From IMG/VR virus record IMGVR_UViG_3300035698_017256, positions 1-32,814 of that record: DNA of 32,814 bases. The stretch is one strand, 5' to 3'. Position numbers and translations under genes: made by a program. Each line of letters opens with the position of its first letter. Position 1 is the first letter of the stretch. The notes under the pieces were generated by a model that searched no databases, had not been told where the DNA came from, and saw only the letters and a list, made by a program, of their open reading frames with translations. This DNA comes from a virus. Shown one piece after another: positions 1 through 32,814 of this stretch.

Positions 1-321
1 CTAAATTTTAGCTAATGCCGGGATCTTTCTCCAAAATAAATTTGTTAAATGTCTCCCCATTTCAATATTGTGGATTTGCCATTTTTCTAATTTTTCTATA
101 GATCCCTGCGCCAGCCATGGAATTTGGTAATGTATAAAATGCAATAAAGCCTGCAGGCATTTGAATTCTTCGGCATTCGCAGATTGAAGGGACTCGGCTA
201 GTTTATTGCAAAGAACATTTTGAAGAAATGTCCCCGGTTTTTCCCTGTTTTCCACCCATAAAATAAGCTCGTTAATAATATGGTCGGGAATTATGTCGTA
301 ATTTATGTGATTTAGACTCAT
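1..321 (-). CDS. hypothetical protein, 106 aa
   Basis: A complete leftward gene whose TAG stop occupies the first three bases of the window. The start ATG at 321 follows an AAGGAAG ribosome site with six bases between. I do not recognise the family. The protein is mainly helical in appearance, with a Trp-rich second half (LFWRKIPALAKI at the C-terminus) and no signal peptide or membrane segment. It lies downstream of the DUF932 gene in the same direction, separated by 65 bases that contain a run of nine C on the given strand (360-368), so the two are probably co-transcribed. Position at the edge of an accessory block suggests an early or host-interaction gene, but nothing in the sequence fixes a function. 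Confidence 0.6.
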   Translation of the reverse strand: MSLNHINYDIIPDHIINELILWVENREKPGTFLQNVLCNKLAESLQSANAEEFKCLQALLHFIHYQIPWLAQGSIEKLEKWQIHNIEMGRHLTNLFWRKIPALAKI

Positions 322-386
322 TGTGTACTTCCTTTTTATTGAGTGTTCAGGATGGGGATCCCCCCCCCACCACTACCTTAACGATG

Positions 387-1172
387 TCATTTAACGAGCG
401 AAGCCATTTCTTTTGTCAGTTGCCATAGAGCTTGGTTTAGCCGGCTATTTTCAGTGACGGAGTTTACTTTTGAAGTTATTCGACTTTGTCTAGTGACTGT
501 ATTTCTGGAGACCACACCACCTTTTATTATTCTTTCTTGAACCACGTTAAACGTTGTCCAAAGATCCATTTTATTATCAGTGTAACGCCTCGGATTGAGT
601 AGGTCAGTAGATAGGATTTCACTTTGTGTATCAGGTTTCCATTTCAGAGTTTTTGCAGCATTGGCAAACGCAATTTGTTGATGGGTGTTTAATTGTATAT
701 CGCTCCATTCTTTCGCTGTCTCAATCACCTCAGGAAAGATATCTATAATATCGGCCCCAGACTCAGCAACGCGATTAATCACATCACCTTGATGTCTAAC
801 TTTCCAGTTCATCAATTGATCGCCAACGATAAGCCCGTTGCAGCAGACCATTCGGAAAAGCCCGGCTTTTAGTTGGTAAGACGTACTGCCGTCATGACTA
901 TTAATCAGTACAATCTCAGGGTATAGTCCATTAATTTGGGCTTCCTCTTTTCTCCTGAGGCGTAGAAGATGCTTAGAGAATCCTTGTCGATCAGAGTTCC
1001 TTGCGCGAGTCTCTTGGGCATCAGTAACAGCAAAGCCAAGGTCAAATAACCCTTGAAGAACGTCAATTGTTGGAATGACCTCGTATTTATCACTTGTAGA
1101 GCTGAAAGATTCTTTCGTGAATACTGAGGGGGCTTTTCTAAAAATGTCTGATTGAGTCAAAAATGCGGTCAT
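387..1172 (-). CDS. DUF932 family phage/plasmid protein
   Basis: A 261-residue protein resembling the DUF932 family, which is widespread in phages and plasmids and has no settled biochemical role. The family-like core lies near residues 60-200, with the segment GLFRMVCCNGLIVGD around residues 105-120 being most typical: a conserved R.VC.NG stretch after a predicted beta strand. The C-terminal third is Lys/Arg-rich (VVSRNTVTRQSRITSKVN), as if it binds nucleic acid. The ATG at 1172 has only a weak upstream ribosome site. The gene sits between two small unknown genes in a leftward cluster. A regulatory or anti-host function is possible but is inference only. Confidence 0.75.
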   Translation of the reverse strand: MTAFLTQSDIFRKAPSVFTKESFSSTSDKYEVIPTIDVLQGLFDLGFAVTDAQETRARNSDRQGFSKHLLRLRRKEEAQINGLYPEIVLINSHDGSTSYQLKAGLFRMVCCNGLIVGDQLMNWKVRHQGDVINRVAESGADIIDIFPEVIETAKEWSDIQLNTHQQIAFANAAKTLKWKPDTQSEILSTDLLNPRRYTDNKMDLWTTFNVVQERIIKGGVVSRNTVTRQSRITSKVNSVTENSRLNQALWQLTKEMASLVK

Positions 1173-1202
1173 GATAATTTGTCCATTGTGTTTGTTAGTT
1201 TT

Positions 1203-1229
1203 AGGCAGCCCCCATAGGCTGCCTTTTTT
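1203..1229 (+). terminator. rho-independent terminator reading rightward
   Basis: An 8-bp perfect stem, AGGCAGCC (1203-1210) and GGCTGCCT (1217-1224), encloses a six-base CCCATA loop and runs straight into six T (1224-1229). On the given strand this is a textbook intrinsic terminator. On the opposite strand, where the flanking genes are coded, the hairpin is followed by TAAAACTAAC and has no T tract. It should therefore stop rightward (antisense) transcription rather than the local leftward operon. Confidence 0.75.
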
Positions 1230-1232
1230 CGT

Positions 1233-1418
1233 TTAAATAACTGAGTAATTGTTAAGTAAGCACCAGGTAAAAAATTTGTGTATCTCTTTATTCTTAACAT
1301 TAAAAGATAAAGCGCCATCACCTAATTTTGATTGAACGGCCTGTTTTGCTTTTTCACTGAGTGGCAGGATCGTTGAGAATTCGCCCCAGTTCAAGCTTAT
1401 TTGAAAATCACATGACAT
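1233..1418 (-). CDS. hypothetical small protein, 61 aa
   Basis: A small leftward gene read from the ATG at 1418 (MSCDFQISLNWGEFSTILPL). An upstream extension to 1460 is open but begins with a Leu/Ile/Met/Lys-rich stretch lacking a ribosome site, so I prefer the inner start. The family is not recognised. It has a mixed beta/alpha appearance with no signal peptide, and ends TWCLLNNYSVI. It lies between the DUF932 gene and another small gene. The hairpin at 1203-1229 lies immediately beyond its stop codon. Confidence 0.5.
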   Translation of the reverse strand: MSCDFQISLNWGEFSTILPLSEKAKQAVQSKLGDGALSFNVKNKEIHKFFTWCLLNNYSVI

Positions 1419-1508
1419 TTTAGATACTCTTTCGTTTTGCTTATGCATTAATATTAACATGGGATGCTATATATTTACAACAGGGTTCCATGATTAAATG
1501 TTAAATAA

Positions 1509-1709
1509 TTAAAAAATATCAGGAAGAACCTGAGGGCATCCCACTCTTTTGCAAAATGCATTAATCTGGTTTTTCAACTCCCGGTTATATCCTGATTTAT
1601 CGCACTCATCCACATCTGAGCACTCATCGGCATAACTCCACAAATAAATTAACGCTTCAAGCATGTCTTGTTTAACAAGGTGTTTCATATCTTTGCTAGT
1701 CATCTTCAT
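1509..1709 (-). CDS. hypothetical small protein, 66 aa
   Basis: First gene of the leftward cluster. It starts at the ATG at 1709 behind an AGGA site with eight bases between. The protein is acidic in its centre (YADECSDVDECDKSGYN) and carries four cysteines in all (two in the central DEC repeats, then FCKRVGC near the end), which could bind a metal. No family is recognised. Its start faces the rightward modification cassette across a 122-base intergenic region that must contain its promoter. Confidence 0.5.
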   Translation of the reverse strand: MKMTSKDMKHLVKQDMLEALIYLWSYADECSDVDECDKSGYNRELKNQINAFCKRVGCPQVLPDIF

Positions 1710-1831
1710 GCGGGAATCCTGAGTGTTAGAGTTTTGTTTTATATTTACCGTATCATTCTAAAAAACATCTAAAAATGATATCTTTTGAGTATGCCATATG
1801 CTAAATTTCATGTTTATATTTAGGGGGGAAA
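1710..1831. promoter_or_regulatory. divergent intergenic control region
   Basis: This very A+T-rich gap separates the leftward accessory genes from the rightward modification and structural genes, so it should hold promoters for both directions. I see a 7-bp inverted repeat, TATCATT (1751-1757) and AATGATA (1774-1780), with a 16-base spacer, which could be an operator. No convincing paired -35/-10 boxes were found on either strand. TATATT at 1815-1820 is a possible -10 without a good -35, which may mean activator-dependent transcription. The end of the region holds the G-rich ribosome site (AGGGGGGAA) for the TTG start at 1832. Confidence 0.45.
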
Positions 1832-2188
1832 TTGAAAATAACACTCGATGATCTCAAAAATCAAAGACAGTCCAAAAGGTCACACAAGTTCGGCGCAGTC
1901 AGATGCACAAGGGATCAAATAAAATTCCCTAGCAAGCTGGAACGTAGGATGTATGACAAGCTTTGTTTAATGCAGCGCGAAGGCAAAATCGTTGGATTCA
2001 TCAGGCAGCCTGGGTTTGATATTCCAGGGGGCAAGAGGCACTACGCAGATTTTTTGATCTTTTGGTCTGATGGCTCGGTTAGCTGTATTGATACGAAAGG
2101 AAGGGATACTGACCTTGGAAAGCTTAAACGGGATTGCGTGCATGAGCGTTACCCGTGGATTGAAATAGAAATAGTAACAAAGGTCTAG
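1832..2188 (+). CDS. DUF1064-like PD-(D/E)XK nuclease
   Basis: A 118-residue protein starting at TTG 1832, two bases after AGGGGGGAA; the reading frame fits no better start. It looks like the DUF1064 family of small phage nucleases of the PD-(D/E)XK fold. Visible landmarks are FPSKLERRMYDKL (the Glu-bearing helix near residues 32-44), a Gln-Pro strand (IRQPGFDIP), then YADFLIFWSDG and SCIDTKGRDT, which supply the Asp and the D-x-K catalytic pair. It opens the cassette that carries the 7-deazaguanine genes and ends two bases before the ParB-like gene. A role in cutting DNA, perhaps unmodified host DNA or recombination intermediates, is inferred from fold and position. Confidence 0.7.
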   Translation: MKITLDDLKNQRQSKRSHKFGAVRCTRDQIKFPSKLERRMYDKLCLMQREGKIVGFIRQPGFDIPGGKRHYADFLIFWSDGSVSCIDTKGRDTDLGKLKRDCVHERYPWIEIEIVTKV

Positions 2189-2190
2189 GC

Positions 2191-2742
2191 GTGGCGAAAA
2201 AAAAATTAGAATTCTCAACTGAGAAACGGAAGATTAACGAGCTTATTGATTATACGTACAATCCAAGAACGTTAAGCGAGAAGCAATTCAAAGATCTAAA
2301 GGCATCGTTCGAGAAATTTGGATATGTTGAAATTTGCGCCATTAACTCAGATAACACCATTATTGCAGGACACCAACGAGTTCACGTTATGAAAGATCTA
2401 GGATGGAACGATAGGGAAATTGAGGTAAGGGTGCCTAATCGATTACTCACAGAGACTGAGTTTCAGGAGTACTTAATTAGATCTAACAAGAATGGCGGCG
2501 AGTGGTGCTACGACATATTGGGTAATAATTTCGAGGTAGACCTGCTCGTTGAATCTGGCTTCACAATAAACGAGCTTCATTTAGGTGACTGGGAATCTGA
2601 CCTGGACGACTCAGTTGATGAAAGTTCAGAACAGAAGATTTCAGGAGTGGTAAAAATTCAATGCCTTGAGGTTGATAAGGAGTCTATAAAATCAGAATTA
2701 ACCACTATTTTAGCTCAATATGAACAAGTCAAAATTTCATGA
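2191..2742 (+). CDS. ParB/sulfiredoxin-fold protein, DpdB-like candidate
   Basis: The 183-residue protein starts at GTG 2191 behind AAAGG. Residues 13-110 form a ParB-like nuclease-fold domain: NPRTLS near 24-29, then IIAGHQRVHVMKDLGW at 57-72, the GHxR signature of the superfamily, and NKNGGEWCYD near 99-108. The remainder is acidic and ends in a small beta-rich tail. It overlaps the DpdA gene by 23 bases, which argues for coupled translation. In bacterial dpd clusters, DpdB is described as a ParB/Srx-type ATPase that works with DpdA to insert preQ0 into DNA, so a DpdB-like partner role is attractive. Generic phage ParB-like proteins near DNA-modification enzymes are the alternative. Confidence 0.7.
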   Translation: MAKKKLEFSTEKRKINELIDYTYNPRTLSEKQFKDLKASFEKFGYVEICAINSDNTIIAGHQRVHVMKDLGWNDREIEVRVPNRLLTETEFQEYLIRSNKNGGEWCYDILGNNFEVDLLVESGFTINELHLGDWESDLDDSVDESSEQKISGVVKIQCLEVDKESIKSELTTILAQYEQVKIS

Positions 2743-3556
2743 TCAAAAATTAAATATTCTTGTCTCTTATGCGTATTGGAACAAGCCTATTGAAGAAATG
2801 TTAAAAAAATACGAAAAAGATATTTGTTTAATTATTGACTCAGGAGCCTTTACAGCATGGACAAAAGGCAAATGTATTCAATTAATGGAATATTGTAATT
2901 TTTTAAATAATCTGTCAATTAAACCCTGGCGTTATTTTATGCTGGATGTGATACGGAATCCAGAGCAAACGAGAAATAATTATAGCTCAATGCTGGAGAA
3001 TGGATTTAATCCAATCCCAGTTTTTACGCGCGGTGAAGAATTTGATATGATAGACCATTATTATCAAAATTCTGACGTTTTAGCTTTGGGTGGGTTTGGA
3101 GGCACCAAGGGGAATCTTGATGCAATAAAGAAAACCATGCGACATGTAAAGGATAGGAAAATCCACTGGCTTGGATTTACAAGAATGGATTTTGTTAAGC
3201 ATTACCATCCTTATATGTGCGATTCCTCCACTTGGTCATCTGGGATACGATTTGCACGTATAAATTTAACACTGTCGAATGGAATGACCGCATCAATTGA
3301 GAGGAAAGATTTCAAGAAAAGACCTGATAACCTCATTTACCAAGCTGTTGAGAATTTGGGATTTAATCCCATGGATCTAGCTAAGAAGAATTTTTGGAAT
3401 CAAAAAAATTTAAGCAGAATAGGCTTAGCTACTCAGATTAAAATGATGTTAGAGGTAAAACATAGATTTGGTACTAATTTATTTATAGCATTAACAAAAA
3501 GTAAGCATATGAAAATTGCCATAGAAGAATTTGTTAAATTGAAACAATTACATTAA
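2720..3556 (+). CDS. dpdA: DpdA, DNA 7-deazaguanine transglycosylase (phage type)
   Basis: A 278-residue protein of the tRNA-guanine-transglycosylase superfamily, in the short phage form. The signature IIDSGAFTAWTKGK (38-51) carries Asp40, the expected general acid/base. FMLDVI carries Asp76, LALGGFGG (121-128) is the glycine-rich base-pocket loop, and CDSSTWSSG (167-175) is characteristic of phage DpdA. It would swap guanine in DNA for a 7-deazaguanine base. The start ATG overlaps the ParB-like gene and has no clear ribosome site, so it probably relies on translational coupling. The coding sequence is noticeably more A+T-rich than folE or queD nearby (about 13 G/C in the 60 bases from 2881), hinting at separate acquisition. 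Confidence 0.85.
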   Translation: MNKSKFHDQKLNILVSYAYWNKPIEEMLKKYEKDICLIIDSGAFTAWTKGKCIQLMEYCNFLNNLSIKPWRYFMLDVIRNPEQTRNNYSSMLENGFNPIPVFTRGEEFDMIDHYYQNSDVLALGGFGGTKGNLDAIKKTMRHVKDRKIHWLGFTRMDFVKHYHPYMCDSSTWSSGIRFARINLTLSNGMTASIERKDFKKRPDNLIYQAVENLGFNPMDLAKKNFWNQKNLSRIGLATQIKMMLEVKHRFGTNLFIALTKSKHMKIAIEEFVKLKQLH

Positions 3557-3565
3557 AGGATCGTT

Positions 3566-4234
3566 GTGGAGAATATGCCGGACTTTATTGAATATATTAA
3601 AAATCAGGGAATTTCATGTTTTGCGAATCAAAACATCTCAGAGATTGGATTAAATGCAACTCAGCTTAACAGCATGGAAAAAACAATCTCCACGCACTTT
3701 AGGATGATTATGGAGGCATTGCTTATTGACGTAAGCAACGATCCCAACACTCAGGATACCCCAGATAGGGTAGCTAAAATGATGGTTCGCGAGATATTTA
3801 AAGGACGCTTTGAGCCAAGACCAAAAATGACTACCTTTCCGAATAGTCAAAAAGTTAACGAGATTTTCACTATTGGTCCTATCTCAATTAAGTCGGCATG
3901 CTCACATCATTTTGTCCCATTTATCGGCGATGTGTGGATTGGCATCATTCCAAGCGATAAGCTATTAGGTTTATCAAAATTTGCTAGACTCACTCACTGG
4001 GTGATGGCAAGACCTCATATCCAAGAGGAGGCTATCAAAATGCTAGCGGATGAGATTGAAGAAGTCATTAAACCACAAGGGCTTGCCATCGTGATGAAAG
4101 CTAAGCATCTTTGCATGAGCTGGCGAGGGGTTGAGGAGAATTGTGCTGAAATGACAAGCAGCCTAGTGAGGGGATCATTTAAAAATCCTGAGACGAGAAA
4201 TGAGTTTTTTAAACTCATTGAGATGAAAAAATAA
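3566..4234 (+). CDS. folE: GTP cyclohydrolase I
   Basis: A 222-residue FolE-type enzyme that converts GTP to 7,8-dihydroneopterin triphosphate, the first step toward 7-deazaguanines. The family core is clear: TPDRVAKMM (65-73), then SACSHHFVPFIGDVWIG (110-126), with Cys112 and the following His pair as zinc ligands, and LSKFARL (136-142). RPHIQEEA (149-156) follows, and KHLCMSWRGVEE (180-191) carries the third ligand Cys183. The length matches bacterial FolE. I read it from GTG 3566 behind AAGGA; an ATG at 3575 is a possible alternative. It is followed without a gap by the methyltransferase, whose ATG overlaps the folE TAA. A queuosine-type role is favoured over folate by the queD and queE neighbours. 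Confidence 0.92.
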   Translation: MENMPDFIEYIKNQGISCFANQNISEIGLNATQLNSMEKTISTHFRMIMEALLIDVSNDPNTQDTPDRVAKMMVREIFKGRFEPRPKMTTFPNSQKVNEIFTIGPISIKSACSHHFVPFIGDVWIGIIPSDKLLGLSKFARLTHWVMARPHIQEEAIKMLADEIEEVIKPQGLAIVMKAKHLCMSWRGVEENCAEMTSSLVRGSFKNPETRNEFFKLIEMKK

Positions 4235-4983
4235 TGGGATGGAATGCTCAGGATTACAAAAAACAAGGATTTATTCAAGAAAAATTAAGCCTAGAGATGA
4301 TAGATAAATTGGAATTATCAAATTTTAATAACATACTCGATCTTGGGTGTGGCACTGGGAACGTTACTCATCGTATGGCACACAAGGCAAGCTCTTCAAG
4401 GGTAGTCGGGCTTGATATCTGCGATAACATGATTGAGCAAGCTTGCAGTGATTATTCAAATCTTAAAAATTTGTCATTCACACAAAAATCAATTGAAGAG
4501 CTAGATTATTCAAATGAATTTGAATTAATCACAAGTTTCTTTTCTCTGCACCATGTTAACAATCATGAGCTAGCTATAGGAAACGTGGCCAAATCGTTGA
4601 AAAATAAAGGGAAAATTTGTTTTTTGATGATTTCTAATGTTAATCCATTCTTGAAGCGAATTATTGAAAATAACCATCTTTTGCAAAAGCTCAGGCAAAA
4701 GCAAACTCCAATTGAAATAAATTATTATAAAAAATTGTTAGAGAAATTCAAATTCAATATTGATTTGTTGGTGGAGAGTAGAATTATAATTGAATTTGAA
4801 AAACAGCTCGATTTAATTGAAAGCCATATGAGCTGGTTGCCAGCAGCTAGCGAACTTTCCGTTTCTCAGTGTTTAAAAATAGCAACTGACATGGCTCAAG
4901 CTGAAACGGGTATCATACCCAGCAATCAATCAGTGAAAGCATCTTGGATTATTTTAAAGGTTATAGCTTCAATTGAAAAATAA
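4234..4983 (+). CDS. class I SAM-dependent methyltransferase
   Basis: A 249-residue Rossmann-fold methyltransferase. Motif I is NILDLGCGTGN (33-43), the acidic ribose-binding residue is Asp61 in VVGLDICDNM, and the motif IV region is LITSFFSLHHVNN near residues 98-110. The overall shape recalls the BioC / trans-aconitate methyltransferase group, small-molecule enzymes that often methylate carboxylates. No target-recognition domain or DPPY-type motif of DNA methyltransferases is present. It lies between folE and queD with a one-base overlap upstream, so a role in the 7-deazaguanine pathway is likely. A methylated base such as a CDG ester or N-methyl derivative is my inference. The gene is very A+T-rich (about 15 G/C in the 60 bases from 4681), like dpdA. 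Confidence 0.8.
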   Translation: MGWNAQDYKKQGFIQEKLSLEMIDKLELSNFNNILDLGCGTGNVTHRMAHKASSSRVVGLDICDNMIEQACSDYSNLKNLSFTQKSIEELDYSNEFELITSFFSLHHVNNHELAIGNVAKSLKNKGKICFLMISNVNPFLKRIIENNHLLQKLRQKQTPIEINYYKKLLEKFKFNIDLLVESRIIIEFEKQLDLIESHMSWLPAASELSVSQCLKIATDMAQAETGIIPSNQSVKASWIILKVIASIEK

Positions 4984-4996
4984 AAACGGGAGATCC

Positions 4997-5437
4997 ATGA
5001 AATTTACATGTTCTAGATACCACGATTTCAGTGCAGGACATCGCGTATACCAGCATGAAAGCAAATGCCAGAATTTGCATGGGCATAATTATAGAGTTCA
5101 CTTTACGTGCTCAGCTGACGGGCTAGATCCAATAGGTCGGGTTATTGATTTTTCCGTCATTAAGAAAGAACTTTGTATGTGGCTGGAGGATCACTGGGAT
5201 CATCGGTTTTTAATTTGGGAGGATGATCCGTGGGCGATGTTTCTTCCTGAAATAGATGCATCTGTAGTGATTGTGACATTCAATCCCACCGCCGAAAATA
5301 TGGCGAAATATTTGTTCGAGACAATAGCACCGCTTCAATTGATTGGCACAGGCGTAGAGGTTATAGAAATAGTAATCGAAGAAACTCGAAAGTGCTCAGC
5401 AGGGGTCACGGGGGTATATAATGCACTATCCAGTTAA
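4997..5437 (+). CDS. queD: 6-carboxy-5,6,7,8-tetrahydropterin synthase
   Basis: A 146-residue QueD enzyme that turns dihydroneopterin triphosphate into 6-carboxytetrahydropterin. The zinc site is His15 (FSAGHRV) with His28 and His30 (LHGHNY), and the catalytic Cys24 lies in ESKCQNLHGH. The later WDHRFL motif and the Glu in VIEETRKC complete the active site. Length is close to bacterial QueD. I chose ATG 4997 because GGGAG precedes it by five bases; an upstream in-frame start at 4973 would overlap the methyltransferase and adds only MKNKNGRS. The end overlaps queE by 17 bases, marking a tightly coupled pathway operon. Confidence 0.92.
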   Translation: MKFTCSRYHDFSAGHRVYQHESKCQNLHGHNYRVHFTCSADGLDPIGRVIDFSVIKKELCMWLEDHWDHRFLIWEDDPWAMFLPEIDASVVIVTFNPTAENMAKYLFETIAPLQLIGTGVEVIEIVIEETRKCSAGVTGVYNALSS

Positions 5438-6062
5438 TGAGTATTTTCACACTATGCAGGGAGAGGGATTTCATACGGGTACCCCATCCTTTTTCATACG
5501 CTTGCAGGGTTGCGGTGTAGGGTGTAAATTTTGTGATACAAAATACACTTGGTCAACGAAAACACCTATTGTTCCGCACGACCAGCTAAAGCCGGAATCT
5601 CCTCAGCATGCCCTTATGACAGCAAAGGAATTGTTAGATATCTCTGAGGAGTATCACATAGTGGTAACGGGTGGAGAACCATGCATTCACAATCTTTATA
5701 TTCTGACCAATGCAGCTATTGAGTGTGGAAAATCTATTCAGATTGAAACATCAGGGACTGAAATTATCGAAGTGCATCCTAAAACGTGGGTTACACTGAG
5801 TCCGAAGCTAAATAACCCAGCAGGCAAGCCTACGCTAAAACAGGCAATCACCTTAGCCAATGAATTTAAATTTCCCGTGGCTACGCCAAACGATGTTAGG
5901 GCAATGGATGCATTTTTTCGGGATGTGAATATTGATGGTCGACTGGTTTGGCTGCAACCAATCTCCCAGGGAGTGGAAGCAACTAATCTATGTCTTGAGG
6001 CAGCAAAGCAAAGAAATATGCGTGTTAGCGTTCAATCACATAAATATATAGGACTGAGGTAA
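5421..6062 (+). CDS. queE: 7-carboxy-7-deazaguanine synthase, radical SAM
   Basis: A 213-residue radical-SAM enzyme that contracts 6-carboxytetrahydropterin to 7-carboxy-7-deazaguanine. The [4Fe-4S] cluster motif is CX3CX2C: Cys31, Cys35 and Cys38 in GCGVGCKFCDTKYTW. EYFHTMQGEG (7-16) is the usual N-terminal QueE motif, VVTGGEPC binds SAM, and QSHKYIGLR closes the protein as in typical QueE. Translation begins inside queD behind a GGGGG tract. It is the last pathway gene in the window: no QueC (7-cyano-7-deazaguanine synthase) follows, and the terminase small subunit starts five bases later. The phage-made product is therefore expected to be CDG unless the host supplies QueC. Confidence 0.93.
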   Translation: MHYPVNEYFHTMQGEGFHTGTPSFFIRLQGCGVGCKFCDTKYTWSTKTPIVPHDQLKPESPQHALMTAKELLDISEEYHIVVTGGEPCIHNLYILTNAAIECGKSIQIETSGTEIIEVHPKTWVTLSPKLNNPAGKPTLKQAITLANEFKFPVATPNDVRAMDAFFRDVNIDGRLVWLQPISQGVEATNLCLEAAKQRNMRVSVQSHKYIGLR

Positions 6063-6066
6063 GGCA

Positions 6067-6531
6067 ATGGCAAAGACTAATTCAACAAGAGAAGCAGCTG
6101 AAGCTACAAGAAAAAGCAATCGTGGCAGGAAAAAAATCAAAGTCTCATTCGAGAAGATCAAGAAAGAGGTTAACCTAAATCAGGTTGTTTACTGGATTGG
6201 ATTACAAGCTACAGCAGAAGAAATAGCGGGTTCTTTTAGAATTTCAACGTCAACTTTAGATTTAAAATTAAAAGAAAACTTTGGAATGAATTTTACCGAG
6301 CTAAAAAAAACATTAGGAGATGGGGCAGAAGGAAAGCTTACTTTACGGCGCTATCAATTTGCATTAGCTGAAAGAAACGCAGCCTTAGCAATTTGGCTCG
6401 GTAAGCAATGGCTCGGGCAAAAAGATGTTATTGAAAATATCAATCACAATAAGGAAGAGGTGGTTTCTATTTCAATACCTGACAATGGCCGGGGCGATTG
6501 CACGTTGCCCAGGAAGGAATATGAGAACTAG
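6067..6531 (+). CDS. terminase small subunit (putative)
   Basis: A 154-residue basic protein with a Lys/Arg-rich N-terminus (residues 15-30). A helix-turn-helix-like region, VYWIGLQATAEEIAGSFRIS, lies at about 40-60 and would bind the packaging site. The second half contains LTLRRYQFALAERNAALAIWLGKQWLGQKD near residues 98-127, an arrangement frequently seen in small terminase subunits just before the large subunit. It overlaps the large-subunit gene by 11 bases. The family assignment rests on this motif layout and position rather than on catalytic residues. It begins the packaging and head block immediately after the modification cassette. Confidence 0.75.
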   Translation: MAKTNSTREAAEATRKSNRGRKKIKVSFEKIKKEVNLNQVVYWIGLQATAEEIAGSFRISTSTLDLKLKENFGMNFTELKKTLGDGAEGKLTLRRYQFALAERNAALAIWLGKQWLGQKDVIENINHNKEEVVSISIPDNGRGDCTLPRKEYEN

Positions 6532-7864
6532 AGCGCAACCGGGTCCGCAATCTGATTTCCTTCAATCGCCCTCAGACATAGTTATTTATGGGGGTGCGGC
6601 AGGTGGAGGAAAAACTTATGCTTTGCTTTTGGAATGTTTAAGGCACCGGAATCGCCCGAATTTTAGTGCGGTAATCTTTAGGCGTGAATCTACCCAGGTT
6701 CGAAACCCTGGTGGATTGTGGGATACTTCTGTTGAACTTTTCCCCTTCGCTGGAGGAGTTCCAAAAGAGAGTAGCCTTGAATGGTATTTTCCAAGTAACG
6801 CGAAGATAAAGTTTTCACATATGGAGTACGAAAAGAATCGATTCAGTTGGCAGGGAAGCCAGATAGCATTGATTGGATTTGACGAGCTTACCCATTTTTC
6901 GTGGAAGCAATTTGTTTATATGCTTTCTCGCAATAGATCGACTTGCGGTGTTCGGCCATACATACGAGCTACAACAAATCCCGATCCTGATAGTTGGGTG
7001 AGGCATTTTATTGATTGGTGGATTGATGAGCAGACAGGGTATCCAATACAAGAAAGAAGCGGATGCGAAAGGTGGTTTGTCGTTGTCAACGATGAAACGT
7101 TGTGGGCTAACTCAAAAGAAGAGCTTGAACAACAATATCCTGATTGCGTTCCGAAGAGCGTATCCTTTGTCGCATCTACTGTTTATGACAACCAAATATT
7201 GATGGAAAAAGATCCGGGGTACATTGCGAATTTGAAGGCAATGCCCAGGTATGAGCGTGAACAGTTATTGCTAGGCAATTGGAATATTCGCCCAACTGCG
7301 GGGATGTTCTTTCAGCGTTCTTATTTTGAAATTCTGAAAATGATTCCAAGAAATACAACCGCAGTGCGGTATTGGGACAGGGCAGCTACAAAAGAGACTG
7401 GTACTAATGATCCTGATTACACGGTAGGCCTCAAGCTTGAAAAAGATCAGAATGGAATTTTCTATGTTACGGATATTGTTCGACTGAGGGATACCCCTCT
7501 TGGAGTAATGACCGCGATAAAGAATACTGCAAGTCAAGATGGACAGCATTGTATTATAGGTTTGGAGCAAGATCCGGGACAAGCTGGAGTCGTTGAAGTC
7601 GACTATCTTGTGAGACAGCTCAGTGGATACATTGTAAAAACTGTTAAGGTAAGCAAAGATAAAGTCACAAGATCTTTGCCGTGTAGCAGTCAATGTGAAG
7701 CGGGAAATGTTAAATTACTCCACAGCCGTTGGAATGAGGATCTTTTTAGAGAGCTAGAAAATTTCCCCGAAGGTGGCCATGATGACCAAGTGGACGCGCT
7801 CAGTGGTGCATTCAATTTGATGGCGGAGTCCCAGTATAATCTATCAAGTTTGGCAAGGTGGTAA
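6521..7864 (+). CDS. terL: terminase large subunit
   Basis: A 447-residue ATPase-nuclease that packages DNA into the prohead. Walker A is YGGAAGGGKT with Lys31, and Walker B is ALIGFDELTHF with Asp121 and Glu122. RATTNPDPDSWV (149-160) is the coupling region. The RNase-H-like nuclease has Asp286 (RYWDRAA), Glu349 with Asp351 (GLEQDPGQAG) and the Asp cluster at 421-425 (GGHDDQVDA). I start at ATG 6521 because AGGAAGG sits directly upstream; an in-frame extension back to 6425 lies inside the small-subunit gene and reads as out-of-frame sequence. It ends two bases before the preferred portal start. Confidence 0.95.
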   Translation: MRTRAQPGPQSDFLQSPSDIVIYGGAAGGGKTYALLLECLRHRNRPNFSAVIFRRESTQVRNPGGLWDTSVELFPFAGGVPKESSLEWYFPSNAKIKFSHMEYEKNRFSWQGSQIALIGFDELTHFSWKQFVYMLSRNRSTCGVRPYIRATTNPDPDSWVRHFIDWWIDEQTGYPIQERSGCERWFVVVNDETLWANSKEELEQQYPDCVPKSVSFVASTVYDNQILMEKDPGYIANLKAMPRYEREQLLLGNWNIRPTAGMFFQRSYFEILKMIPRNTTAVRYWDRAATKETGTNDPDYTVGLKLEKDQNGIFYVTDIVRLRDTPLGVMTAIKNTASQDGQHCIIGLEQDPGQAGVVEVDYLVRQLSGYIVKTVKVSKDKVTRSLPCSSQCEAGNVKLLHSRWNEDLFRELENFPEGGHDDQVDALSGAFNLMAESQYNLSSLARW

Positions 7865-7866
7865 AA

Positions 7867-9300
7867 ATGATTGGATCCAAAGAAAATAAGAAGTTATTAA
7901 ATGATTCCCGAAGAGAAGACGCCCAAGGATCTGTATCTTCCTCAGTAAAGGGTGACGGATGGATGAATATCCTAACCGGCCTTGGCGTGAGGGGGCGAGA
8001 TAAAAACCTGGCCACCTCTTTTCGTATGTGCGTAAAACTTGGCCCTGCAACGCTTGATGAGATCTATAGAGCCGATGGAATGACCCGAAGGATTATAGAT
8101 ATAGTTCCGGAGGAGATGGTTAGACAGGGGTGGGAAATTGAAAACGATCCCACGGGATTTATCGGCGTGCGTTTAGATGAATTAAATATAAACGCTACAA
8201 TGATGAACATGCTCAGGTGGTCCCGATTGTATGGTGGCAGTCTTGGGATTTTGGGAATAGCTGACGGCAGGTCATTAGAAGAGCCTGTCAATATGCAAAA
8301 TGTTAGAGAACTAAAGTGGATCCACGTTTTTGATAGATACAGCGTTAGCTCAGCAAATGGAACAATCGATACAGATCTAAATAGCCCAAACTATGGCAAG
8401 CCTATCCACTATCTAGTCTCAGATCCTAGAACTGGTGGAACTTTTGTCGTTCATCACAGTAGGACTATTCGCTGCGATTGGAATGAATTAACGCCTAGAT
8501 GGACTAGGGATAATGATGGCTGGGCAGATCCAGTGCTCCAAAGCATTTACGAAGAGCTGAAAAATTATTCCTCCGCCTTTGCTAATTGCGGGGTTATCAT
8601 TCACGATTTTGTTAACTCAGTGCTGAAAATTCCAGGCCTTGGACAGTTGCTTGCTAGCCAGTGCGGTGATTCTCAAGTAACGCAGCGCATTAATATTCTT
8701 AACATGGCCAAGTCAACATTGAACACGATGGTCATTGATGGGGAAGAGGACTACAGCAAACTTACAACTAACGTTGCCGGGATTAGCGATCTTCTAGACA
8801 GATTTATGCTAACGCTTTCAGCAGTTACCGGGATTCCCATTACCTTACTTTTCGGTCGTGCTCCTTCAGGATTGAATGCCACTGGCGAAGCTGACATTCG
8901 AAACTTTTACGATATGATTAAGCAGAAGCAGCAAGGCAAGCTTAGGTCAATGCTAAATCGAGTCATTGAACTAATTTTTCTTTCTAAGGATGGTCCATAT
9001 AAGGGCATTGAACCTAAAGACTGGAATTTAGAATTTATGCCGCTCTGGCAAAATAGCGAGGAGGAAGAGGCTAATTTAAGAAAAACAGTCGCTGAAACTG
9101 ATGCAATTTATATAGATCGTGGTGTCCTAGATCCTAGCGAAGTCGCTATCTCTCGATTCGGTGGTAGTAGATGGGCTATGCATACTGAGATAGATTTAAA
9201 CGAACGGGAAAATGGATTTGATCAGCAAGAGATTGATACCCTTGAACGCGAAGAGAATGCAGCGCGGAAATTAGGTGAATCTGCAAACACTGAGGTTTGA
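7867..9300 (+). CDS. portal protein, DUF1073 type
   Basis: A 477-residue DUF1073-type portal, the dodecameric ring at the packaging vertex. Typical features are the N-terminal YRADGMTRRIIDIVPEEMVR (near residues 60-80), where tailed-phage portals enter the membrane-like wing, the SRLYGGSLGILGI strand near 120, and the C-terminal half with FGRAPSGLNATGEADIRNFYD. Two starts are possible: GTG 7858, overlapping terL, and ATG 7867, which has AAGGTGG five bases upstream and is preferred. Gene order terS-terL-portal-MuF is the usual one. Confidence 0.88.
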   Translation: MIGSKENKKLLNDSRREDAQGSVSSSVKGDGWMNILTGLGVRGRDKNLATSFRMCVKLGPATLDEIYRADGMTRRIIDIVPEEMVRQGWEIENDPTGFIGVRLDELNINATMMNMLRWSRLYGGSLGILGIADGRSLEEPVNMQNVRELKWIHVFDRYSVSSANGTIDTDLNSPNYGKPIHYLVSDPRTGGTFVVHHSRTIRCDWNELTPRWTRDNDGWADPVLQSIYEELKNYSSAFANCGVIIHDFVNSVLKIPGLGQLLASQCGDSQVTQRINILNMAKSTLNTMVIDGEEDYSKLTTNVAGISDLLDRFMLTLSAVTGIPITLLFGRAPSGLNATGEADIRNFYDMIKQKQQGKLRSMLNRVIELIFLSKDGPYKGIEPKDWNLEFMPLWQNSEEEEANLRKTVAETDAIYIDRGVLDPSEVAISRFGGSRWAMHTEIDLNERENGFDQQEIDTLEREENAARKLGESANTEV

Positions 9301-9304
9301 TTTT

Positions 9305-10183
9305 ATGGGGATCACATATAATCAGCTTTTGCAGGTTCGGCAACGCACCCAAGCCAAAAAGTTAAAGCGTCCTGCTAAATGGCTTTTCCCTCATAACCTA
9401 GAGCGAAAATATAAAAAGCTCCTACATAAATTGACCGGAGAAATCAGAAAGCAAATCAATGCGCAGCTAAAGCCTATTATTCCATCGATGCTTTCAGAGG
9501 TTGAAGCTACATACCCGAATCAAGATTCAGGACAGCATAAAGGTACCATTTCCCCGGAGTCGGGAAAAAGGTCAGATGGATTCCTGGATGTGTTGCGTGG
9601 GGTAATGGCTTCTATAGAGAATTCTCTAAAACCATTAGTGAATCAATCAATCATTGAGATGCAGCAAATTGGGAATGAGATTTCGAATTTCAATCAGCAG
9701 CAATTTGAGAAGGTTAATTATAGCGTCTTTGGGATGGATATTTTTGTCGATCAACCATGGCTACTGGATCAGTTGGAGTTATTTTCTAGGCAAAATGCTC
9801 AGCTAATAACCAGCCTTCCCGAGCAAGAGCTTTTCCAGGTTTCGGGGATAGTTGAACGTGCTTTAGTTGAAGGTCAAAGATTTTCCCAGGTATCTACAGA
9901 ACTTCAAAAAAGATATGGCATTACAAGGCGCCGTGCTAATCTCATAGGTAGAGATCAGACGTCAAAATTAAATGCTAGCCTAACTCGACTCAGGCAACAA
10001 AGTGCGGGAGTCGAAGAATATATCTGGCAGACATCGGGAGACGAAAGAGTAAGGCCAACCCACAAAGCGCACGATGGGAAAAAATTCCGTTGGGATGATC
10101 CACCCGCAGATACTGGACATCCTGGAACTGATATAAATTGCCGATGCGTAGCTATTCCAGTGATGGAGGGAATTATTGAATGA
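9305..10183 (+). CDS. phage head morphogenesis protein, Mu gpF / SPP1 gp7-like
   Basis: A 292-residue minor head protein. The N-terminus is basic and helical. The C-terminal domain is the recognisable part: RRANLIGRDQTSKLNASLTR followed by YIWQTSGDERVRPTHKAHDG, and GHPGTDINCRCVAIPV near the end, the Cys-x-Cys turn seen in the Mu gpF family. Such proteins sit at the portal vertex and are often ejected with DNA. I use ATG 9305 with GAGG nine bases upstream; an in-frame GTG at 9275 inside the portal gene is an alternative. The stop overlaps the next gene by four bases (ATGA). No toxin domain is fused to it. Confidence 0.85.
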   Translation: MGITYNQLLQVRQRTQAKKLKRPAKWLFPHNLERKYKKLLHKLTGEIRKQINAQLKPIIPSMLSEVEATYPNQDSGQHKGTISPESGKRSDGFLDVLRGVMASIENSLKPLVNQSIIEMQQIGNEISNFNQQQFEKVNYSVFGMDIFVDQPWLLDQLELFSRQNAQLITSLPEQELFQVSGIVERALVEGQRFSQVSTELQKRYGITRRRANLIGRDQTSKLNASLTRLRQQSAGVEEYIWQTSGDERVRPTHKAHDGKKFRWDDPPADTGHPGTDINCRCVAIPVMEGIIE

Positions 10184-11331
10184 ATATAGCAAGATTTGAC
10201 CGGGGGACGATTGAGTCCACTTCAATGTATACGGATGAAGGATATTTACTTTGTGACGCAGTGGTAACCAAGACCGGAGTTTTCATTTATCAAAATCTTG
10301 ACGGAACAGTGCGCCGCGAATTAAGACATCCCGATGATGTACTCAGTGCCGCAAGTCTAGATACGATAAAATTAATCCCCGTCACAAATAATCATCCTCC
10401 AGAAAGATTAGTCGATGCTGAAAATGCTCAAAGGCTTTCGGTTGGTTACACTGGTGAATGCGTTAAGCCGGATGGAAAATTAATTTATTCGAATTTCAAA
10501 GTTACCGATCAGGCTACGATTAATGAAATTAATCATAATGGAAAACGCGAGTTATCATTAGGATATACAGTAGATTTAATCGATGAAAAAGGTAATTTTG
10601 ATGGGGAGGAATACGATAGTCGACAAACGAATATCAGATACAACCATCTTTCAATCGTTCAAACAGCTAGAGCGGGTAGAGAGGCTAGAATCTCTTTAGA
10701 CCGAATGGATGCCGAAGAAATCACACAAGAAGAGGTAGATAAAATGGCAAAAAGAAAAGTAAAGATCGATGAAGATGAATTTATGCTTGAACCCGAAGCG
10801 GCGGACAGCGTTGAAAGCATGCTTGCAGACATGAAAAATCTAAGCTCAGAAAAAGAGCGCGTTGAAAATGAAATGACCACGATCAAAGATAAGCTTGAAA
10901 AAGCCCTTGGAGAACGTGACGCAGCAAAAGAAGAGGCAGCGCAATTGCTAAAGGAAAACTCAGAAATTAAAGAAGAAAAAAATGATTCCTCTTTAATTGA
11001 TAATCGAGTTCGTGAGCGTCTACGCCTACTAAAGCAAGTTAGCTCAGTTTTAGATTCTGAGAGTTTGGACAAAGTTCACGATTGTTCAGATCTTGAGATA
11101 AAGAAAATGGTTGTTAAAGCTAAATGTCCAAGTGCCAATCTTGATGGAAAATCTGAAATCTATATCGATGCGCGTTATGATGCGGTAATTGAAGATCTCC
11201 CCAAAAATCAAGTTATCGTTAAAAAGCACTCAGAAAGCAAAGCGGATACTGCTAGTGCCTCAGCGTCCGATTCAAGGTCTAGAATGATTCAGAACATGAA
11301 AGAAAGTTATAAGCGTGAAGGAGTGAAATAA
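10180..11331 (+). CDS. DUF2213 prohead protease fused to scaffold
   Basis: A 383-residue protein with two parts. Residues 1-185 match the DUF2213 type, believed to be the prohead maturation protease of this phage group: VTNNHPPERL with His72 and KRELSLGYTV with Ser126 are the probable catalytic positions. From about 190 the chain turns highly charged, with a long coiled coil at roughly 218-275 (alternating Glu/Lys/Leu), as in scaffolding proteins. An internal ATG at 10744 with its own ribosome site could give the scaffold alone. The gene overlaps the MuF gene by four bases and the cement gene by one. Confidence 0.85.
   Translation: MNIARFDRGTIESTSMYTDEGYLLCDAVVTKTGVFIYQNLDGTVRRELRHPDDVLSAASLDTIKLIPVTNNHPPERLVDAENAQRLSVGYTGECVKPDGKLIYSNFKVTDQATINEINHNGKRELSLGYTVDLIDEKGNFDGEEYDSRQTNIRYNHLSIVQTARAGREARISLDRMDAEEITQEEVDKMAKRKVKIDEDEFMLEPEAADSVESMLADMKNLSSEKERVENEMTTIKDKLEKALGERDAAKEEAAQLLKENSEIKEEKNDSSLIDNRVRERLRLLKQVSSVLDSESLDKVHDCSDLEIKKMVVKAKCPSANLDGKSEIYIDARYDAVIEDLPKNQVIVKKHSESKADTASASASDSRSRMIQNMKESYKREGVK
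10744..11331 (+). CDS. possible separately translated scaffold (internal start)
   Basis: An in-frame ATG at codon 189 of the protease gene is preceded by AAGAAGAGG (10727-10735) with eight bases of spacing, a better ribosome site than several true starts here. The product, 195 residues beginning MAKRKVKIDEDEF, would contain only the coiled-coil scaffold half. Lambda C/Nu3 is the known precedent for a scaffold made from inside a protease gene. This is a prediction from the ribosome site and domain boundary, not proof of use. Confidence 0.5.
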   Translation: MAKRKVKIDEDEFMLEPEAADSVESMLADMKNLSSEKERVENEMTTIKDKLEKALGERDAAKEEAAQLLKENSEIKEEKNDSSLIDNRVRERLRLLKQVSSVLDSESLDKVHDCSDLEIKKMVVKAKCPSANLDGKSEIYIDARYDAVIEDLPKNQVIVKKHSESKADTASASASDSRSRMIQNMKESYKREGVK

Positions 11332-12116
11332 TGGCCCAATTATCTTATGGATTTTTGATGGAAGTGGCTAGCGCCGGTTTGCTAGCCGATTGCGGTTTTA
11401 AAAACTGTCTATCCCCAAGGGCATACGAAGATATCCCTATTGGTCGTGGAGTAGCAAAGGTTGTCGGTGCCGATATGGCGGTAAGGCTTCCCCAGCAAAA
11501 TTTATCCACAGTGGTTCTTGATGGGGATTTAGTTACATCAAACTCAATCGCCGTGACGGTAAATGGCAATGCACTAACGCCAATTGTTTTCGCTTCAGAT
11601 CACGATACGACAATGACAGCGATTGCCGTTGCGATTGCATTAGAGGATAATATTGCCTCAGCAGTAGTCAGTGATGCAAACAACCGAACAATTACAGTGA
11701 CAGCAGATCAAGGTTTTGTTGCCGTTGTAAATTCTTTTGTTGTGACGCTAGGAGCTGGACAAGCAACGGCGACAATCACTAACGGCACCCAAGATTCTTT
11801 CTACGGTGTTGCTCTTAGAATCCAAAACAAAGAGAACTTGCTCAGTTCAACTGGATCAGCTGGACCAGCTCCATATTATGAGGGTGAAGCAATTAGCTTG
11901 CTAACTAGGGGTCGTGTCTACGTTTATGTTGAAGACGCGGTGACTTCAGACGATCCGGTTTACCTAAGATTTGTTCAAGGTGGAGACGCTGACGAGCTTA
12001 TTGGACAATTCAGGAGTGACGCAGATAGTGGTGACGCTATACTTGTAAGCGATGCCCGTTGGATTGTAGGTGCCGCCGCTGACGGCCTGGCCGTTCTTGA
12101 AATAAACATGCCTTAG
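11331..12116 (+). CDS. head cement/decoration protein with inserted module
   Basis: A 261-residue virion protein between the protease-scaffold and the major capsid gene, the usual place for a cement or decoration protein. The flanks read like a small cement protein: CGFKNCLSPRAYEDIPIGRG and VVGADMAVRLPQQ before, FYGVALRIQNKENLL and YVYVEDAVTSDDPVYLRF after. Residues 61-149 interrupt this with a beta-rich module (VVLDGDLVTSNSIAVTVNGN to TLGAGQATATI) that recurs in the sheath and baseplate proteins, making the protein longer than it would otherwise be. The ribosome site GAAGGAG is strong and the ATG overlaps the previous stop. Confidence 0.72.
   Translation: MAQLSYGFLMEVASAGLLADCGFKNCLSPRAYEDIPIGRGVAKVVGADMAVRLPQQNLSTVVLDGDLVTSNSIAVTVNGNALTPIVFASDHDTTMTAIAVAIALEDNIASAVVSDANNRTITVTADQGFVAVVNSFVVTLGAGQATATITNGTQDSFYGVALRIQNKENLLSSTGSAGPAPYYEGEAISLLTRGRVYVYVEDAVTSDDPVYLRFVQGGDADELIGQFRSDADSGDAILVSDARWIVGAAADGLAVLEINMP
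11511..11777 (+). repeat. dispersed virion module, copy 1 (cement protein)
   Basis: Residues 61-149 of the cement protein. The shared protein pattern is a strand with DxDLVTSNSI, a strand ending in TVNG, VxFxSDxxTTM, a short helix, then DANNRTITV and a closing TLGAxQA. DNA identity with other copies is low, so only translation reveals the repeat. Confidence 0.8.
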
Positions 12117-12132
12117 GCTAGAGGAGTTATTA

Positions 12133-13062
12133 ATGGAAACTATCCATTCAGTTTGTTTAGATGCTAGCGAGACAGCATTTTTTGCGAGGGAGCTTGAAAG
12201 CGTAAAGTCTCGGACTTACGACATCAAATATGCTCCAATGAAAGCGACAAGCCTTCTTCCCGTCAGCACTGACGCTGGAGAAGGTGCCGAAGCGATTACC
12301 TATCAGTCTTTTGAAGAGACGGGTATGGCTCGCATCATTTCAAGCTATGCGGACGACCTGCCACGCGCAGATGTTCGTGGGCAGGATTTCATTTCAAAGG
12401 TGAAATCTATTGGGTGCTCTTATGGCTACAGTCATCAAGAGATCCGTTCAGCTATGTTCGCTAATCGTCCATTGACGACTATGCAGGCCTCCGCAGCTAG
12501 ACGCGCTAATGACCAAAAAGTCAATAAGTTAGCGTGGTACGGCGATGATGATTATGGTCTTTTGGGCTTGTTGAATAATCCTAACATTCCATCTGCATCA
12601 GTACTAAACGATGGAAGTGGATCGTCAACGCTTTGGTCGACTAAAACCCCCGATCAAATTCTTCGTGATTTGAACGAGTTCACTAATGGGATTGTAGAAC
12701 TTACAAAAGGGGTTGAGACGCCCAATACTGTATTATTGCCAATCGAGCAATATACATTTATCGCATCTACTCCGAGGAGCTCAACGAGCGACACTACAAT
12801 CCTAGAGTACTTCATGCAAAACAATCCTTTCATCGATACGGTTGATTGGGTGCCTGAACTTACTGGTGCAGGAACATCTAGCGCAGATGTGTTTATCGCA
12901 TACGATAGGAATCCAGATAAGATTGAATTGCAAATTCCAATGCCATTCACTCAGTATCCTCCGCAAGAAAGAAATCTTAACTTCGAGATTCCTTGCGAAA
13001 GTCGTTTTGGTGGATTGCTAGTCTATTATCCTCTAAGCGTGACAATAGCAGAGGGAATCTAA
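12133..13062 (+). CDS. major capsid protein, DUF2184-like
   Basis: A 309-residue protein resembling the DUF2184 major capsid type (HK97 fold). Landmarks are an N-terminal region rich in Asp/Glu (VCLDASETAFFARELESV), SSYADDLPRADVRGQDF, the helix-rich SAAARRANDQKVNKLAWYGD near residues 118-138, and the C-terminal QYPPQERNLNFEIPCESRFG followed by VYYPLSV, which is the end of the capsid fold in this family. There is a strong AGAGGAG ribosome site, as expected for the most abundant virion protein. It lies directly after the cement gene, and its stop overlaps the next start (TAATG). Confidence 0.85.
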   Translation: METIHSVCLDASETAFFARELESVKSRTYDIKYAPMKATSLLPVSTDAGEGAEAITYQSFEETGMARIISSYADDLPRADVRGQDFISKVKSIGCSYGYSHQEIRSAMFANRPLTTMQASAARRANDQKVNKLAWYGDDDYGLLGLLNNPNIPSASVLNDGSGSSTLWSTKTPDQILRDLNEFTNGIVELTKGVETPNTVLLPIEQYTFIASTPRSSTSDTTILEYFMQNNPFIDTVDWVPELTGAGTSSADVFIAYDRNPDKIELQIPMPFTQYPPQERNLNFEIPCESRFGGLLVYYPLSVTIAEGI

Positions 13063-13433
13063 TGGCTTTAGTAAAGTACAACGCCAAAAATGTTTACAAG
13101 TGTGGCGAGGTCCTTCTAATTCCTGGAGTTAATCAGATCGAGGACGGCAAGCTAAAGGCCGTTCTCGATCATCCACTATTCAAGCACCGAATTGATCACG
13201 GTGTAATTGAAATTGTGGAGGTTCCCCAGGGGCAAGGAAAGACTGCGAAAAAGGCTGAAAAGGCCGACAAGCAACTAATTAGACTAATGCCTCACATTTA
13301 CGATGTGAAACTTTTACGAAAGCATATTTCAGAAGCTGAAAACTCGGATATAGTTAACGCTGCAAAAGCTCAGTTGAAGATTATTGAAAACGTTCCAGTG
13401 AAAGAGGTAGGTAATGGCGCAGCCGTCAAATAG
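13062..13433 (+). CDS. hypothetical head-region protein, 123 aa
   Basis: Read from ATG 13062, which overlaps the capsid stop (TAATG), rather than from the earlier frame opening at 12993 inside the capsid gene. The N-terminal half (YNAKNVYKCGEVLLIPGVNQIEDGKL) has the beta pattern of small phage head-region proteins, and LDHPLFKHRI is a short helix. The middle is Lys-rich (GKTAKKAEKADKQ), and the C-terminus is helical. I do not know a family name. Position between capsid and DUF4054 genes suggests a head-completion or accessory head role. Confidence 0.6.
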   Translation: MALVKYNAKNVYKCGEVLLIPGVNQIEDGKLKAVLDHPLFKHRIDHGVIEIVEVPQGQGKTAKKAEKADKQLIRLMPHIYDVKLLRKHISEAENSDIVNAAKAQLKIIENVPVKEVGNGAAVK

Positions 13434-13821
13434 CGAAATTCTTAACCTCCTATTCTGTATCGCTCCTCAGTTCGATACAGAAGATGCGGATACTTTACAG
13501 TGCTATGCAAGCATAATCGCGGCGTTGCGTTGTCAGGTAAATGCGGGAGTAGTTTCTTGCTGTACGACACTTGCGTATGTCTATTTGTTGGCTCACATGT
13601 TGACCATTAGAAGTAACCCTCAGTCGGGGGTTGCTTCTTCTATGAGCGAAGGTGATCTTTCAATAGGATTTGCTGTAAGTGCCGATACCGCATTTTTGCA
13701 GGGTACTCCGTATGGGAAAGCATATCAGGATTTAATCAAGAGAACTGTATTTGCTCCAACAATTTCAAATCTTCCCACTAATTTTAACCCCATGTCTTTA
13801 TATGGCTTCTGTGGATGTTAA
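13414..13821 (+). CDS. DUF4054-like head-tail adaptor
   Basis: A 135-residue protein that matches the DUF4054 pattern: a helical N-terminus ending at ALRCQVNAGVVS, a helix YVYLLAHMLTI, then VASSMSEGDLSIGFAVS (residues 71-87) and TPYGKAYQDLIKR. Proteins of this type act as the first adaptor under the portal. It overlaps the preceding gene by 20 bases and the next by 20 bases. It has six cysteines, two in the final GFCGC, unusual for a cytoplasmic virion protein but without a clear metal motif. Confidence 0.75.
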   Translation: MAQPSNSEILNLLFCIAPQFDTEDADTLQCYASIIAALRCQVNAGVVSCCTTLAYVYLLAHMLTIRSNPQSGVASSMSEGDLSIGFAVSADTAFLQGTPYGKAYQDLIKRTVFAPTISNLPTNFNPMSLYGFCGC

Positions 13822-14287
13822 AGATACTGATTTAGGATGGGATAAGATTCAAAGCCAGTTGGCCGAATTTCAAAATTCTTCGGTCCTTATAGGTTTTCAA
13901 GAAGGAACCGTCACGAAGACTGAGGTTAAAGGGCAGCGAGAAAAAGAAGGCGATCGGAGCATTCCAGAGATTGCAGCAGAAAATGAATATGGCACTAGCA
14001 AGATTCCTGCAAGGCCGTTTATGTCTACCTCATTTGATGAGAACAGGGCCAAAATCCAAAAATTAATAACGCGACAGTATCTTCAGGTACAGGATGGGAA
14101 ATTAACAGCCAATCAGGCGCTAACTGGTGTTGGTGTTGTTATGGTAGGTCTTGTTCAGCAGAAGATTAGACAAATTGTAACCCCTCCAAATTCAGCTAAA
14201 ACAATCGCTGAAAAAGGCTCCAGCAAGCCATTGATTGATTTTGGCCAGATGATTCAATCAGTTAGGGAAAAGGTGATTAAAGAATGA
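13802..14287 (+). CDS. phage virion morphogenesis / HK97 gp10-like neck protein
   Basis: A 161-residue protein with the tail-completion look: SSVLIGFQEG near residue 22, then ENEYGTSKIPARPFMSTSF (near 60-79), the N-E-Y-G-T-x-x-I-P-x-R-P-F motif found in HK97 gp10-like and virion-morphogenesis proteins. A helical C-terminus ends in DFGQMIQSVREKVIKE. I start at ATG 13802; a TTG at 13751 in frame is possible but lies deeper within the previous gene. The ribosome site is weak, so coupling with the upstream gene is likely. It probably joins the tail tube to the head. Confidence 0.78.
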   Translation: MASVDVKDTDLGWDKIQSQLAEFQNSSVLIGFQEGTVTKTEVKGQREKEGDRSIPEIAAENEYGTSKIPARPFMSTSFDENRAKIQKLITRQYLQVQDGKLTANQALTGVGVVMVGLVQQKIRQIVTPPNSAKTIAEKGSSKPLIDFGQMIQSVREKVIKE

Positions 14288-14646
14288 GCGGACCCTTTGA
14301 ATTTTTCAGAAGCCCGATAACGCTTAGGCGACCAGCTGTAGGATCTTATGTAGATGGCGTTTGGATTGAGGGAGCTACAACAGATAGCACAATCACGGCA
14401 TCAATTCAGCCTCTAACGGGTGAGGATATGCAGGAGCTTCCAGAGGGCAGGCGAGAAAGCGAGGGATATAAAATGTATACCTCTACGCAAGTTCGAACAG
14501 TTCAGGGGGCAGGGAGTAATCAGAATGCAGATCGGGTTGTTTTTAAAGCCAAAGAATACGAAGTTCACCAAGTGAATCCGTGGCAGAATAATAGCAATTT
14601 TAGTGTGGTGAACCACTATAAATATTTCATACTCAGGATAGATTAG
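14284..14646 (+). CDS. minor head-tail connector protein, 120 aa
   Basis: A 120-residue beta-rich protein starting in a four-base ATGA overlap. The sequence ITLRRPAVGSYVDGVWIEG followed by TITASIQPLTGEDMQELPEG and a C-terminal strand with YKYFILRID resembles small neck or head-closure proteins of myophages, which begin with a similar hairpin. No catalytic residues are present. The location between the gp10-like and terminator genes supports a neck role. Name-level identity is uncertain. Confidence 0.65.
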   Translation: MSGPFEFFRSPITLRRPAVGSYVDGVWIEGATTDSTITASIQPLTGEDMQELPEGRRESEGYKMYTSTQVRTVQGAGSNQNADRVVFKAKEYEVHQVNPWQNNSNFSVVNHYKYFILRID

Positions 14647-14651
14647 GAATA

Positions 14652-14849
14652 ATGGACAATTTGCAAAAAGTTATCAATTCGATGGTTTCAGAGAATTTAC
14701 AAAAAATCACTGATGCAATAACAGAAAACATCCTGGACGAGCTTTGCGAAGCAGCTAAATATGAAGCTAGGTCTAAATATCCATTATGCGAAATTGATGT
14801 TATTGAACTGAAAGAAGCACTTTTGCAGCGCATGAAAATAGGTGATTGA
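14652..14849 (+). CDS. hypothetical small protein, 65 aa
   Basis: A short helical protein (MDNLQKVINSMVSENLQKIT...) behind a TAGGA site, with an acidic middle (ENILDELCEAAKYEARSKYP) and a C-terminus KEALLQRMKIGD. It sits in the neck block and its TGA overlaps the next ATG (TGATG), so it is translated with the terminator gene. The family is unknown. It may be a small assembly or connector protein. Confidence 0.55.
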   Translation: MDNLQKVINSMVSENLQKITDAITENILDELCEAAKYEARSKYPLCEIDVIELKEALLQRMKIGD

Positions 14850-15385
14850 TGGCTATCGTTTTTTCAAATCTAAGAAAAAGTTTATATGATTGGGCCATCT
14901 TAGTTGCTCCAACGGGATTTGATGTTATATGGTATAGACCGAATTCTCCAAGGCCTTCGCTATCTTATGTAACCCTAAGCATGATTAATTTTAGCCAGGT
15001 TGGATGGGATTATATCCCAAGGCCCGACACTAACGGAGATGCTGCAATCTCAGGTGATAGAGAATTCACGCTCAGAATTGAATGCTACGGCGATGGATGC
15101 TTTGAAGCCCTGGAAACTATTAGAAGCTCTTTGCAAAAGCCAACGATTTTGGATACCCTGAGAGAGGATGGTATTGTTTTTGTTACGCAAAATGATATTA
15201 CAAACGTTGCCGCCCTGCTAGATACTGAGTGGGAGCCAAGAACTTCCATGGATATCTTTTTTAGACTAGCGCAAACAAATCCTGAGGTCTTGGGTAAAAT
15301 TGAGACAGTCGAAATTCAGGAAATATTAAGCGATGGTGAATCAGATATTTATGATGAAACCATAACAATAACTTCTACTCCATAA
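14849..15385 (+). CDS. phage neck/tail terminator protein
   Basis: A 178-residue protein read from ATG 14849, coupled to the previous stop and preceded by GGTG. The beta-alpha layout, [20 protein letters not shown] near the N-terminus, then [20 protein letters not shown]-like strands and the late [16 protein letters not shown] strand, matches the neck or tail terminator family that precedes the sheath gene in DUF3383 phages. It would cap the tail and join it to the head. It ends 11 bases before the sheath start. Confidence 0.75.
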
Positions 15386-15396
15386 GCGAGGGCGCT

Positions 15397-17568
15397 ATGC
15401 CTCTTAGTGACATTGTAAACGTCCAAATTACTAGAAATACCCAATCCGTTTCACGAGCTGGATTTGGAACATTGATGGTCCTTGGGACTCATAAAGCTTT
15501 CAATGAGCGCATTAAATATTACTCAAGCCTTTCAGAGATAGCCGCTGATTTTTCGTCCTCTTCACTTGAATATATAGCATCCTCAGATGTGTTCTCACAA
15601 AGTCCCAGGCCAACGCGAATGGCTATAGGGCGAAGGGCAGCAGATAATGCGACCATCGAAATAGAAACCGCCATGGCACCTTTTGACTATACAGTCGAAA
15701 TTAATGACGAATCGATAACCGTTTCCTCAGCAGCCACAGCGCAGGAATCGCAGATAGTTTTAGATGCTGACTTGGTGACGAGCAATCTAGTTAAAGTAGT
15801 GCTTAATGGCACAAATGTAGGAACGACCACAAGCGTTCTGGATTTTGATATCGATTTTGTGGCCAGCAACAGTATTCTTGCTACCGTTAATGCAGCACCT
15901 CTTTCCCCTGTAGTTTTTGCTAGTGACCAAGCTACAACTATTGCAGCTTTGGCCACTGAAATTCAGGGGGATGCCGCAGTAACAAGCGCAACGGTAACTG
16001 GTGCTAGACAAATTACCGTAGTTTTCACAGCAGCAGGAGACAATACCGTAGACTCAGTTGTAACGACTCTTGGAGCCTCCCAAGCCGTTGCTACAATTTC
16101 AGAAGGTGGGTTCGTTTTTGACACTGACCACCTGACTACTATGCAAAATATAGCCACGGCGCTAGAGCTAGATTCGGCGGTTAATAGTGTGACGATCACT
16201 GACGCAAACAATCGAACAATGAATATTTTTGGTGAACCTAATGAAAATGCGATTGTAAGTATTTTCCTTGTTTCTTTAGGAGCATCGCAGGCTGGTACAG
16301 TTATCACAAATAGCGATCAAGCACCCAGCAAGCTAAGCATTGCCGAAACTCTAACCACAGCAATCAATAACGAAACTGGGACAACGGGAGTTAGTGCAGC
16401 AGAGCCGGGTATACCAGATGGCACAATAAATTTAAGCGCAGTGACTCCAGGTACCGCTTATACACTGACTGTTAGCACTAATATTATTAATCCAAACGCC
16501 GCTAGAGTTACGGTTACGCAGGCACAGCCATCGACTGAGTATGTCGTTACGATAAACGGTGTTAAAATCAGTTATACATCTCCAATCGATGTTCAAGACA
16601 ACGAAACGATTGCTGCCGCTTTAGTCGTAGCTATCAACTCATCAACGTTAGCCGTTTCGGCCACTGATAATTTAGATGGATCTTTTGAGCTAGAAGACGA
16701 TGCCTCTCCATTCACGCTTGTAGTAAGCGAGATAATCCTATCTAAAGATTTTGGGATAATTATTGCACCGTTAACGGCCTCAGACTCAGTCACTGACGAT
16801 CTTGATACCATCGAAAATATTGATAGCGATTGGTATGCCCTAGCCTACACCGGTAGAACAAAAGCAGTAATTCAATCAATTGCCGGATGGATTGAAACGC
16901 GCTCAAAGATTTTTGGCACTAGCTCAGATGATGCGGTAATCTTGAATACAGCAGTAGGCACAGATCTTACATCCATCGCGGCATTACTCAACCAAGCTGG
17001 CTATGTACGATCTTTTGTAATGTATCATCAAGATGCTGCAAATGATTTCCCCGAGTGCGCGTGGTTCGGCAGGGTTCTCCCAACGGATCCGGGGTCCATT
17101 ACATGGAAGTTCAAGACCCTATCTAGCATTACATATAGCAAGCTAACGACAGCCGAAAGCTCCAACGCTCGAAATAAAAAAGCCAATACGTATGAGTACA
17201 TCGGCGGCGTAGGAATCACTAGAGAGGGAACGATGGCGCAAGGTGAATTTATTGACATCATCAGAGGCGTTGACTGGCTTACCGCAAGAATCCAGGAATA
17301 CGTTTACTCATTGCTAGTTAATAACGACAAAATTTCTTACACAGATGCAGGAATAGCAGCAGTGGAAGCAGAAGTCAGGAGAGCTTTAGATCAGGGCGTG
17401 AGTAATGATTTTATCGCATCAGATCCAGCCTATACCGTTACAGTTCCAACAGCAGCAAGCGCGTCCCCAGCAGACAAGGCCGCTAGAATTTTGAAAAACG
17501 TTTCATTCAATGCAACACTTGCCGGCGCTATCCATGCCGTAGAAATTAGCGGAGTCGTTTCGGTTTAA
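15397..17568 (+). CDS. tail sheath protein, DUF3383, with nested insertions
   Basis: A 723-residue contractile sheath protein. The N-terminal [20 protein letters not shown] (2-21) is the DUF3383 signature. The C-terminal third, [20 protein letters not shown] to [16 protein letters not shown], is the sheath core used in polymer contacts. Between them, residues about 94-455 are beta-rich extra domains: a carrier domain (94-118 continued at 310-375), an uninterrupted second carrier (376-455), and within the first carrier two copies of the dispersed module, one nested inside the other (119-309). This makes it markedly longer than a plain sheath. The extra domains probably project from the tail surface, since the core must stay free to contract. 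The tube gene follows 26 bases later. Confidence 0.85.
15751..16323 (+). repeat. dispersed virion module, copy 2 (sheath, interrupted)
   Basis: Residues 119-309 of the sheath. The first half is [20 protein letters not shown] (119-138). The second half resumes at [18 protein letters not shown] (239-256) and continues through [10 protein letters not shown] to [11 protein letters not shown]. Between them sits a complete copy 3. Joined, the halves align along their length with copy 1 in the cement protein. Confidence 0.8.
15835..16107 (+). repeat. dispersed virion module, copy 3 (nested in copy 2)
   Basis: Residues 147-237 of the sheath, starting [19 protein letters not shown] and ending [13 protein letters not shown]. 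It is complete and lies inside copy 2, entering after the first hairpin. By eye about 52 of 88 aligned residues match the nested copy in the baseplate J protein (23145-23411), the closest pair in the window. Confidence 0.8.
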
Positions 17569-17594
17569 TAACTTAAAAATATAGTAGGTGAATC

Positions 17595-18029
17595 TTGGCA
17601 GTCAGAACATATGACCCCGCATCAGTAATTATCACCATCGGAGGCGTTCCGATGAGTGGGTTTGCCGATGGCACTTTTTTACTAGTTAATAGGGATGAAA
17701 ATGCTTTTACAAAAATCACAGGCGCAGATGGGACAACTACGCGAGTGAAAAGCAATAATCGATCTGGGGCAATGACGCTAACCCTGAAACAAAGTTCACC
17801 AAGCAATGATGTCCTATCGGGCTTTGCGGCATTGGATGAGCTTAGCAATACGGGGGTTGTTCCAATTCTTGTAAAAGATCTAAGTGGGAATTCTCTATTT
17901 TTCTCCGCCACCGGTTGGGTACAAAAGTACCCCTCATCTGAGTTTAGCAAGGAAATTAGTAATCGAGATTGGGTATTTGACCTAGTGGATGTGGATATTT
18001 TCGTGGGTAGCAACAGTGAGTCTAATTAA
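17595..18029 (+). CDS. tail tube protein, DUF3277
   Basis: A 144-residue tube protein, starting at TTG 17595 behind TAGGTG. The sequence MAVRTYDPASVIITIGGVPM, then FADGTFLLVNRDENAFTKITGADG and NNRSGAMTLTLKQSSPSND, is the DUF3277 pattern: beta strands that stack into the inner tube ring. The C-terminus GWVQKYPSSEFSKEISNRDW is likewise typical. It follows the sheath directly, as expected for a contractile tail, and overlaps the chaperone start by one base. Confidence 0.85.
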   Translation: MAVRTYDPASVIITIGGVPMSGFADGTFLLVNRDENAFTKITGADGTTTRVKSNNRSGAMTLTLKQSSPSNDVLSGFAALDELSNTGVVPILVKDLSGNSLFFSATGWVQKYPSSEFSKEISNRDWVFDLVDVDIFVGSNSESN

Positions 18030-18460
18030 TGATAGAAACTAAAGAAATGCGCATCGAGGGGGCTAATTACTCAGTCACCCAAATGACCGCAAGACGTGCG
18101 CTTCGGATGAAGGCACGTTTGCTTAGATTACTAGGCCCAGCTATGGCGCAAATGTTCTTGCCGGGAGGCGAGAAGGAAATTGATGGTATGGGATTTAGTA
18201 AGTCTGACGGAGTAAAGGCCATACAAGCTCTAGCTCTTGAATTAGACGAAAAGACCTTTGAACCTCTTATCATTGAGTTATTAAATGGCGTCCGCAAGGA
18301 TGGCATGGAACTTACTGACAGCATCATAGACCTAGAATTTGCAGGCGATTTGCTGACGCTATTCAGGGTTATTGCATTTGTCCTCGAGGTTAATTTCGGC
18401 TCTTTTTTCGCAAAGGGCGGTATTGGAAGTCTATTCGCCGATCCAATCCCGCAGGAGTAA
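18029..18460 (+). CDS. tail assembly chaperone, unshifted form
   Basis: A 143-residue helical protein (gpG-like) with MTARRALRMKARLLRLLGPA near residues 19-38 and the Phe-rich LLTLFRVIAFVLEVNFGSFF near 109-128. Chaperones in this position bind the tape measure before tube assembly. It overlaps the tube gene by one base. Within codons 125-127 lies a T TTT TTC slippery site (18403-18409), so a share of ribosomes should shift to -1 and make a longer form. The normal stop is at 18458-18460. Confidence 0.78.
   Translation: MIETKEMRIEGANYSVTQMTARRALRMKARLLRLLGPAMAQMFLPGGEKEIDGMGFSKSDGVKAIQALALELDEKTFEPLIIELLNGVRKDGMELTDSIIDLEFAGDLLTLFRVIAFVLEVNFGSFFAKGGIGSLFADPIPQE
18403..18409 (+). promoter_or_regulatory. 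programmed -1 frameshift site T TTT TTC
   Basis: The heptamer fits X XXY YYZ exactly in the chaperone frame: codons TCT-TTT-TTC become TTT-TTT-CGC after slipping back one base. The -1 frame is open from 18394 to the TAA at 18643-18645, and no independent start with a ribosome site is needed for that frame. This is the standard arrangement of paired tail chaperones. Confidence 0.85.
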
Positions 18461-18645
18461 ACATTTACGAGATTAATCTCCAAGAGGATCTAAAAGATGA
18501 GATTCCAATATGGAGGTTAGTTTTTGATAATGTCGCGACACTTCAAGAGCTAGAAATGTCCTGGAGCTTTGACGATGCAATGCGAGCTTTAGCTATTATC
18601 GATATGAAAGCTGAGCTGAAAGCCGAAAGGGCAAGGGAAAATTAA
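18409..18645 (+). CDS. frameshift extension of tail chaperone (gpGT-like)
   Basis: The -1 frame adds 78 residues to the first 127 of the chaperone, giving a 205-residue fusion ending at TAA 18643-18645, two bases before the tape-measure start. The added segment begins RKGRYWKSIRRSNPAG and contains IPIWRLVFDNVATLQELEMS and a helical, charged end (DMKAELKAERAREN). It has no good start codon of its own at the front. In lambda and P2-type phages the T-like extension recruits tube protein while the shared part holds the tape measure. The arrangement here fits that role. Confidence 0.82.
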   Translation, partial: RKGRYWKSIRRSNPAGVNIYEINLQEDLKDEIPIWRLVFDNVATLQELEMSWSFDDAMRALAIIDMKAELKAERAREN

Positions 18646-18647
18646 TC

Positions 18648-19670
18648 ATGGCAATAGTGCGCGAGCTTGTAACAAAGCTTTCATTTGATGTTGACAGACG
18701 CGGGATTGAAAACTTTAATCGATCGATTATAGGGTTCAAGACTAGATTCACCCTTGCAGCCACAGCGGTCACCGGATTTATTGCAGGAGTAGTTAAGGCG
18801 GCTTCCTCTGTATCTAATACAATACTTGACACGGATCGATTGTCAAAAGCCACGGGAGTAGCTACCAAAGAGCTAGTAGGTCTACAAAGGGCCGCTGGTC
18901 AATTTAGGATTTCAGAATCTCAGTTCCAGGGTGCTTTTGTTAGGCTTAATGAGCACGTTCAAGATGCCAAATTCGGGTTTGGTCAACTGTTCGATATAGC
19001 TAGGCAATTGTCCTTAGAAATTCGCGGAGCTAATGGAGATATTAAAGAGACTGGCGAGCTTTTTGATATTATCGTATCAGCAATAGGCGATATCGAAAAT
19101 TCTCAGGACAGAATCCGAATAGCAAAGAACATATTCGGAGACGAGAATTTTGCTGAGCTAGCTAAAGATGGAATTGTGAACTTCAGGGAGCTAGCTAAAA
19201 CTTTAGAGCCGCTAGGACAACGCTTTGAAGAGAATCAGCAAAATGCCGAAAGATTTTCAAAAAGCCTTAATACTCTTTCTCAAAATGCCAACGAACTAGC
19301 CTTTAATGCCTTCCCCCCGGTTATAGAGCAACTCAGTGAAGTTTTTTCCTGGCTTAACTCAATATCTGAATCGTTTAAGAATGACGGGATTCTATCAACC
19401 ATAAAAGAGGGAGCTTCAGATAGGTTTAATCGTGCCGTGGATTTTTTAAACCAACCAGTGGCAGACCCTAATTTTTTAAATGATCCTACCAGAAATAGCC
19501 CGATAGATTCACGAAGTGTCGAAGTGAAAAACAATATAACAATTACCGTCCCCCACGGCACAGAAGAAACGCAACGGCAATTTTTGAGAGATTCGGCGGA
19601 GGAAGCTTTTAACGAAAGTTTCAATTCTCAGTTTGATCAAATTCTAGACAATTTCCCGGAGACTGAATAA
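18648..19670 (+). CDS. tape measure protein (short)
   Basis: A 340-residue protein immediately after the chaperone pair, where the tape measure belongs. It is mostly helical: RGIENFNRSIIGFKTRFTLA near residues 17-36, an alanine/valine-rich apolar segment TAVTGFIAGVVKAASSVSN near 38-57, then a long coiled-coil-like body (ILDTDRLSKATGVATKELVG onward) and a Gln/Asn-rich helical end. It is unusually short for the role, implying a tail of roughly 50 nm if the usual length of about 1.5 angstrom per residue holds. Another role (for example a second tail protein with the tape measure elsewhere) cannot be excluded but no other candidate exists here. Confidence 0.75.
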   Translation: MAIVRELVTKLSFDVDRRGIENFNRSIIGFKTRFTLAATAVTGFIAGVVKAASSVSNTILDTDRLSKATGVATKELVGLQRAAGQFRISESQFQGAFVRLNEHVQDAKFGFGQLFDIARQLSLEIRGANGDIKETGELFDIIVSAIGDIENSQDRIRIAKNIFGDENFAELAKDGIVNFRELAKTLEPLGQRFEENQQNAERFSKSLNTLSQNANELAFNAFPPVIEQLSEVFSWLNSISESFKNDGILSTIKEGASDRFNRAVDFLNQPVADPNFLNDPTRNSPIDSRSVEVKNNITITVPHGTEETQRQFLRDSAEEAFNESFNSQFDQILDNFPETE

Positions 19671-20314
19671 TGGCGCTATCACTTCTATACGGCAAACGTT
19701 ATTCAGCAGGAAAGGTGGGATCGGTCGAACTCGATGTTACATTAAGAGAGGATCATCGATATTCAAGCAGGGTCACTACCTACCCAATTGAAGATGGTTC
19801 CATTCTTTCAGATCATATTATTAACGAGCCTGCAATTGTGGTCCTAGAGGGAATTGTTACGGATAGCCCCCTTGGAGTTTTGGCAACATTCAACAGATCA
19901 GTTGACGCATTCAATCGACTCGTAGATCTTCACAAAAATCGAACAATTGTCACAGTAGTTACCGGGGTCAAGGTTTATTCAAACATGGCGATCACGGTAT
20001 TCAACGTCCCCAGGGAAGTTAGGACAGGGCAAAGCCTCAGATTCTCTATTGAATTGCAGGAAATTCTTTTAGATACATCAGTCAGATTACAAATTGACCA
20101 GCAAAATCTTTTCGGTGGAGTTCAGTCGAAAATCCCAAGAGAGATAGTAAGCTCGGGAGAGGAAATACCATTGATACAAGATGACCCCTTGGAAAGCTTA
20201 AAAGATCAGTCAACTAGTGGAACTGATTTTGGCATTCAATCATTGCAGCTTGTCCCCTCAGATATCTTGAGCAAGATTTTAGATAGCAAAAATCTTATAG
20301 TTGGAGCTGCATAA
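19670..20314 (+). CDS. Dit-like / baseplate tail protein
   Basis: A 214-residue protein whose N-terminal half matches the Dit-like phage tail domain: TTYPIEDGSILSDHIINEPA (37-56) is the diagnostic stretch, followed by VVLEGIVTDSPLG and later SLRFSIELQEILLDTSVRLQ. Such proteins form the ring that joins tube and baseplate in myophages of this type. The C-terminal 70 residues are polar and probably flexible. The start overlaps the tape-measure stop, and the end overlaps the next gene. Confidence 0.78.
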   Translation: MALSLLYGKRYSAGKVGSVELDVTLREDHRYSSRVTTYPIEDGSILSDHIINEPAIVVLEGIVTDSPLGVLATFNRSVDAFNRLVDLHKNRTIVTVVTGVKVYSNMAITVFNVPREVRTGQSLRFSIELQEILLDTSVRLQIDQQNLFGGVQSKIPREIVSSGEEIPLIQDDPLESLKDQSTSGTDFGIQSLQLVPSDILSKILDSKNLIVGAA

Positions 20315-20637
20315 TGGAAAGTATCCCGTTCCGTGAAAGTACTCAATTTAGAGAGGAGATAGAGCTTGAAGGATCTGTTTTTGTATTAGCGTTTGCCTGG
20401 AACGCTCTAAACGAGTTTTGGAGTATGAATATTTTCGATAGAGATTTGACTCCTATCGCGCTTGGGTTAAAATTGGTCACTCAGTGGGATATAACAGGAC
20501 AGATAATTCAGTCAGGCATGCCATTGGGTGATATTCTTTGTCAAAATATTGTAGGGCTATTTCAAAAAATTCAACGCTACGACATGGGTAAAACTAATGA
20601 GCTAGTCTATTACTCCGAAGGGCAGTTAAATACATGA
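20314..20637 (+). CDS. baseplate plug protein
   Basis: A 107-residue beta-rich protein: FREEIELEGSVFVLAFAWNA near residues 12-31, FWSMNIFDRDLTPIALGLKL near 36-55 and DILCQNIVGLFQKIQRYDMG. It matches the small baseplate plug proteins found between the Dit-like and hub genes of contractile-tailed phages, which close the channel at the hub. Overlapping starts and stops (TAATGG upstream, ATGA downstream) show strict coupling. Confidence 0.7.
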   Translation: MESIPFRESTQFREEIELEGSVFVLAFAWNALNEFWSMNIFDRDLTPIALGLKLVTQWDITGQIIQSGMPLGDILCQNIVGLFQKIQRYDMGKTNELVYYSEGQLNT

Positions 20638-21500
20638 CGAAATTCAATAGAATTGCTCGATGCGATATTAGGTTATCAAGCGGGAAGCCTGATTTTAATT
20701 TCGTTAGCAGGCTTAGCGTTAGCAATCTTCGAATAGCCTTTCAGATAACAAAAACGCAATCGTGGTCTACTAATACGGGCAGCATCCAAATTTATAACCT
20801 GAGTTCAGAAAAACGTGCCCGATTGAAGGATTTTGGTGATGAGGTATCTATATATGCTGGGTACTCAGAAGACACGGGTGAGCAAATTTGTTTCATTGGG
20901 GATACAACAAAAGTCACTCATATATATGAACAACCTGAAATTATCACTACTTTGGAGTGCGGAGATGGCGAAAGGGTTCTTAATCAAAAACTCGTTGCTG
21001 TCAGCTATGGGCCAAAAACCCCCGCAAGATCCGTCATTAATGGATTTGCTGAAAAAATGGGCATTAGCATCAGTTACTTTTCTCCGACCAATAACATCAT
21101 TTACGAGCAAGGATTCCAGTTTTCAGGGATGGCTAAAGACGGCTTGGACAAGGTTTGCAAATATTTGGGGCTAACTTTCTCCATTCAAAATAACTCGCTA
21201 CAGCTAGTTAAGGAAAATGGATCGACAACAAAGCCGCCAGCTCAAATTGATGAAAATACAGGCATGATCGGGGTTCCGCAAAGGTACACATATAAACGCC
21301 GGGATCTGTATAGAGCAGGTCCTAAACAAGGTTGGAAAGTTAAAACCCTTTTACGTCCTGAAATCCTTCCAGGGGATAAAGTGCGCCTTGTTTCTCAGCA
21401 AGCAGATGTGGATGATGTTTTTTTTATTGATTCAGTGAAGCACACCGGAGACACTTATGGCCAATCTTGGATAAGCGATTGGGAGCTAATACGAGTATGA
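20634..21500 (+). CDS. baseplate hub protein, gp27/gpD-like
   Basis: A 288-residue hub protein. N-terminal strands (IRLSSGKPDFNFVSRLSVSN) lead to SIQIYNLSSEKRARLKDFGD, then DEVSIYAGYSEDTGEQICFI, the typical tube-like barrel of gp27-type hubs. The middle (TLECGDGERVLNQK, then MGISISYFSPTN) holds the second barrel, and the end (LPGDKVRLVSQQADVDDVFF, HTGDTYGQSW) matches the final hub domain, where the phrase HxGDxxGxxW is common. It contacts the spike gene that follows with a four-base overlap. Confidence 0.82.
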   Translation: MTKFNRIARCDIRLSSGKPDFNFVSRLSVSNLRIAFQITKTQSWSTNTGSIQIYNLSSEKRARLKDFGDEVSIYAGYSEDTGEQICFIGDTTKVTHIYEQPEIITTLECGDGERVLNQKLVAVSYGPKTPARSVINGFAEKMGISISYFSPTNNIIYEQGFQFSGMAKDGLDKVCKYLGLTFSIQNNSLQLVKENGSTTKPPAQIDENTGMIGVPQRYTYKRRDLYRAGPKQGWKVKTLLRPEILPGDKVRLVSQQADVDDVFFIDSVKHTGDTYGQSWISDWELIRV

Positions 21501-22126
21501 CAACGCCATCAGATATCATGAGACAAGCCATCAATTATCAGCTTCGAGGGGTAAACACCTCTATTCCCGCTGAAATTGTTAAATATGATTACACAAAGCA
21601 AAAAGCAGATGTTCAACCACTACTGAGAAAAAAATACAAAGACGGCACAGTCGAATCCCTGCCGATCATAACAAACGTTCCTGTTGTATTTCCCAAGGGT
21701 GGGGCATTCAGCATGCATTGGCCTTTATCAGTGGGGGATTCCATGCTTTTGGTTTTTGCCCAAAGATCGCTGGACGAATGGTTGATTGATGGCGGCGAAG
21801 TTACTCCACAAGATCCGCGGATGATGGATCTTTCAGACGCTATCGCAATCCCGGGATTAATGCCCTTTTCACCTGCAAGCTCAGCACCAGACAATGACAA
21901 TTTTAACCTAGAGATTGGGTCAGCGAGAATGAGAATTAGCCCAAGCGGGCAGTTTTGTTTTCATGGTTTAACTGACGAATTAATTGACCTAATCCAACAA
22001 ATTGTGGGTGAAATGCAAACTTTTGTCGGAGCAAATGGGGGTGGGCCTGTAGTACTAGATCCTGCATATGTTATTTCGTTGGGATTGCTACAAAGTAAAA
22101 TAATCGCGATGAGGGGGACTTGCTAA
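21497..22126 (+). CDS. baseplate spike protein, gp138-type N-terminal domain
   Basis: A 209-residue protein with the gp138-type OB domain at about residues 12-115: VQPLLRKKYKDGTVESLPII, NVPVVFPKGGAFSMHWPLSV, GDSMLLVFAQRSLDEWLIDGG and the DPRMMDLSDAIAIPGLMPFS segment are diagnostic. It forms the central spike under the hub that contacts the cell envelope. The C-terminus is short with SARMRISPSGQFCFHG, then a helix. I use ATG 21497 (ATGA overlap with the hub stop) rather than an upstream TTG at 21467. Confidence 0.83.
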   Translation: MTTPSDIMRQAINYQLRGVNTSIPAEIVKYDYTKQKADVQPLLRKKYKDGTVESLPIITNVPVVFPKGGAFSMHWPLSVGDSMLLVFAQRSLDEWLIDGGEVTPQDPRMMDLSDAIAIPGLMPFSPASSAPDNDNFNLEIGSARMRISPSGQFCFHGLTDELIDLIQQIVGEMQTFVGANGGGPVVLDPAYVISLGLLQSKIIAMRGTC

Positions 22127-22482
22127 TGCTCGATTTAGAATTAGATAATTCTGGTGATTTGCTAATTAGCAATTATGATTTAGATATTCTTAGCGGAGTC
22201 GATCAAATCGCGCAAAATGCACTGATTAGGCTAAAGTTTTTCCTAGGTGAATGGTTTTTAGATATTACAGCAGGCATGCCATATTATCAGGATTTTTTCA
22301 TCAAAGCACCGAATAGGATTAGGGTGGAGAGCGTTATCAAGGAAGAGATAATAAACACTGATGGAATACTTGAAATAACAGCCTTTAGCTCAGATTTTGA
22401 CGCAGTATCCAGAGAATTTACCGTTAATTTTAGTGCTCTGGCGGTGGATGGGCCATTTAACTTAGAGGTAACAATACCATGA
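22126..22482 (+). CDS. baseplate wedge protein, gp25/GPW-like
   Basis: A 118-residue protein read from ATG 22126, seven bases after GAGGGGGA and overlapping the spike stop. The core is SGVDQIAQNALIRLKFFLGE, then WFLDITAGMPYYQDFFIKAP, the pattern of gp25/W-type wedge proteins, in which a conserved Glu-Trp pair (GEWFLD) sits before the loop. It attaches to the baseplate J protein encoded next, with which it overlaps by four bases. Well conserved and lacking insertions, unlike its neighbour. Confidence 0.85.
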   Translation: MLDLELDNSGDLLISNYDLDILSGVDQIAQNALIRLKFFLGEWFLDITAGMPYYQDFFIKAPNRIRVESVIKEEIINTDGILEITAFSSDFDAVSREFTVNFSALAVDGPFNLEVTIP

Positions 22483-24731
22483 CATACGGACTAACCCCCG
22501 CAGGATTTAACCGCAAGCGCCTGCCTGATTTGAAGGCTGACCAGGAGAATGCATTAATAGCAGAGTTTGGAGAAATTAACGTAGAGCCTCAGTCAGTATT
22601 TGGGCAAATTATAGGTGTGATGGGGAAAACTTTTGCAGACTTGTGGGAAGAGCTGGAGGACGTTTACTTTAGCCAGTACCCAGGAACAGCCGAAGGAGTC
22701 GCACTAGATTATGTAGTCGCCCTAAACGGGATCACAAGACTCGCAGCTGAAAGAACTCTTGTAATTGGAGTCGCTAAAGGAGTCGAAGGGACTTTAATTA
22801 CTCAAGGAGCCTTAGCTACACAATTAACATCTGGACAGTCTTTTGCAGCAGAATTTGACACTACAATAACGCAAAATGCAGCAGCGGTAACGTTAAATTC
22901 AGTAGATTCAGCGGTGGCGGAATCTTATAACGTATTGATTAACGGCGTTAGCCATATCTACAGTCTTCCAAAAATTGAATTTGAAGATCTATTTGTAACA
23001 TCAAACTCTATCGTTGTTAGCGTGAACGGTACTGAGTTAGCGGCCGTTCCATTCAACACCGACAGTCAAACAACGATTGATGATCTTGTCACAGCCTTAG
23101 CCACGGTTACTGAAATTAATTCAGTCACGGCAAAAATTGGGCTAGTTGTGAATTTTGACTCTGATTTTGTGACGTCCAATTCAATTGTAGCGACAATTAA
23201 CGGCACTCCTATTTCTTCTGTTCCGTTCAATACGGATCAGGCCACAACCATTGCAGATCTTGCGACAGCTATCCAGGGGAATGCAGATGTTACTAGTGCC
23301 TCAGTTACCAGCACGCGCGAAATAACCATTGTTCCGGTTGACGAAGGCACTTTTGAAATTGATTCAATTGTCACAACCGGCGGAGCCAGCCAGCCAGTAC
23401 CGATAGATCAAAGAATAGATCTGATTGCCGAAGATGGCGAATCGGTTGTTTTGAATTTCATAAGCATCACTGGGGGAGCTAGCCAAAGTGCTTATGTGAT
23501 TTCGGCGCTTCAACCTGCCACAATTGCTAGCGTGGTAGCTGGCTTAGTTGCTGTTATTAATGCAGGAATTCAGCCGTTAAGCTCCATAGATAATTTAGAT
23601 GATACCTTTACCGTTACCGCTTCAGATAGCGCCGTTCCCTATAGCATTTCTTTATCTTCAAATATGACAATTCAGGAAGTTAGCTCACAAGTTAGATTCC
23701 TAGCGGATGTATTTGGCCCAATAGCTGCGCCAATAGGTTCAATGACTGAAATTTCAACACCTCTCAGTGGGTGGGAAAGTGTTACGAATTTAAAAGCTGG
23801 AGTAACCGGACGCGACATCGAGACGGATGCAGAATTAAGGCTACGCCGGCAAAATTCGCTACAAATTTTAGGCGCTGGGACAGTTGAGGCCATACGCTCA
23901 AGATTGCTTCAGCAGGTTTCGGGAGTGACGGAAGCTTATGTTTTTGAGAATAGGACAATGACAGAAGAGGACATTATAGTCATCCTTGACTCTGATTTGA
24001 TAACCGGGAACTCAGTTGTTATAACAGTTAATGGTGTGGCACTTTCGACGATAAACTTTACGTCCACCCATCTCGCTACGATGCAACTTATTGAATTGCA
24101 GCTTGAAGCACTTGATAGCATTGAAATTGTAACTGTCGGCGGAACTGGGAATCGCACAATGACCATTGAGATGGCTCAGGGCTATGAGATCACAATTAAC
24201 AATATTCAAGTGACCGGCGGAGCTAGTCAGACCGCTTATAATTTGTCCGGGGGAAGATTCCCGAAATCGTTTGAAGCGGTGGTCCAGGGTGGATCGGATG
24301 AAGATATCGCTAATAAAATTTGGCAAACAAAGCCCGCAGGAATCCAAACGTTTGGCAATACAAGCTTTACGATTACCGATAGCATGAACAATAGTCAGGT
24401 AATTAATTTTAGCAGGCCAACGCCAATCTACATCTGGGTGGATGTGGATTTAACGCTATATACTGAGGAAACATTCCCATCCAACGGCATAGATCTTGTC
24501 GAACAGGCTTTTGTGGATTATGGCAATCTGTTAATTATCGGCGAAGACGTATTGTTCCAGCGGGTTCTTTGTCAGATATTTGAGATCTCAGGAGTTAAAT
24601 CAGGTGCCTTGCAGACAGCGTTCACGCTTACAGAAACGGATAGCCCCAGCTATGGGACCGCCGATATTTCAATATCTGAAAATCAGATAGCTATTTTCTC
24701 GATAGATCGAAGCTCCGCGGAGGTTGTTTAG
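22479..24731 (+). CDS. baseplate J (gp47-like) protein with three inserted modules
   Basis: A 750-residue baseplate wedge protein. The native core is seen at the N-terminus (GLTPAGFNRKRLPDLKADQE, then YPGTAEGVALDYVVALNGIT), in the middle (SGWESVTNLKAGVTGRDIET, DAELRLRRQNSLQILGAGTV) and at GGRFPKSFEAVVQGGSDEDI followed by IWQTKPAGIQTFGN. Three extra beta-rich modules interrupt it: an outer one (166-222 and 312-339) split by a complete nested one (223-311), all within a carrier domain (134-165, 340-400), and a third at 500-589 between VFENRTM and the SFEAVVQGG strand. Inserts probably face outward from the baseplate rim. The following gene starts in a one-base overlap. Confidence 0.85.
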   Translation: MTYGLTPAGFNRKRLPDLKADQENALIAEFGEINVEPQSVFGQIIGVMGKTFADLWEELEDVYFSQYPGTAEGVALDYVVALNGITRLAAERTLVIGVAKGVEGTLITQGALATQLTSGQSFAAEFDTTITQNAAAVTLNSVDSAVAESYNVLINGVSHIYSLPKIEFEDLFVTSNSIVVSVNGTELAAVPFNTDSQTTIDDLVTALATVTEINSVTAKIGLVVNFDSDFVTSNSIVATINGTPISSVPFNTDQATTIADLATAIQGNADVTSASVTSTREITIVPVDEGTFEIDSIVTTGGASQPVPIDQRIDLIAEDGESVVLNFISITGGASQSAYVISALQPATIASVVAGLVAVINAGIQPLSSIDNLDDTFTVTASDSAVPYSISLSSNMTIQEVSSQVRFLADVFGPIAAPIGSMTEISTPLSGWESVTNLKAGVTGRDIETDAELRLRRQNSLQILGAGTVEAIRSRLLQQVSGVTEAYVFENRTMTEEDIIVILDSDLITGNSVVITVNGVALSTINFTSTHLATMQLIELQLEALDSIEIVTVGGTGNRTMTIEMAQGYEITINNIQVTGGASQTAYNLSGGRFPKSFEAVVQGGSDEDIANKIWQTKPAGIQTFGNTSFTITDSMNNSQVINFSRPTPIYIWVDVDLTLYTEETFPSNGIDLVEQAFVDYGNLLIIGEDVLFQRVLCQIFEISGVKSGALQTAFTLTETDSPSYGTADISISENQIAIFSIDRSSAEVV
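22974..23495 (+). repeat. dispersed virion module, copy 4 (baseplate J, interrupted)
   Basis: Residues 166-339. The first part, IEFEDLFVTSNSIVVSVNGT to INSVTAKIG, stops before the strand that should read like NRTITV. That strand resumes at RIDLIAEDGESVVLNFISIT after a complete copy 5. It enters the same carrier loop (after YNVLINGVSHIYS) as the insertion in the sheath. Confidence 0.8.
23145..23411 (+). repeat. dispersed virion module, copy 5 (nested in copy 4)
   Basis: Residues 223-311, from VVNFDSDFVTSNSIVATING to TTGGASQPVPID. It is a complete copy inside copy 4, entering after the helix. The entry point in copy 4 is different from the one used in the sheath (after the first hairpin), so the two nestings are not a simple shared duplication. 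Confidence 0.8.
23976..24245 (+). repeat. dispersed virion module, copy 6 (baseplate J, second site)
   Basis: Residues 500-589, IVILDSDLITGNSVVITVNG to VTGGASQTAYNL. It is uninterrupted and lies in the native baseplate fold between VFENRTM and GGRFPKSFEAVVQGG, so a second, independent insertion site exists in the same protein. It retains GNRTMTI and TGGASQ. Confidence 0.8.
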
Positions 24732-25486
24732 TGACGTATATTAGCGATATGATAGACCGCTCGCTTGCGCTCCTGGCTGGACAGTTTAGGGGAACTACAA
24801 TATCTGGTAATTTAACAAATTTCCAAAAGCTTATTAAAGGATTTGTTTCATCTGCCCAAAATATCGAAGATGTTATCCAGCAATTGAGGACACAGCGAAA
24901 TTTAACCCAGTCAGTAGGTGCCCAGCTTGATGGCTTAGGAGAAATCTTAGGATTGCTCAGGAATGACGGGGAATCTGATACGGATTATAAAGAGCGATTG
25001 CAATTTCAGGTTTTCATAAATCAGGGATCGGGAACGCCAGAGGAGGTTATGGCCTTACTTGCGTTTTTGACTCAAGCAAGTGAAATTCGATATATTGAAT
25101 ATTATCCAGCAGCTTTTCAGCTTAGTACAAACGGTCTCAGCTTCCCCACCCCTCCAGATCAGTTGGTTTCTGGCATCCAACGAGCAAGCCCAGCAGCAGT
25201 TCAATATACTCCAATCACCGCGACCTATGCCGTGCCGGTTCCTTTTGTTTTTGGTGGAGATGCAGAGCTTGAAGAGTTTTGGGTTACTGACCCAGCAGAT
25301 CCCCAGATATTGCAAAACCTTGAACTCAATACAACAGAGATACTGTACGTTAATCCTGCTACGACTTTCCCTAACGCAGAAGGCGGGGGATTTGCAGAAT
25401 ATGGATCACCTAATATTGACACTACCGGAGCTGGTCAGCTAGCAGAGGTAATAATGCATAACGGAGGACTCGCTCCAGCAGCGTAG
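24731..25486 (+). CDS. baseplate/tail tip protein, DUF2612
   Basis: A 251-residue protein starting at GTG 24731, eight bases after GGAGG. The N-terminal half is the DUF2612 pattern: LLAGQFRGTTISGNLTNFQK, then VIQQLRTQRNLTQSVGAQLD, GLGEILGLLRNDGESDTDYK and ERLQFQVFINQGSGTPEEVM, in which the G-x-x-L-D-x-x-G motif is typical of wedge proteins that follow gp47. The C-terminal half is a low-complexity, Pro/Ala/Asn-rich stretch. It is the last baseplate component before the fibre genes and ends eight bases before them. Confidence 0.78.
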   Translation: MTYISDMIDRSLALLAGQFRGTTISGNLTNFQKLIKGFVSSAQNIEDVIQQLRTQRNLTQSVGAQLDGLGEILGLLRNDGESDTDYKERLQFQVFINQGSGTPEEVMALLAFLTQASEIRYIEYYPAAFQLSTNGLSFPTPPDQLVSGIQRASPAAVQYTPITATYAVPVPFVFGGDAELEEFWVTDPADPQILQNLELNTTEILYVNPATTFPNAEGGGFAEYGSPNIDTTGAGQLAEVIMHNGGLAPAA

Positions 25487-25494
25487 TAAATGAA

Positions 25495-25986
25495 ATGGTA
25501 AGTAAACCTACACTTTTGCCGAAATGGGCCGAAAATGATGTGGTAGATCCTCAGAGCGGACAAAATAACGTATTAGAACCACCTGAGGAGAAAAAATTAT
25601 CCGGCTGGGATAGGCTTGAATATCCTCCAAGGAATTGGTTTAATTGGCTTGGCCGCCAATCATACAGATGGCTCAACTGGCTAAAGCAGCAGGAAGAGCA
25701 AGCCGTGGTCACGAATGGAGCAGGTCTTGTTTTGTTCCCGTCAGACCCTGCAATAATTACATTTTATGCGGTTGATATCGCGACCCCGGCTAATTATTTA
25801 GTAGCAGTGGGTTTTAAAGGATCGGCAGCAAATCCGGTATTAAACGTCATTGATAGCAATATTTTGACATTGAATACTGGAAGTTTTACGACAACAGGTG
25901 ACGCTCCTATAACAACTGCAACAATAACTGGATCGGACCTAGATAATGCCATCATTTGGGGCCAAACAAAATTAATCGCATCCTAG
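25495..25986 (+). CDS. tail fibre attachment/structural protein, 163 aa
   Basis: A 163-residue protein. The N-terminus PKWAENDVVDPQSGQNNVLEPPEEKKLSGW followed by DRLEYPPRNWFNWLGRQSYRWLNWL is a common start of phage fibre or tail proteins (a PKWA opening, then a GW-x-x-x-E-x-PPRN-x-x-NWL turn). After that comes a short beta-rich domain (VVTNGAGLVLFPSDPAIIT). It has no obvious ribosome site and may be coupled to the preceding gene. It may serve as the connector to the collar-type fibre encoded next. Confidence 0.68.
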   Translation: MVSKPTLLPKWAENDVVDPQSGQNNVLEPPEEKKLSGWDRLEYPPRNWFNWLGRQSYRWLNWLKQQEEQAVVTNGAGLVLFPSDPAIITFYAVDIATPANYLVAVGFKGSAANPVLNVIDSNILTLNTGSFTTTGDAPITTATITGSDLDNAIIWGQTKLIAS

Positions 25987-25994
25987 GGGATTAA

Positions 25995-26618
25995 ATGACT
26001 ACTCCAACAATTGCAGATCTTCCGGTTGCCAATGTCGCCAATAATTCTGATCAGCTTTTACTCAGGCAGCCAGCTGGGGCACTGGGAACAGATAAAAGCG
26101 TAACAGTGCAAAAGCTTAGGCAAATAGATTTAACCGCACTTTCATCAACTCCAGTTACGGCACAAGTTTCTGATTTAATGATGATTAGTCAGGGTGGAAC
26201 AAATTATCAAATACGCTTTGATAACGTTGGATTTATTGCCGGGACTCAGATGTGGTTTTATCAAAATACAGCGCCTAGCGGCTGGAGCATTATAGCTCAG
26301 CAAGACATGCTTTTGGGCGTTAAAGGGGGAACTACCTATACCACAGGTGGATCAGTTCAAGGCGATTGGGTACAAGAGGGGCATACACTAACAGTAGATG
26401 AAATGCCCAGTCATAATCACGAGAGCGGGAATTGGAATAAATTAGCTACTAGCGGGAATAAGGGTGGAAATGCAGCATCTATAAGCAATGGATCTGGTTC
26501 AAATTTCTTAGGAACTTATGCTGTTATAAATAATACCGGCGGGAATCTTCCACACAATCACGGAGATTCCTGGCGGCCTCTTTCCGCCGTGGGTATTCTT
26601 TGCAGGAAAAATCCATGA
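25995..26618 (+). CDS. tail fibre protein with collar-like domain
   Basis: A 207-residue fibre protein. Residues 1-80 are a repeat-like N-terminal part with LPVANVANNSDQLLLRQPAG. From about 88 the phage tail-collar type domain appears: GTQMWFYQNTAPSGWSIIAQ, then DMLLGVKGGTTYTTGGSVQG, VDEMPSHNHESGNW, the His-x-His turn (SHNH, LPHNHGD) that binds metal in trimeric collar fibres, and SWRPLSAVGILCRKNP, the usual last strand. It is the probable receptor-binding tip. The AGGGG ribosome site precedes ATG by five bases. Confidence 0.82.
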   Translation: MTTPTIADLPVANVANNSDQLLLRQPAGALGTDKSVTVQKLRQIDLTALSSTPVTAQVSDLMMISQGGTNYQIRFDNVGFIAGTQMWFYQNTAPSGWSIIAQQDMLLGVKGGTTYTTGGSVQGDWVQEGHTLTVDEMPSHNHESGNWNKLATSGNKGGNAASISNGSGSNFLGTYAVINNTGGNLPHNHGDSWRPLSAVGILCRKNP

Positions 26619-26944
26619 TTGAAGATACCCGATGTGGGAAAAATTGCGCGTTTATTAAGGCTGGAATTTGCGACAGTGATGAGGATTGCCCAAATTATTG
26701 TGAATCATTCTGGCAATGCAGTGAGGGACAAGTTAAGTGCGTGAAAGACTGTGCACCGAAACGCGCCAGCCTAGAATCCCAGAGATCAATTAGCAGCTTA
26801 ATGGGGATGCAATCCTCTATTGAGCAGATGCGTGATCGGATAGATAATCTTGAAACCTTAATTCGACATCTTTGCTCAAAAAGTGAAGAGGTTTTGAGTG
26901 CCGCGAGACTAAATTTGGATATTGTGAAAAAAATCACAGAATGA
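26615..26944 (+). CDS. Cys-rich coiled-coil protein, 109 aa
   Basis: A 109-residue protein read from ATG 26615, seven bases after AGGA. The earlier frame opening at 26600 is inside the fibre gene. Residues 7-47 contain eight cysteines (CGKNCAFIKAGICDSDEDCP then YCESFWQCSEGQVKCVKDC), an arrangement suggesting zinc or disulfide-stabilised folding. The rest is a predicted coiled coil (SIEQMRDRIDNLETLIRHLC). I know no family. It is the last gene of the rightward late block, with its start overlapping the fibre gene by four bases, so it could be a fibre chaperone or a small virion protein, but this is not shown. Confidence 0.6.
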   Translation: MIEDTRCGKNCAFIKAGICDSDEDCPNYCESFWQCSEGQVKCVKDCAPKRASLESQRSISSLMGMQSSIEQMRDRIDNLETLIRHLCSKSEEVLSAARLNLDIVKKITE

Positions 26945-26946
26945 AA

Positions 26947-26966
26947 ATCATATCGTTTGATATGAT
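26947..26966. terminator. hairpin at end of the late block (weak terminator?)
   Basis: An 8-bp perfect inverted repeat, ATCATATC and GATATGAT with a GTTT loop, begins two bases after the last late stop codon and is followed by ACAATCTTCTT. It is A+T-rich and only partly U-rich, so it is a weak intrinsic terminator candidate. It lies where rightward transcription should end before the convergent leftward genes. Confidence 0.45.
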
Positions 26967-26972
26967 ACAATC

Positions 26973-27029
26973 TTCTTGCCCCGGCTAAAGAAATCCCCTC
27001 TCAGGTCTCGCTTTAGCCCGGAGCAAGAA
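26973..27029. repeat. long imperfect inverted repeat at the convergent boundary
   Basis: TTCTTGCCCCGGCTAAAG (26973-26990) pairs with CTTTAGCCCGGAGCAAGAA (27011-27029) with one mismatch and one bulge over about 18 bp, around a 20-base loop. It is symmetrical, sits between the rightward late genes and the leftward RecT gene, and has no T run on either side. It could be a bidirectional stop or RNA structure. The only overlapping gene-like frame is antisense to RecT and rejected. Confidence 0.6.
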
Positions 27030-27037
27030 ATTACACT

Positions 27038-27892
27038 CTATTCCTCAGCATTATCAAGATTCCGGACTCCCGAAGACGCATTGGATATTTTCTTATTCGA
27101 TGCGTCTTTTTTCTTGTCGTTGGACCAGTTCTTAAATCCTTCTAAGAATCTTTCCTCATTCGCGGAAGCTAGATTTATAATTTCATCTATAGAATTATTG
27201 CTAGCCCTAGAGCACTCTTTTACATATTCGCACTCGGAACTATCCGACCCAATTTTGTATTTATCCACAAATTCGTCAAACTTGCAGCCCTTTTCGAAAT
27301 TAATTTGCACTATCTCAGCAGCTTGGGGAACTTCTTTTTTTTCTTGAAATTCAGCAGGGTTAATCATTTCTTCGGTAATTTCGCCATGAGCATAGATAGG
27401 CCCCAGAAGGGCGTCAGGGCATATTTTTCTTGCTCCACCCGAGAGGCATCGGCTAAATAGCATATCTCGAGGGCTGTTTCTCCAATTATCTTTTTTAGTA
27501 TACCCGGCTTTTTCAGCGTCCGCCCATGAGTAGCTATATTCAACTGTCTTACTGCTACCAGCTCGCGTAAACTCAATAATGCAGAGTGTATCAGTAAGTT
27601 TTTTTATGTCGGCTTTATGTCCATTTCGGATAACCATTGAATTTATCATCTGAGCAGACAAACTAACCTTGCCTCCGAGATGATACATTCCCCCGTTCAA
27701 GCACGCCATCGGAGGTAATTGCAATTCTCTTGCTGTTAATAATATTGCCAAAACCCCGCCAATTCCCATGCTTTTATAATGAGGGCAATTTGATAATTGC
27801 TTTGCCCACTCCATAAACTCAGATGCTTCAGTGCTAGTTGGCAAAGATTCGAATTTATTTTGTGACTGGAAATACCTATCTACATTACCCAT
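27038..27892 (-). CDS. RecT-like single-strand annealing protein
   Basis: A 284-residue RecT-family protein. The core includes NCPHYKSMGIGGVLAILLTA (near residues 36-55), RELQLPPMACLNGGMYHLGG and KVSLSAQMINSMVIRNGHKA, then WRNSPRDMLFSRCLSGGARK followed by ICPDALLGPIYAHGE, a RecT hallmark (R-x-x-x-R-G-x-R-x-x-x-P-D). The C-terminal 80 residues are polar and Lys/Asn-rich. It would anneal strands during recombination or replication, using ends produced by the exonuclease encoded at 30611. An AGGGTAA ribosome site lies within the preceding gene, whose stop overlaps the ATG by eight bases. Confidence 0.88.
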   Translation of the reverse strand: MGNVDRYFQSQNKFESLPTSTEASEFMEWAKQLSNCPHYKSMGIGGVLAILLTARELQLPPMACLNGGMYHLGGKVSLSAQMINSMVIRNGHKADIKKLTDTLCIIEFTRAGSSKTVEYSYSWADAEKAGYTKKDNWRNSPRDMLFSRCLSGGARKICPDALLGPIYAHGEITEEMINPAEFQEKKEVPQAAEIVQINFEKGCKFDEFVDKYKIGSDSSECEYVKECSRASNNSIDEIINLASANEERFLEGFKNWSNDKKKDASNKKISNASSGVRNLDNAEE

Positions 27893-28547
27893 TTGTTACC
27901 CTCATTGATGTATTTGTTTTTTCGAAAATTTTGATACCTGGGATAGAGCGAATGCCTGATTTAATCATTGATTTAATTTTTTTTTCATCAACGAGTAGAT
28001 ATTCTCTCGGGATATCGCTTTCATCCTCTACCTCGAAGACCCATTCACTTTTTTTGGTTAACTTGCCGTCTGAAACCTCCATCACTAAATCAGAGTAATT
28101 CAAGTCCGTTCCTGAGTTACTAGACACCCAGTCATCGATTGAAACTTTCAGCGATTTTTCAATTTCCTCTAATTTTGATGTGTAATCTTTAACGATCTTG
28201 TTAATAGATCTTTGGAAATTAACGTGAGGCCTGACAAGCTCCAGCCTAGTCTTATCTAGTGATTTTTTAATTTTCCTAGCTTGCAAACTCATAGATAACG
28301 CTTGTTGAGCGTCAACGGCATCGGATATCGTATGATTATTCGCACGTTCGATAAGCGGGTCTATATCAATCTCTTGTAGAAGCATTTCCCGGGCCTCTGA
28401 GACTGTCATAACAACACTAGCGACATCTATATCCCTATTCAGCTTATTTGCCGCTAGGGAGTCATATATAACAATCTCGCCCTCAGTTTCATCATTAGGA
28501 ATAGAAGCGCTCATCCTCAGCTTCTCATTGATTTTTAAAAAGTCCAT
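27885..28547 (-). CDS. RecT-associated phage protein of unknown family
   Basis: A 220-residue protein directly upstream of RecT with an eight-base overlap. Residues about 66-140 form a long coiled coil (IERANNHTISDAVDAQQALS, then LQARKIKKSLDKTRLELVRP and IVKDYTSKLEEIEKSLKVSI). The end IPREYLLVDEKKIKSMIKSG followed by SIPGIKIFEKTNTSMRV is a motif I have often seen in phage proteins encoded beside recombinases. It is probably a DNA-binding or recombination helper. It is first in its transcription unit, preceded by promoter P1 at 28601-28630. The ribosome site is weak. Confidence 0.65.
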   Translation of the reverse strand: MDFLKINEKLRMSASIPNDETEGEIVIYDSLAANKLNRDIDVASVVMTVSEAREMLLQEIDIDPLIERANNHTISDAVDAQQALSMSLQARKIKKSLDKTRLELVRPHVNFQRSINKIVKDYTSKLEEIEKSLKVSIDDWVSSNSGTDLNYSDLVMEVSDGKLTKKSEWVFEVEDESDIPREYLLVDEKKIKSMIKSGIRSIPGIKIFEKTNTSMRVTNG

Positions 28548-28570
28548 TCAAGTCTCGTATATTGCATATT

Positions 28571-28670
28571 TAATGTTAGCTCTTTAATTTGCTAATGTTA
28601 ATTATACCGCATGTTAACGAAACATCGCAAGGAATATTGTTAACATAGCGGAATAAATCTCAATGTTAAT
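28571..28670 (-). promoter_or_regulatory. early promoter P1 with five operator half-sites
   Basis: Read leftward, TTGCGA (28625-28630) and TATAAT (28601-28606) are spaced 18 bases and serve the gene starting at 28547. Around them lie five GTTARCAT-like half-sites: TAATGTTAGC (28571-28580), TAATGTTAAT (28593-28602), ATGTTAAC (28611-28618), GTTAACAT (28639-28646) and AATGTTAAT (28662-28670). The 28611 and 28639 copies form an inverted repeat with 20 bases between the GTTAAC cores. Confidence 0.7.
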
Positions 28671-29067
28671 TACTCACATCACGGCTTGAAAAGGCAGGAT
28701 CTCCGCTTGTTGCTTCTATTGCACCTACAACACCGCTTCGAATGCATAAGTATATAGCGTCTTCACCCCGTGCACTGGGATACTGTGATTCAATAAATGA
28801 TTTAATTGTTCTGGTAAATCTTTCGGCGAGTTCTTTAGAAATTGTTGGATCTTTGCAAAGCAGCTTCACTGAGTCTAAGAATTCACCAGTGATTTTATAC
28901 GAGTATTGGTCGATAAATTCTCTCTCATGAAATGAGGGATCGGCTTTGTTGCAACGGGCTATCAGTTGTGCGAATTCTCTAACATAATCACATTTCCAGC
29001 GCAGCCAGCCCTCTAAACATCCAGCCAGGAACAATGGTTCGTCTTTGAATTCAATTTCTGTATACAT
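28666..29067 (-). CDS. hypothetical early protein, 133 aa
   Basis: A 133-residue protein that is its own transcription unit behind promoter P2 (29131-29175). The sequence contains EPLFLAGCLEGWLRWKCDYV, a central helix pair (REFIDQYSYKITGEFLDSVK) and YPSARGEDAIYLCIRSGVVG. I do not recognise the family. There are four cysteines but no metal motif pattern. It sits between two operator regions within the leftward early cluster, so an early regulatory or host-takeover role is plausible but unproven. ATG 29067 follows an AAAGGAATAGAGC-type leader with AAAGGA. Confidence 0.55.
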   Translation of the reverse strand: MYTEIEFKDEPLFLAGCLEGWLRWKCDYVREFAQLIARCNKADPSFHEREFIDQYSYKITGEFLDSVKLLCKDPTISKELAERFTRTIKSFIESQYPSARGEDAIYLCIRSGVVGAIEATSGDPAFSSRDVSN

Positions 29068-29130
29068 TTGCTCTATTCCTTTAAGCGTTTAAAGTTACTT
29101 CCTCACCCCTCTTACCCTCTTACTATACTA

Positions 29131-29175
29131 ATTATACTCTATGTTAGCATTATTCACAATGAGTAATGCTAACAT
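29131..29175 (-). promoter_or_regulatory. early promoter P2 with perfect operator
   Basis: Leftward TTGTGA (29154-29159), a 17-base spacer and TATAAT (29131-29136). Overlapping it is a perfect inverted repeat: ATGTTAGCATTA (29141-29152), 11 bases, TAATGCTAACAT (29164-29175). The repeat spans the spacer and the -35 box, the classical place for a repressor dimer to block polymerase. Confidence 0.82.
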
Positions 29176-29186
29176 ATGGAGATAAA

Positions 29187-29429
29187 TTAATAGTAGGGGG
29201 TATTGTTAGCTACTTCCTCAGCCTTATCATATTCTTCGGGTGAAAGATTTTCGTGAATATCATCACCCCATCGAAACCCGTTTGACCCCATCGTTCCTAG
29301 GCATTCACATAAGAGAACGCTAAACCATTCGTCAAAATCTGTATAACAATCGTGGTCATATGCAACAATCCAATCGGATATTATTCTACTCAAATCATTC
29401 ACATTACTAACATATTCAGCTTCAGCCAT
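29187..29429 (-). CDS. hypothetical acidic early protein, 80 aa
   Basis: An 80-residue acidic protein (AEYVSNVNDLSRIISDWIVA, then YDHDCYTDFDEWFSVLLCEC). The strongly negative charge could mimic DNA, a common trait of phage inhibitors, but no family is recognised. It starts at ATG 29429 behind AAGGATAAGGAA. It is the last gene of the unit driven by P3 and stops 11 bases before the operator of P2. Confidence 0.55.
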   Translation of the reverse strand: MAEAEYVSNVNDLSRIISDWIVAYDHDCYTDFDEWFSVLLCECLGTMGSNGFRWGDDIHENLSPEEYDKAEEVANNTPYY

Positions 29430-29462
29430 TTCCTTATCCTTGTTTAATATTTGTTAAATTGT

Positions 29463-29630
29463 CTATTTCTTATCGAAAAGAATTGTCCATAGGATAGCCC
29501 ACCAGTCGCCGGATCCAGCTTTTCGCTGCCGGCCTCCTTTAGTGAAGGGGATTCCTATCTTTCGGCTTAGCCTTGACTTAGCACTGGTAATCCCTAAAAA
29601 CCTTTTCCAGCTAAACCCTCCACAATTCAC
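29463..29630 (-). CDS. small basic protein, 55 aa
   Basis: A short gene read from GTG 29630 with a run of eight G seven bases upstream as ribosome site, ending at TAG 29463-29465. The predicted protein begins MNCGGFSWKRFLGITSAKSR and continues LSRKIGIPFTKGGRQRKAGS; the later part is GDWWAILWTILFDKK. The Lys/Arg/Gly-rich GIPxTKGGRQRK phrase resembles small phage proteins I have seen in early regions. The apolar end could contact a membrane. It lies 15 bases after the previous gene stops, which supports its reality. Confidence 0.62.
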   Translation of the reverse strand: MNCGGFSWKRFLGITSAKSRLSRKIGIPFTKGGRQRKAGSGDWWAILWTILFDKK

Positions 29631-29645
29631 AGCTTATCCCCCCCC

Positions 29646-29810
29646 TTAGTCTAAACAGCTTATGCACCCACTACCCCCGCAACATGGGGTCTCAATCCAT
29701 CTATCGATCCGCTCTTTTTCAAGCGAATTAACATCTTCAGTTAATAGATAATCTTCATAGATCAATGGATCTAAATCGAGATCCATATCAAATAAATTAA
29801 CATTACTCAT
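29646..29810 (-). CDS. small protein with C-terminal Cys motif, 54 aa
   Basis: The ATG at 29810 overlaps the TGA of the upstream gene (ATGA) and has AAGGTG eight bases before it. The stop is TAA at 29646-29648. The product begins MSNVNLFDMDLDLDPLIYED, is acidic, and ends TPCCGGSGCISCLD, a C-C-x4-C-x2-C arrangement that could bind zinc. I know no family. The four-base overlap and good ribosome site show it is a real coupled gene. Confidence 0.65.
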   Translation of the reverse strand: MSNVNLFDMDLDLDPLIYEDYLLTEDVNSLEKERIDRWIETPCCGGSGCISCLD

Positions 29811-30478
29811 AAACAAAACACCTTTCCATCTACTCCTTTAACACTCCATTCTCCATCCAATTCAATAGTATCTACTGATTCTTTTAGAAGCTGCAACGGT
29901 ACAGTTAATCTAATCTTTGAACCCTTCAATATTTTAGTGACCCAATTCACTATCGACCCACCGCTTGTAACTATTCCTTCTAAAAGTGAAGCATTATTTG
30001 ATATCGTTGCACCCGAATCCCTCCCGGTTGCTTCAGCTATCGGGTATCCCAAGAAATAAACAGCGCTTGCGTATCCTGCTACGGTGTCTTTTGCTACAAT
30101 TTCAATCGCTACTTTTTCAGAGTTATACAAGAGTTCTAGTTCATCAATTGAATCCTCACAAAATGCTGGAATAGCCCAAGTCTTCCCTTCCGCATCCCAT
30201 TTTCCACCTAGCATTTTCAAACACTTTACTACGTGAATATTGTGTTTATAGTGATTGAAAAAACAGAATTCTTCCACTTGCTCCGCTTCTAGCTCATAGC
30301 GAACGTCTGTACCATACTTTGAATAAATTGAAATATCATTCACCAATAAATCGTAAACCTTCCCCTCCTCAAGATTTTTCGATTTTTCACAGGCTTTAAT
30401 TTTAACAGCGTAACCATTGTTAGTGGCTTGAATCCACACTCGATTTTTCTTAATGATATTGAATTCTTTGGTTTTCAT
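29807..30478 (-). CDS. hypothetical early protein with HARP-like motif, 223 aa
   Basis: A 223-residue protein. The middle contains HVVKCLKMLGGKWDAEGKTW followed by AIPAFCED (near residues 82-109), resembling the LK-x-x-G-x-x-WD-x-x-x-x-x-W-x-x-P turn of HARP-type and other small nucleic-acid-binding repeats. The N-terminal half is beta-rich; the C-terminal half is Ser/Gly/Leu-rich and ends DGEWSVKGVDGKVFCL. No catalytic residues are visible. First gene behind promoter P3. DNA or DNA-fork binding is an inference from that motif only. Confidence 0.55.
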   Translation of the reverse strand: MKTKEFNIIKKNRVWIQATNNGYAVKIKACEKSKNLEEGKVYDLLVNDISIYSKYGTDVRYELEAEQVEEFCFFNHYKHNIHVVKCLKMLGGKWDAEGKTWAIPAFCEDSIDELELLYNSEKVAIEIVAKDTVAGYASAVYFLGYPIAEATGRDSGATISNNASLLEGIVTSGGSIVNWVTKILKGSKIRLTVPLQLLKESVDTIELDGEWSVKGVDGKVFCL

Positions 30479-30523
30479 CTTGCGCTTCCCTGCTTGTTGT
30501 GTTTCGTTTGCTTTACTACACTA

Positions 30524-30566
30524 ATTATACTCTATGTTAACATTACTCACAAGGGCTAATGTTAAC
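30524..30566 (-). promoter_or_regulatory. early promoter P3 with operator
   Basis: Leftward TTGTGA (30547-30552), a 17-base spacer and TATAAT (30524-30529), identical boxes to P2 and P4. A perfect inverted repeat lies over it: GTTAACATTA (30536-30545), 11 bases, TAATGTTAAC (30557-30566). Same geometry as the P2 operator. Confidence 0.82.
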
Positions 30567-30610
30567 GTGATTAGGTAAATGAATGAAAAAGATGAGAAAT
30601 AAAATAACTT

Positions 30611-31159
30611 CTATTTTTTAAAAAATCTATAAAGCTCCAATGCATCGAGAAATAGCTTTTCATCTCGATCGTCAGAGTATTCTTTAAATTTAGCTGGGGC
30701 ACCGTTCTTATTGAGCATTAGACACGCTCGACGTTCAATTCCTGGGTCAATATGCGAGTTAGCTAAAATCTTGTATGCAGCAGTTTGCAGACTCCAAGAT
30801 TTCGAAGCAGTTTGCGGGGTCTTAATATCGATAATCATAGGTGAAGAATCTCCGACCATCGTAGCAACTAAATCTATTTGCCCGGATAGTTGCAGATTTG
30901 GGCAGTTAATACGTATCTCAGAATACATGATTGAATCACAAGCCGAAATGTACCACTCGATAAAACTTTTCACATACCCAGCGCAATCGTTATCAATAGA
31001 TTCCAACAATAAATGTTTTACATGCAGTTCGCAAAATCGATGTACTCGGGTTCCACGATTAGCGGCGTTAGCTAGCACATGAGCGGGTATATTGCCAAAA
31101 TCGTTCCACGGGCTTAAAACTTCTGTTACTCGGGTATAATTCTGTGGTATCTCTGTCAT
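30611..31159 (-). CDS. PD-(D/E)XK exonuclease, RecE/Cas4-like
   Basis: A 182-residue nuclease. The motif chain is plain: NRGTRVHRFCE with His40, Glu81 in SEIRINCP, LSGQIDLVAT with Asp96, IIDIKTPQT with Asp111 and Lys113, and LQTAAYKI with Gln125 and Tyr129. These are the Asp/Asp-Lys/Gln-Tyr set of RecB/Cas4/lambda-exo-type enzymes. It would resect DNA ends and feed the RecT-like annealing protein encoded further on. ATG 31159 has a strong GGAGGAG ribosome site. Shorter than lambda exonuclease and lacking a helicase. Confidence 0.85.
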   Translation of the reverse strand: MTEIPQNYTRVTEVLSPWNDFGNIPAHVLANAANRGTRVHRFCELHVKHLLLESIDNDCAGYVKSFIEWYISACDSIMYSEIRINCPNLQLSGQIDLVATMVGDSSPMIIDIKTPQTASKSWSLQTAAYKILANSHIDPGIERRACLMLNKNGAPAKFKEYSDDRDEKLFLDALELYRFFKK

Positions 31160-31230
31160 AACTCCTCCATTTTTGATTAATAAAAATGCTCGGGCTGGGA
31201 CGATTAGTCAACGTGCCAGCTCGAATAATA

Positions 31231-31467
31231 TTAGCCACGGATCAGATGTTGATATCTGACGCTAGACTGTCTAAAGCTTTTCCCAATCGTGCCTATTGAA
31301 ATTAACTTTGTGCGCACTCTCTGCAACGCTGTCAAATTGTGCAATCCAGTTTCATCATGCTTTACGGTTGTCTTGTGTAAATCTGAGAGAATTTCGCTTA
31401 ACTGACTGTCCAATTTTTTAATTAACAATCCTAGCTCGATTTCATTTCCTGAGACTTTATATGCCAT
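31231..31467 (-). CDS. hypothetical coiled-coil protein, 78 aa
   Basis: Read from ATG 31467, five bases after AGGGG; an upstream in-frame extension to 31491 (MQSTKGDS) looks less likely. The protein is helical and Leu/Lys-rich: MAYKVSGNEIELGLLIKKLD, then SQLSEILSDLHKTTVKHDET. It suggests a coiled coil of moderate length. It is the first leftward gene from promoter P4 next to the repressor gene, a place where anti-repressor or small regulatory genes often lie, but no family is recognised. Confidence 0.55.
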   Translation of the reverse strand: MAYKVSGNEIELGLLIKKLDSQLSEILSDLHKTTVKHDETGLHNLTALQRVRTKLISIGTIGKSFRQSSVRYQHLIRG

Positions 31468-31523
31468 GCTATCCCCTTTTGTTGATTGCATCTGTAAGGC
31501 ATCTCACAGTGCACTAAGAACCC

Positions 31524-31552
31524 ATTATACAGCGTATATTATTTTCTCACAA
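31524..31552 (-). promoter_or_regulatory. early promoter P4
   Basis: Leftward TTGTGA (31547-31552) and TATAAT (31524-31529), spaced 17 bases, the same boxes as P2 and P3, drive the coiled-coil gene at 31467. A half-site AATGTTAAG (31551-31559) sits between it and the rightward P5, so one bound repressor could affect both. Confidence 0.75.
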
Positions 31553-31559
31553 TGTTAAG

Positions 31560-31588
31560 TTTACATTAAAATTAGAAATGTTTATAAT
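31560..31588 (+). promoter_or_regulatory. rightward promoter P5 for the repressor
   Basis: TTTACA (31560-31565), a 17-base spacer and TATAAT (31583-31588) point at the Cro-like gene at 31621. The half-site AATGTTAAG ends next to its -35 box. Promoters P4 and P5 thus diverge from an overlapping control region, as around immunity genes of temperate phages. Confidence 0.75.
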
Positions 31589-31620
31589 GGAATTAACAGA
31601 AAGCGACATGGAGGCTTTTA

Positions 31621-31848
31621 ATGGATTTACAGGTATGGATGCTAAAACACGATATGGAAACGAGGGAGCTTGCCCGGATTATCGGAGTAACACGACAGGT
31701 CATCTGGCGGGTGAAAAATGGAAAAGCTTGCGAGCCGTCAACCGCTCAGAAAATTTACTTTCTGACCGGTGGAGCGGTAAAGCCGATTGAGAATCCAAAG
31801 GGGATGCCAAAGGGAACGAAAATTCTTAACAGAAAAAAGAGGATATAA
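31621..31848 (+). CDS. Cro-like helix-turn-helix repressor, 75 aa
   Basis: A 75-residue protein, started at ATG 31621, six bases after GGAGG. Residues 14-35 form an XRE/Cro-type helix-turn-helix: RELARIIGVTRQVIWRVKNG, with the usual hydrophobic positions and a turn Gly at 22. The remainder (QKIYFLTGGAVKPIENPKGM) fits Cro-type proteins. Basic C-terminus (KILNRKKRI). It stands between divergent promoters carrying the GTTARCAT half-site, so it is the best candidate to bind the shared operators at P1-P5. No larger CI-like repressor is in the window. Confidence 0.8.
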   Translation: MDLQVWMLKHDMETRELARIIGVTRQVIWRVKNGKACEPSTAQKIYFLTGGAVKPIENPKGMPKGTKILNRKKRI

Positions 31849-31860
31849 ACAATTCCCACA

Positions 31861-31889
31861 TTGTTTTTATCACCGATTTATGCTAAAAT
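31861..31889 (+). promoter_or_regulatory. rightward promoter upstream of the HNH-like gene
   Basis: TTGTTT (31861-31866), a 17-base spacer and TAAAAT (31884-31889), preceded by TGC, which gives an extended -10 element. It would start transcription near 31896, only a few bases before ATG 31903. That leader would be nearly absent, which weakens the case a little. Confidence 0.5.
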
Positions 31890-31902
31890 GGAAATAAGAA
31901 AT

Positions 31903-32397
31903 ATGAGCAAACATACTCCGAGTATATCTAGAGAATATCGAGCCTGGCAGCGTATGAAAACCGTCTGCTACAACAAAAATAATGCCGGCTACCGCACTTA
32001 CGGTGGCAGGGGTGTTGGAATGGATGAGTCATGGAAGGCATCGTTTAGCGCGTTTATTAATGATTCTGGTGAATGTCCTGAGGATTGCACTGGACTAGAG
32101 CTTATCAATTTAAATGGCGATTTTGAAAAACATAATTGTCGATGGGTTGGTCCAGGCAAGCGGCGTGCTTTAAAAGATATGCCAAACCAAAAAAACCGGG
32201 AATCAGTGAGATTGTATAAGAAACCCAAGAAAATCACTATCACGGTTGAACAAGATTATTTCGAATTTATCCAGCGACAAGCTATCGAAAAATCCCGCGA
32301 ATTAGGGTGGCCGATTTCAGCTACTGATCTGGTAAAGAAAATAATGAATGAGCAAATCCCCATGCCTGTTCAATTGAATTTATTTAGGAAGGGGTGA
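31903..32397 (+). CDS. degenerate HNH-like DNA-binding protein
   Basis: A 164-residue protein from ATG 31903. The N-terminal part REYRAWQRMKTVCYNKNNAG followed by YRTYGGRGVGMDESWKASFS, and later LELINLNGDFEKHNCRWVGP, follow the phage HNH/AP2-type endonuclease pattern (Y-x-x-W-x-x-M, YGGRG, D/N-x-x-G-x-x-x-x-N-C-R-W). The position normally reading R-I-D is I-N here and no catalytic His is evident, so it is probably inactive as a nuclease. The tail VEQDYFEFIQRQAIEKSREL looks like a helical DNA-binding segment. An alternative start at 31888 is possible. Confidence 0.68.
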   Translation: MSKHTPSISREYRAWQRMKTVCYNKNNAGYRTYGGRGVGMDESWKASFSAFINDSGECPEDCTGLELINLNGDFEKHNCRWVGPGKRRALKDMPNQKNRESVRLYKKPKKITITVEQDYFEFIQRQAIEKSRELGWPISATDLVKKIMNEQIPMPVQLNLFRKG

Positions 32398-32399
32398 CG

Positions 32400-32609
32400 A
32401 TGAGTACAGCAATAACTCTTATACAAGATCATATCGATAATCTTACAGAAAGACTGGGGACGCATATATCAGCACGGCAATTGTACAAAAATCAAGCGCT
32501 GCATGAGCAACGGCAGGCAGAGAGTCTGGACCCAGTGATTCAAGAACTTAAAAGGGTTCTTGATAGATTGAATTTTGATGAACTTAAGCGTGAAACTCGG
32601 ATCACTTGA
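32400..32609 (+). CDS. hypothetical coiled-coil protein, 69 aa
   Basis: Read from ATG 32400 behind AGGAAGGGG; an in-frame GTG at 32394 is the alternative. The product is a long helix: MSTAITLIQDHIDNLTERLG, then LYKNQALHEQRQAESLDPVI and QELKRVLDRLNFDELKRE. Its heptad-like pattern suggests dimers. It lies just after the HNH-like gene and overlaps the next start (TGATG), so all are one operon. No function is known. Confidence 0.6.
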   Translation: MSTAITLIQDHIDNLTERLGTHISARQLYKNQALHEQRQAESLDPVIQELKRVLDRLNFDELKRETRIT

Positions 32610-32806
32610 TGAAAAAAATAAGTGCAGTAATTGAAGTCATTTCTAATGAAATTGAGCGGATTGAGTCATGCATAAATGAAACCAGGGATAATTTGAGGGA
32701 TTTAGAAGAATGCCGACAGAATGACCTTGATTTCATCAGAGTGTATGAGTCGAGGTTAACGGATTTACGCGAATTTATAAGAATTGCTCAGTGCCCAAGT
32801 CCCTAG
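32609..32806 (+). CDS. hypothetical coiled-coil protein, 65 aa
   Basis: Read from ATG 32609, overlapping the previous TGA. A helical, charged protein: MKKISAVIEVISNEIERIES, then CINETRDNLRDLEECRQNDL, and LTDLREFIRIAQCPSP at the end. It resembles its neighbour in shape (heptad-rich, similar size), so the two may be diverged copies or form a complex. The window ends eight bases after its stop. No family is recognised. Confidence 0.58.
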   Translation: MKKISAVIEVISNEIERIESCINETRDNLRDLEECRQNDLDFIRVYESRLTDLREFIRIAQCPSP

Positions 32807-32814
32807 GATTAGGA

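What the first reader, a model, noticed from the sequence alone, without database searches (positions are those of the whole stretch)
2191..6062. Phage-encoded 7-deazaguanine DNA-modification cassette without a visible QueC
Seen: dpdA (IIDSGAFTAWTKGK), folE, queD and queE are in one rightward run, each with its key residues. Known: FolE-QueD-QueE make 7-carboxy-7-deazaguanine (CDG), QueC is needed for preQ0, and DpdA inserts 7-deazaguanines into DNA; phage DNA with CDG itself has been reported. Inferred: this phage either inserts CDG, borrows host QueC, or carries queC outside the window. DNA of this kind resists many restriction enzymes.
Basis: partly seen in the sequence, partly recalled or inferred. 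Interest (0 to 1): 0.75.

Follow-up and report, generated by a model that had tools for sequence, protein, structure and literature searches.

The report
Phage guanine-swap cassette: methyltransferase, no QueC
A phage carries the genes to replace guanine in its DNA with a 7-deaza base but lacks the usual last synthesis step (QueC) and has a methyl-transferring enzyme in the same operon instead, a pattern that recurs in other uncultured phages and points to a DNA base not yet described.

Summary
At 2191-6062 lie ParB-like, DpdA, FolE, QueD and QueE genes, with catalytic motifs intact and no QueC in the 32.8-kb record. I compared 110 non-redundant dpdA cassettes. 95 carry queC, usually right after dpdA. 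Only 15 lack it, including this window and two cultured mycobacteriophages. Eight of the 15 carry, exactly at the queC position, an apparently undescribed 193-aa class I methyltransferase family ('MTA', my label); no queC-positive cassette has it (Fisher p about 1e-8; 1e-6 in loci found by DpdA alone; phylogenetically uncorrected). The window's methyltransferase is a different class I enzyme, so recruitment looks repeated. The DpdA loop that by motif matches the C7-substituent pocket of tRNA-guanine transglycosylase is Val/Ala in 88/95 queC-positive cassettes but 3/15 queC-less ones (window: Gly). Best explanation: the phage makes 7-carboxy-7-deazaguanine (CDG) and methylates it (probably the carboxylate, giving a methyl ester) for insertion by DpdA. 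No chemistry was tested. Plain dCDG with an unrelated methyltransferase is the main rival; host- or elsewhere-encoded QueC is less likely.

The parts
2191..2742 (+). ParB-like protein (183 aa), overlaps dpdA by 23 bases
   Evidence: phrog_620 ParB-like 4e-22 and the ParB domain of phrog_498 8.5e-24; a ParB-like gene lies immediately upstream of dpdA in 83 of 102 scorable cassettes
2720..3556 (+). dpdA, DNA-guanine transglycosylase (278 aa); Asp40, Asp76, Asp168 intact; pocket-loop residue Gly127 (GGFGGT)
   Evidence: phrog_887 3e-34; up to 46% identity to DpdA of uncultured viruses; residue analysis
3566..4234 (+). folE, GTP cyclohydrolase I (222 aa; possible ATG start at 3575)
   Evidence: PF01227 1.3e-44; TIGR00063 158 bits, below its 181.6 cut-off
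   Evidence: Pfam Methyltransf_31 1e-20, Methyltransf_25 70.9 bits; best NCBIfam match BioC 77 bits, below its 185 cut-off; no homologue among the ORFs of about 200 related loci
4997..5437 (+). queD, 6-carboxytetrahydropterin synthase (ORF opens at TTG 4973)
   Evidence: PF01242 1e-27, phrog_2389 2e-49; C-x3-HGH motif and GGGAG upstream of ATG 4997
5421..6062 (+). queE, 7-carboxy-7-deazaguanine synthase (213 aa)
   Evidence: TIGR04322 217.8 bits, above cut-off 200
6067..7864 (+). small and large terminase genes directly downstream (context: the cassette sits upstream of terS-terL, as in mycobacteriophages CRB2, Bipper and Typha)
   Evidence: Terminase_6N/6C

Best explanation
The operon is a 7-deazaguanine DNA-modification cassette on a CDG branch that does not pass through preQ0. 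FolE, QueD and QueE turn GTP into 7-carboxy-7-deazaguanine (shown: genes and motifs; inferred: activity). Where other phages use QueC to turn the carboxylate into a nitrile, this phage uses a SAM methyltransferase to methylate CDG. The most likely target is the carboxylate, giving 7-methoxycarbonyl-7-deazaguanine, a neutral ester close in shape to the known amide base ADG (inferred). Methylation could come before or after DpdA swaps the base into DNA. DpdA's pocket loop is changed (Val/Ala to Gly), consistent with a bulkier C7 group than a nitrile. The modified guanine would block restriction enzymes, as other 7-deazaguanines do.
For: Genes and motifs. No QueC in the record. Methyltransferase inside the operon, overlapping the folE stop. 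In 110 non-redundant dpdA cassettes, the MTA methyltransferase family occurs in 0 of 95 with queC and 8 of 15 without, always directly after dpdA at the queC site. In loci found by DpdA scans alone: 5 of 8 queC-less against 0 of 82, p=1e-6. No QueC in any of 11 MTA records. No Methyltransf_25 match above cut-off in 85 queC-positive records. MTA model: class I SAM methyltransferase, pLDDT 91. DpdA tree: MTA rows fall in several places; one MTA row sits with two queC rows in a fully supported clade. DpdA column 127: Val/Ala in 88/95 with queC, 3/15 without. Positive control: a DUF6884 gene, the domain of the dADG-forming protein DpdC, is in 21/95 with queC, 0/15 without.
Against: No biochemistry. 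The window methyltransferase is a single case, not homologous to MTA at the sequence level; only a short SAM-motif alignment links the profiles, so it could be a passenger gene. Fold and family matches are generic for class I methyltransferases and do not give the substrate. The associations are not corrected for phylogeny; independent contrasts were too few (2 of 2 informative pairs agree). L036- and L047-type cassettes lack both QueC and MTA yet have the altered DpdA loop, so the loop may signal CDG as well as its ester. The match of column 127 to TGT Val233 rests on motifs only; a formal profile alignment did not extend to it.
Confidence: 0.47

Rival explanations
1. Plain CDG: DpdA inserts unmethylated 7-carboxy-7-deazaguanine, and the methyltransferase in the operon serves something else (host takeover, or another DNA or small-molecule target).
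For: dCDG has been reported in phage DNA (Cui et al. 2023, NAR gkad657; from memory, paper not held). Bipper and Typha have neither QueC nor a Methyltransf_25 match. L036/L037 lack both QueC and MTA. The altered DpdA loop also occurs in these. The window enzyme has no homologue in other cassettes.
Against: Class I methyltransferases were not found in queC-positive cassettes but are frequent in queC-less ones, which a random passenger would not explain; the gene sits between folE and queD with an overlapping start.
Confidence: 0.27
2. The phage DNA carries preQ0-type bases: QueC comes from the host, or queC lies in the unsequenced part of the phage genome.
For: The record is a fragment with unknown completeness. 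Many hosts encode QueC; E. coli supplied preQ0 to expressed phage 9g DpdA (PMC6884629).
Against: Cassettes of this family nearly always keep queC beside dpdA (79 of 110 directly downstream). The window's DpdA loop is of the queC-less type. Two complete queC-less phages infect mycobacteria, reported to have none of the pathway genes (PMC6884629).
Confidence: 0.16
3. The methyltransferase methylates another position or substrate, such as the exocyclic amine of CDG, the base after insertion at another atom, or a neighbouring base in DNA.
For: Class I fold and motifs do not fix the acceptor atom. L145 carries a D12-type adenine methyltransferase-like ORF at the queC place, showing that unrelated DNA methylation genes can land there.
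Against: P0003 and MTA resemble small-molecule rather than sequence-specific DNA methyltransferases; several of P0003's matches are carboxyl O-methyltransferases (BioC, trans-aconitate, juvenile hormone acid), though this is weak.
Confidence: 0.1

Closest known systems
Phage 7-deazaguanine cassettes with DpdA and the full preQ0 pathway (e.g. mycobacteriophage CRB2; Rosebush, 9g, CAjan)
   Same: DpdA, FolE, QueD, QueE; CRB2 also has the ParB-like gene and sits directly upstream of the terminase genes
   Different: They have QueC (or Gat-QueC) and, where examined here, no class I methyltransferase in the cassette; the window lacks QueC and has one
Mycobacteriophages Bipper and Typha (queC-less; CDG suggested for Bipper in PMC6884629)
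   Same: ParB-x-DpdA-x-QueD-QueE-FolE-terS-terL, no QueC in the whole genome; among the closest cultured DpdA relatives
   Different: No class I methyltransferase match; different gene order and an extra 141-aa gene after dpdA
MTA family, uncultured queC-less phage cassettes (L034, L101, L158, L160, L161, L163, L198, L206)
   Same: QueC absent, class I SAM methyltransferase in the cassette
   Different: 193-aa family with DxGGxNG motif at the queC position; the window enzyme is 249 aa, BioC-like, between folE and queD
DpdM, dPreQ1 methyltransferase (Cui et al. 2023, from memory)
   Same: A methyltransferase acting on a 7-deazaguanine in phage DNA
   Different: Reported to act on dPreQ1 and to have an unusual fold; preQ1 needs QueC, and both enzymes here have the ordinary class I fold. 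Sequence comparison was not possible
CmoM (makes 5-methoxycarbonylmethoxyuridine in tRNA; described in PMC12783734)
   Same: SAM-dependent esterification of a carboxylate on a nucleobase: a precedent for the proposed step
   Different: Acts on tRNA uridine; no close sequence relationship shown

Membership tests
7-deazaguanine DNA-modification cassette (phage) | DpdA-type transglycosylase with catalytic aspartates | tested here: met
7-deazaguanine DNA-modification cassette (phage) | FolE, QueD and QueE for CDG synthesis | tested here: met
   (QueE above the NCBIfam cut-off; FolE and QueD above Pfam cut-offs but below the NCBIfam equivalog ones)
7-deazaguanine DNA-modification cassette (phage) | modified base present in the DNA | not testable with these tools
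   needs nucleoside LC-MS
preQ0 pathway (dPreQ0/dADG/dG+ phages) | QueC or Gat-QueC encoded with the cassette | tested here: not met
   PF06508 has no match in the record; the record may be incomplete
MTA methyltransferase family (defined here) | sequence homology of the window enzyme to MTA | tested here: not met
   phmmer of P0003 finds no MTA ORF; hhalign links only about 70 columns around the SAM motif
Class I SAM methyltransferase | motif I (LDLGCGTG), acidic residue after strand 2 (VVGLD), Rossmann core | tested here: met
   the C-terminal half of the model has low confidence
BioC malonyl-ACP O-methyltransferase | curated NCBIfam score cut-off | tested here: not met
   77.1 bits against 184.95; best match but not a member
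DpdM dPreQ1 methyltransferase | sequence or fold similarity to DpdM | not testable with these tools
   source paper and sequence not held

The most novel reading that the evidence does not exclude
A separate branch of the 7-deazaguanine DNA-modification pathway exists in which a SAM methyltransferase, recruited more than once, takes the place of QueC and makes a methylated CDG, probably the C7 methyl ester, which a DpdA with a reshaped pocket inserts into phage DNA. To my knowledge this base and this enzyme role have not been described.
Probability: 0.45. Interest if true: 0.85.

Novelty: new variant of a known kind. Interest (0 to 1): 0.7.

Why it matters
QueC-less phage cassettes were an anomaly explained only by conjecture (Bipper in PMC6884629). 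The recurrent methyltransferase at the queC position gives a specific, testable prediction of an undescribed DNA base, a candidate enzyme family with no match found in 50,697 phage records, and a candidate specificity residue in DpdA. A neutral ester on the major-groove face of guanine would add to the known phage defences against restriction enzymes and could be a useful chemical handle.

Tried and rejected
Single-protein scans of viral contigs with the window's DpdA and methyltransferase found nothing; alignments were needed. A scan with an alignment around the window methyltransferase gave 69 generic phage methyltransferases, none beside DpdA, FolE, QueD or QueC. MTA tblastn searches against cultured phages found nothing. 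Megablast of the window against phages: no match. Literature searches found no CDG methyl ester or QueC-replacing methyltransferase; the key 2023 paper is not held. Cellulophaga phage phiSM was considered as a cultured queC-less case and rejected: its annotation shows QueC. The structure of the window methyltransferase is unreliable beyond residue 134, so its substrate pocket was not interpreted. Independent-contrast tests on the DpdA tree had too few informative pairs. QueC-like proteins of L041 and L072 look degenerate (no canonical zinc motif); I still counted them as queC-positive, which is conservative.
Full report
OBSERVATION. The window is one complete IMG/VR virus record of 32,814 bases, classed as linear and possibly a fragment. 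Its contents are those of a contractile-tailed phage: terminase, portal, Mu-F, DUF2213, major capsid, DUF3383 sheath-like protein and baseplate J. At 2191-6062, five of the expected ORFs are there: a ParB-like gene (2191-2742), dpdA (2720-3556), folE (3566-4234), queD (ATG 4997-5437) and queE (5421-6062). Catalytic residues are intact: DpdA Asp40, Asp76 and Asp168 (Asp76 and Asp168 invariant across 110 homologues; Asp40 in 109, one row has a gap), FolE CSHH and CMSWRGV, QueD C-x3-HGH, QueE CxxxCxxC. QueE passes the curated cut-off of TIGR04322. The QueC family has no match in the record.

WHAT WAS MISSED. Between folE and queD lies a 249-aa class I SAM methyltransferase (4234-4983). Its ATG overlaps the folE stop (TAATG), and the queD ATG follows 13 bases after its stop. 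It matches Methyltransf_31/25/11 strongly. Its best NCBIfam match is BioC (77 bits), far below that family's cut-off. Among solved structures its sequence matches phosphoethanolamine N-methyltransferase, juvenile hormone acid methyltransferase, trans-aconitate methyltransferase and BioC. Several of these methylate carboxylates, but the superfamily is broad and this is only a hint.

RELATED CASSETTES. DpdA alignments pulled a large family of related cassettes from viral contigs and a few from bacterial genomes; six cassettes came from cultured phages. Home-made profiles for DpdA, FolE, QueD, QueE, QueC and ParB were run over all ORFs. After removing near-duplicates (DpdA 97% identity), 110 cassettes remain. 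Ninety-five have QueC; the commonest orders are ParB-DpdA-QueC-FolE-QueD-QueE and ParB-DpdA-QueC-QueD-QueE-FolE. Fifteen lack QueC: the window, mycobacteriophages Bipper and Typha, and twelve others.

THE METHYLTRANSFERASE PATTERN. In L034, L038 and L101 the queC slot directly after dpdA holds a 193-aa protein with a class I methyltransferase motif (DxGGxNG). A scan with these three found six more loci, and two more came from a DpdA scan. In all eight non-redundant cases the gene follows dpdA immediately and queC is absent, also from the rest of each record. I call this family MTA. Counts: MTA with QueC 0, MTA without QueC 8, QueC without MTA 95, neither 6 (window apart); Fisher p=8e-9. Because some MTA loci were found by searching for MTA, I repeated the count with clusters found by viral DpdA scans alone: 5 MTA/no QueC, 3 neither, 82 QueC only, 0 both; p=1e-6. 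The DpdA tree needs several changes of state for MTA, and one MTA cassette (L160) lies with two queC cassettes in a fully supported clade. These p values ignore shared ancestry, and independent contrasts are too few to test it. The MTA model (pLDDT 91) is a class I SAM methyltransferase over its whole length. Of 85 queC-positive records searched whole, none has a Methyltransf_25 match above the cut-off. The window's methyltransferase scores 71 bits with that model, so a cassette-internal enzyme of this kind is unusual in itself. It has no phmmer match to MTA, which suggests independent recruitment.

THE TRANSGLYCOSYLASE POCKET. One DpdA loop, GGLVGT (residues 124-129 of the window protein), resembles the GGLAVG loop of tRNA-guanine transglycosylase. 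In that enzyme Val233Gly enlarges the pocket for the C7 substituent (PMC3660597). In DpdA column 127, Val or Ala occurs in 88 of 95 queC-positive cassettes but in 3 of 15 queC-less ones, where Asn, Gly and others appear; the window has Gly. Two of the seven queC-positive exceptions (L041, L072) carry degenerate QueC-like proteins without a canonical zinc motif. The correspondence to TGT is by motif; a profile alignment with E. coli TGT covered only the DSGGF motif. This is a correlation, again uncorrected for ancestry, but it argues that queC-less DpdAs receive a different base. An internal control fits the same logic: a DUF6884 gene, the domain of DpdC, which is required for dADG (PMC11888242), occurs in 21 of 95 queC-positive and 0 of 15 queC-less cassettes (the gene cluster was assigned to DUF6884 by eye).

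MECHANISM. Established pathway knowledge (PMC13329287, PMC6884629): FolE, QueD and QueE make CDG; QueC makes preQ0 through ADG; DpdA exchanges guanine in DNA. From the anatomy, the window's pathway ends at CDG, and the one added enzyme is a methyltransferase. The simplest reading is methylation of the C7 carboxylate, giving a neutral methyl ester similar in shape to the amide of ADG, either as free base or in DNA. Shown: gene content, order, intact motifs, the queC/methyltransferase exclusion and the DpdA residue shift. Inferred: enzyme activity, acceptor atom, order of steps and the final base. The host is unknown, so host QueC cannot be ruled out for this phage. Bipper and Typha show that queC-less cassettes exist in phages whose mycobacterial hosts are reported to have none of these genes, so QueC need not come from the host.

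COMPARISON AND NOVELTY. The cassette belongs with phage DpdA systems but fails the preQ0-pathway criterion. dCDG in phage DNA is already reported (Cui et al. 2023, from memory; not held). A methyltransferase replacing QueC, the MTA family and a methylated CDG base were not found in the held literature, and three MTA proteins found no match in 50,697 phage records. DpdM acts on dPreQ1 and is said to have another fold (from memory), but could not be compared. I rate this a new variant of a known kind.

LIMITS. All functional claims are predictions. The window case rests on one gene; the general pattern rests on eight MTA clusters. The record may be incomplete, the statistics are not corrected for phylogeny, and family detection used home-made profiles whose sensitivity was checked only by the Pfam QueC searches.

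Noticed in passing
L034:1466-2047; L101:5369-5950; L158:1566-2144; L160:2205-2858; L161:5989-6561; L163:2154-2720; L198:1533-2111; L206:3774-4352: A 193-aa class I methyltransferase family (MTA) at the queC position of queC-less dpdA cassettes in uncultured phages; no match found in the annotated phage collection.
   Followed up: yes
e.g. L012:4443-4829, L036:2693-3076, L041:7635-8033: A small phosphoribosyltransferase-like gene sits in 43 of 110 dpdA cassettes, often between queD and queE, with or without queC; its role is unclear (perhaps salvage of the released guanine).
   Followed up: partly
window 2191-2742 and relatives: A ParB-like gene lies immediately upstream of dpdA in 83 of 102 scorable cassettes, suggesting a functional partner of DpdA.
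   Followed up: partly
L041:5990-6589; L072:10250-10759: QueC-like proteins that are short and lack the canonical zinc motif, in cassettes whose DpdA also has an altered pocket loop.
   Followed up: partly
L145:3044-3844: A D12-type adenine methyltransferase-like ORF in the queC position of another queC-less cassette.
   Followed up: no
L002:1242-2486 (Methanoculleus virus L4768): The virus with the closest terminase has an annotated DNA modification methylase just upstream of the terminase genes, where the window has the ParB-dpdA cassette.
   Followed up: no
L005:2047-2472; L006:2043-2468: Mycobacteriophages Bipper and Typha (no queC) carry a conserved 141-aa protein of unknown function between dpdA and queD.
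   Followed up: no
window 15397-17568, 22479-24731 and 11331-12116: The sheath-like, baseplate J and 261-aa proteins contain repeated similar inserts (e.g. 'VTSNSIVVSVNG...TTIADLATAIQ').
   Followed up: no
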